DNA of 64,000 bases from Acetobacterium sp. KB-1 (lineage in GTDB: Bacteria; Bacillota; Clostridia; Eubacteriales; Eubacteriaceae), in assembly GCF_003260995.1 (NCBI RefSeq), contig NZ_CP030040.1, positions 990,578 through 1,054,577 on the forward strand, given 5' to 3'. Made by a program: the position numbers and the translations under genes. Of the stretch, positions 1 to 64,000 are shown in pieces. Numbering within the stretch: position 1 is the first letter of the stretch; each line of letters opens with the position of its first letter. The notes beneath the pieces were generated by a model. That model was not told the DNA's origin and made no database searches. It saw only the letters and a program-made list of their open reading frames with translations.

Positions 1-671
1 AATTTATATAAATGCCCAATGTTGTCAAGAATACTGGTAACTAAGCTCGATTTCAGGCCAAACAACCGCTGAGCGCTTTGAATTTCTTCGCGAATTGATG
101 CCATTTCCCGATCCACCTCGTTCACCGCATTGGCGGCATTGATTAGTCTCTCTTTAATTTCTTCCGGAATGTTTTCCTTGTATTTATAATTTAAGGAATG
201 TTCAATAACAGACCAAAAATTCATAGCCAGGGTGCGAATCTGAATCTCAACTAAAACCGATTGACTTCCTGACATGCAAAAAACAGGGTACCGGATAATC
301 AAGTGATAGCTCTTATATCCGCTGGCCTTGGCTTCACTGAGATAATCTTTTACCTTAACGACTTCCATATCACAATTAGTTCTTTTTCTGATCAGTTCCA
401 CAACTTCGTAAATATCAGCTTCAAACTGACACATGATCCGAATCCCGGCGATATCCTGAATGGTTTCTTCTAGGGCTTCGATATCAACACCATATTTATT
501 AATTTTTTCCAGAATACTAGCTACACTCTTCACCCGGCCATAAACGGACTCGATGGGTGAATATTCTCCGATTTTTTCGTACTGCTCTTTTAAACTTGAA
601 AATTTTAAGACGATCTCATCCACAGCCTGATGATATGGAATCAGAAATTCCTGCCAATATTTTGTTCCCAA
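1..671 (-). CDS. Small alarmone synthetase (RelQ/YjbM-like GTP pyrophosphokinase), 3' end off the window
   Basis: Synthesises (p)ppGpp from ATP and GDP or GTP in the cytoplasm; a single-domain RelA/SpoT synthetase without hydrolase or regulatory domains. About 223 residues are visible and the frame runs off the left edge, so the C-terminus is missing. Synthetase motifs can be read: YGRVKS near residues 44-49, the QDIAGIRI strand at 72-79, SGYKSYH at 117-123 and VEIQIRT at 141-147. The start is a TTG at 671, only six bases beyond the TAA of the upstream radical SAM gene and preceded by AGAGGTAAAG, so the two are probably translationally coupled. Family assignment is secure; which branch (RelQ or RelP) is less so. 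Confidence 0.88.
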   Translation of the reverse strand, partial: MGTKYWQEFLIPYHQAVDEIVLKFSSLKEQYEKIGEYSPIESVYGRVKSVASILEKINKYGVDIEALEETIQDIAGIRIMCQFEADIYEVVELIRKRTNCDMEVVKVKDYLSEAKASGYKSYHLIIRYPVFCMSGSQSVLVEIQIRTLAMNFWSVIEHSLNYKYKENIPEEIKERLINAANAVNEVDREMASIREEIQSAQRLFGLKSSLVTSILDNIGHLYK

Positions 672-676
672 GGACT

Positions 677-1612
677 TTACCTCTTATTATTCATCCCAGA
701 AATTTTTCTTCCCTGGTAATTATTTTCATACTTCATATGAGCCTCAAGCTCATCTTTAATTTTCCACCAACTTGTGTTCCAATTGGTAATGACCGAATCT
801 TCTTTTGGTACCCGACCAATCAGCCGTTGAATGACAATTTCCGGATTTAAATATTCCAGAAATAGAATGGCCCGGGTAATGTAATCTTCTTTTGTTAAAA
901 GCGTCACTTGCTTTTGATCATACCAATGCTTTAGAAGGGTGTTTTTTTCAATATACAGACTGTGACATTTAACGAAATCGGTTCCTTTATCAGATAGGAC
1001 TTGGGCACCTTTAGTAACGTCTTCCTCACTGTCCCAGGGTAAATCCAGAATCATATGGGTGCAGCTTAACAGACCTGCCGCCTTGATCCGATCGATAGCC
1101 TGATTATAGTCAGCCAAAGTGTGTCCACGATTAATAATTTTCAGGGTTTCTTCATTAACACTTTGCAACCCCAATTCAATGGTCACTTCGACGGCGTCAT
1201 CTTTTTTTACTTTTTCTAGAAATTTCAGTTGTTCGTCGGTGATGCAGTCCGGCCTGGTTGAAATAGAAATTTCGACCACATCCGGGCGGATCGCTTCAAT
1301 AATCCATTTTTTAAAATCTGAAAATTCACAATAAGTATTTGAAAAACTCTGGAAATAGGGGATGAATTTTTTTGCATGATATCGTTTTCCGATATACGCC
1401 GTATTTCTTTCAATTTGCTCAGTAACGGATAGCAAATCGGACAGGGTTTCGTTTCCCCCACCTTTGGCCCCGCAATAGACACAGCCACCGCTGCCTTTAG
1501 AACCATCACGGTTGGGACAGGTAACTGGAATATTAACCGGAATTTTATAGACTTTTTCACCATATCGTTCTTTTAGCCAGACTGAATAGATATTATACAG
1601 ATTTTCTGTCAT
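677..1612 (-). CDS. Radical SAM protein, TIGR01212 family (YhcC/YtqA-like)
   Basis: A 311-residue radical SAM enzyme of the TIGR01212 group, which resembles Elp3 and whose reaction is not settled. The cluster-binding region near residues 31-49 has CPNRDG followed by GGCVYCG, the family's Cys-x(n)-Cys-x2-Cys pattern. Further on, STRPDCI and ELGLQSVNEETL are typical of the Elp3-like core. Length is normal for the family. It is followed within six bases by the alarmone synthetase, so the two are co-transcribed. There is no sign of damage. The family call is firm; the substrate is unknown. Confidence 0.88.
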   Translation of the reverse strand: MTENLYNIYSVWLKERYGEKVYKIPVNIPVTCPNRDGSKGSGGCVYCGAKGGGNETLSDLLSVTEQIERNTAYIGKRYHAKKFIPYFQSFSNTYCEFSDFKKWIIEAIRPDVVEISISTRPDCITDEQLKFLEKVKKDDAVEVTIELGLQSVNEETLKIINRGHTLADYNQAIDRIKAAGLLSCTHMILDLPWDSEEDVTKGAQVLSDKGTDFVKCHSLYIEKNTLLKHWYDQKQVTLLTKEDYITRAILFLEYLNPEIVIQRLIGRVPKEDSVITNWNTSWWKIKDELEAHMKYENNYQGRKISGMNNKR

Positions 1613-1642
1613 TTTTTTACAATTTTCCTCAACAAGATTAAA

Positions 1643-1679
1643 CAGACGAACCTTCTTGATTTTTAATCAGGTTCGTCTG
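1643..1679 (-). terminator. Hairpin terminator of the small P-loop gene
   Basis: Arms CAGACGAACC (1643-1652) and GGTTCGTCTG (1670-1679) pair perfectly, and an inner TGATT/AATCA stem extends the hairpin. On the minus strand the stem is followed by TTTAATCTTGTT, a modest U-rich tail. It lies just past the stop of the P-loop gene. Confidence 0.7.
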
Positions 1680-1686
1680 AAATTTA

Positions 1687-2106
1687 TTATATTAATTTTG
1701 TAACACATTCTGGTAGTTCTTCTTTTTCGCAACTTAAACTGAGCACGAATCTTATGTCATGTTTTTCATTAAGCTGTTGTATTTTACTGACGATTGCACA
1801 AATGTCTTCTGCTGTTTGATAGTTAATCAGTCTTAATGTGTTATCAATAAAGACAATCTTTACATCATAATTCTCTGCAATAACCCCGCTGATAAAACCA
1901 AAAAGTTGATCTGTTCCGACAATGCCAAACTCCTCCAAGTTTGTAAATCTGATTTTAGTATCTACTTTTACTCGATATTTGTCTCTGTCGTTAAGAAAAA
2001 TGATATCCCCTTCACAGGTCTCCAGTGCGTTGTTTGCCATGTCAATCATTTTCTTTGTTTTGCCGCTTCCTTTTGAACCGTATACAAATTCAATCATTTT
2101 AGACAC
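1687..2106 (-). CDS. Small P-loop NTPase of unknown function
   Basis: A 139-residue protein with a Walker A motif, GSKGSGKTK, at residues 10-18 and a Walker B-like KIVFIDN in the middle. It has no membrane segment and is little more than a bare nucleotide-binding core. I recall similar short P-loop proteins in clostridial genomes, sometimes misnamed PilT. I recognise no function. It stands alone between a terminator and a divergent phosphatase gene. A start at the second Met (residue 4) is possible. Confidence 0.7.
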   Translation of the reverse strand: MSKMIEFVYGSKGSGKTKKMIDMANNALETCEGDIIFLNDRDKYRVKVDTKIRFTNLEEFGIVGTDQLFGFISGVIAENYDVKIVFIDNTLRLINYQTAEDICAIVSKIQQLNEKHDIRFVLSLSCEKEELPECVTKLI

Positions 2107-2206
2107 CTCATTTCATATTGATAATTTCATTATAAGGGTAAGTATCAATAATTTCAATCATTTTTAAAGAAATTGGCATAACATTTCAAAATAGTATGCT
2201 ATAATA

Positions 2207-2215
2207 AAAAAAATC
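2207..2215 (+). promoter_or_regulatory. Extended -10 promoter for the SpoIIE-type phosphatase
   Basis: TGCTATAAT matches the extended -10 form TGnTATAAT. No good -35 lies at the expected distance, which is normal for this promoter class. It sits 23 bases before the TTG start of the phosphatase. Confidence 0.55.
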
Positions 2216-2237
2216 AACCGACTAAGGAGGTCCATGT

Positions 2238-3020
2238 TTGAATAGTTCGGATCACTACGAATCCCTTGTCTCTCTTTTTGATAAACAATTAGAATTCGCC
2301 CAGAACCTTCAACGCAAAATTATTCCTTCCCCTGGGTCATTTGTTTCAAATCATTATCATTTTTATAGTTATTTGAGACCTTTTCGAAAAGTTGGCGGTG
2401 ATTTTTTCGATTTTCATTTTTTGGACAACGAAAAAATCAGTCTAATCATCACTGATGCGACCGGCCATGGGATTGATGCTGCCATGATCACCAGTATGGT
2501 TAAACTGAGTTATTCCTATACCATGAAAGACAGCCGTATTAATCAATCCCCCAGCCTTATATTAAAGCAAATTGAATCCGATATTTGTCAGCAAATGGAT
2601 AATACCTTTTTTACTGCCATCGCTATCGTACTCGATCCTAAAGCGGGAGTCTTGTACTTTGCCAATGCCGGTCACCCTGATGCGATTCTTCTTAAGTCCA
2701 ACCGCCAGGTCGAATTACTAAAACCCAACCTTCCGATGTTGGGATTGCAGCAATTTATGACGACTATGCATTATTTTGATATGCGAATTAATTTTTCAAA
2801 GGGTGATAAACTGCTGCTCTTTACGGATGGTCTCATTGACGCCAAAAACCCCAACCGAGAAGAATTTTCGATGGAACGGGTGATATCTGTCATTAATAAA
2901 AACGCGGATTCCCCGATTAATCTTATCGGCAGTCATATCATTGACGCCTGCGTCGATTTTAAGCAGGACCAGGCTCCGTCTGATGATATCTGTATTTTGG
3001 GCATTGAAGTTGATGATTAG
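2238..3020 (+). CDS. PP2C-family (SpoIIE/RsbU-type) serine phosphatase
   Basis: A 260-residue protein made almost entirely of a SpoIIE-type PPM phosphatase domain. Metal-binding motifs are visible: VGGDFFDF at 52-59, ITDATGHGIDAAM from 71, LLLFTDGLIDA in the middle and DDICIL at the end. Such enzymes dephosphorylate anti-anti-sigma factors or other phosphoproteins. No sensor, anti-sigma or anti-anti-sigma gene is adjacent, so its partner is unknown. The start is TTG at 2238, with AAGGAGG seven bases upstream. An out-of-frame ATG at 2234 would stop after three codons (ATG TTT GAA TAG) and overlaps this start. Confidence 0.88.
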   Translation: MNSSDHYESLVSLFDKQLEFAQNLQRKIIPSPGSFVSNHYHFYSYLRPFRKVGGDFFDFHFLDNEKISLIITDATGHGIDAAMITSMVKLSYSYTMKDSRINQSPSLILKQIESDICQQMDNTFFTAIAIVLDPKAGVLYFANAGHPDAILLKSNRQVELLKPNLPMLGLQQFMTTMHYFDMRINFSKGDKLLLFTDGLIDAKNPNREEFSMERVISVINKNADSPINLIGSHIIDACVDFKQDQAPSDDICILGIEVDD

Positions 3021-3114
3021 CTTTCTAATGGAAATCTAATCATTTATGGATAAACTATTGGCATGATGTTATTTGGAGATTTTTGCAAATAATCTCCGGA
3101 AAGGACGGATTACC

Positions 3115-4251
3115 ATGTTAAAACCCAAAAAAATACTCATATTAACCTGTTCCCACGGGTCTGGCCATAAAATGGTAGCCCAAACCCTTAAAGAGAGCTT
3201 TGAGGCTCGGGGACATCTTGTCTGTGTTGAGGATCTGTTTGACAAAACCAACCCCACGCTCAACCGGATGATCGAAAAATCCTACCTACTTTCCTATTCC
3301 ATTGGGAGTAGTTTTTACGAACGCGTTTATTATGATGTGGAAGAGTATGCCCATAATAAATTTATGTACAACCTTTGGCACTTAACCAGCAAAGCCTTAT
3401 TAAAAATGATTGAGCAGTTTAAGCCAGATTGTATCATCAACACCTACGGCTATACTATTTCAGCGATCCTGAAAAAAGAAAACTATCCGCATATTAAGCT
3501 TTTTACTGTGGTCACCGATTTTTGTATTCCTAAACCCTGGATCCATCAGGATATCGACCGCTACTATGTGGCCTGTGAAAACGTTGAAGAAACCCTGATC
3601 AAGGAAGAAATTCCCCAGGAAAAAATCTTGAAAACTGGTATTCCTGTGCGAGACGCTTTTTATGCCCGGGAAAACCGTAATCGTATCTTCAGTAAATATA
3701 ATCTGGATTCTCATAAAAAAATACTGATTATTTTTGCCGGCACCTACGGAGTTCTTAAGAATATCAAAGAGATCTGTCAGCAGGCAGATAAAATGGATAA
3801 CCTCCAGACCGTTGTAATCTGTGGCAAAAACCTGCATCTCCAACAGGAGCTAGAGCAGGAAAACTTGACCAACACAAGAATTTTTGGTTTTGTTCCGGAT
3901 ATTCACGAATTTTATTCTGTCGGTGATTTAATGGTAACTAAGCCTGGGGGCATTACCCTGAGTGAAGTGGTGACTAAAAAAATTCCGGTCATTTTATACA
4001 ATCCCACTCCCGGTCAGGAAGGCGAAAATGCCCAGTGGTTTAAAAGCCAGGGTGCTGCTGTCGTTGCTCATAACTTTAATGAACTGGTTCTGGCCATTGA
4101 TGCGCTCAAAGAAAATGACATCAAACGGTTTTCGATTAAGAACAATCTTGGCCGGATTTACAATGGTCATGCAACCAACCTGATCACCCAGGACGTTTTA
4201 ACCCAGTTAAATATCCCTGATGCCATACCCTATCTGACCGAATCCATTTAA
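3115..4251 (+). CDS. MGDG-synthase/UgtP-like glycosyltransferase
   Basis: A GT28-fold glycosyltransferase of about 378 residues with the N-terminal MGDG synthase domain (SHGSGHKMVAQTL) and the C-terminal nucleotide-sugar half (TKPGGITLSEV, NPTPGQEGENAQW). Enzymes of this group transfer glucose or galactose to diacylglycerol at the inner face of the membrane, as UgtP does in Bacillus for glycolipid and lipoteichoic acid anchors. The ATG at 3115 is preferred because GGAAAGGA precedes it and the conserved region begins directly after; a TTG at 3073 in the same frame would add 14 poorly conserved residues. The exact sugar and acceptor cannot be read from the sequence. Confidence 0.85.
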   Translation: MLKPKKILILTCSHGSGHKMVAQTLKESFEARGHLVCVEDLFDKTNPTLNRMIEKSYLLSYSIGSSFYERVYYDVEEYAHNKFMYNLWHLTSKALLKMIEQFKPDCIINTYGYTISAILKKENYPHIKLFTVVTDFCIPKPWIHQDIDRYYVACENVEETLIKEEIPQEKILKTGIPVRDAFYARENRNRIFSKYNLDSHKKILIIFAGTYGVLKNIKEICQQADKMDNLQTVVICGKNLHLQQELEQENLTNTRIFGFVPDIHEFYSVGDLMVTKPGGITLSEVVTKKIPVILYNPTPGQEGENAQWFKSQGAAVVAHNFNELVLAIDALKENDIKRFSIKNNLGRIYNGHATNLITQDVLTQLNIPDAIPYLTESI

Positions 4252-4323
4252 GACAGCAAAAGATCTTTTTAAGCATTTTAGTTTACCATTTTATTGTTAT
4301 CACAACAGATGAAGAGTGCTGTT

Positions 4324-4343
4324 GGCTGATCATCTGATCAGCC
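4324..4343. promoter_or_regulatory. Perfect palindrome upstream of degV
   Basis: GGCTGATCA-TC-TGATCAGCC is a perfect 9-bp inverted repeat with a two-base centre, about 50 bases before the degV start. There is no T-run after it, so an operator is as likely as a hairpin. Confidence 0.4.
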
Positions 4344-4392
4344 TAATAAAGAAAAATCTTAAGAGACAAATGATTGAAATGAGGAAATTAAT

Positions 4393-5238
4393 GTGAAACC
4401 ACGAATTATCAGCGACAGCTCATGTGATTTGCCCAAGGATTTTCTGGAAAAGGACGGTATCGATTTTTCACTTGTCCCGCTGAAAATAATTGTTGGCGAT
4501 CATGAATTTATAGATGATGAGACTCTAAATACCAAGGAACTGATTGCCGCCATGAAGGCTGAAAAAACAGCAACCTCTTCTTCATGCCCATCCCCCGAAG
4601 ATTTTGCCGCCGAACTTCGAAAAAATAAAGAAAGTTATGTAATCACGATGACTTCCGGCCTAAGCGGTACCTATAACAGTGCCCGGGTTGCCAGAAACAT
4701 GGTCCTTGAGGAAGATGATTCTCTGAAAATAAGTCTCTTTGATACCCACTCAACCTCGCCGGTGATGATTTTGATGGTGATGAAGCTCCGCGATCTCATA
4801 AAAGCTGGTGAGATGGATTTTGACACCATCAGTGATAAGCTGGCAACCTATCTTGAGACCTTAAATCTGCGTTTCTTGCTTCAGGACCTATCCAACCTGG
4901 TTAAAAGTGGACGAATGAATCGGGTAGCCGGCGCCGTTGCCTCAGTGCTCTCGATTATGCCGATTTTTAAATCTGATGAAAAGGGTGAAATTCAATTGGT
5001 CACCAAAGCCCGCGGCATCAAAAAAGCCTTGTCAAGCCTTGCCAATATGGTTGAGGATAAGGCCAAAGCGCAGCCTCAGTTTCCTGTGGTCATTACTCAT
5101 TGCAATAATCTTAGTCAGGCTGAAATCCTCAAAGATTTACTGGAGAAACGCTTTGAACTCAAAGAGATTTATATTTTTCCGATGCACGGCTTAACCACTT
5201 ACTATTCCAACGACAAAGGGCTGTTACTAGCCTTTTAA
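4393..5238 (+). CDS. DegV family fatty-acid-binding protein (FakB-like)
   Basis: A 281-residue DegV protein. The N-terminus has the family signature ISDSSCDLP at residues 6-14, and the middle has MTSGLSGTYNSA, which binds the carboxylate head of a fatty acid in FakB proteins. FakB hands the bound fatty acid to the kinase FakA, feeding acyl-phosphate into phospholipid synthesis. No FakA gene is in the window. The start is GTG at 4393; the overlapping ATG at 4391 runs straight into TGA. It lies downstream of a glycolipid glycosyltransferase, consistent with a lipid theme but across a 140-base gap. Confidence 0.88.
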   Translation: MKPRIISDSSCDLPKDFLEKDGIDFSLVPLKIIVGDHEFIDDETLNTKELIAAMKAEKTATSSSCPSPEDFAAELRKNKESYVITMTSGLSGTYNSARVARNMVLEEDDSLKISLFDTHSTSPVMILMVMKLRDLIKAGEMDFDTISDKLATYLETLNLRFLLQDLSNLVKSGRMNRVAGAVASVLSIMPIFKSDEKGEIQLVTKARGIKKALSSLANMVEDKAKAQPQFPVVITHCNNLSQAEILKDLLEKRFELKEIYIFPMHGLTTYYSNDKGLLLAF

Positions 5239-5274
5239 TCAACTCATTAAGTTTATCACAAAATATAAAGCGCA

Positions 5275-5318
5275 TCTAAAAAGACTTAAACCAGAAATCT
5301 GGTTTAAGTCTTTTTAGA
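5275..5318. terminator. Bidirectional terminator between degV and rnhA
   Basis: A 21-bp perfect inverted repeat (5275-5295 with 5298-5318) carries A-rich and T-rich ends on opposite flanks, so it can stop transcription from both convergent genes. Confidence 0.9.
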
Positions 5319-5331
5319 TTATTGTTTCAAT

Positions 5332-5790
5332 TCAAAGCACGTATGCATCCATGGCCTGGTTTACTAATAAATCCGCCTGATTATTATAGGGGTTATCGGC
5401 ATGACCCTTGACCTTATGAAAGGTCACCTTATGTTGATTAACCAGTTGATCAAGTTCCATCCAGATTTCCCGGTTTTTTAGCGCCCCGGCTTTTCCCCGG
5501 GTCCAGTTTTTTGCCTTCCATCCACCAATCCAATTCTGCAGATAGGCATTAACAACATAGGCAGAATCGCTGTAGATATGAACTTCACAAGGTTCCTTTA
5601 GCAACTTTAAGCCTTCAATCACCGCCAACAACTCCATCTGGTTGTTGGTGGTGTTTTCATAGGCCCGTTTGTACTCTTTGATGACATTTTTTTCAGGGTA
5701 AATCAGTACGCCACCAATGGCACCCAGATTTTCACCTTCTTTGCCATTGCCGCGGCAACCACCATCGGTATAGAGATGAATTACTTTCAT
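5332..5790 (-). CDS. rnhA: Ribonuclease HI
   Basis: A 152-residue RNase H that cleaves the RNA strand of RNA-DNA hybrids such as R-loops and primers. The catalytic carboxylates are visible: D9 in YTDGG, E53 in QMELL, D74 in YSDSAYV and D140 in NQADLLV, with the histidine loop KGHADN at 129-133. The basic handle region WKAKNWTRGKAG is present, as in the E. coli type. It follows leuS by seven bases and is probably co-transcribed with it. Confidence 0.95.
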   Translation of the reverse strand: MKVIHLYTDGGCRGNGKEGENLGAIGGVLIYPEKNVIKEYKRAYENTTNNQMELLAVIEGLKLLKEPCEVHIYSDSAYVVNAYLQNWIGGWKAKNWTRGKAGALKNREIWMELDQLVNQHKVTFHKVKGHADNPYNNQADLLVNQAMDAYVL

Positions 5791-5797
5791 GATCTTC

Positions 5798-8209
5798 CTA
5801 TTTTACCACGATATTGAAAATTTTTCCCGGGACATAGATCTCTTTGATAATGGTTTTACCCTGGGTATAGGCGACGATGTTCTCCTGAGCCAGAGCAATC
5901 GCCTTGGCTTCATCCTTATCGGCGGCAACCGGAATGGTAATGGTTCCCCGGACCTTGCCGTTAATCTGAACTGCCATTTCGATGACATCATCGACGGTTT
6001 TGGCGTCTTCATATTGAGGCCAGGCCGCATCATCAAGCGTTCCACCCATCTTTAGATTCTGCCAGATTTCTGAACTGATATGGGGGGCTACCGGGTAAAG
6101 TAATTGCAAAAAGGTCCTAAAGGCATCTTTAGTGATGGAACCAATGCGGTTGAATTCATTTAATAGCGTCATCAAGGCAGCAATCGCGGTATTGTATTTC
6201 ATTTCTTCATAATCATCATTAACTTTCTTAATGGTTTTATGAATGGTCGATTCGAGGTCCTTGCCATAGCCGGTTTCATCACTGACAATCTCCTGAAGTT
6301 TCCAGACCCGATCCAGAAACCGTCGACAGCCCTTAGCGCCGTTATCCGACCAGGGAGCAGATTTTTCATAGTCGCCGATAAACATAATATAGGTTCTTAA
6401 GGTATCGGCCCCATATTCCTCAATGATCACGTTGGGATTGACCACATTTCCTTTAGATTTCGACATTTTTTCGCCGTCGTTTCCAAGAATCAATCCCTGC
6501 GCGGTTCGTTTGGCATAGGGCTCACGTACTGGCACACAACCAATATCAAATAAAAACTGATGCCAGAACCGGGAATAGAGTAGATGCCGCGTGACGTGTT
6601 CCATCCCGCCGTTGTACCAATCTACCGGCATCCAGTATTTCAGTTTTTCGGGGGAAGCAAAGGCTTCGTCGTTTTTGTTATCAAAATAGCGCAGGAAGTA
6701 CCAGCTGGAACCCGCCCACTGGGGCATCGTATCGGTTTCCCGTTCCGCCGGACCACCACACTCCGGGCAGGTCGTTTCATACCATTCCGGGATGTTGGAT
6801 AACGGGGATTTGCCGGTATCCGTGGGGGTGTAGCTTTCGACCACCGGCAATTCCAGCGGCAATTGATCCTCCGGCACCGGTACCATCCCACATTTTGGAC
6901 AGTGAACAATCGGAATTGGTTCACCCCAATAACGCTGACGATTAAAAGCCCAATCCTTCATTTTATAATTAATGGTCCGTTTGCCCAATTTTTCCTGTTC
7001 TAAAAAGTCAATTGTTTTCTGGATCGCATCCTTGACTTCCATTCCATTTAAAAAGCCGGAATTGACCATTTCACCCGAATCAGTATTGGTATAAGCCGCT
7101 TCGGTTACATCCCCGCCTTTGATAACTTCAATGATGGGTAAGGCAAATTTTTTGGCAAAATCCCAATCTCTTGTATCATGGCCGGGAACGGCCATAATCG
7201 CGCCGGTGCCATATCCCATCATGACATAGTCGGCGATAAAAATCGGAATTTCGGTATTGGTCACCGGATTAATAGCCTGGATGCCTAAAATCCGCACCCC
7301 AGTTTTATCCTTAGCCAGCTGAACCCGTTCAAATTCTGTTTTGCGCTTGGCCTGTTCCTGGTACGCGACCAGTTCAGTCAAATTGGTAATCGATTCAGAA
7401 AGATCACTAATCAGCGGATGTTCGGGGGCAATAACCATAAAAGTCGCCCCAAATAAGGTATCCGGTCGAGTCGTAAATACACGCAGGGCTTTGTCATAGC
7501 CAGCAATGGTAAAATCGACTTCCGCCCCCACTGACTTGCCAATCCAGTTTTCCTGTTCCAGACGGATCCGAGGCAGATAGTTGACGTCATCCAGACCTTT
7601 TAACAGCTCTTCGGCATAGTTCTTGATTTTCAGGAACCATACATCTTTTTCCATTTGCACCACTTCGCTACCACAACGATCACACTTCCCGTCCCGGAAA
7701 TCCTCGTTGGACAGAACCACTTTGCAGCCGTTGCAAAAATTGACATAGGTCCGGTCTCGAAACGCCAAACCATGCTTAAACAACTGTAAAAAGATCCATT
7801 GCGTCCATTTATAGTATTTCGGATCGGTGGTATCAATTTCTTTATCCCAGTCAAAGGCATAACCAATCCGTTTTAGTTGATTAGTGAATACGGCAATGTT
7901 TTCATCGGTCACTTCCCGGGGATGACGACCAGTTTGAATGGCGTAGTTTTCAGTTGGTAAACCAAAGGCATCCCAACCAATCGGAAAGAGGACATTAAAT
8001 CCTTCCATACGACGTTTTCTGGCAATCACCTCTAGCGATGTATAAGCTCGAACATGACCAACGTGGAGCCCCACCCCGGAAGGATAAGGAAATTCAACCA
8101 ACCCATAAAATTTTTCTTTGCTTGAGTTTTCTTCGGTCCGAAACGTTTCATTCTCTTCCCAATACTTTTGCCACTGTTCCTCTATTCGTTTATGCTCATA
8201 CGTTGACAT
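5798..8209 (-). CDS. leuS: Leucyl-tRNA synthetase
   Basis: An 803-residue class Ia aminoacyl-tRNA synthetase, the usual bacterial length, that charges tRNA-Leu in the cytoplasm. HVGH lies at residues 49-52 (the HIGH site) and KMSKS around residue 575. The CP1 editing domain contains VFTTRPDTLFGATFM, and zinc-binding CxxC pairs occur at CNGC/CDRC and CPKC/CPEC. Its promoter has perfect -35 and -10 hexamers. The leader is only about 140 bases and has no T-box sequence, although many Firmicutes use a T-box here; it does carry a terminator-like hairpin. Confidence 0.97.
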   Translation of the reverse strand: MSTYEHKRIEEQWQKYWEENETFRTEENSSKEKFYGLVEFPYPSGVGLHVGHVRAYTSLEVIARKRRMEGFNVLFPIGWDAFGLPTENYAIQTGRHPREVTDENIAVFTNQLKRIGYAFDWDKEIDTTDPKYYKWTQWIFLQLFKHGLAFRDRTYVNFCNGCKVVLSNEDFRDGKCDRCGSEVVQMEKDVWFLKIKNYAEELLKGLDDVNYLPRIRLEQENWIGKSVGAEVDFTIAGYDKALRVFTTRPDTLFGATFMVIAPEHPLISDLSESITNLTELVAYQEQAKRKTEFERVQLAKDKTGVRILGIQAINPVTNTEIPIFIADYVMMGYGTGAIMAVPGHDTRDWDFAKKFALPIIEVIKGGDVTEAAYTNTDSGEMVNSGFLNGMEVKDAIQKTIDFLEQEKLGKRTINYKMKDWAFNRQRYWGEPIPIVHCPKCGMVPVPEDQLPLELPVVESYTPTDTGKSPLSNIPEWYETTCPECGGPAERETDTMPQWAGSSWYFLRYFDNKNDEAFASPEKLKYWMPVDWYNGGMEHVTRHLLYSRFWHQFLFDIGCVPVREPYAKRTAQGLILGNDGEKMSKSKGNVVNPNVIIEEYGADTLRTYIMFIGDYEKSAPWSDNGAKGCRRFLDRVWKLQEIVSDETGYGKDLESTIHKTIKKVNDDYEEMKYNTAIAALMTLLNEFNRIGSITKDAFRTFLQLLYPVAPHISSEIWQNLKMGGTLDDAAWPQYEDAKTVDDVIEMAVQINGKVRGTITIPVAADKDEAKAIALAQENIVAYTQGKTIIKEIYVPGKIFNIVVK

Positions 8210-8290
8210 ATTTCCTCCATTTACTCGTTTCTATTTATAATTTACCAGTTTTCGCTGTTTTTTATAATTCGCACACCTTAACCAACTGCG

Positions 8291-8324
8291 AAAAAAAAAT
8301 CCGCTCCCCCGATAAGGGACGAAC
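8291..8324 (-). terminator. Terminator-like hairpin in the leuS leader (possible attenuator)
   Basis: On the minus strand GTTCGTCCC can pair with GGGG-A-GCGGAT across a short loop, and a run of T residues follows. The stem relies on some G-U pairs and a bulged A. It lies between the leuS promoter and the leuS start, so it would act as an attenuator. It resembles the terminator half of T-box leaders, but no specifier or antiterminator is present. Confidence 0.45.
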
Positions 8325-8355
8325 TTTTCCTGTCTCCTAATGATCTTCATTCCTC

Positions 8356-8384
8356 ATTATAAATAAGGGCGGAACCGCTGTCAA
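8356..8384 (-). promoter_or_regulatory. leuS-rnhA promoter
   Basis: On the minus strand the -35 is TTGACA (8379-8384) and the -10 is TATAAT (8356-8361), separated by exactly 17 bases. Both hexamers are perfect sigma-A consensus. Confidence 0.9.
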
Positions 8385-8388
8385 TGAT

Positions 8389-8417
8389 TTGTGCTTTTTT
8401 TTCGCTTATGGTATACT
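8389..8417 (+). promoter_or_regulatory. Promoter of the racemase-dehydrogenase pair
   Basis: TTGTGC (8389-8394) and TATACT (8412-8417) are 17 bases apart. The -35 lies only four bases from that of the leuS promoter, so the two are back to back and may compete for RNA polymerase. Confidence 0.65.
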
Positions 8418-8447
8418 GTACCACAGAAAACTTACAAAGGAGCATTT

Positions 8448-9566
8448 ATGTATCCCTTACTTAAAATCAATAAGAAAAAGATATTAGACAATACTAAAGC
8501 CATAATAAAACGGACCAAAAAAATGAATGTTGCGGTCACCGCCGTCACCAAATGTAGTGGCGGAAACTTAGAAGTTGCCCAGGCCTTCCTTGATGGGGGT
8601 GCCACTTCGATTGGTGATTCCCGTATTAAAAATCTTAAAAATCTAGCCCCGTTAGCCTGTGAAAAATGGCTAATCCGGGTCCCCATGCCCAGCGAGGTCA
8701 ATCCTACTGTTGCCTATGCTACCCTATCAGTAAACAGTGAAATAAAAACCATCCGGCTATTAAACCAGGCGGCAAAAGCCCAGGGCAAAATCCATGGCAT
8801 CCTCTATATGCTTGACCTTGGCGATCTGCGTGAAGGACTCTTTATCGGTGATGGCAATTCGGTAAGTCCTGAAATCGAGGCGTTAATTTCAGCCTCTTTT
8901 ACAAAGCTCGATCAGGATCTTGGCGAAATTAAGGCCATGGGAAACATCCACCTTCGAGGCATCGCCACCAACGCCACCTGCGTTGGTGCCACAATTCCTA
9001 CTCCCCTGACTTTCGGGGCTTTTTTCAAGGTTAAAAAAATACTTGAAGAAAAATATCAGCTTCCCTGTGAGATCGTCTCCGGTGGTAATTCCAGCGCTTA
9101 TTATCTGGTCGATAATGAAACCCTGCCCGCCGAAATTAATAATCTCAGGCTGGGAGATGTGATTCTCTTTGGCCGGGAATCCGCCTATTATCATTGCTAT
9201 GATTATCTCCATCAGGATGCTTTTATTCTGGATGTGGAAATCCTCGAGCTGCAAGATAAACCCACCTATCCGGTTGGCGAAATCGGCCGCAACGCTTTTG
9301 GCGAAATCCCCACCTTTGAGGACAAGGGAATCCGGCGCCGGGCCATCTGTGGTCTGGGTCGTCAGGACACTGACACCGACCACATCTTTCCTGTGGTTCC
9401 CGGACTAACCATCGTTGGCTCCAGTTCCGACCATCTGGTTATCGACGTCACCGATGCTAAAGCCACCTATACGGTTGGCGACATCATCAGCTTACGCTGC
9501 GACTACGTCGGTGCTCTTCACGCCGCTACCTCATCCTATGTTGACAAAATTATAATCACCCAATAA
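8448..9566 (+). CDS. Alanine/ornithine racemase family PLP enzyme
   Basis: A 372-residue fold-type III PLP enzyme with an alanine-racemase-like TIM barrel. Lys35 in AVTKCSGG is the expected PLP-binding lysine; SGGNSSAYY and the C-terminal beta domain (GLGRQDTD, CDYVGALHAATSSYVDK) also fit. The closest group I recall is ornithine racemase and its relatives, which interconvert D and L amino acids. The ATG at 8448 has AAGGAG eight bases upstream; upstream extension in frame is not supported. The next gene, 26 bases on, is an Ldh2-type NAD(P)-dependent dehydrogenase, so the pair may consume an imported amino acid or hydroxy acid. The exact substrate is unknown. Confidence 0.82.
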   Translation: MYPLLKINKKKILDNTKAIIKRTKKMNVAVTAVTKCSGGNLEVAQAFLDGGATSIGDSRIKNLKNLAPLACEKWLIRVPMPSEVNPTVAYATLSVNSEIKTIRLLNQAAKAQGKIHGILYMLDLGDLREGLFIGDGNSVSPEIEALISASFTKLDQDLGEIKAMGNIHLRGIATNATCVGATIPTPLTFGAFFKVKKILEEKYQLPCEIVSGGNSSAYYLVDNETLPAEINNLRLGDVILFGRESAYYHCYDYLHQDAFILDVEILELQDKPTYPVGEIGRNAFGEIPTFEDKGIRRRAICGLGRQDTDTDHIFPVVPGLTIVGSSSDHLVIDVTDAKATYTVGDIISLRCDYVGALHAATSSYVDKIIITQ

Positions 9567-9592
9567 AAAGAATTAAACAAGGAGAATTATTG

Positions 9593-10711
9593 ATGAAAGA
9601 CGAAACCAACTATCGTATCCCCTTTGACGTTTTAGAAGCATTCATGACCGACGCCTTAAAAGGCATCGGGGTTCCCGAAGAAGATGCCAAAATCTGTGCG
9701 GATATATTGATCAGTTCCGATAAACGTGGTATTGATTCTCACGGCATCGGCCGTTTAAAACCGATCTACTATGACCGGATCAAGCAAGGCATTCAAAAGC
9801 CCGTAACTGAATTTGAAGTGGTCAAAGACACCTTCACCACTGCCGTCATTGATGGTCACGATGGCATGGGCCATGTGATCGCAAAAAAAGCGATGCAAAT
9901 GGCCATTGATAAAGCCAAGGTTTACGGCATGGGGATGACCGTGGTCCGAAATTCCACTCATTATGGTTTCGCTGGCTACTATCCGCTGATGGCCATCGAA
10001 AACAACATGATCGGGATGACCGGCACCAATGCCCGTCCGTCTATTGCCCCAACCTTTGGCGTCGAAAACATGTTAGGAACCAACCCGATCACTGTTGGTG
10101 TACCCAGTGATGAACCCTTTCCCTTCGTTTTGGACTGCGCTACCTCAGTTTCCCAACGGGGTAAAATAGAAGTCTATGACCGCGAAAACAAGGACCTACC
10201 TGATGGCTGGGTCATCGATCGCCAGGGAAACAGCCGAACTGATACCAAACAGATCCTCATCGATTTAGTCAAAGGCGAGGCGGCCTTAACACCACTTGGT
10301 GGCATCGGCGAAGATACCGGCGGCTATAAGGGTTATGGGTATGCCACCTTTGTCGAAATCCTCTCGGCAGCTCTCCAAAGTGGTTCTTTCTTAAAAGGAC
10401 TGCTGGGTTTTGATGCCAACGGCAAGGCCCAGCCCTACCACCTGGGTCATTTCTTTATCGCCATCAACATTGAGAACTTTACCGAGCCAGAATCTTTTAA
10501 GAAAATTACTGGCGATATCTTAAGAGACCTGCGAGCCTCTGAAAAAATGCCCGGGCAGGAACGAATCTACACTGCTGGTGAAAAAGAATACGATGCCTGG
10601 CTGGATCGCAAAGATAAGGGGACACCGGTCAATGATGCTTTAATTAAAGATATCCTCGACATCAAGGCGGAGCTGGGTTTAGATCAGTACCACTTCCCAT
10701 TTGAAAAATAA
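9593..10711 (+). CDS. Ldh2/malate-lactate family NAD(P)-dependent oxidoreductase
   Basis: A 372-residue enzyme of the LDH2/MDH2 superfamily (YlbC, AllD, ComC, DpkA), which reduces 2-keto acids or cyclic imines. The family's SHGIGRLKPIY and VVRNSTHYGFAGYY, containing the conserved histidines, are present, as are GTNPITVGVP and GGYKGYGYA. The ATG at 9593 is chosen for its spacing of eight bases from AGGAG; TTG at 9590 is too close. Some members reduce delta-1-piperideine- or pyrroline-2-carboxylate formed from D-amino acids, which would suit the adjoining racemase; this is inference. Confidence 0.88.
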   Translation: MKDETNYRIPFDVLEAFMTDALKGIGVPEEDAKICADILISSDKRGIDSHGIGRLKPIYYDRIKQGIQKPVTEFEVVKDTFTTAVIDGHDGMGHVIAKKAMQMAIDKAKVYGMGMTVVRNSTHYGFAGYYPLMAIENNMIGMTGTNARPSIAPTFGVENMLGTNPITVGVPSDEPFPFVLDCATSVSQRGKIEVYDRENKDLPDGWVIDRQGNSRTDTKQILIDLVKGEAALTPLGGIGEDTGGYKGYGYATFVEILSAALQSGSFLKGLLGFDANGKAQPYHLGHFFIAINIENFTEPESFKKITGDILRDLRASEKMPGQERIYTAGEKEYDAWLDRKDKGTPVNDALIKDILDIKAELGLDQYHFPFEK

Positions 10712-10726
10712 TTAGATAACGATGAT

Positions 10727-10766
10727 AACAAAAAAGAAACGGCGTCAAAGCCGTTTCTTTTTTGTT
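10727..10766. terminator. Bidirectional terminator
   Basis: A 17-bp perfect inverted repeat (10727-10743 with 10750-10766) with a GTCAAA loop and A/T-rich outer ends, between the convergent dehydrogenase and rubrerythrin genes. Confidence 0.92.
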
Positions 10767-10784
10767 TATCTTAGCTAAATTTTT

Positions 10785-11381
10785 CTAATAGGTTTCAGCA
10801 AATAGTTCAAAATAAGCCTGGGCATGTTTACAGGCCGGACATACAGCTGGTGCTTCGGAACCTTCGTGAATATAACCGCAATTACCGCATTTCCATTTCA
10901 CATCGCTAAACCGTTTGAAGGTTCGACCCAGCTCAATGTTAGCCGCTAATTTTAAATAGCGGGTTTCATGGGCTTTTTCAGCAATACATACTTCCAGCCA
11001 GGTCTCGGCAATCTCATCAAAGCCTTCTTGTTTTGCGATTTCAGCAAATTTTGGATAAAGCTCATTCCATTCTTCATTTTCTCCTGAAGCGGCATGCAGC
11101 AAATTGTTTTTCGTGTCTCCAAGAGCAACTGGATAAGTGGCGTTTACTGAAAGTTCAATCGCGTTGCCCATGGTATACTCGTTATCTGTAATATGTTTAT
11201 AAAATAATTCACCATGCTCTTTTTCATTACCTGCGGTTTCTGTGAAGAATTCACTGATTTGAACATAGCCCTCTTTTTTGGCGATTGATGCAAAATACGT
11301 ATACCGCATTCTTGCCTGGCACTCGCCAACAAAAGATGCCATCAAATTATCTAACGTTTTTGTTCCTTTTAATTTACCCAT
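10785..11381 (-). CDS. rbr: Rubrerythrin
   Basis: A 198-residue non-haem di-iron peroxidase that reduces hydrogen peroxide to water in the cytoplasm of anaerobes, taking electrons from NADH through rubredoxin-type carriers. The N-terminal ferritin-like helix bundle holds ligand carboxylates (FVGECQARMRY, GNEKEHGELF, EKAHETRY). The C-terminal rubredoxin domain has WKCGNCGYIHEG and VCPACKHAQAYF, giving the Cys4 iron site. A perfect PerR-type operator lies directly upstream, so induction by peroxide is expected. Confidence 0.95.
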   Translation of the reverse strand: MGKLKGTKTLDNLMASFVGECQARMRYTYFASIAKKEGYVQISEFFTETAGNEKEHGELFYKHITDNEYTMGNAIELSVNATYPVALGDTKNNLLHAASGENEEWNELYPKFAEIAKQEGFDEIAETWLEVCIAEKAHETRYLKLAANIELGRTFKRFSDVKWKCGNCGYIHEGSEAPAVCPACKHAQAYFELFAETY

Positions 11382-11392
11382 TTTTTTCTCCT

Positions 11393-11407
11393 TTATAATG
11401 ATTATAA
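11393..11407. promoter_or_regulatory. PerR box upstream of rubrerythrin
   Basis: TTATAATGATTATAA is a perfect 7-1-7 palindrome and equals the Bacillus Per box TTATAATnATTATAA at every defined position. It lies between the proposed transcription start and the start codon, where a bound repressor would block transcription. Confidence 0.85.
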
Positions 11408-11417
11408 ACTTACTTTC

Positions 11418-11446
11418 AATATATACCCGATTTCACAAAATTTAAA
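11418..11446 (-). promoter_or_regulatory. Candidate rubrerythrin promoter
   Basis: On the minus strand TTTAAA (11441-11446) and TATATT (11418-11423) are 17 bases apart. This would start transcription just before the PerR box. The -35 is weak; a TTGAAA further downstream is an alternative. Confidence 0.5.
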
Positions 11447-11455
11447 CATTCTTGA

Positions 11456-13237
11456 TCATTCGGGTTTATTTAACTGGTCAATAAACTGAATAAGCGCCTG
11501 GGCCGCCAAAAAAGGACCATTCTGTTCATAACCGGGAATCCCCAACTGGGTTCTAATCATCCCAATTTCAACGCCGGTTTCGCGCATTTTCTTGAAGGTC
11601 TTTTTGGCGATCTTTTCATGTTCCTCTTTAAACTGTACTGCGCCAAAGGGATTGGCAAAATAGGTGGTTGTTATTCCCACTTCTCCGGTAGTACCCTTGG
11701 CCATCCGCTTACCTTCACAAAATACTGCGTAGGCCTCATCCAAATCATCAAACATTTCGATGGGCGGTGTCGTGTCGCTAATTTCTTCGTAGTTATTAAT
11801 ATAGAAGACAAAATCAACCCGAGTCGATTTTGATATTTCTTCATAAGACATTTGCGGTACAATAACCCGTGCATTAACAATATTCGGGTTCATAAAAATA
11901 CTACGATCCATGGTACTGTAGGCATATCCGGGCTGAAGATCATCTAACCGAACAAAGGCGCCAATTTCAGTTCCTACAGCCATTAACTCCCCTTCCTTAT
12001 TAAAGTGGAGAGAACCCATATCATCAATTAGAATATCAAAATCGCAAGCCAACTCCTTGGGGAGTTTATTGATGGCTTCCAAGGTTTCTGATTTGCCAGC
12101 GCCACTATCGCCAATTAGCATGATATTTGCTGATTTCTTTCCACCAAGCCGAATTTTGGCAAAGGCGCCGTGAACTGGCATGGCTTTCTTTTCGATTTGG
12201 ATGATATTATGAAGGGTAAGCATCATTTTTTTCATATAACCAAAATAGTCAATTTGAGGGCTATCTGGTAAAAGTCCATAATATACCTCGTCTTCTTTGG
12301 CAACAAATCCCAGTTTTTCATCGTCTTCAAAAATCGACTCATCCAGGCCAAAGAAAACTACCGCATCCGGCTTTTGTTTGGTAAATTCTTCCGGCGTCGC
12401 CATTTCAAAGAGATTAAACAAGCCAGCCCCTAGAGCCAGATATTCTTTTTGAACATAGACAATAGAAAGCAAACGACCCACCTTCACGGGAATGGCAAAC
12501 CATTCGTCACAGTCCAGATAGAATTTCTGCAAGATCCGTTTGTCTTTTACCGGAAAGACCCCATCGCGTTTACTGGATTGGGTATAGAAAATAACGGGTG
12601 GTTCAAAAATCGCCTCCCAGATATAGGGCACCTTATACAATGAATCATTTTTACTTTTTACTTCACGATCAAATTTAAATTTATCCGTTAAAAACGCCAC
12701 CTGAGCCCCGCTGGGCAGTTGCCGGTAGATACTGACGCTTTTTCCGGTAACATTGAAATGAATGTTTCGATATAAATCCAAGACCATCTTTTTGAAGGCA
12801 TCATTATTAGACGCCAATGAATACGCCTTGGAACGTTTAGTATTCTCGTCAGCACTATACTCATCGGTTTTAATCATGAACCGCTTGATCGTTCGCCAAT
12901 AGTTATAAAATCCTTCCAAAAATCCTAAGAATAGCTGCGAATACTCTTCATGTGTGACTTGAATATCAAAATAGCCTGATTTGATGATCTCTTCTAAGGG
13001 ATTAATATTAAGTAGATAAATAAAATCGACGAATGCCGTTTCGTTAAATTCGCCTTTCTCATTTTCAAAGGGTTCTAAGGTCTTGATCAGATAGGATTTT
13101 TTTACAGTGAGTTCGTCGATAAAGGTTCTAACTAATTTCTTAAAAAGAGTTGACTTAATCAGTTGCCCAAAGCTTGTAAATTTTAAATCGCCTTTGATCA
13201 AAGCCGTTCGTTCCAAATTAATGTTTTTCGATTCCAT
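11456..13237 (-). CDS. PEPCK/HPr-kinase-like P-loop protein of unknown function
   Basis: A 593-residue protein with no assigned role. The first 350 residues show no motif I recognise. From about residue 376 it has IGDSGAGKSE, the nucleotide-binding form shared by ATP-type PEP carboxykinase and HPr kinase, then DILIDDMGSLHF, which resembles the metal-binding aspartates of that superfamily. NPNIVNARVIVPQ and FANPFGAVQFKEEHEK follow. It is probably a kinase or kinase-like ATPase rather than a true PEPCK, since the residues for oxaloacetate binding are not evident. The start has AGGAGG nine bases upstream. It ends 74 bases before rubrerythrin, which has its own promoter. Confidence 0.6.
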   Translation of the reverse strand: MESKNINLERTALIKGDLKFTSFGQLIKSTLFKKLVRTFIDELTVKKSYLIKTLEPFENEKGEFNETAFVDFIYLLNINPLEEIIKSGYFDIQVTHEEYSQLFLGFLEGFYNYWRTIKRFMIKTDEYSADENTKRSKAYSLASNNDAFKKMVLDLYRNIHFNVTGKSVSIYRQLPSGAQVAFLTDKFKFDREVKSKNDSLYKVPYIWEAIFEPPVIFYTQSSKRDGVFPVKDKRILQKFYLDCDEWFAIPVKVGRLLSIVYVQKEYLALGAGLFNLFEMATPEEFTKQKPDAVVFFGLDESIFEDDEKLGFVAKEDEVYYGLLPDSPQIDYFGYMKKMMLTLHNIIQIEKKAMPVHGAFAKIRLGGKKSANIMLIGDSGAGKSETLEAINKLPKELACDFDILIDDMGSLHFNKEGELMAVGTEIGAFVRLDDLQPGYAYSTMDRSIFMNPNIVNARVIVPQMSYEEISKSTRVDFVFYINNYEEISDTTPPIEMFDDLDEAYAVFCEGKRMAKGTTGEVGITTTYFANPFGAVQFKEEHEKIAKKTFKKMRETGVEIGMIRTQLGIPGYEQNGPFLAAQALIQFIDQLNKPE

Positions 13238-13246
13238 GATGGCCTC

Positions 13247-13897
13247 CTATTTTATTATCGCTATTAATTCGTTAATGCTGGTAATCAGGTGGGTCGCCCC
13301 AGCCTGCCTTAGTTCATCTTCACTTCCAAAACCATAGGTTACGCCAACCGAGTCAATGCCAACTTCTTTGGCACCAATAATATCATAGTGCCGATCTCCC
13401 ACCATCAGGACATGCTCTAAACTTTGCACATCATTATCTTCTAATAGATCAGTGATGATTTCTTTTTTATTGCTACGGGTACCATCATTATAGGTACCAT
13501 ATACCCGGTCGATCTGGATATCAAGATTGAGCGTATCAATTATTTTCCGGGCATTGGTTTCATTTTTAGTTGTCGCCACACCCAGAAAACAGCCTTCTTG
13601 ATAGAGGGTACGAACCGTCTCTTCGACGCCTTCGTAAAGCTTGGCCCGAAACATTTCGCCATTACCAACATACTGCTCAAGATAAAATTCATAGCCTTTT
13701 CTGGCGTCATCGAGAGAAAACCCATAAACTTCCTGAAATGTTTTAAGAATCGGTGGCCCAATCAGCGGTTCGATATCCAGAATTTTCGGATTGGAAACCT
13801 TCATTTTTTTTAGCGCATATTCAAAAGAATTATGTATTGTTTCCTTTGAATTAACAAGGGTTCCGTCCAGGTCAAATAATATGTGTGAGTAGTACAT
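13247..13897 (-). CDS. HAD family phosphatase (phosphoglycolate phosphatase-like)
   Basis: A 216-residue HAD-superfamily hydrolase of the Gph/PpaX type. The nucleophile motif FDLDGTLVNS is at residues 7-16, the helical cap follows, and VATTKNE and MVGDRHYDIIGA form the remaining HAD motifs. The ATG at 13897 is preferred: AGGAGA precedes it and the fold begins directly after. A longer version from 13981 would add 28 residues with no family similarity. The gene ends nine bases before the start of the P-loop protein gene, so the two form an operon. The substrate could be phosphoglycolate, pyrophosphate or a sugar phosphate. Confidence 0.88.
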   Translation of the reverse strand: MYYSHILFDLDGTLVNSKETIHNSFEYALKKMKVSNPKILDIEPLIGPPILKTFQEVYGFSLDDARKGYEFYLEQYVGNGEMFRAKLYEGVEETVRTLYQEGCFLGVATTKNETNARKIIDTLNLDIQIDRVYGTYNDGTRSNKKEIITDLLEDNDVQSLEHVLMVGDRHYDIIGAKEVGIDSVGVTYGFGSEDELRQAGATHLITSINELIAIIK

Positions 13898-14079
13898 TAC
13901 ATCTCCTTTTGCAAACATTCTTCTTAAAACATCAGACTGTGTTATTTGATTAATTATAATATAGATACGCCTATCCAACAAGACAAAATATTACACTTAA
14001 CTGGATTAAATCGTTTAACACCGACATTTTCTTAGAAAATTGGTTAAATGTTCCTATCTAAAAGTATCCCTTTATTATA

Positions 14080-14108
14080 TTGTAGCCAGTATGGGGACGT
14101 GATATAAT
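14080..14108 (+). promoter_or_regulatory. Promoter of lemA-DUF2207 operon
   Basis: TTGTAG (14080-14085) and TATAAT (14103-14108) are separated by 17 bases, 35 bases before the lemA start. Confidence 0.7.
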
Positions 14109-14143
14109 ATCAACACCAAAATTATTTAAGGAGGATTATAAAA

Positions 14144-14701
14144 ATGATTGCTATACCAATTATTCTCGGTCTTATTGTGATCATCGGTCTGTGGCTTATT
14201 TTATCTCGAAATAGCTTTGTCAGTATTAAAAATCAGGTTGAAGAAGCTTTTTCCACCATGGATGTTTATCTTAAAAAGAGATACGATCTGATTCCCAACC
14301 TAGTTGAAACAGTCAAGGGTTATGCTACCCATGAATCTGAAACCTTCACCAAGGTAACGGCTGCCCGAACAGCGGCCATGAATTCAACCAGCATTGACGA
14401 AAAAATCGCCAATGAAAATGCTTTATCCGGCACCCTGAAAAGTCTTTTTGCAGTGGCGGAAGCTTATCCCCAACTTCAGGCGAATACAAATTTTCTGGAT
14501 CTGCAACAACAGTTAAAAATGTTGGAGGATGAAATTGCCAACTCTCGCAAATATTATAATGCGGTTGTACGTACCATGAATACCAAGGTTGAATCTTTCC
14601 CCAGCAATCTGGTTGCCAGTATGTTCGGATTCAAAAAACAACCCTTCTTTGAGGTTGGTTCTGCCGAAGAACGGGAAAACGTTCAGGTTAAATTTAACTA
14701 A
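14144..14701 (+). CDS. lemA: LemA family membrane protein
   Basis: A 185-residue LemA protein: one N-terminal membrane helix (residues 3-20) followed by a four-helix bundle. The family core VEEAFSTMDVYLKKRYDLIPNLVETVKGY is intact, as is the central SRKYYNAVVRTMN region. LemA proteins are widespread and frequently paired with TPM or DUF2207 membrane proteins, as here. A role in envelope maintenance is suspected from the family, but no biochemical activity is established. GGAGG lies nine bases before the ATG. Confidence 0.92.
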   Translation: MIAIPIILGLIVIIGLWLILSRNSFVSIKNQVEEAFSTMDVYLKKRYDLIPNLVETVKGYATHESETFTKVTAARTAAMNSTSIDEKIANENALSGTLKSLFAVAEAYPQLQANTNFLDLQQQLKMLEDEIANSRKYYNAVVRTMNTKVESFPSNLVASMFGFKKQPFFEVGSAEERENVQVKFN

Positions 14702-14740
14702 GCAAGTCGAATGCATTTAAAAGTTTGTTTATTACAGCAA

Positions 14741-14770
14741 AACTGACGGCGCGTTAAAGCGCTGTCAGTT
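14741..14770 (+). other. Intercistronic hairpin in lemA-DUF2207 operon
   Basis: AACTGACGGCGC and GCGCTGTCAGTT form a 12-bp stem (one G-U type mismatch) with a GTTAAA loop. A T-run does not follow, and GGGAGGT comes ten bases later. It may be an mRNA-stabilising or processing structure, or a weak terminator that tunes the second gene. Confidence 0.55.
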
Positions 14771-14793
14771 AAAATTTATGGGAGGTAAACCAT

Positions 14794-16710
14794 GTGAAAA
14801 AGCAAAGCACCTTGATACTTCTAAGCCTTCTTCTTTTAGGAATTCTTTTTCCCGGAAGCACCTTTGCCCAGGAATATTTTATTATCAATCAGTACGATGT
14901 TACCATGAATGTCGAAGAAAATCATGCCTATGAGGTTCAGGAAAACATCACTGTCACCTTTTCCGAACAACGCCGTGGAATCTTTCGCTATATCCCCTAT
15001 CGTGGTAGTTTTTACCGGGAAGTAAACGGACAGCCAGTCGAGACATCCTACACAGCAAGACTGACCAATGTAAAGGTTGCTAATTTCAATTTTGAAACCT
15101 CAACTGAGGACGATAGTGTCGTTATCAAAATTGGTAATGCCGATGAATACGTAAGCGGAACCCAAACCTATCCGATTTCTTATATTTGGAACCCTGGGGA
15201 TGACAAGATCGACAGCATGGATGATGTCTATTTTAACATTGTTCCTCAAAATTGGGATACCAGCATTGAAAACGCCCATTTTAAAATTGTGATGCCAAAA
15301 CCCTTCGATCCGACCCAAGTGGAATTCATCTCCGGCGGATACGGCAGCACCGTCACTGATGCAGTTGATTTTACTGTCACCGGAAACACTATTGAAGGAA
15401 CCTTGAAACAACCCCTTTCGAATTATCAGGGCGTTACACTTAAAATCAATCTGCCAGATGGTTATTTTGTCGGTGCTTATACCGGTGACGAATTCTTACC
15501 ATTTATGTATATCATTTTTGGTCTATCACTGCTTGGCGGTGCCCTAATCTGGTTTTTCGCCGGCCGCGATAAGAGACCGGTGGAAACAGTGGAATTTTAT
15601 CCACCACAGAATTTCACCCCCTCACAAATCGGTTTTATTGTCGATGGTGCCTTGGATAAACCTGAAGTAATGTCCTTGCTCATGTATTGGGCCGATAAGG
15701 GCTATATGACCATTGAACAGGTGGATAAGAAAAAGTTCATCTTTCATAAGGTAAAAAACCTGCCGGAAACATCCGAGGATTTTGAGCACACCTTTTTTAA
15801 CGGCATTTTTGATCAGAAAGACAGTTTTTCAACTGCTAGTGTTCCCGACAGCTTCTACGATACCATCGTAGCAACCAAGGAACAAATCAAAGGCTATTTT
15901 GATATCCCGAACAATCAGATCTTTACCCTGGCTTCAAAGGTTGGTCTGGCAATTATCAGTATCATTATGGCCCTACCACTACTGGCTTATGTTATCAATA
16001 GCGCTTATAAAATCGGCATGTTTACGCCCTTTTTTGAAGGATTAATCTTTGTCGGCATTGTCTCCTGCTTTGCCGTTGCTCCCACCGTTTTGGGTGCTAA
16101 TATCATAACATCAGCACTCCGCAACCGCAACGGAGTGTCCAGAAAAAAAACAGTGGGCCAGATGATTCTGGGTATCGTTATCTTGATCGTAGCAGCATTG
16201 ATTTTGATCGTTATTAACATCCTGCTGGAATACAATTCCCTGCTCCCGGCTTTGCTGGCACTACTGACTACTTATGGCACCGCCTTTTTCCAGATAATTG
16301 CAACCAGGCGGACGGAAACGGGACGACTATGGCTGGGACAGGTTCTGGGCTTTAAAAATTTCATTGAAAAAGCCGAAAAGGATCGGATTCTTACTTTAGT
16401 CAATGAAAATCCCCAGTATTTTTTCAATATTCTACCCTATGCCTATGTATTGGGAGTCACTGATAAGTGGGCCAAGAATTTTGAGTCCATTGCCATTGAA
16501 CAACCCAGTTGGTATTATGGTACCACCTATGGCAATAATTTCACCTCGTTATTGTTCGTTTCAAGTTTAACACGGAGTATGAACAGTATCGCATCTGATA
16601 TTATTGTTCCACCCAATTCCGGATCCGGTGGATTCGGCGGTGGTGGTTTCTCCGGCGGTGGCGGTTTCTCCGGCGGCGGTGGCGGTGGCGGTGGCGGTGG
16701 TAGCTGGTAA
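14794..16710 (+). CDS. DUF2207 membrane protein with glycine-rich tail
   Basis: A 638-residue membrane protein. It has a signal peptide (residues 1-25, ending FAQEY), an extracellular DUF2207 beta domain to about residue 230, a membrane helix near 240-260, a cytoplasmic stretch, then two or more membrane helices between about 390 and 500. The last 30 residues are almost all Gly, with FSGGGG repeats, ending in SW; this tail is typical of the family. Start is GTG at 14794, eight bases after GGGAGGT; the overlapping ATG leads to TGA. The function is unknown, but pairing with LemA is recurrent. The DNA of the Gly tail is a run of near-identical GGCGGT codons and may vary in length between strains. 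Confidence 0.88.
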   Translation: MKKQSTLILLSLLLLGILFPGSTFAQEYFIINQYDVTMNVEENHAYEVQENITVTFSEQRRGIFRYIPYRGSFYREVNGQPVETSYTARLTNVKVANFNFETSTEDDSVVIKIGNADEYVSGTQTYPISYIWNPGDDKIDSMDDVYFNIVPQNWDTSIENAHFKIVMPKPFDPTQVEFISGGYGSTVTDAVDFTVTGNTIEGTLKQPLSNYQGVTLKINLPDGYFVGAYTGDEFLPFMYIIFGLSLLGGALIWFFAGRDKRPVETVEFYPPQNFTPSQIGFIVDGALDKPEVMSLLMYWADKGYMTIEQVDKKKFIFHKVKNLPETSEDFEHTFFNGIFDQKDSFSTASVPDSFYDTIVATKEQIKGYFDIPNNQIFTLASKVGLAIISIIMALPLLAYVINSAYKIGMFTPFFEGLIFVGIVSCFAVAPTVLGANIITSALRNRNGVSRKKTVGQMILGIVILIVAALILIVINILLEYNSLLPALLALLTTYGTAFFQIIATRRTETGRLWLGQVLGFKNFIEKAEKDRILTLVNENPQYFFNILPYAYVLGVTDKWAKNFESIAIEQPSWYYGTTYGNNFTSLLFVSSLTRSMNSIASDIIVPPNSGSGGFGGGGFSGGGGFSGGGGGGGGGGSW

Positions 16711-16781
16711 TCACCCTTTCTCTAAAATCTAAACCGGCTGAAGATACCGATGACCATTTCATTTTGAAACAATATTTTACC

Positions 16782-16821
16782 AAAAAAACGTCGAATCATT
16801 TTGATGATCCGACGTTTTTTT
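16782..16821. terminator. Bidirectional terminator between DUF2207 gene and sorC1
   Basis: A long hairpin with ACGTCG/CGACGT outer stem and AATCAT/ATGAT inner stem around a TTTG loop, flanked by A7 on the left and T7 on the right. Confidence 0.88.
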
Positions 16822-16845
16822 AGTTTCCTCTTTTTTGTTTCCTTA

Positions 16846-17847
16846 CTAAACACTTTTGTTTTCGTCCATTTTGTTAATTATTTCACTTGCCAGTGTTTCA
16901 GTAATAATCAGATGCTTAAAATAACCGGTTTTCAGCCCACTGATAATCGAAGCAACATTAGCTTCCTGAGGCACAAATCCGATGACATCTCCATTAGCTT
17001 CCTGAGGCACAAATCCGATGACATCTCCATTAGCTTCCTGAGGCACAAATCCGATGACATCTCTAACTCGGGCTAACTGCTCTAACGGAATTTGAATGGC
17101 GAAGTCATCCTCACTCTGAATTAATTCCCCCTGAGGATTAAAAAAATATGTGAGCAGGCAACCGACAGCCTTTTCTTTGATTAGTTTTCTGCCAAACCGC
17201 ATTGCTGAACCATGGTCCGGTACTGAGGGAAAGCTTCCCAGGGTTATCAGTGCTGTTGTCGTCTTTTTCCAATAGTCTTCGATGCGTTTATAATCTTCAG
17301 TCGCCATCACCTGAGCCTGCTCTTTGGCGGTGGCGGGAATGGCTGGGCAATTAAGAACTTGACCGAGGCGATCAGTTTTTTGAGCGAGCGCCTTGACCAG
17401 ATCATCTGGGTGATAACCACGCTGGGGCGCCGTTATTGCGCCAATAAGCGGACAGATTACACCGCTATTAAGTTCTCCCGGACTTTTTTTTAATTTGGCA
17501 ATAATCTTATCAATATTATAACCCCAACCCAAACCGAGTATCTTTGTTTTGGGCAAGAATTCCACGAGCACATCTGCCCCAATTTGATAAAGATCGTCCG
17601 GCAACGTCACCACACGACAGCTTTTTAAGTTAAAAAGGTGACACAATTCATGTCTGATTCCTCTGATCGTACGATGGTAGGAAAGTACATCAATTTTTAC
17701 GATCCCCGCTTTTCTGGCCTTATTTAAAAGATAACTGACCGCAGGACGTGATATATCTAGATCTCTGGCAATTTCAGACTGGGTTTTGTTTTCCTCATAA
17801 TATAATTGAGAAACATGTATTAAACGGCACAATTCTTTTTCTTTCAA
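16846..17847 (-). CDS. SorC/DeoR-type sugar-binding transcriptional regulator 1 (with internal repeat)
   Basis: A SorC-family regulator of 333 residues: N-terminal helix-turn-helix (YYEENKTQSEIARDLDIS) and a C-terminal phosphosugar-sensing domain of the NagB/DeoR fold (GLGWGYNIDK, CPLIGAITAPQRGYHPD). The family includes LsrR, CggR and SorC. It is a clear paralogue of the regulator at 21828-22751, but near residues 262-297 the 12-residue unit DVIGFVPQEANG is present three times, where the paralogue has it once. Two TTG codons are candidates for the start; 17847 is chosen because it has better spacing from GAGGTG and aligns with the paralogue's ATG. Its promoter is at 17884-17912. It faces the two-component genes tail to head. 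Confidence 0.9.
   Translation of the reverse strand: MKEKELCRLIHVSQLYYEENKTQSEIARDLDISRPAVSYLLNKARKAGIVKIDVLSYHRTIRGIRHELCHLFNLKSCRVVTLPDDLYQIGADVLVEFLPKTKILGLGWGYNIDKIIAKLKKSPGELNSGVICPLIGAITAPQRGYHPDDLVKALAQKTDRLGQVLNCPAIPATAKEQAQVMATEDYKRIEDYWKKTTTALITLGSFPSVPDHGSAMRFGRKLIKEKAVGCLLTYFFNPQGELIQSEDDFAIQIPLEQLARVRDVIGFVPQEANGDVIGFVPQEANGDVIGFVPQEANVASIISGLKTGYFKHLIITETLASEIINKMDENKSV
16956..17063. repeat. 36-bp tandem repeat, three copies, inside sorC1
   Basis: Three head-to-tail copies (16956-16991, 16992-17027, 17028-17063) are identical except at their outer ends. They are in frame and triplicate a 12-residue segment. There are no spacers, so this is not a CRISPR array. Confidence 0.97.
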
Positions 17848-17883
17848 CAAATCACCTCACCTTGACGCTTTAAATGCAGATAT

Positions 17884-17912
17884 AATATAACCCATTCATC
17901 AGCTTTTGTCAA
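17884..17912 (-). promoter_or_regulatory. sorC1 promoter
   Basis: On the minus strand TTGACA (17907-17912) and TATATT (17884-17889) are 17 bases apart, about 35 bases from the sorC1 start. Confidence 0.82.
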
Positions 17913-17933
17913 TTTTACGGATTTCCTTACAAT

Positions 17934-18794
17934 TTAGTCCAGAGGAATCAAAATTGTGCATTTAAAGCGATCATCGAGGATTTGAGTCACCATGTTTCCT
18001 TCGTAATTTTTCAAAACCTGTTTAACATTAGAAATACCATAACCACTTTGATTGTCCTCAATCCGTTTGCTACTGACCATGTTATTCCCCGCTTTTTGAA
18101 TCGTTGTCCGATCAATGGTGTTTTCAATGTCAATGAGCAAGCTCTCCCGCTTGTAGTACATATTAAACTTGATAATTTTATCATGATTCTGCCGGGCATC
18201 CCGCAGGCATCCCTCAATGGCATTGTCCAGAACATTCCCCAGTATAATCGACAGATCGATACTGTTCATTTTCAGGTTTTCCGGAATCGCAATGTAATGA
18301 TCAAAATTTATCTGATGATCAGATGCAACCTTGATTTTATAGTTTAGCAATGCATCGACCACATAATTTCCAGAACGATTATGATCCACCGCATTCTGAA
18401 GCAATTCGTGAAACTGCTTCAGGTAATCTTCGATTTCATCAAAAGCCTGATTCTTGATTAAATACTGCATGGTAATGATATGGTTGTTCATATCATGCCA
18501 TAATCCTCTTACCTCATAGTTCTTTTCCAGCATTTCTTTATAGTGTTTTTGTTGGAGTTCCAACTGAACATTTGCCGTCTTATATTCATTTGTCTTTTTA
18601 GACTCATGATCCCATACTTTAAAGATTATGAAAATAACCACATTGATATAGACCAGGGCACCCAGTGAAGCGAATCCTACCAAATGCCGACCTTCAACAT
18701 GAACATCAATAAGATAAAGGTTCATGCCGACAATTAAACTGATAACCGGAATACTAATCAGTATAATATTTCGAATGATTGAAGAATTCTTCAT
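17934..18794 (-). CDS. GHKL-type sensor histidine kinase (AgrC/CitA-like)
   Basis: A 286-residue membrane histidine kinase. Two membrane helices (about residues 10-29 and 39-60) are joined by a very short outside loop, followed by a coiled coil, the phospho-acceptor region LWHDMNNHI and a GHKL ATPase domain (ILGNVLDNAIEGC, SGYGISNVKQ). The HDMNNH form is that of kinases that pair with LytTR response regulators. The start overlaps the response regulator stop by four bases (ATGA). The small sensory part suggests a membrane-embedded or cytoplasmic signal rather than a large external ligand domain. Confidence 0.88.
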   Translation of the reverse strand: MKNSSIIRNIILISIPVISLIVGMNLYLIDVHVEGRHLVGFASLGALVYINVVIFIIFKVWDHESKKTNEYKTANVQLELQQKHYKEMLEKNYEVRGLWHDMNNHIITMQYLIKNQAFDEIEDYLKQFHELLQNAVDHNRSGNYVVDALLNYKIKVASDHQINFDHYIAIPENLKMNSIDLSIILGNVLDNAIEGCLRDARQNHDKIIKFNMYYKRESLLIDIENTIDRTTIQKAGNNMVSSKRIEDNQSGYGISNVKQVLKNYEGNMVTQILDDRFKCTILIPLD

Positions 18795-19504
18795 TCCATC
18801 GATCCCGCCATATACCGCGTGAAGGCATCGTAAACTTTCTGATTTCTTTTGGGACTGATTGGAATCATCACACCATTTTTTAATACTGCCATTTTCATCT
18901 TGATGCTTTTTACATTCTTGAGATTAACAATATAAGATCGATGACATAAAACAAAGCGAACTGGATCAAGCTCTTTTTGTAGTGCTGTGATCTTATCGTA
19001 GTATTCATACGCCTCATCAAAGGTAACGACTTTCATTTTTCTGCCAAGACTCTCAAAGTATAGTATTTCATCACTTTTTAAAAATATTTTTTCATTGTTT
19101 ATATCAATTTCATAAAAATTAGATCTTGCGTTTTTTATGTCATTTTCCAGTTTTTCTAAAACTTGAAATAATTTTTCTTGCGGGAATGGTTTTAATAAAA
19201 AATCGCTGGCGCTAACTGAATAACCCAAAACAGCATATTCAATTAAGGATGTTGTAATAATAATACGGGCAGTATTACCCGATTTTCTGATTTCATTTGC
19301 GATATCAATCCCATCTTCCTGATCTAAGCGCATGTCTAGAAAAATAACATCAAACGCACTACCACGGTTACTTGCTGCAATAAGTTCATAGCCATACTGA
19401 AATGTGGTTAAACAATAATCGGTTTTAAATGGATATCGACTAATCAGATCTACCAGTATTTTTTTATGTTGTTCCTCATCTTCGCAGACTGCAATTTTTA
19501 ACAT
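18791..19504 (-). CDS. LytTR response regulator
   Basis: A response regulator of 237 residues with an N-terminal receiver (CEDEEQ acidic pocket, FLDMRLDQEDG with the phospho-acceptor Asp, then TSLIEYAVLGYSVSASDFLLKPF with the conserved Lys) and a C-terminal LytTR DNA-binding domain (ILYFESLGRKMKVVT, FVLCHRSYIVNLKNVKSI). LytTR proteins bind direct repeats about 21 bases apart. The ATG at 19504 is preferred, with AAAGGTG upstream; a TTG at 19543 lacks a ribosome site and lies too close to the promoter. It is divergent from dhaK1. Confidence 0.92.
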   Translation of the reverse strand: MLKIAVCEDEEQHKKILVDLISRYPFKTDYCLTTFQYGYELIAASNRGSAFDVIFLDMRLDQEDGIDIANEIRKSGNTARIIITTSLIEYAVLGYSVSASDFLLKPFPQEKLFQVLEKLENDIKNARSNFYEIDINNEKIFLKSDEILYFESLGRKMKVVTFDEAYEYYDKITALQKELDPVRFVLCHRSYIVNLKNVKSIKMKMAVLKNGVMIPISPKRNQKVYDAFTRYMAGSME

Positions 19505-19549
19505 CTTTTCACCTTTTATTCCAGCCGAAACTGAACTTTTCAATGAATT

Positions 19550-19578
19550 ATTATATCGTATAAATGTTCTTGTTACAA
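19550..19578 (-). promoter_or_regulatory. Promoter of the two-component operon
   Basis: On the minus strand TTGTAA (19573-19578) and TATAAT (19550-19555) are 17 bases apart, 45 bases from the response regulator ATG. Confidence 0.75.
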
Positions 19579-19616
19579 TCTTTTACTCTCATTTCTCCTC
19601 TTTCTGTTATTTTTGA

Positions 19617-19645
19617 TGACATCAAACTTTGTTTTCGTGACATCA
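19617..19645. promoter_or_regulatory. Direct repeats TGACATCA, 21 bases apart, upstream of dhaK1
   Basis: TGACATCA occurs at 19617-19624 and again at 19638-19645, a spacing of exactly 21 bases. LytTR regulators bind repeats with this geometry, and the second copy ends just before the putative dhaK1 -35. The half-site TGACAT also occurs in the candidate SorC operators, so a SorC protein is the alternative binder. Confidence 0.5.
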
Positions 19646-19648
19646 TTA

Positions 19649-19677
19649 TTGTTTTAAACGTCAAAATTTGCTAGTAT
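19649..19677 (+). promoter_or_regulatory. Candidate dhaK1 promoter
   Basis: TTGTTT (19649-19654) and TAGTAT (19672-19677) are 17 bases apart, 110 bases before the ATG. Both boxes are weak, which would suit activation from the adjacent direct repeats. Confidence 0.45.
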
Positions 19678-19787
19678 TAATTATTCCCATTCGATTTAAG
19701 TTTTTGGTAAATTGTGATTATAATATTACCTCAAAACATCAGTTGGAATTATTCAATCAAAACGTTAAAATACAAAGGAACCCCGTC

Positions 19788-20786
19788 ATGACGCTGAGAA
19801 AATTCATTAATAAACCGGAAAACATAACCTCCGAATTACTAGAAGGTTTGGCACTGGCCAATCCATTTCTTCTCGAGGTAAAACCCCATAATCTTGTCGT
19901 CAACAAAGGACTTAAAACGGCCAATCGTGTTACGATTGTAACCCTGGGAGGATCTGGTCATGAACCTGCCTTTGAAGGATTTGTTGGCGAAGGCATGATC
20001 GATGTTGCTGTTGTTGGTGATATCTTTGCTGCGCCTGGATATAAGGCTGTTCTTGAAGCACTTCGTCTTGCCGACAAGGGCAAGGGTATTGTTTTAATTG
20101 TCTTAAACCATGCCAGTGATATGCTGGCTGGAACCCAAACCCTAGAAGAAGCACGTCGTGCCGGAATCGCGGTATCGATGGTTGTTACCCGGGAGGATGT
20201 TGCCTACGCCCCCCGTACCGCTGCGGACAGACGCCGCGGTCTGGTGGGATGTGTCCCCCTTTATAAAATTGTCGGCGCAGCCGCCGCCCAGGGGAAATCC
20301 CTTCAGGATGTTACTGCCATTGCTCAAGACTTTGCCGATAATATGGCTACCATAGCCGTCGCCTGCAAAACAGCTACTCATCCTCAAAACGGTTCCGCTT
20401 TTTCGGTCCTTGGGACTGATGAAATGGAAATTGGCATGGGCCAGCATGGCGAAGGTGGCGGTGACCGTCAAAAAATGAAGAATGCCGATGAAACGGCCAT
20501 TCTGATGACCGATTTGCTTATTACCGATTTAAACCTCTGTGCTGGCGAAGAAATTATGGTGATTGTCAATGGTACGGGGTCTACTACGATCATGGAGATG
20601 TTGATCATTTTTAGATGCGTTCATAAATATCTAAGTGCGAAAGGGATCCGAATTGTGGCAAATTGGGTTGAAGAAGTTCTAACCGTTCAGGAACAAGCCG
20701 GATTTCAATTGTTTTTTGCCCGCATGAATGCACAAAACCTCTGGTATTGGAATGCACCGGCACGTACGCCTTATCTGGTGCGATAA
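19788..20786 (+). CDS. DhaK-like dihydroxyacetone kinase subunit 1
   Basis: A 332-residue DhaK-fold protein that would bind a small ketone or ketose covalently. Catalytic residues match E. coli DhaK: the His of GGSGHEPA, the Asp of NHASDMLAG, and the substrate-binding His of MGQHGEGGG (the E. coli form is GIHGEPG). The change from GEPG to GEGGG marks a distinct DhaK branch. It is strongly similar to the product of 23971-24969. The ATG at 19788 follows AAAGGA; the longer frame upstream shows no similarity. It stands alone between a promoter and a terminator, with no DhaL directly beside it, and so must use the DhaL at 22957 or another. Confidence 0.85.
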   Translation: MTLRKFINKPENITSELLEGLALANPFLLEVKPHNLVVNKGLKTANRVTIVTLGGSGHEPAFEGFVGEGMIDVAVVGDIFAAPGYKAVLEALRLADKGKGIVLIVLNHASDMLAGTQTLEEARRAGIAVSMVVTREDVAYAPRTAADRRRGLVGCVPLYKIVGAAAAQGKSLQDVTAIAQDFADNMATIAVACKTATHPQNGSAFSVLGTDEMEIGMGQHGEGGGDRQKMKNADETAILMTDLLITDLNLCAGEEIMVIVNGTGSTTIMEMLIIFRCVHKYLSAKGIRIVANWVEEVLTVQEQAGFQLFFARMNAQNLWYWNAPARTPYLVR

Positions 20787-20840
20787 AGACCTGATTCTTT
20801 TAAAGTTTTAGCCACTCCTAACCTGCTTATTAACAAAATA

Positions 20841-20880
20841 AGAACGTCGCGAATCAAAAACGAGATTCGCGACGTTCTTT
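20841..20880. terminator. Bidirectional terminator between dhaK1 and the deoR-type gene
   Basis: A 16-bp perfect inverted repeat (20841-20856 with 20865-20880) with an AAAAACGA loop, followed on the plus strand by TTTATTTTT. Confidence 0.9.
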
Positions 20881-20891
20881 ATTTTTAAACT

Positions 20892-21659
20892 TTAAATCAT
20901 CTCAATACCATTACTTTTACAGTATTCCCTGTATATCTCTGGGACTTTATCATCCAAGACAAAACCGTCGAAAACATTCAAATCAATCATTTTTGTCAGC
21001 GAGACCTTATCAAACTTCGAGTAATCTGCCATGAGGTAACGCTTGCGACTGATTTCATGAATTGTCTGATTGATTTCTATCTCTTCAAAAGCACCATGCG
21101 TAATCCCTTTATCAATTGACACCGCCATCACCCCTATGAATGCCTTATCAATATTGAAACTTTTTAAAAATTCATTGGCCTTTTTACCGTAAAATGCACC
21201 AGAAAAACTGCGAAGCTTCCCGCCCGGCATATAAACCGTGATCCCAGAAATAGCGGATGCCTTTAATGCGGCACTTAAAGAGAGCGTAATTAAATTAATA
21301 TCTTTGATGTTTTCAAGATAGTCAAGCATCAGTTCGACGGTGCTACCGGAATTCAATGCGATCGTATCGCCGTTTTTAATAAGCTTGGCGGCTTTTTGTG
21401 CAATGAACCGCTTCTCTTCAATATTCTGGGTCCTTTTTTTATAAATATCCATTTCGGACGTCGTCTGATAGTTAATTTTTTCTTTTCGAAAAGCTCCCCC
21501 ATAGGACAAGGTAATCCCATACTCCTCAGCTAAATATTTTAAATCCCGTCGGATTGTCGCCTCGCCGACACCATACTTTTCTGAAAGACTGGCCACCTTA
21601 ACCGAACCTTTGCTCATAATTGTGTTTAATATTTCTTTTCTGCGGTCAATATGTAACAT
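20892..21659 (-). CDS. DeoR/GlpR family transcriptional regulator
   Basis: A 255-residue DeoR-type repressor: N-terminal winged helix (VASLSEKYGVGEATIRRDLKYL) and a C-terminal sugar-phosphate sensing domain with GDTIALNSGSTVELM and SKFDKVS. Members of this family sense phosphorylated sugars or DHAP-like intermediates and repress catabolic operons. It lies between the two dhaK genes, so those are its likely targets, but no operator is obvious. AAGGAG precedes the ATG. Confidence 0.92.
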   Translation of the reverse strand: MLHIDRRKEILNTIMSKGSVKVASLSEKYGVGEATIRRDLKYLAEEYGITLSYGGAFRKEKINYQTTSEMDIYKKRTQNIEEKRFIAQKAAKLIKNGDTIALNSGSTVELMLDYLENIKDINLITLSLSAALKASAISGITVYMPGGKLRSFSGAFYGKKANEFLKSFNIDKAFIGVMAVSIDKGITHGAFEEIEINQTIHEISRKRYLMADYSKFDKVSLTKMIDLNVFDGFVLDDKVPEIYREYCKSNGIEMI

Positions 21660-21827
21660 CTGTTTTCTCCTTACTCAATATCGTTATTTACCCAAACTAA
21701 GTTTCACAGATTATCAAGGATACTATATTTTGCTAAAGACCAGAGTATACAATGATATATAAATTGTACCTACAAATCATTTTTAAAGCAAGCATAACCG
21801 CATCAAGTTAATCAAAAGAATCACGTG

Positions 21828-22751
21828 TCAATTGCTTTCAATTTGATTCAAAACGTCCTTTGCATTTTGTTCTGTGATCACCAGATGTTTGACATAACCG
21901 CTCTGCAAACAACTGATAACTGCATTGGTGTTGGATTCTGGAGGAACAATACCAATAACATGTTTGATCCGTGTCAAAAGTCTTAAAGGAATTTGAATGG
22001 CATAATCATCATCTCCGGAAATCTGTCCGCCTTGCACATTAAAAAAATAAGATAGCAGACTTCCGACCGCTTTTTCCTGAATGAGTTTCTTACCAAACCG
22101 CAGCGCCGTCCCATGGTCTGGAACCAGCGGAAAACTACCCAGCGTCATAATTGCTGTATCCATTTTCCGCCAGCGCTCAAGAATATTTAGATAATTATTG
22201 GTATTCATGAATAACTCCTGATCTTGTTCGGTAGTTGGAAAAGCTGGACTAATTAAATATTCTGCCTGAAACCCTGTTTTATGTGATAAATCAGTGGCCA
22301 ACTCATTGGGATGATATCCTCGATGGGGCACAGTCGCAGTTCCAATTAGGGGACAGACAATGCCATGGGCCGTTTCGCGAATATTTGTCTGGGGCAAGGC
22401 GTCAATGATTTTATTGATATTATATCCCCATCCCAGGCCTAAAACCTTGCTTTTCTCAAGAAAACTTAATAAGACCGTTGCCGCCTCCTGATGGAAAGCC
22501 TCTGCCGATGCCACCACATGACAGGTTTTTAGATCAAAACGGCGACATAGGCCCTGACTCAAACCGATGTTGGATTGTTGATACGAAAGGATCTCAATTC
22601 TTACGATCCCCTCTTTTCTGGCCTTACTCAATAAACTACTCACTGAGGGTCTGGAAATATCCAAAATCCTGGCAATTTCTGCCTGTGTCTTGTTCTCTTC
22701 ATAATATAATTTTGAAATGTGAATCAATCGTATTAGTTCTTTTTCTTTCAT
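21828..22751 (-). CDS. SorC/LsrR-type transcriptional regulator 2
   Basis: A 307-residue SorC-family regulator, paralogue of sorC1, with helix-turn-helix (YYEENKTQAEIARILDIS) and the phosphosugar domain (GLGWGYNINK, CPLIGTATVPHRGYHPN). It carries a single copy of the segment that is triplicated in sorC1 (HVIGIVPPESN). It is divergent from dhaL across 205 bases that hold three candidate operators. By analogy with LsrR it probably represses both directions until a phosphorylated substrate binds. Confidence 0.92.
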   Translation of the reverse strand: MKEKELIRLIHISKLYYEENKTQAEIARILDISRPSVSSLLSKARKEGIVRIEILSYQQSNIGLSQGLCRRFDLKTCHVVASAEAFHQEAATVLLSFLEKSKVLGLGWGYNINKIIDALPQTNIRETAHGIVCPLIGTATVPHRGYHPNELATDLSHKTGFQAEYLISPAFPTTEQDQELFMNTNNYLNILERWRKMDTAIMTLGSFPLVPDHGTALRFGKKLIQEKAVGSLLSYFFNVQGGQISGDDDYAIQIPLRLLTRIKHVIGIVPPESNTNAVISCLQSGYVKHLVITEQNAKDVLNQIESN

Positions 22752-22769
22752 TTGTTCACTCCATTTCTT

Positions 22770-22882
22770 TACATATGTCAGTCTTTATTTGTTTAATATA
22801 TAACAATATTCTACATATGTCAAGTTTTTGTCTGATTAATAAAATATTTCGAAATTTATCCGTTTTTTTGACTAACATATGC
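22770..22882. promoter_or_regulatory. Candidate SorC operator cluster
   Basis: TACATATGTCA occurs identically at 22770-22780 and 22812-22822, 42 bases apart (four helical turns). A third, weaker copy, TAACATATG, is at 22873-22881, 62 bases further (about six turns). The first overlaps the leader of sorC2, the second overlaps its -35, and the third abuts the dhaL -35. Same-face spacing suits the tetramers formed by SorC proteins. Confidence 0.65.
22795..22823 (-). promoter_or_regulatory. sorC2 promoter
   Basis: On the minus strand TTGACA (22818-22823) and TATATT (22795-22800) are 17 bases apart. The -35 is embedded in a TACATATGTCA operator copy, implying autorepression. Confidence 0.82.
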
Positions 22883-22891
22883 TATTTTTGT

Positions 22892-22920
22892 TTGACTTAT
22901 TGATCGACACTTGTTATACT
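22892..22920 (+). promoter_or_regulatory. dhaL-voc-dhaK2-lsrF promoter
   Basis: TTGACT (22892-22897) and TATACT (22915-22920) are 17 bases apart, 36 bases before the dhaL ATG and just downstream of the third ACATATG site. Confidence 0.8.
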
Positions 22921-22956
22921 AATGGCAAATATGTAAACGATTGTGGAGGTGATTTA

Positions 22957-23583
22957 ATGCCACTGGAACCCTTGAAAATCAAAGACTTACTCCTTGCCGC
23001 GGCCGGCGAAATTGCCGATCATGTTGAAATCCTAACTGAACTGGATTGCGCTCTCGGTGATGGGGATCATGGTACAACCATGAAAAAACTGACAAATGTC
23101 ATGTTTGACGAAATAAAAACCTGGAATCAAACCACCAACCTGAAAACAGGGTTAGAATCCCTCACTGATGCCTTGGAAGACGTCAGTGGTGGTTCAGCTG
23201 GCCCTCTGTTTGGCGCTTTTATTTATGGTATGGCTGAAGCCGCCGATCCTGATGCACCTAATACCGATACATTCATAAAAAGTATTCTGCTCGGAGCCTA
23301 TGACGAATTCTTTGCCACCTCCAAAGCGGTTGTTGGCGATAAAACCATGATGGATGCCATCTACCCGGCCACCGAGGTAATCCGCAGTTCCACCGCAGAC
23401 ATGAAAACGACTCTTAAAAAAGCTGCTCAGGCAGCCCGAACCGGATCTGATAACACGACCGGGATGCTGGCAAAATTTGGGCGGGCCCGATACATTGGCG
23501 ACCGCTGTTTAGGTCATAAGGATCCTGGCTCGGTTACCTTCGCCTTTTTCTACGAAGGGCTGGCCAAAGGATATTTAGCATAA
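22957..23583 (+). CDS. dhaL: DhaL-like dihydroxyacetone kinase subunit
   Basis: A 208-residue nucleotide-binding subunit that phosphorylates the substrate held by DhaK. The Mg-ADP/ATP site LDCALGDGDHGTTM carries the three conserved aspartates, and GGSAGPLFGAF and GARYIGDR-like loops follow (GRARYIGDRCLGH). The DGDHG form is compatible with either the PTS-type or ATP-type enzyme. No DhaM or EI/HPr gene is in the window, so the phosphoryl donor is open. The ATG at 22957 follows TGGAGGTG. It is the first gene of a four-gene operon. Confidence 0.88.
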   Translation: MPLEPLKIKDLLLAAAGEIADHVEILTELDCALGDGDHGTTMKKLTNVMFDEIKTWNQTTNLKTGLESLTDALEDVSGGSAGPLFGAFIYGMAEAADPDAPNTDTFIKSILLGAYDEFFATSKAVVGDKTMMDAIYPATEVIRSSTADMKTTLKKAAQAARTGSDNTTGMLAKFGRARYIGDRCLGHKDPGSVTFAFFYEGLAKGYLA

Positions 23584-23608
23584 AACTAAAATTAAAAAGG
23601 AGAAAAAA

Positions 23609-23929
23609 ATGTACGAAATTATGCACGTAGGTGTTCCCGTTACGGAACCGGTATTGGAAGAATTTTACGCCGAGGGATTAAAGGTTCATATTTCAGGGCC
23701 AGACAACAACCCTTTCAAGTTTGAGTATCTGAGATTTGAAGAAGGCACCCCCCTTCATCCTGATGTCGTTAATTTTAACCATATTGCCTACAAGGTTCCC
23801 AATATCGATACCTTTATCAAGGATCATCAGGCCCTTGTCTTAAACGAACGGATGACGGTTGACGAACATCTGGACATTGCATTTGTCAAAGTCGATGGCA
23901 CGGTTATTGAATTGATGGAAATAAAATAA
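23609..23929 (+). CDS. Small VOC-fold (glyoxalase/bleomycin-resistance-like) protein
   Basis: A 106-residue protein with a vicinal-oxygen-chelate-like pattern: IMHVGVPV at the start, NHIAYKVPNIDTFI in the middle and VIELMEIK at the end. The spaced His and Glu residues (H6, the His of FNHIAYKV, and the terminal Glu) are suitable metal ligands. VOC proteins isomerise or epimerise oxo compounds, which would suit a ketose or diketone pathway. It lies 25 bases after dhaL and 41 before dhaK2. The fold call is from motif pattern only; the reaction is unknown. Confidence 0.68.
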   Translation: MYEIMHVGVPVTEPVLEEFYAEGLKVHISGPDNNPFKFEYLRFEEGTPLHPDVVNFNHIAYKVPNIDTFIKDHQALVLNERMTVDEHLDIAFVKVDGTVIELMEIK

Positions 23930-23970
23930 ATTTAAACTGTTCTAAATAATTATTAAAGGGGGAAAATGTA

Positions 23971-24969
23971 ATGACAATGAAAAAGTTTATTAACAATCCG
24001 GATAATATCACGGCTGAATTATTAGAAGGTCTGGCTCTGGCCAATCCACAAATCCTTGAGGTGACCGAACATAATTTGATCATCAACAAAGGTCTTTCGA
24101 CTGCCGATCGGGTTACCATTGTCACCATCGGCGGTGCCGGTCATGAACCGGCTTTAGAAGGTTTTGTCGGCGAAGGAATGATTGATATTTCCGTTGTTGG
24201 GGACATTTTTGCGGCTCCCGGTTACAAAGCCGTACTGGAAGCGCTGAAACTGGCTGATAAGGGCAAGGGTGTACTTTTTGTGGTGTTAAACCATGCCGGA
24301 GATATGTTAGCCGGTGACCGAACCATGAAAGAAGTCGAAAAACTGGGATTAAACGTCATAAAGGTGGTCACTCAGGAAGACATCGCCAATGCGCCCCGCT
24401 CTGACGCTGCCAACCGCCGTGGGCTGGTTGGCTGTGTGCCGCTTTATAAAATCTGTGGTGCCGCTGCCGCGCAGGGTAAATCGTTGACAGAAGTGGCCGC
24501 GATTGCTCAGGATTTTGCCGACAATATGGCTACCATTGCCGTTGCCTGCAAAACTGCCACCCATCCCCAGAATGGTGCATCCTTTGCCGAACTTGGTGAA
24601 GATGAAATGGAGGTTGGCATGGGCCAGCATGGTGAAGGCGGTGGCGGGCGTCAAAAAATGGCTACTGCCGACGAAACTGCTGTGATTATGGCCGATGCAC
24701 TCCTTAAAGATCTGGCTCTGAAATCCGGCGAAGAGGTGATGGTCATTGTCAATGGTACCGGTGCCACCACCATTATGGAGATGCTACTGGTTTTCCGTCG
24801 GGTTCACCACTATCTCAGCGAAAAGGGTATTAAAATTGTCGCCAGTTGGGTCGAAGAAGTTTTAACAGTCCAGGAACAAGCCGGCTTCCAGCTTTTCTTT
24901 GCTCGTATGGATCCGGAAAAACTGGCCTATTGGGAAGCTCCGGCAAAAACGCCGTATTTGAGTCGATAG
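23971..24969 (+). CDS. dhaK: DhaK-like dihydroxyacetone kinase subunit 2
   Basis: A 332-residue DhaK-type subunit, paralogue of the one at 19788-20786. The DhaK catalytic set is intact: the His of GGAGHEPA, the Asp of NHAGDMLAG and the substrate-binding His of MGQHGEGGGGR. As in the paralogue, the loop after this His differs from the GEPG of classical DhaK. It is in an operon with dhaL and is followed by lsrF only two bases after its stop, so the three proteins are made together. Substrates could be dihydroxyacetone, erythrulose or a longer ketose such as the AI-2 precursor; the altered loop makes a non-DHA substrate plausible. Confidence 0.86.
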   Translation: MTMKKFINNPDNITAELLEGLALANPQILEVTEHNLIINKGLSTADRVTIVTIGGAGHEPALEGFVGEGMIDISVVGDIFAAPGYKAVLEALKLADKGKGVLFVVLNHAGDMLAGDRTMKEVEKLGLNVIKVVTQEDIANAPRSDAANRRGLVGCVPLYKICGAAAAQGKSLTEVAAIAQDFADNMATIAVACKTATHPQNGASFAELGEDEMEVGMGQHGEGGGGRQKMATADETAVIMADALLKDLALKSGEEVMVIVNGTGATTIMEMLLVFRRVHHYLSEKGIKIVASWVEEVLTVQEQAGFQLFFARMDPEKLAYWEAPAKTPYLSR

Positions 24970-24971
24970 CG

Positions 24972-25850
24972 ATGGCAGATCAGGATTCAATCAAAAAAGC
25001 CAAGGACTTTGGGTTTGACCGTCCAATGGCGAAACGGAATTTTCATGTCAAAGGAATGGATGATGTGGATTGGGGCATGAAGACCCGATTGTCAAAAATA
25101 TTTGACTCCCGCAGTGGTCATACCATTATGCTGGCCTTTGATCACGGTTATATCATGGGGCCTACCCAGGGATTGGAGCGCATGGATCTGGCCATCCCAC
25201 CGCTTTTAGACTATGCGGACGTCCTCATGGCTACCCGGGGCGCTCTGCGAACCTGTATCCGACCGGATCATAACAAAGCCATCGCCCTGCGTTGTTCTGC
25301 CGGAAGTTCGGTTCTAAAGGAGGATATGAGCAAGGAAATCATCGGTGTCAATGTCGAAGACGCGATCCGGATGAATGCAACCTGCATGGCGATTCAGGCC
25401 TTTATCGGGTCTGAACACGAATGCCAGAGTATTGAAAATATCATCAAAACCGTGGATGCTGGCAACCGATATGGCATCCCTACCCTGGGCGTGGTGGCGG
25501 TGGGTAAGGAAATGGAGCGAACCACCAAATACTTTTCTCTGGCCACCCGGATGCTGGCTGAATTCGGGGTCCAGATTGTGAAGGTCTATTACTGCGATAA
25601 CTTTGAAGAAGTTACAGCGGCCTGTCCGGTCCCCATTGTTATTGCCGGTGGTAAAAAAGTTCCCGAAAAGGACGCCCTGGAAATCACCTATCAGGCGATT
25701 CAAAAAGGTGCTGCCGGAGTCGATATGGGGCGGAATGTCTTCCAGGCGGGTAATCCGACGGCAATGATCCAGAGCATCCGTAAGGTAGTTCATGAAGGTT
25801 TTACCGGTGCCGAAGCCTTTGCGTTTTACACTGATCTTTCTTCTCGTTAA
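24972..25850 (+). CDS. lsrF: LsrF-like thiolase/class I aldolase of AI-2 catabolism
   Basis: A 292-residue TIM-barrel enzyme, nearly the same length as E. coli LsrF (291) and closely resembling it from the first residues (MADQDSIKKAKDF) to GVDMGRNVFQ. Recognisable blocks are MLAFDHGYIMGPTQGLER, ADVLMATRG, GKEMERTTKYFSLATR and VPIVIAGGKKVPE, whose Lys corresponds to the catalytic Lys of LsrF. LsrF transfers the acetyl group of 3-hydroxy-2,4-pentanedione-5-phosphate to CoA, giving DHAP and acetyl-CoA. The ATG at 24972 lies two bases after the dhaK2 stop. LsrK, LsrG and the LsrABCD transporter are absent here. A related class I aldolase activity cannot be excluded. Confidence 0.85.
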   Translation: MADQDSIKKAKDFGFDRPMAKRNFHVKGMDDVDWGMKTRLSKIFDSRSGHTIMLAFDHGYIMGPTQGLERMDLAIPPLLDYADVLMATRGALRTCIRPDHNKAIALRCSAGSSVLKEDMSKEIIGVNVEDAIRMNATCMAIQAFIGSEHECQSIENIIKTVDAGNRYGIPTLGVVAVGKEMERTTKYFSLATRMLAEFGVQIVKVYYCDNFEEVTAACPVPIVIAGGKKVPEKDALEITYQAIQKGAAGVDMGRNVFQAGNPTAMIQSIRKVVHEGFTGAEAFAFYTDLSSR

Positions 25851-25867
25851 TTTGTCGTTAATCACAA

Positions 25868-25910
25868 TAAAGGCTGTATTGGATGAGCAATTCATCCAAT
25901 ACAGCCTTTA
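25868..25910. terminator. Bidirectional terminator between lsrF and lepA
   Basis: A 19-bp perfect inverted repeat (25868-25886 with 25892-25910) flanked by A/T-rich ends, between convergent genes. Confidence 0.92.
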
Positions 25911-25915
25911 TTTAA

Positions 25916-27721
25916 TCAGGAATCCAATTTTAGAACGGCCATAAATGCTTCTTGCGGTACTTCAACATTACCAACCTGGCGCATTCGTTTCTTGCCTTCT
26001 TTCTGTTTTTCCAGCAGTTTTCGTTTTCGGCTGATATCACCGCCATAACATTTGGCCAGAACATCTTTACGCATCGCCCGGATTGTTTCTCGGGCAACGA
26101 CCTTGGTACCAATCGCGGCTTGAACGGGAATTTCAAACATCTGCCTTGGAATTTCTTCTTTTAATTTTTTGGCAATCAACCGTCCCCGATTTGCCGCTTT
26201 GTCCCGATGAACAATAAAAGATAAGGCATCCACCAGTTCGCCATTGAGCAGAATATCCAATTTAACCAGATCCGATGGCCGATATTCTTTGATATCATAA
26301 TCAAACGATGCGTAACCCCGAGTCCGGGATTTAAGGGCATCAAAGAAATCATAAATAATCTCATTAAGGGGCAATTCATATTTCAGGATAACGCGATTTT
26401 CTTCAACGTAATCCATTGTCAGGTAGACACCCCGACGTTCCTGACACAATTCCATAATGGCGCCCAGGTATTCCGACGGCACCATGATGGCGGCATTGAC
26501 AATCGGTTCTTCCATGGTTTTAATCTCAACCGGACCGGGAAGATTGGCGGGATTATCCACCCATAGTTCAGTGCCATCGGTTTTGATGACCTTGTAAATA
26601 ACGCTTGGGGCCGTAGTGACCAAATCAAGATTGAATTCCCGTTCCAATCGTTCCTGAATGATCTCCATGTGGAGCAAACCAAGGAAGCCGCAGCGGAAAC
26701 CAAAACCAAGGGCCATCGATGTTTCGGCCTCATAAAGCAGCGATGCATCATTAAGTTGTAACTTAGCCAAAGCTTCTTTTAAATCTTCATAACGGGAACC
26801 GTCAGCCGGATAGATACCACAAAAAACCATGGAAGTGACTTTTTTATAACCCGGCAAGGGTTCTTTGGCTGGGTTGCCGGTTTCGGTGATGGTATCGCCA
26901 ACCCGGGTATCCCGAACATTTTTTATTCCAGCATTGACATAACCAACATCGCCAGCACAGAGTTCGTCGATTGGGAACAACCCTTTGCCAAAAACGCCGA
27001 CCTCATTAACCTCGAAGGTTTTCCCCACGGCCATCATATCAATTTTCATGCCTTTTCTAATTTTTCCCTGAACCACCCGAACTGAGGCAATAACCCCCAA
27101 ATACTGATCATAATAAGAATCAAAAATCAGTGCCTGTAATGGTGCATCAACATCGCCTTTTGGTGGCGGCACTTTTTTGACAATTGCCTCCAGTACCTCA
27201 CGGATGTTAAGCCCGGCTTTAGCCGAAATCAGCGGCGCATCCTGGGCTTCAATACCGATGACATGTTCAATTTCATCCTTGACCCGCTGGGGATCGGCAC
27301 TTAGCAGATCGATCTTGTTAATGACAGGAATAACCTCCAGATTGTTGTCCATCGCCAAATAAACATTGGCTATGGTCTGGGCTTCAATCCCCTGGGAGCC
27401 GTCCACAATCAGCAGTGCCCCTTCACAGGCCGCCAGACTGCGGGAAACCTCATAGGTAAAATCCACATGACCGGGAGTATCAATTAGGTTTAAGATATAT
27501 TCTTCACCATCATCAGCGGTATAGAGCAAGCGGACGGCCTGAAGCTTAATGGTAATACCCCGTTCTCGTTCAATATCCATATTATCCAAAAACTGCTCTT
27601 CCATGTCGCGTTTGCTCATCAACCCGGTGTCTTCAATGAGTCGATCCGCCAGGGTTGACTTACCGTGATCAATATGGGCAATGATGGAAAAATTTCGTGT
27701 ATGGTGCTGTTTATTTGTCAA
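25916..27721 (-). CDS. lepA: Elongation factor 4 (LepA)
   Basis: A 601-residue translational GTPase that acts on stalled or mistranslocated ribosomes. The G motifs are clear: [10 protein letters not shown] (G1), RGITIK (G2), DTPGHVDF (G3) and NKIDL (G4). The LepA-specific C-terminal domain is present ([13 protein letters not shown]). The start is TTG at 27721 with GAGG nine bases upstream. It is transcribed away from rpsT and toward lsrF. Confidence 0.97.
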
Positions 27722-27837
27722 TTTTATTATCCTCTACTTTCAAATCTATATCAATGGTTAAACGGTTCTTTATATCACTAATTTTTATACCTAGATTCAT
27801 ATTCTATCAAGAAATATTTTTTTTGTCACGTTTTTTC

Positions 27838-27866
27838 TTGATAATCCGCTTTAAATGTGTTAGAAT
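27838..27866 (+). promoter_or_regulatory. rpsT promoter
   Basis: TTGATA (27838-27843) and TAGAAT (27861-27866) are 17 bases apart, 34 bases before the rpsT start. Confidence 0.78.
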
Positions 27867-27900
27867 TGCTATGTTATAAATAAATGAGGGGGGTGAACCC

Positions 27901-28167
27901 ATGGCTAACATTAAATCGGCTATGAAACGAGCTAAAACAAATGAAATCAGTCGTCTGCGAAATAAGATGGTGAAAACTAATCTTAAGACTTCTGTAAAAA
28001 CCTTTGATCTTGCAGTTACTGAAGGTAACGTAGAAGCAGCGCAAGAAGCTTTTCGTTTAGCAGCAAAGAAAATTGATATGGCTGTTACAAAAGGTGTTTT
28101 ACATAAAAACACTGCAGCACGTAAAAAAAGTACTTTGGCTAGAATCTTAAACAAGATGACTGCTTAA
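27901..28167 (+). CDS. rpsT: 30S ribosomal protein S20
   Basis: An 88-residue basic protein that binds 16S rRNA early in assembly of the small subunit. The start MANIKSAMKRAKTNE and the end HKNTAARKKSTLARILNKM are diagnostic. GAGGGGGGTG lies before the ATG. It is a single-gene unit with its own promoter and terminator, as is usual next to lepA and holA. Confidence 0.97.
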   Translation: MANIKSAMKRAKTNEISRLRNKMVKTNLKTSVKTFDLAVTEGNVEAAQEAFRLAAKKIDMAVTKGVLHKNTAARKKSTLARILNKMTA

Positions 28168-28214
28168 TTACCTCATTTATATATTCCCAAAACCCGTGTC
28201 TCTAGGGTCTATCC

Positions 28215-28242
28215 AAAGATGTACTTACTCAGGTACATCTTT
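28215..28242 (+). terminator. rpsT terminator
   Basis: Arms AAAGATGTAC (28215-28224) and GTACATCTTT (28233-28242) pair perfectly and run into a stretch of T residues to 28247. Confidence 0.92.
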
Positions 28243-28307
28243 TTTTTGCGCGAAGGCAACGAGCCCATCACAAGCTTGCTTGTATTATATCGACACCCCG
28301 CTCGTAT

Positions 28308-28335
28308 CGTACCGATGTTTTTTTGCATCGGTACG
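28308..28335. other. Palindrome with T-rich loop before holA stop
   Basis: CGTACCGATG (28308-28317) and CATCGGTACG (28326-28335) form a perfect 10-bp stem with T7G in the loop. On the minus strand, the holA direction, the T-run is replaced by A residues inside the loop, so it is not a standard terminator. Confidence 0.5.
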
Positions 28336-28348
28336 AAGTGATCAGGAT

Positions 28349-29365
28349 TTATCTGATCTTCATCAAAAACAATTCCAGGGCAAAATTTTGATCAATCTCC
28401 CCCAATTTCATCTGGGCATCCAGGTCTGCCCCGATCACCATAACCTCCCATAAATTATTGATGGGATAATTTTTCCCGTTTTTTAAGATCTTGTTGACAA
28501 TAAAAGGAGCCAGTTTCATTTCAGTCGCTACCGCTTTGGCCGACAGTCCCCGGGCGTTGTAAATTTTGACCATCAGCAACATCCGGATTTGTCGTAGCAG
28601 CAGACTAAAAACCCCAAAGGGAGATTCCCCTTCAAGATAAAAATGGTTGAGCATCAGCAGGGCCTGATCTTTTTGCCCGCTGACCGCATAGTCGATCAGC
28701 TTGAAAATCCCCTCTTCAGTAGACTGGGGTAGAATCAACAAAATGTCTTCCCTGGTTATCTCATTGCGGTCCCCAGTATAATCAATCAGGCTGTTGAGTT
28801 CATTATCCACCATTTCCATGGTTTTTTTCTCGTTCATTAAATACATCGACCGCTGCATAAAAAGTTCCAATTCGGAACGGCTGATTTTTTTTCCGGCATT
28901 TTTAATCCGCCGGGTAATCCAGGCTGTCAAATCACTGGCATCGAGTTTTTCAAACACCACCAGAGAACCGGCCTTGGTTAGACTTTTGTACAGTTTTTTG
29001 CGCTTGTCCGGCTGTTCCCAGTAGATAATTAGAAGTGTCGATGGACTGGGTTTCTCCAGGTAAGCGGTAATCCGATCCAGAGCTTTTTTATCGGTGATTT
29101 TATCGAGCTGTGCCTCTTCCCGAATGATAACCATTCGCTTATTACTCATCATCGGCAAGGTTTCACAGGTTGCCAGTAGTTCCGACACATCCACGTTTTT
29201 ATCACTGTAGGTGGTTAGATTCAAGGGTTCCAGACCCTTTGCTATCTCAGTACCAATCAGCGTTTTTTCCATCATATGACCGATGTACTGTTCTGGGCCG
29301 GTGAATAAATAGACCGGGCTTATTTCCTTATTTTTTACACTTTTACTTAGTTCTTTATAATTCAC
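28349..29365 (-). CDS. holA: DNA polymerase III subunit delta
   Basis: A 338-residue clamp-loader subunit that opens the beta clamp. The start, with LSKSVKNKEISPVYLFTGPEQY, and the AAA+-like N-terminal domain and C-terminal helical collar (AVSGQKDQALLMLNHFYLEGESPFGVFSLLLRQ region) fit HolA. The start is GTG with GGAGAAA upstream. It follows comEC by 59 bases, the common clostridial order comEC-holA-rpsT, although rpsT is convergent here. Confidence 0.93.
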   Translation of the reverse strand: MNYKELSKSVKNKEISPVYLFTGPEQYIGHMMEKTLIGTEIAKGLEPLNLTTYSDKNVDVSELLATCETLPMMSNKRMVIIREEAQLDKITDKKALDRITAYLEKPSPSTLLIIYWEQPDKRKKLYKSLTKAGSLVVFEKLDASDLTAWITRRIKNAGKKISRSELELFMQRSMYLMNEKKTMEMVDNELNSLIDYTGDRNEITREDILLILPQSTEEGIFKLIDYAVSGQKDQALLMLNHFYLEGESPFGVFSLLLRQIRMLLMVKIYNARGLSAKAVATEMKLAPFIVNKILKNGKNYPINNLWEVMVIGADLDAQMKLGEIDQNFALELFLMKIR

Positions 29366-29424
29366 AGCGTTTCTCCATTAGTTTAAGTTGAGTCTTATTA
29401 ATGACGGATACGATTCGTTGAAGT

Positions 29425-31845
29425 TTAATTCACATAGTGATTGATACGGATAAATTCTCCGTTGCTGGTAATTTCCACAGCGCCTCTTTCATCGGTTCGC
29501 AGTGTCATCATTTCTTGCGCGGCTAAACGATCCATTACCACATCGCTGGGATGGTTAAAAAAATTATTAGCCCCGACCGAAATCACTGCTATTTCCGGAT
29601 CAACCGCCTGAAGAAATGCCAGACTGGATGAAGTTTTGCTACCATGATGAGGAATTTTGATGATTTGAAAATCTTGTTGACTGCTAAGGGCACGAAATTC
29701 TTTTGCCAGTTTTTCTTCAACCTCGGCTTCAATATCGCCACATAAAAGCAGATTGAACTTTTGATAGGAAACTGACATCACCAGCGAGGCATTATTCTGT
29801 TGTTCGTCCTCTTTGGGGATGATTGTCCCTTCGGGATTATATACCTTAATGGTCACACCGTCACTCCCTTCAATGACTGATCCCTCTTTTAACAAAGAAA
29901 CCGGAGCCAACTGCTGATCAAGAAGCGCTTCATTATTCGTATGAATACTCATAAATAAATTTTTAACCGGATAACCATCAAAGACCAGTTCCTCAACCCC
30001 CTGACTATGATCCACATGGTTGTGAGTTAAAAAGATGGCATCCAGAGCTCGGATGTTTTTTGAATACAAGGCGGGATACAGCACCTGATCTGAAACCCGA
30101 TTGGATCGTTCAAAGAGATAGCCGCCGCCATCGACCAGATAGTTCAGCCCGCCCGGGGTCTCAATCAAAATACTGTCACCCTGACCGACATCAAGAACCG
30201 TTACTACCAGATTTTTGGGAAACAGCGACGTTGCCATCACTATTAGCGCCAGCACTAGTCCCAAACTCATTACCGTGTTTCGAACATAAGGCTGGCGGAG
30301 ATAAAAATAGCCTGAAATCAGAAAGACCAGCAGTAAAAACAGTCCCGTTTCAGCCAGGGATAATCCGCCACGGTTTATCCACAAAATATTTGCAACCTTT
30401 CCCAGATCATTGATTCCATCCAGCACGACAATAATAGACTCCCCTAAGAATGCCACCGGTAGGGACAAAACAGGAGCTAAAACGGGCACGATCGAAATGA
30501 TCATCAGAAAACCCATCCCGGCTAGCAAAAATACGCCAATCAAGGGGACTACCAGCAAATTAGATAAGAAACTTATCAATGTAAAGCTCTTAAAATGGTA
30601 TAAAAGAATCGGCATTGTGCCCACTGTGGCACAAAAAGTCAAGACCAGGCCCTGAACCACCGGGCCGGATTTTATTTTATTGTGCACCCGCTTTTTATTA
30701 CGCCATTTCTCATACAAATACAGTAATGGACGATAAAACAGGATAATCCCGAGTACCGCACCCATCGATAGTTGAAAACCGGCTTGAAATAGTTGTGCCG
30801 GCCAGATCCCTAAAATCACCAGTCCGGCCAAACTAAGTTGATTCAAGGCATCCCGTTCCCGATGAATTCCCTGTCCCCAAGTCAGGCACAGGAGCATAAT
30901 CGACGCCCGGATCACCGATGGTGCGAACCCGGTGATGGCAATGTAACACAGTAAAACCGGGGTCAGAAAAATGATCCAATAACGCTTTTTTATCTTTGCC
31001 ATTATCAGCAGCAAGGACAGCGCCAGGAACACATACCCCACATGGAGTCCAGAAACCGATAAAACATGGGTGACGCCGGCATCTTGAAAGCGCTTCGTCA
31101 GATTCTCATTGATATTTTTTTCACCAAAAACCACACCCTTGAGCAAATCTGACACATCCTGTGAAAAGCTGACCTCCAATTGATTTTCCAAGGCTCTTTT
31201 AATACCCAATATCTGGTAGAATACTGTCGTTTCCTGACCGACGTGTAAAAGATTGTCGGGTTTGATCGTCAGCAACCCGTCAATAGACCGGGATTTTAGA
31301 TACAGGCCATAATCAAAACCGCCAGGATTTCTTTTTCCGGCCGGCTTTGACAGTTTACCCTGTAATAACAGCACATCACCAGGTACAAGGTTTAATTGCT
31401 GATCTGTGGCAGTCGCTAACGCTTCATTCTCGTCGGTCGCGTTCGCATCTGCCTGATAGTAGAGCGTTGCTCGGATCCCCTTTGCGTCCTCAAGACGATT
31501 GTTCTTCTCTGCAGTCGTGACCAGTTCTTTAGTCGTTAGATTGATGGTTAAGCGATTTTCAAAGCGAATCGGATAATCGGTGACTATCCCGATAAGCGAA
31601 ACGTCTTTTTCATAGAAGGTTTCCAACGCATCCGACTCCGGAAAGGCTCCGTAGCCCAAAATAACACCTGCCCCGAATAACCCAAGGACGAATACCATCT
31701 GGGCGATTTTGATATTTTTGAGAAAGAACGGCACTCCTGCCAGAAAGCCGATGAAACCAAGCATCACCCAAGGCGGTAAATGATAATAAACTCCGGCAAT
31801 ACCCATACTTAGGGTAATAAATCCCCATAATAACGGTCGCTTCAT
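29425..31845 (-). CDS. comEC: ComEC/Rec2 DNA internalisation protein
   Basis: An 806-residue membrane protein that forms the DNA channel in natural transformation. N-terminal helices are followed by the OB-like domain (LQGKLSKPAGKRNPGGFDYGLYLKS), the multi-helix competence domain (VLSVSGLHVG, SVIRASIMLL) and a C-terminal metallo-beta-lactamase domain (VLDVGQGDSI, FLTHNHVDHSQG, IPHHGSKTSSS). All parts look intact. The ATG has no strong ribosome site of its own and follows directly the stop codon of a 15-codon reading frame (31846-31893), suggesting coupled translation. Other competence genes are not in the window. Confidence 0.93.
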   Translation of the reverse strand: MKRPLLWGFITLSMGIAGVYYHLPPWVMLGFIGFLAGVPFFLKNIKIAQMVFVLGLFGAGVILGYGAFPESDALETFYEKDVSLIGIVTDYPIRFENRLTINLTTKELVTTAEKNNRLEDAKGIRATLYYQADANATDENEALATATDQQLNLVPGDVLLLQGKLSKPAGKRNPGGFDYGLYLKSRSIDGLLTIKPDNLLHVGQETTVFYQILGIKRALENQLEVSFSQDVSDLLKGVVFGEKNINENLTKRFQDAGVTHVLSVSGLHVGYVFLALSLLLIMAKIKKRYWIIFLTPVLLCYIAITGFAPSVIRASIMLLCLTWGQGIHRERDALNQLSLAGLVILGIWPAQLFQAGFQLSMGAVLGIILFYRPLLYLYEKWRNKKRVHNKIKSGPVVQGLVLTFCATVGTMPILLYHFKSFTLISFLSNLLVVPLIGVFLLAGMGFLMIISIVPVLAPVLSLPVAFLGESIIVVLDGINDLGKVANILWINRGGLSLAETGLFLLLVFLISGYFYLRQPYVRNTVMSLGLVLALIVMATSLFPKNLVVTVLDVGQGDSILIETPGGLNYLVDGGGYLFERSNRVSDQVLYPALYSKNIRALDAIFLTHNHVDHSQGVEELVFDGYPVKNLFMSIHTNNEALLDQQLAPVSLLKEGSVIEGSDGVTIKVYNPEGTIIPKEDEQQNNASLVMSVSYQKFNLLLCGDIEAEVEEKLAKEFRALSSQQDFQIIKIPHHGSKTSSSLAFLQAVDPEIAVISVGANNFFNHPSDVVMDRLAAQEMMTLRTDERGAVEITSNGEFIRINHYVN

Positions 31846-31893
31846 TTAAATAACCTTAAAGGGTCCCTTATTACCAAGTACCGTTAATTTCAT
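31846..31893 (-). pseudogene. 15-codon frame resembling the start of an MBL-fold hydrolase gene, fused to comEC
   Basis: The frame encodes MKLTVLGNKGPFKVI and stops directly before the comEC ATG (TAAATG). AGGAGT lies seven bases before its ATG, a better ribosome site than comEC has. The first 12 residues look like the N-terminus of a common MBL-fold metallohydrolase family (the MKLTVLG-N-GP start). The likely history is a deletion that removed the rest of that gene and left its translation start in front of comEC. The alternative is a chance leader peptide. Confidence 0.45.
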
Positions 31894-32029
31894 TTTCAAT
31901 ACTCCTAACAATTTTATCTTAATTATACACCGATTATCTTCTTTTTAGTACGGGTAACCCTGTTTTTTTTAAGATATTTTGTTATAATATGAAAATAGAT
32001 TAAAGACAATCCGAAAGAAGGGACAGCCA

Positions 32030-32953
32030 ATGATTAATTTAACAACCAATCGTTTTTATGCCTCCGATGAAGTGAAGCTGACTTATTATGAAACACCCTG
32101 CCCTGCCAACCCAAAGGGTGTCGTTGTGATTGTTCATGGCATGGCCGAACATGCCAGACGCTATCATGAATTTATGGACTTTTTATATTGCCACTCCTAC
32201 CTGGCTGTCATTCACGATCAGCGAGGGCATGGTCAAACTGGCATAGATTCTGGCAATCCCGGTTTTTTTGACAGCAGTAATGGCTGGAAACGCGTTGTCG
32301 CAGATGTTAGAGAGATCTCCGGCATGCTTAAAGAGATCTACCCGGATCTACCCTTGTTTATCGTCGGACACAGCATGGGTTCAGTGGTAACCCGAACAGC
32401 TGTCATCGATCACGCCGAACTCTATGACGGGGCTGTTATTATTGGCACCACCATCGGCATCAACAGATTTATGCGTAAAACGGCCAGCCTTATTGCCCGC
32501 TGGGAGATCCGAAAAAAGGGTGAGAAAACACCTTCTAAACTGCTTTCTGATCTTTCCTTTGGCAGCTACAATAAAAAATTCAAACCCAACCGCACCGAAT
32601 ACGATTGGATTTCCATGAACAAAAACAATGTCGATGCCTATATCGAGGATCCTCTTTGTGGATTTACCTGCAGTGCCGGATTTTACCGCGATTTATTTTA
32701 TGGTATTGACTACTCAGCAAAGGCGTCCAACCTTAAAAAAATCCCCAGCGATTTCCCCTTCCTTTTTTTAGCTGGTCGGGATGACCCTGTCGGGGGGATG
32801 GGCAAAGAAGTGGTTCATATCACCCGAAAATTAAAAAATGCTGGCGCTTTAGAGGTTAATCTCATTCTCTATCCACTGATGCGACATGAAATTCTTAATG
32901 AAGATAAACGAGATCTTGTCTATCGGGACGTACTACGATTTTTGAATGCCTAA
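32030..32953 (+). CDS. Alpha/beta hydrolase, monoacylglycerol-lipase-like
   Basis: A 307-residue serine hydrolase of the S33/hydrolase_4 group, probably an esterase or lysophospholipase. The nucleophile elbow GHSMGS, the oxyanion region VIVHGMAEHARRY, the acid RDDPVG and the histidine in MRHEIL make up a complete triad. There is no signal peptide, so it acts inside the cell. It ends 31 bases before the pyrophosphatase gene, with which it may share a transcript. Confidence 0.87.
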   Translation: MINLTTNRFYASDEVKLTYYETPCPANPKGVVVIVHGMAEHARRYHEFMDFLYCHSYLAVIHDQRGHGQTGIDSGNPGFFDSSNGWKRVVADVREISGMLKEIYPDLPLFIVGHSMGSVVTRTAVIDHAELYDGAVIIGTTIGINRFMRKTASLIARWEIRKKGEKTPSKLLSDLSFGSYNKKFKPNRTEYDWISMNKNNVDAYIEDPLCGFTCSAGFYRDLFYGIDYSAKASNLKKIPSDFPFLFLAGRDDPVGGMGKEVVHITRKLKNAGALEVNLILYPLMRHEILNEDKRDLVYRDVLRFLNA

Positions 32954-32984
32954 TAAACTATCTAAACAAAAAGGAGGTCCCTCG

Positions 32985-34607
32985 ATGACCCATAAAGTAT
33001 ATGTCTTCGGGCACCGCAATCCAGATACCGATTCCATCTGTTCTGCCATTGCTTATGCCCACTTAAAACAAACCCTGGGACATCCCCAGGTCTTCCCAGC
33101 CCGATTGGGGCCGATCAATAAAGAAACCCAATTTGTTCTGGATACCTTTGGGGCAGATTTGCCCGAATTGATCAAAGATGTCAAGCCCCAGGTTTCCGAT
33201 CTGGTTCTCACCGATTTTTCGATGGCCAATGAGAAGGACTCCGTCTCCAAAACGATGGGGCAGATCATCGATCATCCCGGCCGCTCCCTGCCAGTGGTCA
33301 GCGATGACAACAAACTGATCGGTATGGTTTCCCTGTCAGACATTATTCCAGCTTACACAGATGCTTTTTCAAAATCCCTGCTACGGGACAGCGAAACCCC
33401 GCTGAAAAACATTATTGAATTGCTAAGCGCCCGTGTTTACGGATCAATCAAATCCGAATTGGTGCACGGGGATGTGTACACCATCACCGAAATAAAGGCG
33501 GGTCAAACCCTGGGAAGCGAGGACATTCTGGTCACCGTTGAGCAGGATATTTATCTAAACCGGGCTTTATCCACCGGTGCTGGCATCATTATTGTTTCAA
33601 ACGCGTCTCCGGAGTTTGACATGCCAATTTCCAACGACTATCAGGGGACTATTCTAACCGTTGCCTTTGGTCCCTTTGAAGTTATCCGTCTTCTATGTCA
33701 GGGAATTCCGATAAAAAAATATTACCAGAAAAATAATCTGGAGTATTTTATGACCTATGAAACCATCGATGATGTCAAAAAAAATATTCTGACCTCTGAT
33801 CATGATCGCTTCCCGGTAGTAGATGAAGACGGAAAGGTCATTTCAACCATTTCCCGGAGTAACCTGATTGACTTTAGCCGCAAGAAGGTTATTCTGGTAG
33901 ACCACAATGAGCGGAATCAATCCATTATTGGTGTCGAGGAAGCTGAGATCATTGAAGTCATCGACCACCATCGCGTGGCCGAAATACAAACCGCCACACC
34001 TCTCTATCTTCGCATTGAACCGGTTGGCTGTACAGCAACCATCGTTGCAAAAATGTACCATGAAAATAAAATCCCGATCCCTCGTGTGATGGCGGGTCTG
34101 ATGCTCAGCGCCATTATCTCTGATACGCTACTGTTTAATTCACCCACCTGCACCAAAGAGGATCGGACAATCGCCAGGAAATTGGGTAAAATGCTTGCGA
34201 TTGACGTTAAAAGCTACGGTGAAAAAATGCTCGTGGCCGGTAGTAATTTAAAAGAAATGCACCCTTTTGAAATCCTATCCACTGACCGGAAACTCTTTAC
34301 CATGGGGTCCTATAAAATTGGGGTATCTCAAATTAACACTGGGGATTTCCGGGGAATATTTAATAAATTGGATGGGGTTCTACTGGAAATGAATAAATTG
34401 TGTGAGGAAGAACACCTGGATCTGACCCTTTTAATGGTCACCGACATTATCTTAGGAGGAACCGAGTTGATCATCGCCGGGGACGCTAAAAATCTTGCTC
34501 AGCTGGCGTTCGGTTTCCAACCCGGGGAATTCAGTAAATACATGAATGGCGTTTTTTCGAGAAAAAAACAGATCGTTCCGCCATTGATGAACGCCTCAGC
34601 TTATTAG
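32985..34607 (+). CDS. ppaC: Manganese-dependent inorganic pyrophosphatase with CBS and DRTGG domains
   Basis: A 540-residue family II pyrophosphatase that hydrolyses pyrophosphate to phosphate. The metal-binding DHH part is split: FGHRNPDTDSI at the start, and VDHNE and VIDHHRV after an insert. Between them lie a CBS domain (LPVVSDDNKLIGMVSLSDI), a DRTGG domain and a second CBS domain (FPVVDEDGKVISTISRSNL). The CBS pair confers adenine nucleotide control in known enzymes of this type. The C-terminal DHHA2 domain closes the site. The ATG at 32985 follows AAGGAGG; an upstream in-frame start would overlap the previous gene. Confidence 0.95.
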   Translation: MTHKVYVFGHRNPDTDSICSAIAYAHLKQTLGHPQVFPARLGPINKETQFVLDTFGADLPELIKDVKPQVSDLVLTDFSMANEKDSVSKTMGQIIDHPGRSLPVVSDDNKLIGMVSLSDIIPAYTDAFSKSLLRDSETPLKNIIELLSARVYGSIKSELVHGDVYTITEIKAGQTLGSEDILVTVEQDIYLNRALSTGAGIIIVSNASPEFDMPISNDYQGTILTVAFGPFEVIRLLCQGIPIKKYYQKNNLEYFMTYETIDDVKKNILTSDHDRFPVVDEDGKVISTISRSNLIDFSRKKVILVDHNERNQSIIGVEEAEIIEVIDHHRVAEIQTATPLYLRIEPVGCTATIVAKMYHENKIPIPRVMAGLMLSAIISDTLLFNSPTCTKEDRTIARKLGKMLAIDVKSYGEKMLVAGSNLKEMHPFEILSTDRKLFTMGSYKIGVSQINTGDFRGIFNKLDGVLLEMNKLCEEEHLDLTLLMVTDIILGGTELIIAGDAKNLAQLAFGFQPGEFSKYMNGVFSRKKQIVPPLMNASAY

Positions 34608-34665
34608 TGCCAGTACTGAACAAACACTGGATAGGCACTGACTACAGATACTATGAAAATTGGTG

Positions 34666-35502
34666 ATGATGATGCAAAACAATAAATTTAAAACTGGTAG
34701 CGCTTTTCGCCTTGGCAATTTTATCCTGGCTGCTGCCTTGATACCGCTTTTATTAACCGGATGTGTGGAAAAAGAACTGATTAACGATCCCACAACCGGT
34801 GCAATTATGCCTACTAAAAATTTAGAAACCCTGATCGACGGCCAGTATACAGCCACGACAAGCTACTATGATGGTAGAGGTTACGCTCAACAATTAAATA
34901 TTTTCATCAAGAACGGCCTCATTACCAAGGTGAATTTTCAAGAAATTGATCGAAGTAAAACTGATCGCTTGGCTGTGGATGGCCCCGATAAAACCTGGCC
35001 AAATTTAGTTGTAACGAATTTAAGTAGCCTTTACCTCCGGCTTTATAACGAACTGATCTCTTCTCAAAACCCTGATGAAATAGATGCTATCTCTGGGGCG
35101 ACCCAAACATCTGAACGCTATGTAAAATTAGCAAAGAAAATTTTTGCTCAAGCTAAAAAAGGTGATCAAGAACCAATAAAAATTGATACCCTTGATACCT
35201 ACACGATCATCACCCCACCCGATCATGATGGCTATCAAGGGGTCCTTGAAGCCACTTTTAATGGTTCAACTTTGACTGCTCTTAATTACGATGAAATTAT
35301 AACCGAAGACGGAAAATCAAAACGCAAATCAACTGATTCTCCGGAAAACGCAGATTTTAATGCTTTATTTGACACAATAACTCAAACAGCAGTCAATAAT
35401 CAATCCCTGGAATCAGCATTTCCTGCCAATGATGCAATCCATGAGAAAGCCAAATACGAGGAGTGTCTGCGACTACTAAGAGAAGCGAGATCGCCCTTTT
35501 GA
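34666..35502 (+). CDS. Lipoprotein with FMN-binding domain (probable ApbE target)
   Basis: About 278 residues. It begins with a lipoprotein signal peptide ending LLLTGC, with Cys33 as the lipidated residue, so it is anchored outside the membrane. The next 110 residues fit an FMN_bind domain, and DAISGATQTS matches the S/T-G-A-T-x-S/T motif to which ApbE attaches FMN through a threonine. A second half starting near DTYTIITPPDHDGYQG looks like a repeat of the domain without the motif. Similar proteins (PplA) act in extracellular electron transfer. Several ATG codons in a row (34666, 34669, 34672) leave the start uncertain. No ApbE or Rnf gene is in the window. Confidence 0.75.
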   Translation: MMMQNNKFKTGSAFRLGNFILAAALIPLLLTGCVEKELINDPTTGAIMPTKNLETLIDGQYTATTSYYDGRGYAQQLNIFIKNGLITKVNFQEIDRSKTDRLAVDGPDKTWPNLVVTNLSSLYLRLYNELISSQNPDEIDAISGATQTSERYVKLAKKIFAQAKKGDQEPIKIDTLDTYTIITPPDHDGYQGVLEATFNGSTLTALNYDEIITEDGKSKRKSTDSPENADFNALFDTITQTAVNNQSLESAFPANDAIHEKAKYEECLRLLREARSPF

Positions 35503-35547
35503 TGCCTTACCAATTTAAATTTTATTACTTAAATTCAACTGAAATTC

Positions 35548-35575
35548 TTGACAAATGTTAAAGCTGTGTTATAAT
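35548..35575 (+). promoter_or_regulatory. Promoter of the XRE regulator
   Basis: Perfect TTGACA (35548-35553) and TATAAT (35570-35575) hexamers, 16 bases apart, 57 bases before the start codon. Confidence 0.82.
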
Positions 35576-35632
35576 AAAGCAATGGCCAGTGCATTTATGC
35601 CAACAATTCTAAGCTGAAAGAAGGTGAAAATA

Positions 35633-36013
35633 ATGGAAAATAATACTTTTGGTACTCGATTAAAGGCGTTGCGAATTTCTAAACGACTTACTCAGGAAAA
35701 TTTTGCCAATCTTTTCTATCTTAACAAAAGCTCTATCTCTAAATATGAAAAAGATAAGAATTTACCGGAAAACCAATTACTGATTAAGATCGCTGATTTT
35801 TTTGAAGTTTCTGTTGACTATTTATTATGCAGAACCGACCAGCCAAAACTTTTACCAAGCAATCCCAAACCGATGACCTGTGAAGAATTTTTAAAATCTT
35901 ACGTGTTTTCCAACGAAGAAGTTGATTCTTTTTCTTCTTACTTCTCTTTCCCTGAAAGCTACAAGCAGGAAGTTCTTGATTTTATTAATTTTAAGAGTTC
36001 CAGCGGGAAGTAA
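35633..36013 (+). CDS. XRE-family transcriptional regulator
   Basis: A 126-residue regulator: an N-terminal Cro/CI-type helix-turn-helix (LKALRISKRLTQENFANLFYLNKSSISKYE) ending in VDYLLCRTD, then a short acidic tail of unknown role. The ATG at 35633 is favoured by GAAGGTG spacing; a GTG three codons earlier lies inside that site. It is a single-gene unit with a strong promoter and terminator. Its target is not evident. Confidence 0.87.
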   Translation: MENNTFGTRLKALRISKRLTQENFANLFYLNKSSISKYEKDKNLPENQLLIKIADFFEVSVDYLLCRTDQPKLLPSNPKPMTCEEFLKSYVFSNEEVDSFSSYFSFPESYKQEVLDFINFKSSSGK

Positions 36014-36055
36014 TTAAAAACGATGAAAATTATGTTTACATAGCTTGTTATAAAT

Positions 36056-36086
36056 AAAAGAAACACGGAATCCGTGTTTCTTTTTT
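36056..36086 (+). terminator. Terminator of the XRE regulator
   Basis: AAAGAAACACGGA and TCCGTGTTTCTTT are adjacent inverted arms followed by a T-rich stretch. Confidence 0.88.
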
Positions 36087-36114
36087 AGTTTTTTTTATTT
36101 CACGCAAAAATATA

Positions 36115-36141
36115 AAGAGTCTGATTGTCAATCAAACTCTT
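36115..36141 (-). terminator. Probable rex terminator
   Basis: AAGAGT-C-TGATTG and CAATCAA-ACTCTT form an imperfect stem; on the minus strand TATATTTTT follows. Confidence 0.6.
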
Positions 36142-36159
36142 ACTATTCTTAGCTCGTCG

Positions 36160-36789
36160 TTACTCGCCCAGCAGATAGGTTAAGGTAAACAAACTATCTG
36201 TAATATTTACATTTTCGACAACAACATCACTGGGGACATCCAAATCCAATGGACTAAAATTAAGAATCCCTTTCACCCCTAATTCGGTTACCTGAGCCGC
36301 CACCTTCTGGCCCACCTCCCGGGGTACGCACAAAATAGCAATATCGATTTCATTGGACTTAACAAAAGCACCCAGTTCTTCCATATGTTTTACAACCACA
36401 CTACCAACGACAGTCCCAACCATGAGTGGATCAACATCAAAGACGCCCTTTAGGATGACACCTTCCCGCCTGAAGCGTTCATAATTGGCTATGGCATGAC
36501 CCATATTTCCAGCACCGATAATAATGCAGTTATATTCACTATCAAGACCAAGAATCTCCTTGATCGCTTCCTTTAATTCTCCCACGTTATAGCCATAACC
36601 TTGCTGACCATAACCTCCGAAGGAATTTAAATCCTGCCTGATTTGAGAAGCTGTCAGTCCCATTAAACTTGCTAGTTCTCGGGATGATATTTTTTCGATA
36701 TCATTGAGCTGTAAATCACTTAAATATTGGTAATACTTTGGCAACCGTTTAACAACGGTCATAGAAACTTTTTTTGAGAAGCGATGCAT
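36160..36789 (-). CDS. rex: Redox-sensing transcriptional repressor Rex
   Basis: A 209-residue repressor that senses the NADH/NAD ratio and controls fermentation and energy genes in Gram-positive bacteria. The N-terminal winged helix (KRLPKYYQYLSDL, SRELASLMGLTASQIRQDLNSFGGYGQQGYGY) and the Rossmann domain (IIIGAGNMGHAIANY) are diagnostic. AAGGAGAAG precedes the ATG. In an acetogen it would link redox state to pathway choice, though no target site was identified in the window. Confidence 0.96.
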   Translation of the reverse strand: MHRFSKKVSMTVVKRLPKYYQYLSDLQLNDIEKISSRELASLMGLTASQIRQDLNSFGGYGQQGYGYNVGELKEAIKEILGLDSEYNCIIIGAGNMGHAIANYERFRREGVILKGVFDVDPLMVGTVVGSVVVKHMEELGAFVKSNEIDIAILCVPREVGQKVAAQVTELGVKGILNFSPLDLDVPSDVVVENVNITDSLFTLTYLLGE

Positions 36790-36821
36790 GATAACTTCTC
36801 CTTTCTTTCGGATAATGATTA

Positions 36822-36850
36822 ATTATATCAATATGTATCAATTACGTCAA
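36822..36850 (-). promoter_or_regulatory. rex promoter
   Basis: On the minus strand TTGACG (36845-36850) and TATAAT (36822-36827) are 17 bases apart. Confidence 0.82.
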
Positions 36851-36937
36851 ATTATTCATTTTAATTTGTGGATTTTTTTGATAGAATAGTAAAAGTGAAC
36901 CTAAAATAACTGAACTAAAACGAAAACAGGTGAAATA

Positions 36938-38866
36938 ATGTTAATCAATATAGAAAATTTGCATTTTAGTTATGGCATCCATGAAATTTTTAATAAACTC
37001 AATCTTTCCATTAACGAAAAAAAGCAAATCGGTCTGGTCGGCCGAAATGGCACCGGGAAATCAACCCTCTTAAAACTGATTACCGGAGAATTGATTCCCG
37101 ACACCGGGCGAATCAGTATAAAAAACGGACTATCGATCAGCTACTTATCCCAGGAATCCAATGTCGCCGAAAATACCACGCTGCTTGAGATGCTTACCGA
37201 TGTTTTTAAACCGCTGATCAAGATGGAAAAGCGAATCAAACAGATCGGTGATGCCATTACGCGCGCTTCTGGTGAGGATCAGGAAAAACTGATGCTGGAG
37301 TTTGGGGAGCTTCAGGAAAGCTTTGCCAAAAATCATGGCTACGAATACCCCAGTCGCATCCGCGGGGTTATCAATGGCCTGGGCTTTAAGGCAGAAGACC
37401 AGAACAAAGCCTTCTCAATGCTCAGCGGCGGTGAAAAAACGCGGGCTACTCTGGGTCAGATTCTGCTTCAGGAACCGCAACTGCTCTTACTCGACGAACC
37501 GACCAACTACTTAGACATCGATGCGCTGCAATGGCTGGAACAATACCTGAAGAATTACCCCGGAACCTTTATCATCGTGTCCCATGACCGCTATTTCATT
37601 GACAAGGTATGTACCTCCATTATCGAAGTGACGCAGAAAAATGTTAAGGAATATCATGGCAATTATACCCAATACGCCGTTAAAAAACGTCAGGATCTGA
37701 TGGAACAAAACCACCAATATCAGCAACAAATGAAAGAAATCAAACACCAGCAGGAAGTCATTGATCGGTTTCGGGCCTATAACTCCATTAAAAGCTCTAA
37801 ACGGGCTTCCAGCTGGGAAAAGGCCTTAAACAAAATTGAGCTACTCGATAAAGTCGAAACTACTCATAACAGCCATTTTAGCTTTATTCCCCGGGTTAAA
37901 AGTGGCAATGATGTTTTAGCGGTAACCGGGCTCAAAAAATCCTTTGATAATCGTCTGCTTTTTCAAAATATGAATTTCGAAATTCATCGCGGCGACAAAA
38001 TCGGTATTATCGGACCCAATGGCGCTGGTAAAACGACCCTCTTTCGCATCTTGCAAGAAAAACTGGCCGCTGATGCTGGTGAAATTCGCCGGGGTCAAAA
38101 AGTTCATATCGGCTATTTCGATCAGGAGCATCAGGATCTAAAGAAATTCTACAACGAAAATCTTTTAGAAGCGCTGTGGGATGTTGATTCAAAATTGACT
38201 GAAGGCGAACTGCGAAATATCCTGGCAGCCTTTTTATTTGTGGGTGACGAGGTCTTCAAACCAATCAACACCCTATCCGGCGGTGAAAAGGCACGATTGC
38301 TACTGGCCCGTCTGATGATCTCCCAATCGAACTTCCTGCTGATGGATGAGCCCACCAATCATATCGACATGGATACCAAGGAAATTCTTGAAAGTGCCTT
38401 GAGCCAATATGAAGGAACGCTACTATTTATCTCGCATGATCGATATTTTCTTAACCGGATCTCAACACAGATCTACCAATTTTCTGCCGATGGTATGGAA
38501 ATCCATCTGGGCAACTATGACGACTATGTAAAACATAAGACCGATGCTTCCGAACGGGAAGCGGTTATTGCGGCTGAAAACAAAACCGTCCCAACTAAAA
38601 CACAACAGAAAACGGATCGCAAGAAACAAAAAGAAGAAGAAGCCAGAATGCGGCTCTTAAAGAAAAAAGTTAAAGAAATCGAAGAAGACATTCTAACAAC
38701 GGAACAAAAAATCGAGTCCATTGAAGCCGCGATGTGTGCCCCGGATTTCTACGATAATCTCACCCTGGCAGCAGAAATCAATCTCACCTATGAAGCGCAC
38801 AAGCAACAGCTGTCTGAACTGACTGATTCCTGGGAGATCGCCCTGATGGCTCTGGAAAACGAGTAA
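36938..38866 (+). CDS. ABC-F family ATPase
   Basis: A 642-residue soluble protein with two ABC ATPase domains and no membrane helices. Walker A motifs are VGRNGTGKSTL and IGPNGAGKTTL; signature motifs are LSGGEKTRA and LSGGEKARL. The linker between the domains (KKRQDLMEQNHQYQQQMKEIK) is helical and basic, and a C-terminal coiled coil rich in Lys and Glu follows, as in Uup/YdiF-like proteins. ABC-F proteins bind the ribosomal E site to relieve stalling or protect against antibiotics. The housekeeping type is more likely here than a resistance type, but the subfamily is not certain. Confidence 0.9.
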   Translation: MLINIENLHFSYGIHEIFNKLNLSINEKKQIGLVGRNGTGKSTLLKLITGELIPDTGRISIKNGLSISYLSQESNVAENTTLLEMLTDVFKPLIKMEKRIKQIGDAITRASGEDQEKLMLEFGELQESFAKNHGYEYPSRIRGVINGLGFKAEDQNKAFSMLSGGEKTRATLGQILLQEPQLLLLDEPTNYLDIDALQWLEQYLKNYPGTFIIVSHDRYFIDKVCTSIIEVTQKNVKEYHGNYTQYAVKKRQDLMEQNHQYQQQMKEIKHQQEVIDRFRAYNSIKSSKRASSWEKALNKIELLDKVETTHNSHFSFIPRVKSGNDVLAVTGLKKSFDNRLLFQNMNFEIHRGDKIGIIGPNGAGKTTLFRILQEKLAADAGEIRRGQKVHIGYFDQEHQDLKKFYNENLLEALWDVDSKLTEGELRNILAAFLFVGDEVFKPINTLSGGEKARLLLARLMISQSNFLLMDEPTNHIDMDTKEILESALSQYEGTLLFISHDRYFLNRISTQIYQFSADGMEIHLGNYDDYVKHKTDASEREAVIAAENKTVPTKTQQKTDRKKQKEEEARMRLLKKKVKEIEEDILTTEQKIESIEAAMCAPDFYDNLTLAAEINLTYEAHKQQLSELTDSWEIALMALENE

Positions 38867-38922
38867 ACTTTAATGCACAACTGTGATTTTGTAAAATACT
38901 TTAAAAAATTTTGGAGGAAACA

Positions 38923-39156
38923 ATGAAACTAACAACGAATGAAAAAAGAGTCTTAAATACCCTGTTTAAAGATGTGAAAGGCACCACCAGAAATACTATG
39001 CTGATTGCCCTGTACGCCGCTAAACCAACTGATGACGAATCCCCGGATGCCCAGGCAATGATCACCCTGCTTAACGGTCTGATTGTCAAACTGGCTGAAT
39101 TGGAACAACCAGAAATGGAAGTACTTTTTGCTGGTATCCCCTACGATGTTGACTAA
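38923..39156 (+). CDS. Small protein of unknown function
   Basis: A 77-residue acidic protein starting MKLTTNEKRVLNTLF. It is soluble, helical in appearance and has no motif I recognise. The ATG at 38923 has TGGAGG seven bases upstream, and a strong terminator follows, so it is a real gene. It lies 56 bases after the ABC-F gene and may share its transcript. Confidence 0.7.
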   Translation: MKLTTNEKRVLNTLFKDVKGTTRNTMLIALYAAKPTDDESPDAQAMITLLNGLIVKLAELEQPEMEVLFAGIPYDVD

Positions 39157-39174
39157 ACGTTTCTAAATCCTTAA

Positions 39175-39212
39175 AAATAAAAGGCAGCCTCGAATGAGAC
39201 TGCCTTTTATTT
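39175..39212. terminator. Bidirectional terminator between the small gene and groEL
   Basis: AAATAAAAGGCAG (39175-39187) and CTGCCTTTTATTT (39200-39212) form a 13-bp perfect stem with A/T-rich ends. Confidence 0.92.
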
Positions 39213-39251
39213 TATTTAAATCGATTAATCGTAATGATGTAGCCTTAAGGC

Positions 39252-40910
<1,659 letters not shown>

Positions 40911-40913
40911 TTA

Positions 40914-41198
40914 TTATTCTACGATTGCTAAAATATCAGCTTGACGGATGATTAAAAACTCTTCATCGCCAATTTTCACTTCATTACCGGAGTATTTGGA
41001 ATAGATAACTTCATCATCTACCTTAACATCCAATGGCACTTTTTTGCCATCAATAATTTCTCCAGTTCCAACTGCAACTACCTTACCCTGCTGTGGTTTT
41101 TCCTGGGCAGATCCTGGTAAAACAATTCCACCTAAAGTTTTTACTTCTTCAGCTTTAACTTTAATAACTACTTTGTCACCTAAAGGTCTTAAACTCAT
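40914..41198 (-). CDS. groES: Co-chaperonin GroES (Hsp10)
   Basis: A 94-residue lid protein for Gro[15 protein letters not shown] at the start, the mobile loop region ([18 protein letters not shown]) and [26 protein letters not shown] are diagnostic. The ATG at 41198 follows TGGAGG; a longer frame starting at 41255 would run into the CIRCE region and is not credible. Confidence 0.97.
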
Positions 41199-41248
41199 TT
41201 TTTCCTCCATTTGATTATATTGGGTACCTTGTACCTTTTTTTCTTTTA

Positions 41249-41275
41249 TTAGCACTCATTCATCCTGAGTGCTAA
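41249..41275. promoter_or_regulatory. CIRCE element (HrcA operator)
   Basis: TTAGCACTC-N9-GAGTGCTAA is a perfect match to CIRCE. It lies between the groESL promoter and the groES start, where HrcA represses in the absence of heat stress. Confidence 0.97.
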
Positions 41276-41279
41276 TAGT

Positions 41280-41308
41280 ATTTTAAATGATTTGCAGATT
41301 GATTGCAA
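41280..41308 (-). promoter_or_regulatory. groESL promoter
   Basis: On the minus strand TTGCAA (41303-41308) and TAAAAT (41280-41285) are 17 bases apart, directly upstream of the CIRCE element. Confidence 0.8.
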
Positions 41309-41435
41309 GTGTTTTTTCCCTTTTTGTTGATCTTAATTTTTTTTAAGATTGTTTTAATTTTTAAAGAGGATACAGTTCTCTTTATATAAATGCGTTTACC
41401 CTTTTAACTTAAGCATTCTTCCCTGACTCGTTTCA

Positions 41436-42446
41436 TTACCGGGTACCAATTTTTAAACCTGGAATGCCATTAAGACTCAGGTCACTTTCTTCCCCATTGA
41501 TATAATTATAATAAGCCATCGAACCGATCATGGCGGCATTATCGGTGCAGAGAATGGGATCAGGATAGAACAGGGTCATGCCTGCTGCTGCTGCTGCCTG
41601 CCCCATCATTTCACGCAATAGCGAATTGCAGGATACCCCTCCGGCCATACAGATGGTCTTCATGCCAATGCTTTTGGCGCAGGCGATGGTTTTGCTCACT
41701 AACACCTCGATAACAGCCATCTGGAAAGAAGCCGCCACATCATTGGGATTGATCGCTTCGGTTTTCATTTTTTTGCCATTGAGATAATTAAGCACCGCTG
41801 ATTTTAAGCCACTAAAGCTAAAATCATACTGGGTTTTATCGAGCATCACCCGCGGAAAAGGGATCGCGTCGGGGTTGCCATTTTTTGCCGCCGCATCAAT
41901 GGCCGGACCACCAGGATATCCCAGCCCCAAAACTCGGGAAATTTTATCAAAGGCTTCCCCGGCGGCATCATCAATGGTTCGTCCCAAAACCTTAAAGGTC
42001 TGGTAATCTTCCACTAATACCAGATGACTGTGGCCACCAGATACTACCAATGTCAGAAAGGGCGGTGTAAGCTCTGGATACTGCAGAAAATTAGCCGCAA
42101 TGTGACCTTCGATATGGTGTACGCCAATCAGCGGTTTTCCCAGACTGTAAGCCATCGCTTTTGCCGTTGAGAGACCAATTAGCAGTGCCCCCACCAAACC
42201 CGGACCGTTGGTCACGGCAATGGCATCCATCTCAGCCAGGGTCAGCCGGCTTTCTTCCAGGGCTTCATCGATGATATAAGGCAGTTTGGTCACGTGATTG
42301 CGGGAAGCAATCTCCGGCACTACGCCCCCATATTTTTGATGAATATCAATTTGGGAATAAATCCGATTGGTCAGTATTTTTCGACCATCTTCTACAATGG
42401 CCACAGATGTTTCGTCACAGGATGTCTCAATGCTAAGAATTTTCAT
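41436..42446 (-). CDS. tsaD: tRNA threonylcarbamoyladenosine synthase subunit TsaD
   Basis: A 336-residue ASKHA-fold protein that transfers the threonylcarbamoyl group to A37 of ANN-decoding tRNAs. ETSCDETS at the start, the metal-binding HHIEGH and VSGGHSHLV are diagnostic. It is the last of a four-gene set with tsaB, rimI and a membrane protein. TsaE, the usual ATPase partner, is not in this cluster. Confidence 0.97.
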   Translation of the reverse strand: MKILSIETSCDETSVAIVEDGRKILTNRIYSQIDIHQKYGGVVPEIASRNHVTKLPYIIDEALEESRLTLAEMDAIAVTNGPGLVGALLIGLSTAKAMAYSLGKPLIGVHHIEGHIAANFLQYPELTPPFLTLVVSGGHSHLVLVEDYQTFKVLGRTIDDAAGEAFDKISRVLGLGYPGGPAIDAAAKNGNPDAIPFPRVMLDKTQYDFSFSGLKSAVLNYLNGKKMKTEAINPNDVAASFQMAVIEVLVSKTIACAKSIGMKTICMAGGVSCNSLLREMMGQAAAAAGMTLFYPDPILCTDNAAMIGSMAYYNYINGEESDLSLNGIPGLKIGTR

Positions 42447-42463
42447 GTTTACCTCGATTAAAT

Positions 42464-43168
42464 TTACAATTTATTTGTTCGTGTTTGTTTAAATAACACC
42501 AGCCCCGTTGTGAGGGTCGTCAGCCCCAGAGGTACCAGGATGTAGGCGACCATTCGACCGATCATGGTAAAGAAAAAAGGCTCGGGTACAATCCAGATGA
42601 GTCGGTCAGTTGATGGATCCATAATCCATAAGTCGTTCGAAAAAAACAACTGATGGAAAAGAATGAACGTGTCGCTAAAATTAAAAATAAAGCATGCGCC
42701 AATAATCAGAAAGATCACCATAAAAATAATCGATCCATAAAATAAAGCCTTGAGTATGGCCTTCTTGTTGTATTTTAAAAGAATCACAAAGGCTATCAGT
42801 GCCAGACTCATCGCCGCGTTTCGAAGGCCAAGAAAGAATAACAGCAGATCTCTGACATCATCCATATGGGTGATTTCTTTCTCGTTGAAAACAGACACAT
42901 AATCCACTACGTTTTTGGCATTTTCCGGAGCCAAACGGGCTTTGATGTCAAAATCCTGCCGGTTTCCCTTTAAGTAGCTGATCATTTCAGTGACCACCAA
43001 CTCCATATCCGGGGGATAAACACCAGTGTTTTTAGTGACCTGATTCTTTTCCATCTGGTCCATATAAAACGCTTTGTCAAAGACTGCCACTTCAATGCCG
43101 CTGATAAAAATTATTACTGGAAACAAAATTCCCAGCAACACCGAAAATATTTTAATGCTTTTATTCAA
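42464..43168 (-). CDS. TIGR01906-type (DUF1461) integral membrane protein
   Basis: About 234 residues with an N-terminal membrane helix (from KIFSVLLGILFPVIIF), an outside domain containing YPPDMELVVTEMISYLKG, and three further helices, ending in a basic tail. The pattern fits the TIGR01906/DUF1461 family of unknown function. The start is uncertain: the ATG at 43174 touches GGAGG with only one base between, while TTG at 43168 has seven and is preferred. Either overlaps the end of rimI. Confidence 0.78.
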   Translation of the reverse strand: MNKSIKIFSVLLGILFPVIIFISGIEVAVFDKAFYMDQMEKNQVTKNTGVYPPDMELVVTEMISYLKGNRQDFDIKARLAPENAKNVVDYVSVFNEKEITHMDDVRDLLLFFLGLRNAAMSLALIAFVILLKYNKKAILKALFYGSIIFMVIFLIIGACFIFNFSDTFILFHQLFFSNDLWIMDPSTDRLIWIVPEPFFFTMIGRMVAYILVPLGLTTLTTGLVLFKQTRTNKL

Positions 43169-43604
43169 GTCCATACCTCCACATGATGATTGCGTCCATT
43201 CCCAGGCCATAGTAATCTTTACGTCGACCCTCCCGGGTAAACTTATTTTTTAAATAAAAATTAAGGGCCGGCTGATTATCCCCTCTTACTTCCAGGGTCA
43301 TTCCCACACAGCCTTTCTCTTGTGCCAGAGCAAGCATCGCATTCATAATGCTTTGCCCAACCCCGATCTGTCGATAAGCTTCTAGCACCGCAATATTAGT
43401 TATGTGCGCTTCGTCAATTACCTGCCAAAAACCGCCAAACCCTATAATTTCGCCGTCCGCTTCGGCCACAATATAATTTGAGAGACAGTTTTTTATTTCG
43501 GCATGATAGGAATCCTGGGTCCAATTATGTAAAAAACAAGCCTGATCCACCTTAAAAACCCCAGGGACATCCTGGGACCTCATTAAACGATAGCGGACCA
43601 TCAT
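43161..43604 (-). CDS. rimI: Ribosomal protein S18 alanine N-acetyltransferase RimI
   Basis: A 147-residue GNAT acetyltransferase. The acetyl-CoA loop appears as VLEAYRQIGVGQSIM, followed by EVRGDNQPALNFYLKNKF. RimI acetylates the N-terminus of ribosomal protein S18 and in bacteria is often encoded between tsaB and tsaD, as here. It overlaps the stop of tsaB by four bases. Confidence 0.92.
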   Translation of the reverse strand: MMVRYRLMRSQDVPGVFKVDQACFLHNWTQDSYHAEIKNCLSNYIVAEADGEIIGFGGFWQVIDEAHITNIAVLEAYRQIGVGQSIMNAMLALAQEKGCVGMTLEVRGDNQPALNFYLKNKFTREGRRKDYYGLGMDAIIMWRYGLE

Positions 43605-44287
43605 TTTTTATGCTCTTCGGCGTAGGAAGGCCGGATGTAAGAGGGTTCCACTTCCAGATAATGGCTGGTTTCGCCTTTTAATGCTCGCTCCAAGACCAGG
43701 GCACCCGCTGATGACGCCCGATTCATGTTGAGATAATTAGGTACCAGCCGGGCGGTTGGAAGGGCTTCTTGCAGGATTTGTGAAAACCGCGGTAAGCCAT
43801 CACCCAAAAAATAGATGGTCTCATTTCTCGCTTTTAAAAAAGCAATGAGATCATCAATTTCCATCACTGCATCGGCCATATCCCGAACCAGCTGGTCGTC
43901 CTCAAAATGGAAAACCCCGGTATAGGTCTGGTTTCTCTGGGCATCCAGGAGCGGACAAATCAGACCCTTGGCAAAGGGAATATTCATCGCCAGGGCTTCC
44001 AGGGTGGACACCCCGACCACCGGTTTATTGAGGGCCTGGGCAAATCCCTTAACAGTAGCCATGCCAATACGCAGCCCGGTAAAAGAACCCGGACCGGAAA
44101 CAATGCCAAAAACATCAATATCCGCTATGGAAAGCCCCCCATCACTGAGCAAATGATCAATAGCAATCATCAGTTTCTCCGAGTGTTTTTTTTGATGATT
44201 AATAATCATTTCGCCAACTAATTTTTCTTCATTTAATATGGCAACCGATGCCACAATGGTCGATGTATCAATGGTGAGTGTATTCAT
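43601..44287 (-). CDS. tsaB: tRNA threonylcarbamoyladenosine biosynthesis protein TsaB
   Basis: A 228-residue partner of TsaD, an inactive relative that scaffolds the complex. TIDTSTIVASVAIL at the start and SGPGSFTGLRIGMATVKGFA are the family hallmarks. It is the first gene of the set tsaB-rimI-membrane protein-tsaD, with stop and start codons overlapping at rimI. The usual upstream tsaE is not present; the preceding gene is a GH3 glycosidase behind a terminator. Confidence 0.95.
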   Translation of the reverse strand: MNTLTIDTSTIVASVAILNEEKLVGEMIINHQKKHSEKLMIAIDHLLSDGGLSIADIDVFGIVSGPGSFTGLRIGMATVKGFAQALNKPVVGVSTLEALAMNIPFAKGLICPLLDAQRNQTYTGVFHFEDDQLVRDMADAVMEIDDLIAFLKARNETIYFLGDGLPRFSQILQEALPTARLVPNYLNMNRASSAGALVLERALKGETSHYLEVEPSYIRPSYAEEHKK

Positions 44288-44351
44288 TTTTTATCTTTCC
44301 TTCTCAAATTATATTATCATTAAACTTTTGAAAATTCTTCTATTTTACAAA

Positions 44352-44396
44352 GAGAAGGTACCGATCATCACTTATTAGTGATCGGTACGCTTTCTC
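44352..44396 (-). terminator. Hairpin after the GH3 gene
   Basis: GTACCGATCA and TGATCGGTAC pair around a short loop, with GAGAA/TTCTC extension. On the minus strand TTTGT follows, so it probably ends the glycosidase transcript. Confidence 0.7.
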
Positions 44397-44407
44397 ATTA
44401 AATTTCT

Positions 44408-47011
44408 TTATTTCTTTTTAAGCTTTGCGAGTGCAGTCAACTCTTTATCAATTTGTTTTAGTTTTTCGTCGGAGAAAAACTCGTCGGGAAGTAATTTCTG
44501 AGCCTTATCAAAACAGATCCCCATTTTGATGGCCATCTGCAGATAGTCACTTTCAAAAGTTTCATCGCCAAAATAATTTCTTAAAATCTTCATGACATCG
44601 TCATCGTCGACCAGCTCCCGTACTTTAGAGTGGATGCCGAGGTACTCTTCATCATGGCCGCCAAACAGACTTTTGAAAAAGCCCTTTTTCTTTTCAGTGC
44701 AATTAACCAATTTTTCAAAGGTAATCCCCACCAAGGACTCATCTGAATTGACCAGTTCAATAATCTTATCAATACACTCCTCAGTAAATATCCCATTAGA
44801 AAACTCGACTAACTTACGCAACGGGGTGTTGGCTAACATGGTCATAAAAAAATCGTCTTCTCTATTATGGTCATTTCCCATAATCTCTTCAAAACCAGAC
44901 AGCAATAGTTTTAGAATGGTTTGTCCCCGATCCGTTTTTTCAAAATCACTGAGATAGGATAACGGGTTAATGGGATGGATCAGATCTTTGGTAATCTGAA
45001 CCGAATAAACAATTGGTAAGTCCCGACTGGATGACCCGATATAGATCTGGTGACTGCCTGACTCATGTTCCCAGGATTTGGTGGTGGGATTGTAGTAAGT
45101 AAAGTCACTGAGTCCCAGCTCAAAGCTTATCTCAGCCGAACGCCCTCCGGGGATAAAGACTTTCTTAAATCCACGGAGTTCCCGAATTGGACGAAGGATG
45201 GCCGTATCGGATTTTCCAGTATAAAGTTGTATGATCTCTTTGCCGTTCATCACGCCGGTATTGGTGACCTGACATTTAACCGTGACCGTTTTTTCGGCAT
45301 CGATTGTCAGCTCGGATTCTTCGATCGGTTGATAGTCAAAATGGCTATAGCTAAGCCCAAATCCAAAGGGAAAACGGACCTTCTTTTTCGTAAAGTCGTA
45401 ATAGCGGTACCCCACAAAAATACTCTCACCGTACACCACCTCATCGTGGATACCGGGAAAATTAATGTAAGCCGGGGTATCCTCCAAACGCATGGGAATG
45501 GTTTCTGCTAGTTTGCCACAAAAATTATTTTCTCCAACTAAGAGTTTAGCAATCGCATCACCGCCACCCTGACCGCCTAAAAACATCTCAATGATGGCCT
45601 TGGGTTGGTGTTCCCAGCTCATATCCACAATGCCACCATTTTGAACAATTACCACTGTTTTAGGCTGAACCTTGCAGATCGCACCAATCAGATCAAGCTG
45701 TTTTTGAGGCAGCTTCAAGTGAGTACGGTCATAACCTTCTGACTCATCGTGATCCGGCAAGCCCACAAATAACAGGGCCATTTCCGAATTTTTTGCCACC
45801 TCCACCGCCTGTGCGGCCAGATGTTTTTGTTCTGCCACCTCATCATGGATATAACCCTGATGAGGAAATAATTGAATTTCACCTTTTATCAGTTTTTTAA
45901 GGTGTTCGTAAGGCGAATCGATATGATAAGGATTGATTTTCGAACTGCCACTACCTTGATACCGAGGATCAAATGCCATACTACCGATAATCGCCAGTTT
46001 CTTTATCTTAGTCCCGTCAATCGGCAGAATGTGATCCTCGTTCTTTAGTAACACGATGCTCTCAACTGCCGCTAACTGGGCAATTTTATGGTGGCCTTGA
46101 GGTTCAATTTCTGTCGGTGTGGCATAGTTTCTGCGATTTTCCTGAGCCAGAAACGAAAACCGAATCAACCGTTCCACCATTTCATTTAAAACCGTAATCT
46201 TAAGCTTGCCTTCTTTAACCCGATTAAATATTTTTTGGTTATTGACGCCACCATTACCAGGCATTTCCAGATCCAGTCCGGCGAACACGCCTCTGACCCG
46301 ATCATAGACAGCGCCCCAATCGGACATGACGATCCCTTCAAACCCCCACTCCTTCCTGAGCAGTTGGGTCAGAAAATAATTACTCTGAGAGACAAACTTG
46401 CCATTGATACTATTATAGGAACACATCACCGCCATTGGTTTACCTTCTTTTACGGCAATCTCAAAAGGTTTTAAGTAAATTTCCCGCAGCGTCCGAATAT
46501 CAATTTTTTCATCCACCGTCATACGCCGGGTTTCCTGATTGTTGGCCAGAAAATGCTTGACCGTGGTTCCCACACCATGCTCCTTGGCTCCGATAATAAA
46601 ACTTTTTCCCAAGCGACCAGACAATAACGGGTCTTCCGAAAAATACTCAAAGTTCCGACCGCAAAGAGGCGATCGTTTGATATTAATTCCTGGTCCTAGT
46701 ATCAGATCGACACCCATTGCTCTGGCCTCCAGGGCGATAGTTCTGGCTACAAACTCAAGTAGCCCTTCATCCCAGGAACAGGCGGTAAGAACTGCTGGAG
46801 GAAAACAGGTAGCAGGTCTTCCCTGAGGTATTCCCAAGGTTCCCTCCGTTTCAACTACGCGCATACCATGGGGGCCATCAGCCATGAACACTGGCTCGAT
46901 GCCGTACTTTGAGTAACTCATCGTTTCCCAGTCAGTTCGGCCCGAACAAAGCGAGACCATTTCTTCCAGACTCATATTTCTTCGTATTTTTTTAATTAAT
47001 CCTTCATCCAT
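44408..47011 (-). CDS. GH3 family beta-glucosidase-like glycosidase with extra C-terminal domain
   Basis: An 867-residue glycoside hydrolase of family 3. The N-terminal TIM barrel holds MADGPHGMR, GRNFEYFSEDP, VKHFLANNQE and the nucleophile motif VMSDWGA. The alpha/beta sandwich domain (LKNEDHILPI, GLPDHDESEGYDR) and fibronectin-like domain (FPFGFGLSYSHF) follow. There is no signal peptide, so it acts on imported oligosaccharides or glycosides. The last 150 residues or so (from about SDFEKTDRGQ) are charged and helical and lie outside the usual GH3 domains; I do not recognise them. No transporter gene is adjacent. Confidence 0.9.
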   Translation of the reverse strand: MDEGLIKKIRRNMSLEEMVSLCSGRTDWETMSYSKYGIEPVFMADGPHGMRVVETEGTLGIPQGRPATCFPPAVLTACSWDEGLLEFVARTIALEARAMGVDLILGPGINIKRSPLCGRNFEYFSEDPLLSGRLGKSFIIGAKEHGVGTTVKHFLANNQETRRMTVDEKIDIRTLREIYLKPFEIAVKEGKPMAVMCSYNSINGKFVSQSNYFLTQLLRKEWGFEGIVMSDWGAVYDRVRGVFAGLDLEMPGNGGVNNQKIFNRVKEGKLKITVLNEMVERLIRFSFLAQENRRNYATPTEIEPQGHHKIAQLAAVESIVLLKNEDHILPIDGTKIKKLAIIGSMAFDPRYQGSGSSKINPYHIDSPYEHLKKLIKGEIQLFPHQGYIHDEVAEQKHLAAQAVEVAKNSEMALLFVGLPDHDESEGYDRTHLKLPQKQLDLIGAICKVQPKTVVIVQNGGIVDMSWEHQPKAIIEMFLGGQGGGDAIAKLLVGENNFCGKLAETIPMRLEDTPAYINFPGIHDEVVYGESIFVGYRYYDFTKKKVRFPFGFGLSYSHFDYQPIEESELTIDAEKTVTVKCQVTNTGVMNGKEIIQLYTGKSDTAILRPIRELRGFKKVFIPGGRSAEISFELGLSDFTYYNPTTKSWEHESGSHQIYIGSSSRDLPIVYSVQITKDLIHPINPLSYLSDFEKTDRGQTILKLLLSGFEEIMGNDHNREDDFFMTMLANTPLRKLVEFSNGIFTEECIDKIIELVNSDESLVGITFEKLVNCTEKKKGFFKSLFGGHDEEYLGIHSKVRELVDDDDVMKILRNYFGDETFESDYLQMAIKMGICFDKAQKLLPDEFFSDEKLKQIDKELTALAKLKKK

Positions 47012-47053
47012 AATTACAACATCTCCTTAATGGATTAACTAGATTTATTAACG

Positions 47054-47869
47054 TTATGCTTTCTTTTTACGCATTGCCAAGGATTTTTTAGCACAGGCAT
47101 CAACCGCCGAAATGATGGCATCTCTAAAACCTTTAGCCTCCAGAACCCGAACGGCTTCAATGGTAGTTCCACCAGGCGTACAGATCTGATCTTTTAATTT
47201 TCCCGGATGCTCGCCGGACTCAAGAACCAGTTTAGCAGCACCATAAACTGCCTGAGCTGACAGCCGATAGGCCTGATCACGGGGGAAACCATGAAGTACT
47301 CCCCCATCAGCCATGGCCTCGATGAGCAGCATCGTATAAGCTGGTGCTGAGCTGGCAATCCCGGGGACCACATCCATCAGTTTTTCGCTAATGATTTCAG
47401 TCTTGCCAAAACTTTCAAAAATCGCGATAACATCCTGGATATCTTCTGGTGTCATGTGCCCATCCGGACAGAGGGTGGAATCGGATTCACCTACGAATGC
47501 CGGGGTGCTGGGCTGGGTTCTGATTACTTTTACATCCCGGCCCAAAAACTCCTTAATGTCTTCAAAACCAACGCCCACTGCAATAGAGATGATAATCACC
47601 GATGGTTTGATACTTCCGGCAATTTCCTCCAACACCTTAGAATACAAAAAAGGCTTCACTGCTAAAACCAGATAATCAGCTTGTTCCGCTACTGCCACAT
47701 TGGATTTTTGAATGTTAACCCGATATTCTTTGGCTACCTGATCCCTTGCTTCAGAAGAGGGATCAAAGCATAAAATATTTTCCGGTAGAAACAATTCCCC
47801 TCTCACCAAACCACCAATCATGGCCTTTGCCATATTTCCGCAACCAATAAAACCAATTTTATTTTTCAC
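47054..47869 (-). CDS. proC: Pyrroline-5-carboxylate reductase
   Basis: A 271-residue NAD(P)H-dependent enzyme for the last step of proline synthesis. The Rossmann motif GFIGCGNMAKAMIGGL, RTQPSTPAFVGES, GIASSAPAYTMLLIEAMADGG and the closing CTPGGTTIEAV are diagnostic. The start is GTG with AAGGAG upstream. It is 42 bases before the GH3 gene and may be co-transcribed with it. Confidence 0.96.
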   Translation of the reverse strand: MKNKIGFIGCGNMAKAMIGGLVRGELFLPENILCFDPSSEARDQVAKEYRVNIQKSNVAVAEQADYLVLAVKPFLYSKVLEEIAGSIKPSVIIISIAVGVGFEDIKEFLGRDVKVIRTQPSTPAFVGESDSTLCPDGHMTPEDIQDVIAIFESFGKTEIISEKLMDVVPGIASSAPAYTMLLIEAMADGGVLHGFPRDQAYRLSAQAVYGAAKLVLESGEHPGKLKDQICTPGGTTIEAVRVLEAKGFRDAIISAVDACAKKSLAMRKKKA

Positions 47870-48040
47870 TTTAACTCCTTATCATCTTATGCTAATGTAC
47901 TGTTTGTAATCGACCGTTCGTTATCAAATCATTCTTTTACACACATCGACTGATCATAAACCGTTTTGCCGATTAATTTTTACATAATCTTTATACCCTC
48001 TATTTTAGACTTTAATTCAACCCAGTGCAAACCTAAAATA

Positions 48041-48076
48041 GAAAAACCCACTAATTCTTAAATTAATGGGTTGATC
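48041..48076 (-). terminator. Terminator of the EamA transporter gene
   Basis: On the minus strand AACCCATTAATT pairs with AATTAGTGGGTT (one G-U pair), and TTTTTCTATTTT follows. Confidence 0.85.
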
Positions 48077-48099
48077 AGATAATTTTCGCTTGTTTGTTT

Positions 48100-48987
48100 T
48101 TATAGATCCGGTTCGACAATTTCTTTGCTACCGTTATAGATCTTCGAGATGGTAAAGATGATCAATGCCACCCAAATAAATCCGAAACCAATGAGATCTA
48201 CCATCGTGAAAATTTCTCCATAAAGAAATACCCCCAGAAACAGCATAATGGAAGGTGTGATATATTGAAAAAAGCCCAGTAGTGAAAAAGATATGTCCTG
48301 AACCCCTTTGGCATAAAGTAGTAGCGGAATCGCGGTAACAACCCCCGCCAAAACAGCCAATGCCGTCACCACCGGACTGCCAAGCGCTATCACACCTTGT
48401 CCCTGACTTTCAATATAAATCATCGCAACAAAGGCAAACGGTGCCACGACAGCCGTTTCCAGAATTAGTGAGACAATCGGGCTGGCATTAAGTTTCTTCT
48501 TAAAGACGCCATACAAGGCAAAGGTAAGTGCCAAAACGATGGCTACCACTGGAAATTTGCCGATTTTTAGGGTAATGAAGACAACTCCGACCAATGCGAG
48601 TAAGACTGACAGACTTTCCCATTTGTTAAAACGTTCCCCAAAGAATAGGGCACTGAATAATACCACTACCAGTGGGTTGATATAATAGCCCAGACTGGCA
48701 TCAATGATAAAATTGGCATTCACAGCCCAGATATAGGTATACCAGTTAAGCGACACCATGATCCCACTGAGGATACAATAAATGAACCTTTTTCTATCTA
48801 ATAGTACCGTTTTTATTTCTGGCCATTTTTTAATGATGGTAACAAAAATTACACAAAATATAAAAGACCAGAAAATGCGCGAAGCCAGGATATAAAGCGG
48901 TGACACTTCTTTGAGTGCCTTCCAATAAATCGGGAGGATTCCCCATAAAACATATGCCATCATGGCGCTGATAATACTCTTTTGCAT
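48100..48987 (-). CDS. EamA/RarD-like membrane transporter
   Basis: A 295-residue drug/metabolite exporter with about ten membrane helices in two EamA repeats. MMAYVLWGILPIYWKAL at the start and LNWYTYIWAVN in the first repeat are RarD-like. The substrate is unknown. It follows purD by about 40 bases on the same strand, so it may be read through from the purine operon. GGAGG lies six bases before the ATG. Confidence 0.9.
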   Translation of the reverse strand: MQKSIISAMMAYVLWGILPIYWKALKEVSPLYILASRIFWSFIFCVIFVTIIKKWPEIKTVLLDRKRFIYCILSGIMVSLNWYTYIWAVNANFIIDASLGYYINPLVVVLFSALFFGERFNKWESLSVLLALVGVVFITLKIGKFPVVAIVLALTFALYGVFKKKLNASPIVSLILETAVVAPFAFVAMIYIESQGQGVIALGSPVVTALAVLAGVVTAIPLLLYAKGVQDISFSLLGFFQYITPSIMLFLGVFLYGEIFTMVDLIGFGFIWVALIIFTISKIYNGSKEIVEPDL

Positions 48988-49027
48988 GGTAGCCCTCCAT
49001 ATAAATTCTAAGTTGAGTTATTTAATT

Positions 49028-50284
49028 TTAGCTAAATTTGGCAATATCGGTTCGATATTGGGCGCCTTCGAAGTGGATTTTGCCGATGTTGGCGTAGACG
49101 GTTTTTCTAGCTGCTTCACGGGTTTCGCCCAAGGCGGTGACACAGAGAACCCGGCCGCCATTGGTCTTAAGTTCGCCGTTGACCAGTTTGGTACCGGCGT
49201 GGAAGACGACACAGTCTTTCACATCATCGATACCGGTGATGACCTGGCCTTTTTTGTAAGTGCCGGGGTAGCCGCCAGAGGCGATCACCACGCAAACGGC
49301 TTCTTTGTGACTCCATTTGATCTCACAGTCAGCCAGCTTGCCATCGATAACGGCTTCCATGATGTCGACCAGATCAGATTCCATTCGCATCAGGACGCTT
49401 TGGGCTTCGGGATCGCCAAAGCGGACATTGAATTCCAGAACCTTTGGCACACCGCTTTCGATCATCAGTCCGATAAACAGGATTCCTTTAAAGTTCATGC
49501 CATCGGCAATAAAACCGCCAATAATCGGATCGAGAATTTCTGCTTTAATGCGCTTATTTAAGGCTTCATCAGCAAACAGTACATTGGGAGAATAGGTTCC
49601 CATACCGCCGGTGTTTAACCCTTCATCATTGTCATAAGCCCGTTTATAATCCTGAGCACTTTCCATCGGAACAATGGTTTTACCATCGACAAAACAAAGC
49701 ATCGAGGCTTCCTGACCGGTTAGAAATTCTTCGATAACCACCTTATTGCCAGCTTCTCCGAACTCTCGCTTTTTCATAATCATTTCCATGCCTTCTCGGG
49801 CAGCGGCTTCGTTTTCAGGGATCAGTACACCTTTGCCGGCGGCCAGGCCATCAGCCTTGATTACCATGGGATAACCGTAAACCCCTAAATCTTTGATGAT
49901 TTCATCAAAATCGGTATATTCTTTATAGGCCGCAGTAGGAATCTTGTGACGGAATAAAAACTCCTTGGTAAAGGCTTTGCTGCCCTCAAACTGGGCGCAA
50001 TGCTTGTTGGGACCAAAGACTTTTAAGCCTTCAGCTTCAAACGCGTCAACCATCCCCATCACCAGGGGAACTTCAGGACCCACAACGGTGAGGTCAATCT
50101 GGTGTTCTTTGGCAAAAGCTAAACAGCCCGCAATATCTTCAACCGATAAATCCACACATTCGGCCAATTCTGCCATCCCGCCGTTACCCGGGGCGGCATA
50201 TATTTTGTCAACCCGGGGACTTTGGGCAAGCTTCCATGTCAGAACATGCTCCCGGCCACCGGATCCAATCATTAATACTTTCAT
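49028..50284 (-). CDS. purD: Phosphoribosylamine-glycine ligase
   Basis: A 418-residue ATP-grasp enzyme for step two of purine synthesis, joining glycine to phosphoribosylamine. GSGGREHVLTWKL at the start, MVIKADGLAAGKGVLI, and FNVRFGDPEAQSVL are diagnostic. It is the last pur gene of the operon, separated from purH by 268 bases that contain two hairpin elements. Confidence 0.97.
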   Translation of the reverse strand: MKVLMIGSGGREHVLTWKLAQSPRVDKIYAAPGNGGMAELAECVDLSVEDIAGCLAFAKEHQIDLTVVGPEVPLVMGMVDAFEAEGLKVFGPNKHCAQFEGSKAFTKEFLFRHKIPTAAYKEYTDFDEIIKDLGVYGYPMVIKADGLAAGKGVLIPENEAAAREGMEMIMKKREFGEAGNKVVIEEFLTGQEASMLCFVDGKTIVPMESAQDYKRAYDNDEGLNTGGMGTYSPNVLFADEALNKRIKAEILDPIIGGFIADGMNFKGILFIGLMIESGVPKVLEFNVRFGDPEAQSVLMRMESDLVDIMEAVIDGKLADCEIKWSHKEAVCVVIASGGYPGTYKKGQVITGIDDVKDCVVFHAGTKLVNGELKTNGGRVLCVTALGETREAARKTVYANIGKIHFEGAQYRTDIAKFS

Positions 50285-50338
50285 CTGTTTCTCCTTGTTT
50301 CGCTTTTGTTTTTCAAATCTTCGTGAAGAACGGGAAAC

Positions 50339-50357
50339 GGGCGATCACGGATCGCCC
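50339..50357. repeat. Short palindrome resembling dispersed REP-like elements
   Basis: GGGCGATC-ACG-GATCGCCC followed by CCTAC. Read on the minus strand it begins GTAGGGGCGATCC, a form I recall from dispersed palindromes in several unrelated bacteria. It sits just upstream of purD. Only one copy is in this window. Confidence 0.5.
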
Positions 50358-50436
50358 CTACAAAATGAATCAAAACCCGTTTTGCTAAGAGTATTGTTCA
50401 ATTCAAAATAATTCATGCTAACCCAATTTTTTTCTT

Positions 50437-50543
50437 CAGAATTGCTTTAGCACAAGGCGGAAATAGTTTTGTCCGAAGGGAGCGTATCTTACATACGTGA
50501 CCAAGGACAAAACTATTTCCAACGCAGTGATTAAGCAATTCTG
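50437..50543. repeat. Long imperfect inverted repeat between purH and purD
   Basis: A 107-base hairpin. The outer arms begin with an 11-base match (CAGAATTGCTT), a 16-base perfect match is in the middle of the arms (GGAAATAGTTTTGTCC) and the inner part pairs CGTAT with ATACG around a short loop. Such size and symmetry fit a mobile-type palindromic repeat or an mRNA-processing structure. No flanking duplication is obvious. Confidence 0.75.
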
Positions 50544-50552
50544 TGGTAAAAA

Positions 50553-52082
50553 TTAGTGTTTGAAGTGGCGCATGCCGGTAAATACCATCGCAATGCCTGC
50601 CTCATCACAGGCTTTGATTGAATCCGCATCACGTCCCGCCCCACCGGGTTGAATAATGGCGATAATGCCAGCGGCAGCGGCAGCTTTGACACTGTCGTCA
50701 AAAGGGAAGAAGGCATCAGACGCCATCACTGCCCCTTTGACCTTTTCGCCGGCCTGACGGATGGCGTTTTCCAGAGCACCAACCCGATTGACCTGGCCCG
50801 GTCCGTTGGCGATCAGGCATTTATCTTTAGTCAGGCTGATGGCGTTGGATTTAGTGTTCTTAACCGCTTTCCAGGCAAACAGCAATTCATCCATTTCAGC
50901 TTCACTGGGCTTAAGTTTCGTGACCACTTTCAACTCATTATAAAGCTTGGTATCGCGTTCCTGTACCAGCAGTCCACCGATGACTTTTTTTACTTCATAG
51001 CTCGGTTCGTTGTACGTGATGTCAGAAAGCTCTAATAAACGCAGGTTTGGCTTCGCTGCCAAAACAGCCAACGCCTCTGGTGTAAATCCTGGAGCGACGA
51101 TCACTTCCAGGAAGGTTTTAATCATTTCTTTGGCAGCGGCTTCGTCAATCAGACGATTAGATGCGATAATGCCGCCAAAGATGGAAACCGGATCACTGTC
51201 ATGGGCTTTTATATAGGCCACGGCAATTTCGTCATCGCTGGCAATACCACAAGGATTAGCATGCTTAACCGCGACAATCGTGGGTTCGTCCCCATATTCC
51301 TTTAATATTTCCAGGGCCCCGTTGGTATCGTTGATATTATTGTAGGAAAGTTCTTTACCCTGGAGTTGTTTGGCTGCGGTTAGGGCGCCTTTAACGGGAA
51401 CCACTTCACCATAGAAAGCAGCTTTCTGGTGCGGATTTTCGCCATAGCGCAAATCCTGAACCTTATTAAAGGTCATCGTAATGGTGTCTTGTAAGACTTC
51501 CCCGTTCGCCCTTTTTCTTAAGTAATCGGCGATCATCGTGTCATAGTTGGCGGTTGTTTCAAACACTTTTAGAGCCAGGTTATAGCGAGTTTGATCGCTT
51601 GTTTTGCCGTTTGCTTCCAGCTCAGATAGCACCATAGCATAGTCTTCCGGATCCACAACTACGGTTACATCATTAAAGTTTTTGGCCGCCGAGCGCAGCA
51701 TCGTTGGTCCTCCAATATCAATATTTTCGACCGCATCGGAAAAGGCGACGCCTTCTTTTAAAATGGTGTTTTTAAATGGATAGAGGTTAATGACCAACAA
51801 ATCGATGGGGGTAATGTCAAGATCTGCCATTTGCTTCTGGTGGTCTGGATTGTTGCGGATTCCCAAAATTCCACCGTGAATTTTAGGATGTAAGGTTTTG
51901 ACCCGTCCGTCCAGACATTCCGGAAAGCCGGTTACCTCTGAAACATCGGTAATCGTTAGACCTGCTGCTCTCAGAGTTTTGGCAGTTCCCCCGGTGGATA
52001 GGATTTCCCATCCCATTGCTGTCAGTTTTGTTGCAAATTCGACAATCCCATGTTTATCCGATACACTTAATAAAGCTCTCAT
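50553..52082 (-). CDS. purH: Bifunctional AICAR transformylase/IMP cyclohydrolase
   Basis: A 509-residue enzyme for the last two steps to IMP. The IMP cyclohydrolase part is at the start ([25 protein letters not shown]), and the transformylase part has [25 protein letters not shown] and the C-terminal [20 protein letters not shown] precedes the ATG. It is downstream of purN in the operon. Confidence 0.97.
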
Positions 52083-52135
52083 AGTATTCCTCCAAATTTA
52101 TTACTTAACAAGTTCCCTACATTTATTTGATTGAA

Positions 52136-52792
52136 TCAAAAATTTGATTCATGATTACTTTGACTCTTTAAATATTTAACGGTTCGACCATCCACCGTCA
52201 ATTGGTCAAGACAAAAAGCCTTCACCGCCTTTGGTAAAAGCTCGTGTTCAATTTTAAGGACTTTCTGCTGGATCGATTCAGGGGTATCATCATCCGCAAC
52301 CATAACGGTTTCCTGAAAGATCACCGGACCTCCGTCGGCCACTTCGTTAACAAAGTGAACCGTTGCCCCAGTAACCTTGACGCCATAATCGATGACGGCC
52401 TGATGAACATGCATCCCGTAAAAACCGGCCCCGCAAAAAGATGGAATTAGGGCTGGATGAATATTGATAATGGCGTTGGGATAAGCTTTCACAAAAACTG
52501 GGGTAATGATTTTCATATAGCCGGCCAGCACCACCAGATCGACGTTATAGCCACTTAAAATATCGACAATTTTTTCATCAAAGGCTTCATTGCTGGGATA
52601 ACCTTTGGGATTGATGGCCACTGCCGGAATCCCAGCGGCTTCCCCCCGTTCCAAACCAAAAGCCTGGCGGTTATTGGAAATCACCACCGCAATTACACCA
52701 TATTTATGATGAATGGTATCAATCAAGGATTGAAAATTGGTCCCGCCGCCAGAAACCAGCACGCCGATTTTTTTTAAAGCTTTTACAGACAT
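52136..52792 (-). CDS. purN: Phosphoribosylglycinamide formyltransferase
   Basis: A 218-residue enzyme that formylates GAR using 10-formyl-tetrahydrofolate. [13 protein letters not shown] at the start, [17 protein letters not shown] and the catalytic [16 protein letters not shown] are diagnostic. The start overlaps the end of purM by ten bases, implying coupled translation. In an acetogen the formyl donor is supplied by the methyl branch of the Wood-Ljungdahl pathway. Confidence 0.96.
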
Positions 52793-53829
52793 AAGTTGAT
52801 TTTTTCCTCTCCTTTAACGATGGAACCAAGAATAACCGGCTTTTCGCCCTTGGCTGTTAAACCGGACACAAAGGCTTCAACCTGATCAACTGGCAGAACT
52901 GCCACCAGACCAATTCCCATATTAAAGGTGGCATACATGCTTTCAGCGGGAATTTTTCCCGCTTCCTGGATAAATTTAAAAATCGGTAGGGTTTCGATCA
53001 CGCTGGGGTCAACCTTAGCGCACAGTCCGTCAGGAATCATTCGGGGAATATTTTCATAGAACCCGCCGCCGGTGATATGGCTCATGCCTTTGATTTTGCA
53101 GGGCTTGATCAAATCAACCAATGCTTTAACATAAATTCGGGTCGGTGTCAGTAGTGCTTCACCCAAAGTCATCCCCAAATCGTCCACATAGGTGTTGACG
53201 TCCAAGGATAGATCCTTAAACAAAACTTTTCGCACCAGCGAAAAACCGTTACTATGAACCCCGGAGGATGGCAGGCCTACCAGAACATCACCTTCAGCAA
53301 TAGTTGCACCCGTGACAATATCATCTTTTTCAACGATGCCCACCGCAAAACCGGCCAGGTCATATTCATCGAGGCCGTACATATCCGGCATTTCCGCGGT
53401 TTCACCACCAATTAAAGCCATATTTCCCTGGATACAGCCTTCAGCAATCCCTTTAACAATGGTGGCAATTTTGAGGGGATAGTTTTTACCGCAGGCAATG
53501 TAGTCCAAAAAAAACATTGGTTGGGCACCCTGACATAAGATATCATTAACACACATCGCGACGCAGTCAACGCCGATGGTATCATGGCGATCCATCATAA
53601 ACGCCAGGCGCAGTTTGGTTCCAACTCCATCCGTACCCGAAACCAGGACCGGTTTCTGGTACCCTTCCGGTAATTCGAAAAGTCCGCCAAATCCCCCCAG
53701 GTGCGAAAGGACCTGATCATTAAAGGTCCGCTTGACATCGGCCTTCATCAATTTAACCGATTCGTAACCTGCTTCCACGTCGACTCCGGCCTGTCGATAT
53801 GCATCTGTTTTCATCTGATTTTCTGACAT
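52783..53829 (-). CDS. purM: Phosphoribosylformylglycinamidine cyclo-ligase
   Basis: A 348-residue AIR synthetase. [49 protein letters not shown] and [13 protein letters not shown] are diagnostic. The ATG at 53829 follows TGGAGG; an upstream in-frame start would add ten unconserved residues. It overlaps purN. Confidence 0.97.
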
Positions 53830-53875
53830 GTTTCCTCCATCTATTTTATTACGTTCCATTAATTATTTTTACGAT

Positions 53876-55264
53876 TTAGTCATTCGCATTTAAGATTGGC
53901 ACTTCCATGGGGTATTCCCCATCAAAGCAGGCGCGGCAGAAGGTTGTCTTTCCACCGACTGACTCATTTAAACCATCCAGAGAAATATAGGCCAGCGAAT
54001 CTGCACCTAAAATTTCTCTGATTTCTTCGACGGTTTTCTTGGCACCAATCAGGTATTTTCTCCGGGGGGTATCAATCCCAAAATGACAAGTATGCGCAAC
54101 CGGCGGGCTGGTAACCCGGAAATGTACTTCTTTGGCACCGGCTTGTCTTAAAATTGCAACCAGTCGTTTGGAGGTTGTTCCCCGAACGATGGAGTCATCA
54201 ATGATAATGACCCGTTTATCCTTAATGGTTTCTTTTAATGGGTTTAGCTTAATGCGCACCCCTTCTTCTCGAAGCTTCTGATTGGGCTGAATAAAGGTTC
54301 GGCCGATGTATTTATTCTTTATTAAACCAACGCCATAAGGAATACCGGATGCTTCCGCATAACCAATCGCGGCACCAATCCCTGAGTCCGGCACCCCGAT
54401 GACGACATCAGCTTCAACCGGTGCCTCTTTAGCAAGAATTTCACCGGCCTTATGACGAGCCGCATAAACCGAGGTTTCATCCATCACCGAATCTGGTCGG
54501 GCAAAATAAATCAACTCAAAGATACAGGCTTTCTTTTTCACCCAGTTATTCTGTCCGTAACTGTTTAAACCATTTTCATCAATAACTACAATTTCACCAG
54601 GTTCAACGTCCCGAACCAGTTCTGCCCCGATGGCATCCAAGGCACAGCTTTCCGAAGCCAAAAAATAATCTTCATCCTTTTTGCCAATGCAAAGAGGCCG
54701 TAAACCATAGGGATCACGGACGCCTACTAACTTATCGCCAACTGTAATAACCAGGGCATAAGCGCCCTTGATAATTTCTACCATCCGCTGAATCGCTTCA
54801 ATCATCCCATGCCTAAGACCTCTAGCCAGGATATTTACCATTACCTCGGTATCAATGGTGGTTTGAAAAACAACCCCTGAGTCTTCCAGCATGTTTCGCA
54901 ACGCGCTGTCATTGATGAGGTTGCCGTTGTGGGCTAAAGCAATTTGACCGACACTATGGTTGACCGTCAGTGGTTGAGCATTCATAACCCCATCTTCTCC
55001 TGAGGTGGAGTAACGGACGTGACCAATCCCAATATTTCCTTTAAGCTGTTTTAGGACGTTGCCTTTAAAAGCATCACTGACTAAACCCGTCTCTTTATGG
55101 GTTGAGATCTTACCTTCTTTGTTAACCGATATACCGGCGCTTTCCTGACCTCGATGTTGAAGCGCGTAAAGTCCATAATAGATATAGGAAGAACAGTTAT
55201 TCTCTTTGGATTTGAGATAGGCCCCCATTATTCCACATTCATCGCGAAACTTGTCATTTATCAT
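53876..55264 (-). CDS. purF: Amidophosphoribosyltransferase with Fe-S ligand cysteines
   Basis: A 462-residue first enzyme of the pathway, which forms phosphoribosylamine from PRPP and glutamine. A short propeptide precedes the catalytic Cys of ECGIMGAY (Cys10). YALQHRGQESAGI, GVPDSGIGAAIGYA and VIIIDDSIVRGTTS (PRPP loop) follow. Cysteines in KKACIFEL, AHTCHFG and CRACFDG correspond to the four 4Fe-4S ligands of the Bacillus enzyme, so oxygen sensitivity is expected. Confidence 0.97.
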   Translation of the reverse strand: MINDKFRDECGIMGAYLKSKENNCSSYIYYGLYALQHRGQESAGISVNKEGKISTHKETGLVSDAFKGNVLKQLKGNIGIGHVRYSTSGEDGVMNAQPLTVNHSVGQIALAHNGNLINDSALRNMLEDSGVVFQTTIDTEVMVNILARGLRHGMIEAIQRMVEIIKGAYALVITVGDKLVGVRDPYGLRPLCIGKKDEDYFLASESCALDAIGAELVRDVEPGEIVVIDENGLNSYGQNNWVKKKACIFELIYFARPDSVMDETSVYAARHKAGEILAKEAPVEADVVIGVPDSGIGAAIGYAEASGIPYGVGLIKNKYIGRTFIQPNQKLREEGVRIKLNPLKETIKDKRVIIIDDSIVRGTTSKRLVAILRQAGAKEVHFRVTSPPVAHTCHFGIDTPRRKYLIGAKKTVEEIREILGADSLAYISLDGLNESVGGKTTFCRACFDGEYPMEVPILNAND

Positions 55265-55340
55265 TGGTGTGTTGTACCCTCCAGGTATTAGATTTTAATT
55301 TTCCTGATGTCTTAATTTTTTAGGTGAGTTGTGATTGGTT

Positions 55341-56084
55341 TTAAGCCTGAACGCGTTTAAGCATCTCTTCATAGGCTTCTTCAATATGGCCAAGGTCTTC
55401 AATATGGCCAAGGTCTTCAATATGGCCAAGGTTTCGTCTGAAACGGTCTTTATCCAGTTTTTCATTTGTTTCCACATCCCAAAAGCGACAGGTGTCCGGT
55501 GAGATTTCGTCTGCTAAAACGATTTGTCCATCATTGGTTTTACCAAACTCGATTTTGAAGTCCACCAGATTAATCCCTTTTTCCAGGAAATAAGCTTTTA
55601 AAATATCGTTAATTTTAAAGGTCATTTCGCGGATCACTTCAATTTCTTCGGCGGTAGCTAATTCCATGGCGATCGCGTGATAATCATTGATGACGGGGTC
55701 GCCAAAATCATCGTTTTTATAACAGAATTCAAAAATTGGTGACTTTAGTTTCAAGCCTTCTTCCAGACCGAGGCGTTTGCAAATAGAACCGGCGGCGGTG
55801 TTTCGGATAATCACTTCCAACGGGAAAATCGTAACCGCTTTAACCAATTGTTCCTTTTCCGAAAGAACTTTGATAAAATGAGTCGGAATGCCTTTTTCTT
55901 CGAGCATCGTGAAAATAACGCCGGTCATCTTATTGTTAATAACGCCTTTACCGCCGATACTCCCCTTTTTTTCGCCGTTGAACGCTGTAGCATCATCTTT
56001 ATACTCAATGATAAATTCATCGGGACGATCGGTTTTGTATACTTTTTTTGCCTTACCTTCATATAATTGTTCTAACTTTTCCAT
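55341..56084 (-). CDS. purC: SAICAR synthetase, with tandem-repeat insertion near the C-terminus
   Basis: A 247-residue enzyme that joins aspartate to [17 protein letters not shown] at the start, [15 protein letters not shown] and [14 protein letters not shown] are diagnostic. Near residues 217-235 the six-residue unit LGHIED occurs three times, encoded by an 18-bp tandem repeat; ordinary PurC proteins have one such segment before the final helix. The insertion is in frame and outside the active site, so function is probably kept. Confidence 0.95.
55380..55433. repeat. 18-bp tandem repeat, three copies, inside purC
   Basis: Three head-to-tail copies of TTCAATATGGCCAAGGTC start at 55380, 55398 and 55416; the third differs at the last base. 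They add twelve residues to PurC without a frameshift. Confidence 0.96.
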
Positions 56085-56134
56085 CTTAATCTCCTTAAAA
56101 ATTGATTTGAATCAAGGGTGTACGTTTCAAATTT

Positions 56135-56629
56135 TTATAGAATCTCCTGAACTTTTTCATTTTTAGCGACAACTTCATCATTTAACTGAATTTTAAAGGT
56201 CTTTATTTTCTCCCGAATCTCCGGATACTTGATTGATAGCATCTGGGCTGCCAAAATCCCGGCATTTTCAGCACCATTAACCGCAACGGTCGCAACCGGT
56301 ACGCCTGATGGCATCTGGACAATCGATAAAAGCGAATCCAGTCCTCCCTGAAAAGAAGTTTGAATGGGAATACCGATGACTGGCAGTGGTGTGATCCCGG
56401 CGATGACTCCCGGCAGGTGCGCAGCTTTCCCGGCCGCTGCAATAAACAACTCAATACCCCGGGCTTCAGCTGTCGTTGCGTATTCGAAAATTTTGTGCGG
56501 ATTCCGGTGGGCTGAAATAACCTGAACATCATATTCAACACCAAATTTTTCCAATGCGATCAGACATTTTTTGACGATGTCAAAATCCGAATCACTTCCC
56601 ATAATAACAGCGACTTTTGGTTTACTCAT
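56135..56629 (-). CDS. purE: N5-carboxyaminoimidazole ribonucleotide mutase
   Basis: A 164-residue class I PurE-fold protein. VIMGSDSDFDIV, VISAHRNPHK and AAAGKAAHLPGVIAG are diagnostic. Class I PurE normally works with PurK, but no purK is in this operon, so PurK is encoded elsewhere or the enzyme uses CO2 directly, which is conceivable in a CO2-rich acetogen. AAGGAG lies before the ATG. Confidence 0.95.
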   Translation of the reverse strand: MSKPKVAVIMGSDSDFDIVKKCLIALEKFGVEYDVQVISAHRNPHKIFEYATTAEARGIELFIAAAGKAAHLPGVIAGITPLPVIGIPIQTSFQGGLDSLLSIVQMPSGVPVATVAVNGAENAGILAAQMLSIKYPEIREKIKTFKIQLNDEVVAKNEKVQEIL

Positions 56630-56681
56630 TCTTAATTCTCCTTATGGTTTGAAACTATTTCTTATTAATAAACATCAGCAC

Positions 56682-59600
56682 TTATTTAAAATAATTAACG
56701 CCCGCTTTAAAAATCTGCTGATCCATATTTCCAGGTATGTTTTTATAAAGATTCTTGCCGATCCGTTCAGAGTGACCCATTTTTCCAAGCACCCGTCCGT
56801 CCCGGCTGGTAATACCTTCGACTGCATAAACTGAACCGTTCGGATTAAAACACCCCGAAAGGGTGGCTTCACCCTCGAAATCCACATATTGGGTAGCAAT
56901 CTGACCATTTTCGATAAGGGTTCTTAACACCGCATCATTAGCCACGAATCGGCCTTCCCCATGAGACATGGGCATGCGATGGATGTCTCCCACCTTGGTG
57001 TTGGCAAGCCATGGTGACAAATTGGAACTGATTCGGGTCATCGGGATGGTCGAAACATGACGGCCAATCGTATTAAAGGTTAAGGTTGGCATCTCCGCGG
57101 TAATCGGACAGATTTCACCAGTGGGTACCAGTCCTAACTTGATTAGCGCCTGGAAGCCGTTACAGATTCCCAGAACCAAACCGTCCCGGTTATTAAGTAA
57201 ATCCATGACAGCATCCATCATTTTCTGATTTCTGAAAACCGCGGCAATAAATTTACCAGAACCGTTGGGTTGATCCCCGGCACTGAATCCACCAGGAATC
57301 ATAATTATCTGGGAGGCTCTGATATGCGCTGCCATATCATCAATGGAGTGGGTTATATCCTGAGCCGACTGATTTTTAAAAATGGTGGTGAACGGTTTTG
57401 CGCCAGCGTTTTCAAAGGCTTTGACCGAATCATATTCGCAGTTGGTTCCCGGAAAAACCGGAATAAACACCTGCGGTTTTGGCTGCTTTTCTTTCCTGTA
57501 AACAAAAGGTTTGGCATTAAAACTTAAGGTTTTTACTGCTCCAGCGGTTTCCATTTTTTCCGGGTACACCGATCGCAACGGCGCTTCCCAGACTTCAACG
57601 AGTTGATTAATCGCGATCGCATCACGGCCATAAACAATTTCTCCGCCACCATTTGTTTTTCCGATCGGGGTTGATCCTTCCAGGATCTCAAAGCTTTCGA
57701 CTAAAATACTGCCATACAGGGGTTTAAACAAAAAGGCTGGATCGATCCGGTCATTAAGGGTAACTCCAACACTATTTCCGAAAGCCATTTTTGTGATCGC
57801 TTCTACCAGGCCACCACAACCAATGGTTTTTGCACTTAAGATTTTACCTTCCTGATTAGCTTTGATGATGATATCATAAACGGCTTTAACCACCGTTAAT
57901 TCCGGCACCCCATTTTCATCCACCGGTAGTACGAATAATTGGATTAATGATTCGGTGGACTTGAGTTCGCTGGTTATCACCGTATCGACATGGGCTGTCG
58001 CCACCGCAAAGGAAATCAGGGTTGGCGGAACGGTCAATTCACCAAAGGTACCCGACATACTATCCTTACCGCCGATGGCCGGTGTTCCCATCGCTGTCTG
58101 GACTTGATGGGCACCTAAAAGGGCTGCAAAAGGTCGGCCCCATTTAAGTGGTTCTTGACCCAATCGTTCAAAATATTCCTGGAAACTGAGGCGGGCTTTT
58201 TTGTAATCCCCACCGATGGCGACCAGTTTAGATAGAGATTCAAGAACCCCCATCATCCCGCCTAGAAAAGGACTGCTTTTGGCAATGACCGGATTATAGC
58301 CAAAAGTCATCATGCTGCAGGTGGTGGTATCGCCATGAATCATCGGGATCTTAGCCACCATACCATCCATTGGTGAGAGCGCGTTTTTGCCGCCATAGGG
58401 CATGACCACAGTACCGGCACCAATGGTCGCGTCAAACATTTCCACCATGCCCCGCTGGCTGGCTACATTCAGATCTTTTAAAGTTTCTGTGATCTTATTG
58501 ATAAAATTAAAGTTTTCATCTTTTTTAGGATCTTGATCCGCTGTTTTTTTATCACTTTTTATTTCCATCGGCGGTTCAATCACTACATCAATAAATTGCG
58601 GCGCACCATTGGTTTCAAGAAATGCGCGGGAGATATTTAAAACCTCTGTGCCCCGCCATTTCATGATCAGGCGACCGGAATCAGTAACCGTGGCAACCGG
58701 GGTAATCTCAAGATTTTCAGCGTTTCCCATGGTGATAAAAGCGTCCACATTCTTGGGATCAACCACCACGGCCATACGTTCCTGAGATTCAGAGATGGCC
58801 AGCTCGGTACCATCCAAACCTTCATATTTTTTTGGTACCTTGTCTAAATCAATTTCCAGGCTGTCCGCTAGTTCACCAATTGCTACCGATACACCACCGG
58901 CACCAAAATCGTTGCAACGCTTGATTAAATTGGCCAGTTCTTTTCTTCTAAACAACCGCTGGATTTTTCGTTCTTCGACCGGATTCCCTTTTTGAACCTC
59001 TGCACCGCTTTCTAAAATGGATTCTTCCGTGTGAACCTTGGATGAACCAGTAGCGCCGCCGCAGCCATCCCGACCGGTTCGTCCACCGACTAACAACACC
59101 ACATCGCCTGGAGTGGGACGTTCGCGGATGACATTTTCTTTGGGGGCTGCCGCAATCACGGCGCCGACTTCCATTCGCTTGGCCAGAAAACCGGGATCGT
59201 AAACTTCAGTAACCTGACCGGTTGCCAGGCCGATTTGATTCCCGTAGGAACTGTAGCCATGGGCGGCTTCAGTCGAAATTTTACGCTGCGGCAATTTGCC
59301 CGGGAGAGTATCTTCAATCGCGGCCCGAGGATCCCAAGCGCCAGTAACCCGCATCGCCTGATAAACGTAGCTTCGTCCTGAAAGAGGATCTCGGATGGCT
59401 CCACCCAAACAGGTGGCAGCACCCCCAAATGGTTCAATTTCGGTGGGATGATTATGCGTTTCATTTTTAAACATCAACAGCCATTCTTCATCGACACCAT
59501 CATGATCGACGACCATGTTAATACTGCAGGCGTTGATTTCTTCTGACTCATCCAAATCTGGTATCCGTCCCTGTTTCTTTAGGGCTTTCGTCCCAATCAC

Positions 59601-60431
59601 AGCCAGATCCATCAGGCTCATCGGTCGTTTAGTGTTTTCTCCGTATAGCGCTGTTCTGGCCTGACAGTAATCATCATAGGCCCGCTTCATCGCCTGTGAA
59701 ATGGGATCATCTCCCAGAAACTGTACCTGTTTAATTTGAGTCAAAAAGGTTGTATGACGACAATGATCCGACCAATAGGTATCAATGACCTTTAATTCCG
59801 TAATGGTCGGGTTTCGTTTTTCATCTTTATTAAAATATTTTTGCACAAACAAGATATCCTCGGTCGTCATGGCGAATCCATTGTCCACCCGAAACGCTTC
59901 TAATTGATCTGCCTGCAGCGCAATAAAACCATCTAACTGCTTGATATCTGCTGGCTCCCGCACCTCATCAACCAAAGTGGCAAAAGGTTCCAGGCTGGCT
60001 TCCTGAGAATCCACCGGATTGATCATATAGCGCTTGATGCTATTCAGTTCATTTTGTGTCAATTCTCCTATAAGGACAACAATTTTAGCTACCTTAATCA
60101 GCGCCCGTTCCCCCGACACGATCTGAATACACTGAATCGCCGAATCACCATGTTGATCATATTGGCCAGGTAAATAGGAAATCCCAAAAATGTTCTCGTC
60201 GTCGTTAATCTGAAGGACTCCTTCAAAGACCTGATCGACATTGGGCTCGGATAAAATGGTATCAATAATCTGATTGAACAAACCATCTGTCACGCCTTCT
60301 ACGTCATATCGGTATAAGATACGCATAGACTTAAGCTTCGAAATCTTTAAAATTCGTTGAAAGGTTTGTGTCAGCGATTTAGCTTCAACTTCAAACCGGT
60401 CTTTTTTTTCTACAAAAATTCGTTTTATCAC
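56682..60431 (-). CDS. purL: Phosphoribosylformylglycinamidine synthase, single-chain form
   Basis: A 1249-residue large-type PurL that makes FGAM from FGAR and glutamine. The N-terminal and two AIRS-like synthetase halves (YWSDHCRHTTFL, NETHNHPTEIEPFGGAATC, GCGGATGSSKVH) are followed by a glutamine amidotransferase domain with FPGTNCEYDSV, the nucleophile Cys in GICNGFQAL and the His in SHGEGRF. Bacilli use the separate PurS/Q/L proteins, so the fused form is a point of difference. The start is GTG with AAAAGGTGG upstream. It heads the operon, behind PurBoxes. Confidence 0.96.
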   Translation of the reverse strand: MIKRIFVEKKDRFEVEAKSLTQTFQRILKISKLKSMRILYRYDVEGVTDGLFNQIIDTILSEPNVDQVFEGVLQINDDENIFGISYLPGQYDQHGDSAIQCIQIVSGERALIKVAKIVVLIGELTQNELNSIKRYMINPVDSQEASLEPFATLVDEVREPADIKQLDGFIALQADQLEAFRVDNGFAMTTEDILFVQKYFNKDEKRNPTITELKVIDTYWSDHCRHTTFLTQIKQVQFLGDDPISQAMKRAYDDYCQARTALYGENTKRPMSLMDLAVIGTKALKKQGRIPDLDESEEINACSINMVVDHDGVDEEWLLMFKNETHNHPTEIEPFGGAATCLGGAIRDPLSGRSYVYQAMRVTGAWDPRAAIEDTLPGKLPQRKISTEAAHGYSSYGNQIGLATGQVTEVYDPGFLAKRMEVGAVIAAAPKENVIRERPTPGDVVLLVGGRTGRDGCGGATGSSKVHTEESILESGAEVQKGNPVEERKIQRLFRRKELANLIKRCNDFGAGGVSVAIGELADSLEIDLDKVPKKYEGLDGTELAISESQERMAVVVDPKNVDAFITMGNAENLEITPVATVTDSGRLIMKWRGTEVLNISRAFLETNGAPQFIDVVIEPPMEIKSDKKTADQDPKKDENFNFINKITETLKDLNVASQRGMVEMFDATIGAGTVVMPYGGKNALSPMDGMVAKIPMIHGDTTTCSMMTFGYNPVIAKSSPFLGGMMGVLESLSKLVAIGGDYKKARLSFQEYFERLGQEPLKWGRPFAALLGAHQVQTAMGTPAIGGKDSMSGTFGELTVPPTLISFAVATAHVDTVITSELKSTESLIQLFVLPVDENGVPELTVVKAVYDIIIKANQEGKILSAKTIGCGGLVEAITKMAFGNSVGVTLNDRIDPAFLFKPLYGSILVESFEILEGSTPIGKTNGGGEIVYGRDAIAINQLVEVWEAPLRSVYPEKMETAGAVKTLSFNAKPFVYRKEKQPKPQVFIPVFPGTNCEYDSVKAFENAGAKPFTTIFKNQSAQDITHSIDDMAAHIRASQIIMIPGGFSAGDQPNGSGKFIAAVFRNQKMMDAVMDLLNNRDGLVLGICNGFQALIKLGLVPTGEICPITAEMPTLTFNTIGRHVSTIPMTRISSNLSPWLANTKVGDIHRMPMSHGEGRFVANDAVLRTLIENGQIATQYVDFEGEATLSGCFNPNGSVYAVEGITSRDGRVLGKMGHSERIGKNLYKNIPGNMDQQIFKAGVNYFK

Positions 60432-60461
60432 AATTTTTCCACCTTTTTTAATGATAAACTT

Positions 60462-60490
60462 ATTTTACTATTTCCGAACAATAATATCAA
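60462..60490 (-). promoter_or_regulatory. purL operon promoter
   Basis: On the minus strand TTGATA (60485-60490) and TAAAAT (60462-60467) are 17 bases apart. One PurBox lies between the two hexamers and another just upstream. Confidence 0.78.
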
Positions 60491-60512
60491 GATTTTTTAA
60501 AACGTTCGGATT
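60471..60512. promoter_or_regulatory. Inverted PurBoxes (Bacillus-type PurR operator)
   Basis: CCGAACAAT (60474-60482) and ACGTTCGG (60502-60509) face each other with about 19 bases between. Both carry the CCGAAC core with A/T-rich flanks. This is the inverted pair bound by Bacillus PurR, which releases when PRPP is high. Confidence 0.78.
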
Positions 60513-60553
60513 ATTTTTTTATTCTCCGCTATTTTCTCGTCTGCAACGATAGT

Positions 60554-60582
60554 TTTAAAGTTTTTCACGAGTATGATATAAT
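60554..60582 (+). promoter_or_regulatory. Promoter of the MBL-fold gene
   Basis: TTTAAA (60554-60559) and TATAAT (60577-60582) are 17 bases apart. A second TATAAT at 60589-60594 is an alternative -10. Confidence 0.6.
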
Positions 60583-60666
60583 ACGAAGTATAATTGTTCA
60601 GAAAATGGGTAATATAGTTTTATCCAACCAACTAAAACTAAATAACGTTACACGAGAGGTAATAGT

Positions 60667-61365
60667 ATGAAAATTTTCCATTTGCATCATAGCGGCTTTT
60701 TAATCCAATTAGAGGATAAAACCTTGATTTTTGATTGCTTTACTCATATTCCCACCAGTTTACTACGCAAAGGAATTCCTCATTTTTTCTTTGTGTCACA
60801 CGGGCATGGTGACCACTACAACGTCGATATTTTTTCGACTAACCGAATCTATCACCCTACCTACATAATTAGTGATGACATTCCCAAGGCATCTACCCAC
60901 AAAACCCATGCCATCGGTCCCTACCAGCATATGTCGTTGGGCGGGATGGACATCAAAACCTTTGGGTCTACTGACCAGGGCATCTCTTTTTATATTGCCA
61001 CTAATTCCCACCGTATTTTTCATGCCGGGGACCTTAACTGGTGGGACTGGGACACCAGCGAAAAGCCAAACATCGATCCAATACAGGAAGAAAAAGACTT
61101 TAAGGCTGAACTGGAAAAAATGAAGAGCCTACCCATGGAATTTGCCTTTATTCCCGTTGACCCGCGTCTCGGCGATTCCTTCTACAAGGCCGGCCAATAC
61201 TTTATTGAAACCTTCCATCCTAAGGTCATGATTCCCATGCATTTTCGGGATGAGTTTGGAATCATCAAACAGTTTAAAGCCAAAATCGGAAACACCGCAA
61301 CTGTTATTCCTGAATTTAAAGAACGAAATGTAAGAATTAAAAACACTTGGTCTTTAGACAACTAA
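60667..61365 (+). CDS. MBL-fold metallohydrolase
   Basis: A 232-residue metallo-beta-lactamase-fold enzyme, UlaG-like in pattern. The metal site FVSHGHGDHYN is at residues 43-53; IFHAGDLNWWDWD supplies the bridging Asp, and HFRDEF the last ligand. The substrate is unknown. It is a single gene, divergent from the purine operon, with GAGAGGT before the ATG. Confidence 0.85.
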   Translation: MKIFHLHHSGFLIQLEDKTLIFDCFTHIPTSLLRKGIPHFFFVSHGHGDHYNVDIFSTNRIYHPTYIISDDIPKASTHKTHAIGPYQHMSLGGMDIKTFGSTDQGISFYIATNSHRIFHAGDLNWWDWDTSEKPNIDPIQEEKDFKAELEKMKSLPMEFAFIPVDPRLGDSFYKAGQYFIETFHPKVMIPMHFRDEFGIIKQFKAKIGNTATVIPEFKERNVRIKNTWSLDN

Positions 61366-61372
61366 AAAATGA

Positions 61373-61407
61373 AGAACCCCTAATTCCAGAATCGGATCAG
61401 GGGTTCT
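61373..61407. terminator. Hairpin between convergent genes
   Basis: AGAACCCCT (61373-61381) and AGGGGTTCT (61399-61407) form a 9-bp stem. The T-runs on both sides are short. Confidence 0.65.
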
Positions 61408-61409
61408 CC

Positions 61410-62297
61410 TTATATCTCAAAACAGTTACTCTCAATAAGATAATTTCTTACTCCACGGAGCGAAGAATGGTTGGTCGCCTGGCTGATTTTGGGATAAACC
61501 GTTAGATGATCCATGCGATTTTCCACCTTATTCAGATTAAACCCTTCCGGCACCACCATAAACTTTCCGATTCCGGGTTCAATCGCCCTTTGGGGACAAC
61601 CATAAATACAACGCATACAAATGACGCAGTTATTTCCGAAGATATGTTGACCGTCGATAATCTTAATATTATCACGCGGACACAGCTTTTCGCACCAACC
61701 GCAATCAACACAGTTTTCATTTACCTTAAGATGTTGACCAAAAATTCTTCCCCCGAAAACTTCGAAGTATCCCAATCTGGAAGCAAAACGGTCAATCCCA
61801 TATGATGCCAAACGATGTCGCTGCCCTGATTTCAATTCCTCAACTACCCGGTCCACTATTACCGGTGTGGCATGAAGGATCATCGCACAAAGACTCTCAT
61901 CAAAGCCGATCATAAAATTAGACGGCATAACCACCATTTTTTCGTAGATCACATCATAACCTTTTTTCTCAAGCTGCCTTATTGTCGCCCGGCGACACGC
62001 AGTGTTGGGGGAAATTTCTCCGCCACCCGATACCGAAACCACTACTGCCGGCTGTCCCTTTTTAACTGTTTGGATTTTTTTCAGCCATTCTTCAACGGGT
62101 TTCGGGGCATTAAATGCATAAACCGGGAAAAGCAAAACTAATAATTCTCCTGAAACAACGGGGTTTACCGCGCCTTTTAATTCTATACGCGTAACGGTTA
62201 CTGATCTTTTAACAAATGAACGTTCAAATGCATCAGCAACCCGAGCAGTCCCTCCCGTACCAGTAAAATATACAAGATTTGTGCTTTTAAAATCCAT
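61410..62297 (-). CDS. EFR1-type flavodoxin-ferredoxin protein
   Basis: A 295-residue fusion of an N-terminal flavodoxin-like domain (FTGTGGTARVADAF, LFPVYAFNAPKPVEEW) and a C-terminal double-cluster ferredoxin. Two Cys patterns are visible: CVDCGWCEKLCP and CVICMRCIYGCP, each suited to a 4Fe-4S cluster. EFR1-type proteins are common in anaerobes and are expected to shuttle low-potential electrons; the partner is unknown. The middle section (residues about 130-185) is a typical link region. Confidence 0.88.
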   Translation of the reverse strand: MDFKSTNLVYFTGTGGTARVADAFERSFVKRSVTVTRIELKGAVNPVVSGELLVLLFPVYAFNAPKPVEEWLKKIQTVKKGQPAVVVSVSGGGEISPNTACRRATIRQLEKKGYDVIYEKMVVMPSNFMIGFDESLCAMILHATPVIVDRVVEELKSGQRHRLASYGIDRFASRLGYFEVFGGRIFGQHLKVNENCVDCGWCEKLCPRDNIKIIDGQHIFGNNCVICMRCIYGCPQRAIEPGIGKFMVVPEGFNLNKVENRMDHLTVYPKISQATNHSSLRGVRNYLIESNCFEI

Positions 62298-62600
62298 TTT
62301 TTCCTCACTATCTATCGTGCTGCTAATTTATCATGTTAATTTCCAGCAGCCTTTATTGATATCATTAATCATTGTCCCACATTATTAAGACGTTTTAAAA
62401 TTATTTTCTGTTCCCCCAATAATATAACACTTCAATTAACACAATTATTATCATACTCATAGTTTTTACCCATCAACATTCTGTTTAAACACCACTTTTT
62501 AGATAAGATTATGATTAAAAAGCTTTACAGCTAACCACAATCGAGTATAAAATAAAGAAAAGGCAACAATTTCGACGAAACCAGAAAGGAACCCTCAAAC
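62298..62600. other. Intergenic region of 303 bases
   Basis: A/T-rich gap between two divergent genes. It holds a candidate promoter for the GGDEF gene at 62524-62551 and the ribosome site of the EFR1-type gene at its left end. I see no RNA gene or large repeat. Confidence 0.6.
62524..62551 (+). promoter_or_regulatory. Candidate promoter of the degenerate GGDEF gene
   Basis: TTTACA (62524-62529) and TATAAA (62546-62551) are 16 bases apart, about 50 bases before the ATG. Confidence 0.55.
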
Positions 62601-63167
62601 ATGAATGAATTTTTCGATTCCTACAGCGAAGATGGCATGAAAAAGGATGTTTCAACTAACGTCGATCTGGACAGCCTCACCCAGATTGCCAACCGCCAGA
62701 AATTTAATATCATGCTGAATGAAGCAGTCAAAAAATCGCATAATACGGTATGCTACTTATCGATTCTCTTGATTGACATTGACTATTTTAAAGAATACAT
62801 TGATAAGTATGGCCTTTTATCGGGCAATGACTGCCTTCGTCAGGTAGCTTTTTCACTACAAGGCACCCTGAAAAGAGCCGGGGATTTAGTCGCCCGATGG
62901 GATCATGAAAAATTTGTCTGTATTCTCTCAGATACCGACCCTGCTGGTGCTGCAACGATGGCACAGAAAATGAGCCATGCGATTATCGATTTAGCCATTC
63001 CCAATTCAGCCTCTTCTGTGGCAGATGTTATCACAATATCCGTTGGCGTAGTAACATCCATTCTTACAGATGAAATCGCCAGTGACAAGCTTATCAAAAA
63101 AGCAGATCATGCCTTATCTATCGCCATAAAAACGGGTCGAAATAAAATTGCTATCAGTAACAGCTAA
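62601..63167 (+). CDS. Degenerate GGDEF-domain protein (probable c-di-GMP receptor)
   Basis: A 188-residue protein with one GGDEF domain and a short N-terminal tail. SLTQIANRQKF (25-35) and the metal-site LIDIDYF (57-63) are kept. The active-site signature GGDEF is replaced by DHEKF at 101-105, so cyclase activity is unlikely. The inhibitory-site motif RxxD (RAGD, 92-95) is intact at the normal distance. It may therefore bind c-di-GMP without making it. AAAGGA precedes the ATG. It is convergent with an apparently active GGDEF gene. Confidence 0.85.
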   Translation: MNEFFDSYSEDGMKKDVSTNVDLDSLTQIANRQKFNIMLNEAVKKSHNTVCYLSILLIDIDYFKEYIDKYGLLSGNDCLRQVAFSLQGTLKRAGDLVARWDHEKFVCILSDTDPAGAATMAQKMSHAIIDLAIPNSASSVADVITISVGVVTSILTDEIASDKLIKKADHALSIAIKTGRNKIAISNS

Positions 63168-63193
63168 AACCGGGTTTACCACCTGGTTTTTTT
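63167..63193. terminator. Terminator between the two GGDEF genes
   Basis: AAACCGGG and CCTGGTTT pair (one G-T), followed by a T7 run on the plus strand. Confidence 0.75.
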
Positions 63194-64000
63194 ATTTTGT
63201 TACCACGCAGTTGCGACCCCTTAATTTCGCTTCATAAAGAGCTTTATCCACCCGATCAATCATACTCTCGATGGATTCACCCTTTTTATAGGCAGTAACA
63301 CCAAAACTGCAGGTTTGAGTGAGCCCTCTTGTAAACTGGGTCTGTTCCACAACAATCCGAATCCGTTCAGCTGTTATCTTGGCTCCATCGCTGTCCGTCA
63401 GCGGCATGATGATCAAAAACTCCTCCCCTCCCCAGCGGCTTAACATATCGATTGTTCGAATTTCCCGCGAGAGCAGATTTACCAGATGAATGAGAATTTC
63501 GTCCCCTAAATTATGTCCAAAGGTGTCATTCACCTTTTTAAAAAAATCCATATCCAGCATGATAATTGAAAACACATGATCATAGCGGTCACATCTTTCT
63601 ATTTCATTTTTTATAAACGCGTGGGCCTTCATGCGATTATATGCCTGGGTCAGATAATCACGCTCTGCTAAACGTCTGGCTTCTGCGTTGGCTTGTTCCA
63701 ACTCTTCTGTTACCACTCTGATAAAATTAACTAATCGGGAAATAATCAGAGAGTGTTGGCTGGAGAATGGATCCAATAGTTTTGGCTTTTCAATCCGCTT
63801 CTCTTGTTTTTTAATCAGTTTATTCCCATTCCGCTCTTTCATGCTGACCGCCACCATGGTGGCATTTAGCAACATCACGTAGTGACCCTGCGAATAAATT
63901 TCGCCATAGGTATAAAAACCCGATGTGGGTGCAATGGACTCAAAGGGTCTGGTTTCCAGATCCACCTCGCTTTGCAACAAATAACGCCGACAAATGCAGG
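63192..64000 (-). CDS. Diguanylate cyclase (GGDEF), 5' end off the window
   Basis: About 269 residues are visible, with the frame open to the right edge, so the N-terminus is missing; a TTG at 63980 is possible but no stop precedes it. A coiled segment (EELEQANAEARRLAERDYLTQAYNR) leads into a complete GGDEF domain with MLDMDFFKKVNDTFGH, the intact signature RWGGEEF and an RxxD inhibitory site (RTID). It should make c-di-GMP from two GTP. The visible N-terminal part (YTYGEIYSQGHYVMLLN) looks like the end of a sensory domain that I cannot identify. Confidence 0.88.
   Translation of the reverse strand, partial: CICRRYLLQSEVDLETRPFESIAPTSGFYTYGEIYSQGHYVMLLNATMVAVSMKERNGNKLIKKQEKRIEKPKLLDPFSSQHSLIISRLVNFIRVVTEELEQANAEARRLAERDYLTQAYNRMKAHAFIKNEIERCDRYDHVFSIIMLDMDFFKKVNDTFGHNLGDEILIHLVNLLSREIRTIDMLSRWGGEEFLIIMPLTDSDGAKITAERIRIVVEQTQFTRGLTQTCSFGVTAYKKGESIESMIDRVDKALYEAKLRGRNCVVTK

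Follow-up and report, generated by a model that had tools for sequence, protein, structure and literature searches.

A recurring gene module of DhaK/DhaL-type kinase subunits, a VOC-fold protein and LsrF in Acetobacterium sp. KB-1 and distantly related bacteria

The window analysed here, a stretch of 64,000 nucleotides from Acetobacterium sp. KB-1, carries an island of ten genes in an Acetobacterium-like genome. All genes named in the sequence-only reading were recovered in place by open reading frame, domain and profile searches, and the island genes are real. The core of the island is sorC2 together with dhaL, a short VOC-encoding gene, dhaK2 and lsrF. The SorC-type regulator gene sorC2 (21828-22751, minus strand) is divergent from dhaL (about 22951-23583, plus strand), which encodes the nucleotide-side kinase subunit with a Dak2 domain. 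On the same strand as dhaL follow the gene for a 106-aa VOC (glyoxalase)-fold protein (23609-23929), dhaK2 (23971-24969), encoding the substrate-binding kinase subunit with a Dak1 domain, and lsrF (24972-25850), encoding a thiolase/aldolase of the class I aldolase fold (NCBIfam PRK08227). As had been claimed, lsrF begins two bases past dhaK2.

The upstream part of the island forms a unit separable from the core. It contains sorC1 (16846-17850, minus strand), which encodes a SorC-type regulator and carries an exact tandem repeat of three 36-bp copies, the genes for a GHKL sensor kinase (17934-18794, minus strand) and a LytTR response regulator (18791-19543, minus strand), both identified by domain search, and dhaK1 (about 19779-20786, plus strand). 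DhaK1 is a paralogue of DhaK2 with 75% identity and lies on a long branch of the DhaK tree. In two other Acetobacterium loci, SorC1, the GHKL and LytTR proteins and DhaK1 stay together without DhaL, VOC protein, DhaK2 and LsrF, and the genomes of these two loci gave no LsrF match. In the window, a perfect 16-bp terminator-like inverted repeat (20840-20879) between dhaK1 and deoR (20892-21659, minus strand) parts the two units. In related Acetobacterium, the DeoR-family regulator adjoins an operon with URO-D, B12-binding, pterin-binding and FGGY domains (as read in one locus), and this corrinoid-methyltransferase-like operon is missing from the window. The earlier proposal that the whole island serves one pathway is not supported by the separate occurrence of the dhaK1 unit and by this alternative neighbourhood of deoR. 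DeoR is probably a remnant of another operon and outside the pathway, and DhaK1, which we propose to be a sensor or auxiliary subunit, probably belongs with GHKL–LytTR and SorC1 to a sensing unit of its own that responds to a related ligand.

The core recurs as a cassette across distantly related bacteria. In a survey of GTDB representatives picked by DhaK alone, to which two plasmid loci were added, 75 DhaK2-type loci were collected. DhaL adjoins DhaK in all 75, the VOC protein of about 105 residues is encoded at 72 (two of the three misses sit less than 500 bases from a contig end), and LsrF is encoded at 49. A class II aldolase is found instead at 16 loci, and the remaining 10, two of which lie near a contig end, carry neither enzyme. 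Since the loci were chosen by DhaK only, and yet encode DhaL and the VOC protein together with, in most cases, LsrF or a class II aldolase, the association is more than chance. LsrF and the VOC gene were both missing from four 9-kb stretches with control DhaKs. The VOC gene, sought at the fetched loci, was found in none of the 25 non-module stretches with DhaK, LsrF or lsr genes. Module-bearing records include Acetobacterium, Eubacterium, Clostridioides difficile, Phascolarctobacterium, several Eggerthellaceae, Synergistaceae, Propionibacteriaceae and two Bacteroidota plasmids. The occurrence is sporadic: none of 397 other genomes of the phylum gave a DhaK2 match at E 1e-100, and only 1 of 244 other genomes of the class gave an LsrF match at E 1e-60. 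The proposed genomic linkage of lsrF with dhaKL thus holds when seen from DhaK, but it is not universal when seen from LsrF. DhaK and DhaL were missing from 18 of the 19 inspected non-module LsrF stretches, the exception being Klebsiella, where DHA-kinase genes lie about 3.4 kb beyond the lsr operon on the opposite strand. Similarly, four other genomes in the phylum sample scored above the LsrF cut-off, and no DhaK or DhaL was found in those four stretches, one of which spans only 4.9 kb.

The kinase subunits differ from the conventional dihydroxyacetone (DHA) kinase. DhaL has its best NCBIfam match in PRK14479 and scores 126.7 bits on the DhaL model TIGR02365 (cut-off 138.3), and on the DhaK equivalog TIGR02363 (cut-off 406) DhaK2 and DhaK1 reach 273 and 264 bits, respectively. 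When residues were numbered as in E. coli DhaK by alignment, H56, D109 and H218, which we take to be the catalytic residues, were present in 79, 80 and 79 of the 80 module rows. There are 22 conserved module-specific positions relative to seven control DhaKs, including A80, L104, H106, C153, H196 and Q217. A80, L104 and H106 occur in 80/80 module rows and Q217 in 79/80 (one gap), and none of them occurs in the controls, which have S/G80, K/G104, Y106 and I/L217. Because of these conserved differences, some of which adjoin catalytic residues in sequence, the module DhaKs form, by sequence, a distinct subfamily, and they are probably not plain DHA kinases. An ordinary DHA kinase that happens to adjoin an unrelated lsrF would account for the Dak1/Dak2 domains and the intact catalytic residues, but this explanation is very improbable given the conserved linkage, the module-specific positions, the DhaK2 score below the equivalog cut-off, and the fact that the same genome has DhaK, DhaL and DhaM genes at two further sites. 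No DhaM was found among the ten island proteins by domain search.

The VOC-fold protein has no Pfam or NCBIfam match at E 0.001, which sets it apart within its superfamily, but the fold proposed for it was borne out by an AlphaFold2 model (pLDDT 96.4) and Foldseek matches to VOC proteins. The best of these is a Rhodococcus protein, followed by glyoxalase I of C. acetobutylicum, with methylmalonyl-CoA epimerase lower, and profile comparison also matched the glyoxalase I structures 2qh0 and 3hdp (E about 6e-6). H6, E39, H58 and E101 are invariant in all 43 VOC rows (the window protein and 42 of the 70 scan-locus genes), and by analogy we take them to be putative metal ligands. Like glyoxalase I and methylmalonyl-CoA epimerase, the protein thus combines the VOC fold with a His/Glu/His/Glu set, whereas it is very short (about 105 aa) and is encoded beside DhaK and DhaL. 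We propose that it may be a metal-dependent isomerase or epimerase, and it may take the role of LsrG or of the cupin that adjoins LsrK in other genomes, for which the KB-1 genome gave no match at E 1e-10.

The two regulators had been assigned to the LsrR family of SorC proteins. Both contain the SorC sugar-binding domain, but their scores of 62.7 and 84.6 bits are far under the LsrR equivalog cut-off of 486, so they are SorC-type proteins and not LsrR proper. Most module loci (54 of the 75) have a SorC gene no more than 5 kb from DhaK, and within this distance it is missing from all eight Eggerthellaceae loci and both Bacteroidota plasmid loci. Promoter-like sites occur on each strand of the sorC2/dhaL control region (22752-22950), which also contains ACATATGTCA in two exact copies 42 bp apart. 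With at most one mismatch, 1-4 such sites were found in each of nine relatives, and they are candidate SorC2 operators.

The identity of the cleavage enzyme bears most directly on the pathway. LsrF scores 437 bits on the LsrF equivalog PRK08227 (cut-off 297), its best PDB matches are solved LsrF structures, and it is the sole LsrF match at E 0.001 in its genome. An alignment of 37 module, 9 lsr-operon and 2 enteric LsrFs has 57 invariant positions, including D57, H58, K204 and R254. In the LsrF tree, which used 39 of the 49 module rows after removal of 10 near-duplicates and also left out L129 and L004-L008, the module LsrFs fall between two separate groups of LsrFs from AI-2 operons, and LsrFs from Firmicute-type AI-2 operons fall among them. 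The latter placement equally fits a shared thiolase chemistry; the known reaction of LsrF is thiolysis, not aldol cleavage. The class II enzyme belongs to Pfam F_bP_aldolase, with FBP, tagatose-bisphosphate and YdjI aldolases as relatives, and enzymes of this class yield DHAP by retro-aldol cleavage. Its loci form two clades nested among the LsrF loci of the DhaK tree (three changes of the class II label, which could be one gain and two losses) and have the same DhaK signature and VOC family. Since the class II aldolase replaces LsrF in two clades, cleavage of a ketose-1-phosphate to DHAP by a retro-aldol reaction is favoured over AI-2-specific thiolysis. One might instead suppose that the two module types serve separate pathways, for an AI-2-like dione and for a ketose, with only the kinase and VOC protein in common. 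This view fits modules that differ in their cleavage enzyme but are otherwise equal, and the finding that 2 of the 11 tested class II genomes also contain an lsr operon which has an LsrF of its own, but the identical DhaK signature and the nesting of the clades make it rather unlikely.

The distribution of LsrK is informative about the relation to AI-2 operons. The sequence-only reading placed the DhaK/DhaL pair in the usual position of LsrK, and a search for genomes with dhaK, dhaL and lsrF but no LsrK agrees with this: at E 1e-120, LsrK gave no match in the KB-1 genome or in 32 of the 33 genomes tested whose module includes LsrF, while the same query matched 8 of the other 50 genomes. All six tested genomes from the 10 loci without a local aldolase have LsrF elsewhere, and five of them also have LsrK, compared with one of the 33 (Fisher p 6e-5, kinship ignored). 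From these distributions, the module and AI-2-operon LsrFs look interchangeable. All eight LsrK-bearing module genomes have the cupin of lsr operons, which adjoins LsrK in seven; in the eighth, LsrK lies at a contig end and the cupin at the start of another contig. The idea that the VOC protein replaces an absent LsrG or cupin in lsr operons was accordingly rejected. LuxS was found in 26 of 50 module genomes and not in the other 24, against a background of 36 of 199 phylum genomes, KB-1 included and kinship ignored. By module type the counts are 14/33 (LsrF-local), 7/11 (class II) and 5/6 (no aldolase). As the LsrF-local genomes are no higher than the others, again with kinship ignored, LuxS co-occurrence was dropped as support.

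These data allow a further explanation to be weighed, namely an LsrK-independent breakdown of AI-2. Here, the VOC protein would convert DPD to 3,5-dihydroxypentane-2,4-dione, whose CHOH-CO-CH2OH end is DHA-like, DhaKL would phosphorylate it, and LsrF would release acetyl-CoA and DHAP by thiolysis, with isomerase and kinase in reversed order compared with the Lsr pathway. The LsrF equivalog score, the position of the module LsrFs between two lsr-operon groups, the LsrK distribution, the SorC regulators and the LuxS gene of KB-1 all speak for it. However, LsrF is replaced in two clades, LuxS is present in fewer than half of the LsrF-local genomes, the LsrK-bearing genomes with their cupin need no second AI-2 route, and action of DhaK on AI-2 is hypothetical chemistry. 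Moreover, no LsrACDB adjoins the window module; no sugar ABC transporter was recognised by eye among the window ORFs up to 34.6 kb. We regard this explanation as possible but doubtful. The suggestion of an AI-2-type substrate is backed by the LsrF tree, but not by the class II replacement or by the many module genomes in which LuxS was not found.

Our preferred reading is that the module probably turns a small sugar-like molecule into a glycolysis intermediate. More specifically, with roughly even confidence, we consider the core a catabolic module, complete in itself, that acts on a short ketone-sugar with a free CH2OH beside the C=O. First, the VOC protein would isomerise or epimerise the substrate to a 2-ketose through a metal-dependent proton shuttle. 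Second, judging from family chemistry and the catalytic residues in the alignment, DhaK2 would hold the ketose covalently via H218, and DhaL would phosphorylate the terminal CH2OH to give a ketose-1-phosphate. Third, LsrF or the class II aldolase, which replace one another in gene order, would cut C3–C4 to yield DHAP and a small aldehyde. Finally, SorC2 may sense a sugar phosphate and control the operon. Our best guess for the substrate is a C5 ketose that is AI-2-like in shape (a deoxypentulose or ketopentose), and DHA is unlikely. As a counterpoint to an aldol reaction, LsrF passes an equivalog whose known reaction is thiolysis. LsrF-type and class II-type modules could also have different substrates. 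Neighbouring genes were rejected as a clue to the substrate, being scattered and not shared across the loci: TrpX-like ABC genes are found in Phascolarctobacterium-type loci, a pyruvate kinase gene follows one Eggerthellaceae module, and cytochrome and chorismatase-like genes occur in the Bacteroidota loci. No transporter is consistently linked to the module loci, nor is an aldehyde-handling enzyme among the neighbours scanned, an iron alcohol dehydrogenase occurring at a single locus.

Compared with known systems, the module shares with the Lsr pathway (LsrK, LsrG, LsrF, LsrR, LsrACDB) an LsrF orthologue, a SorC-type regulator, and the arrangement of kinase, small isomerase-like protein and cleavage enzyme. 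It differs in having DhaK/DhaL in place of the FGGY kinase LsrK, and a VOC protein where the Lsr pathway uses LsrG or Firmicute lsr operons encode the cupin. In addition, its LsrF is replaceable, and LsrACDB was not seen beside it in the window. With the DhaKLM system it shares the DhaK and DhaL domains and H56/D109/H218, but it has no adjoining DhaM, its DhaK has its own conserved substitutions, and it is linked to a C-C cleavage enzyme that would be superfluous for DHA. As described by Beaudoin et al. (2018; PMC6079011), 5-deoxyribose salvage, or the DHAP shunt, uses an MtnK/MtnA-like kinase or phosphorylase and an isomerase; the module would likewise end with conversion of a ketose-1-phosphate to DHAP and an aldehyde, whereas it uses DhaKL and a VOC protein. 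A cluster of MtnK/MtnA-like kinase, isomerase and aldolase was not among the island proteins by domain search. MtnA scored above cut-off in 26 of 51 module genomes, including KB-1, where it lies outside the island, and a complementary relation to this salvage route was rejected because the distribution is patternless.

In conclusion, no description joining LsrF with DhaK/DhaL was found among the literature matches listed, and the module is a small testable set of four proteins with one substrate to find. Where annotation was seen, its parts are labelled 'dihydroxyacetone kinase' and 'AI-2 thiolase', and should these labels prove incorrect, many genomes would carry mistaken assignments of DHA and AI-2 metabolism. 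We tentatively entertain, at well under even confidence, a widespread intracellular and LsrK-independent destruction of AI-2, or of similar ketoses that include its host mimics L-xylulose and L-xylosone, by a VOC isomerase, a DhaK-type dione/ketose kinase and LsrF. AI-2 is an interspecies signal, and such a route, if true, would operate in bacteria of the gut and the environment, most of which lack LsrK. Should the module act on AI-2 or one of its mimics, many bacteria that have no lsr operon would consume the signal unnoticed.

The linkage of DhaK, DhaL, VOC (the 106-aa glyoxalase-fold protein) and LsrF is conserved. All genes named by the sequence-only reading are present where it placed them, including lsrF (start 24972) two bases after dhaK2 (end 24969), and its LsrF assignment is borne out by the NCBIfam LsrF equivalog (437 bits against a cut-off of 297). 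The closest PDB relatives of this protein are solved LsrF structures, and it is the sole LsrF match at E 0.001 in its genome. For the survey, GTDB representatives were scanned with a four-row DhaK alignment, so that neither LsrF nor VOC was a selection criterion, although LsrF-linked loci supplied three of the rows (DhaK2 and the DhaKs of two plasmids). The best 80 of 420 relatives gave 76 loci, and two plasmid loci were added. The nearest relatives (95-97% to DhaK2) were A. wieringae, A. dehalogenans and MAGs, some of them Acetobacterium, and the single chromosome to which the window belongs is therefore probably Acetobacterium-like. Three Acetobacterium loci among these 78 have a DhaK1-type gene as their only DhaK, and the other 75 were DhaK2-type. 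In these 75 loci, which are not independent events (near-duplicate species of Phascolarctobacterium, Acetobacterium, C. difficile and others are included) and may contain binning errors where they come from MAGs, DhaL always adjoined DhaK, VOC was present in 72 (of the three loci without it, two lie less than 500 bases from a contig end), and a SorC gene lay within 5 kb of DhaK in 54. LsrF was found in 49 loci and a class II aldolase in 16; the remaining 10 have neither, and two of these lie close to a contig end. Thirteen plasmid records matched DhaK2, headed by Aureibacter tunicatorum (51%) and Parabacteroides distasonis (49%), and only in these two was LsrF near DhaK (0.7-0.8 kb further on). 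Their gene order is [about 105-aa protein]–DhaK–DhaL–LsrF, the small proteins aligning with the 106-aa protein at 35 and 37% identity. One Shinella plasmid record has LsrF 176 kb from its DhaK match, and no LsrF or VOC sequence match was found in 9-kb stretches around four of the other 11 plasmid matches. None of the 25 control stretches (DhaK, LsrF or lsr genes) yielded VOC, and none of 397 other phylum genomes had a DhaK2 match at E 1e-100, so that the module is rare in random samples. The proposed dhaK-dhaL-lsrF linkage holds widely when approached from DhaK and is not universal when approached from LsrF, since 18 of 19 non-module LsrF stretches lack DhaK/DhaL. In the exception, a Klebsiella record (L128:7001-14864), glycerone kinase, dhaM and dhaL lie about 3.4 kb past the lsr operon on the other strand.

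The suggestion that all island genes form one pathway was not supported beyond this core. In two Acetobacterium loci (L055 and L056), SorC1–GHKL–LytTR / DhaK1 stands alone, followed by lepA as read by eye (in L056 with one small gene between), and DeoR–SorC2–DhaL–VOC–DhaK2–LsrF is missing from both stretches. LsrF was not found in any of five genomes (those of L054-L056 plus two others from Acetobacterium), and the same query matched 8 of 17 elsewhere. A terminator-like 16-bp perfect inverted repeat separates dhaK1 from deoR. In several close relatives DeoR adjoins another operon, absent from the window, which encodes URO-D-type, B12-binding, pterin-binding and FGGY proteins (domains read in L053). 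These corrinoid-methyltransferase-like and FGGY (glycerol-kinase-like) genes adjoin deoR in L048, L049, L050, L052 and L053, and in the stretches that reach dhaK1 they lie between it and deoR; L051 seems to retain a fragment of them. The lack of a DhaL partner for DhaK1 and its long branch on the DhaK tree (0.47 against 0.03) point to a sensor or auxiliary function. Within SorC1, a 36-base unit, GDVIGFVPQEAN, occurs three times in exact form (16956-17063) in the ligand-binding domain, and this triple repeat may disturb the regulator; SorC1 of L051, L055 and L056 carries a single copy. The sorC2/dhaL intergenic region has promoter-like sites in both orientations. It also contains two exact, nearly palindromic ACATATGTCA sites (22771-22780 and 22813-22822) spaced 42 bp apart, and no further exact copy occurs in the 64 kb. 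Near-matches (one to four each) occur in nine Acetobacterium/Eubacterium-type relatives, and the two sites are candidate SorC2 operators.

The module DhaK is a distinct subfamily. We aligned 80 module rows (78 loci and both window DhaKs) with seven controls: two from the window's genome, two fused DhaKLs, two others and one Klebsiella glycerone kinase. In E. coli DhaK numbering, carried over by alignment, H56, D109 and H218, which hold dihydroxyacetone in the E. coli enzyme, were kept in 79, 80 and 79 rows (one gap). At 22 positions the module rows are at least 97% conserved and unlike all seven controls; A80, L104, H106 and C153 are found in 80/80 rows and H196 and Q217 in 79/80, with 104 and 106 just N-terminal of D109 and 217 adjoining H218 in the sequence. 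Because of these module-specific positions, and because DhaK, DhaL and DhaM genes lie at two further places in the window's genome, plain DHA is an unlikely substrate. For the 106-aa protein, an AlphaFold2 model from 43 sequences (pLDDT 96.4) and Foldseek agreed with the VOC fold claimed earlier, with hits including C. acetobutylicum glyoxalase I, also reached by profile search (E about 6e-6), and methylmalonyl-CoA epimerase. H6, E39, H58 and E101, invariant in 43/43 VOC rows, resemble the metal-ligand pattern of the superfamily and are putative ligands; the reaction would be a proton transfer via an enediolate.

We propose, with confidence evenly balanced, that the compound cleaved is a ketose-1-phosphate, on which LsrF would act through aldolase-type Schiff-base chemistry, with thiolysis of P-HPD, the known LsrF substrate, as a special case; this covers results that lean either way. 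AI-2-specific breakdown without LsrK is a possible but rather doubtful alternative. The CHOH-CO-CH2OH end that DhaK holds is missing from DPD and present in its isomer 3,5-dihydroxypentane-2,4-dione; were VOC to produce this isomer first, DhaKL would yield P-HPD, so that the route is chemically reasonable. LuxS is present in the window's genome and, with kinship ignored, in 26/50 module genomes against 36/199 of a phylum sample. A recent report (PMC12921845) describes L-xylulose and L-xylosone as AI-2 mimics, so that ketopentoses resembling AI-2 do exist.

The LsrF tree, LsrK and distant LsrF genes lean toward AI-2 chemistry. Nine LsrFs from lsr-operon genomes, eight of them Bacillota-type and one from a Planctomycetaceae MAG, group in a single clade (100/100) among module LsrFs, a nested placement that hinges on the root of this unrooted tree. 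Enteric LsrFs lie elsewhere, with the two Bacteroidota module LsrFs and with Sagittula and Shinella LsrFs encoded in operons of another kind, and 57 positions, K204 among them, show no variation across 37 module, 9 lsr and 2 enteric rows. LsrK, expected to be missing, was not found in the window's genome or in 32 of 33 genomes with LsrF beside the module DhaK. It was found in 5/6 genomes with neither enzyme there (Fisher p 6e-5 against the genomes with LsrF beside DhaK, counted without regard to kinship) and in 2/11 with class II aldolase. Ten loci have neither enzyme, and all six of their genomes that were tested carry LsrF at another place: in four beside lsr transporter genes, in one (G676, which has LsrK) on a short contig and in one (G673) solitary. 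The module thus seems able to draw on an LsrF from an lsr operon. A Clostridium-like genome (G457, L033:10072-10956) has an lsr operon with LsrK, cupin, LsrR and LsrACDB in which an in-frame TAG interrupts lsrF. The class II loci lean toward aldol chemistry. They encode a member of the class II fructose-bisphosphate/tagatose-bisphosphate aldolase family, which is expected to yield DHAP by retro-aldol cleavage without CoA. On the DhaK tree these loci form two clades, Eggerthellaceae and Lachnospiraceae-type, of differing gene order and both nested among LsrF loci; the class II label requires three changes, as would result from two gains plus one loss or from a single gain plus two losses.

Other neighbours vary. 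Nine Phascolarctobacterium-type modules (L074, L076, L079, L080, L094, L099, L106, L109, L110) are followed by a TrpX-like substrate-binding gene (331 in L080, below the curated cut-off of 390) and, where the contig extends, ABC genes. A DUF1097-type gene, a candidate membrane transporter, lies in or beside the module in L044 (annotation), L111 (Pfam match), L081 and L113. Near the Bacteroidota modules L044 and L045 are beta-propeller/cytochrome-type, chorismatase/RidA-like and very large SUMF1-domain proteins, hinting at a larger oxidation system.

In conclusion, the protein families of the module are known, and text searches of open-licence papers found no description of LsrF joined with DhaK/DhaL or with dihydroxyacetone kinase or of DhaK/DhaL/SorC/aldolase, nor, for the thiolase name with the host genera, of a cassette. 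The cassette, its DhaK subfamily, the VOC partner and the alternation of LsrF with class II aldolase appear to have no published description. On Sagittula (L127) and Shinella (L046) plasmids, LsrFs 56-58% identical lie with an FGGY kinase, a GlpD-like dehydrogenase, another aldolase- or SDR-type gene and a sugar ABC importer. These loci probably represent another, non-AI-2 LsrF pathway, and the LsrF equivalog name may therefore over-reach.
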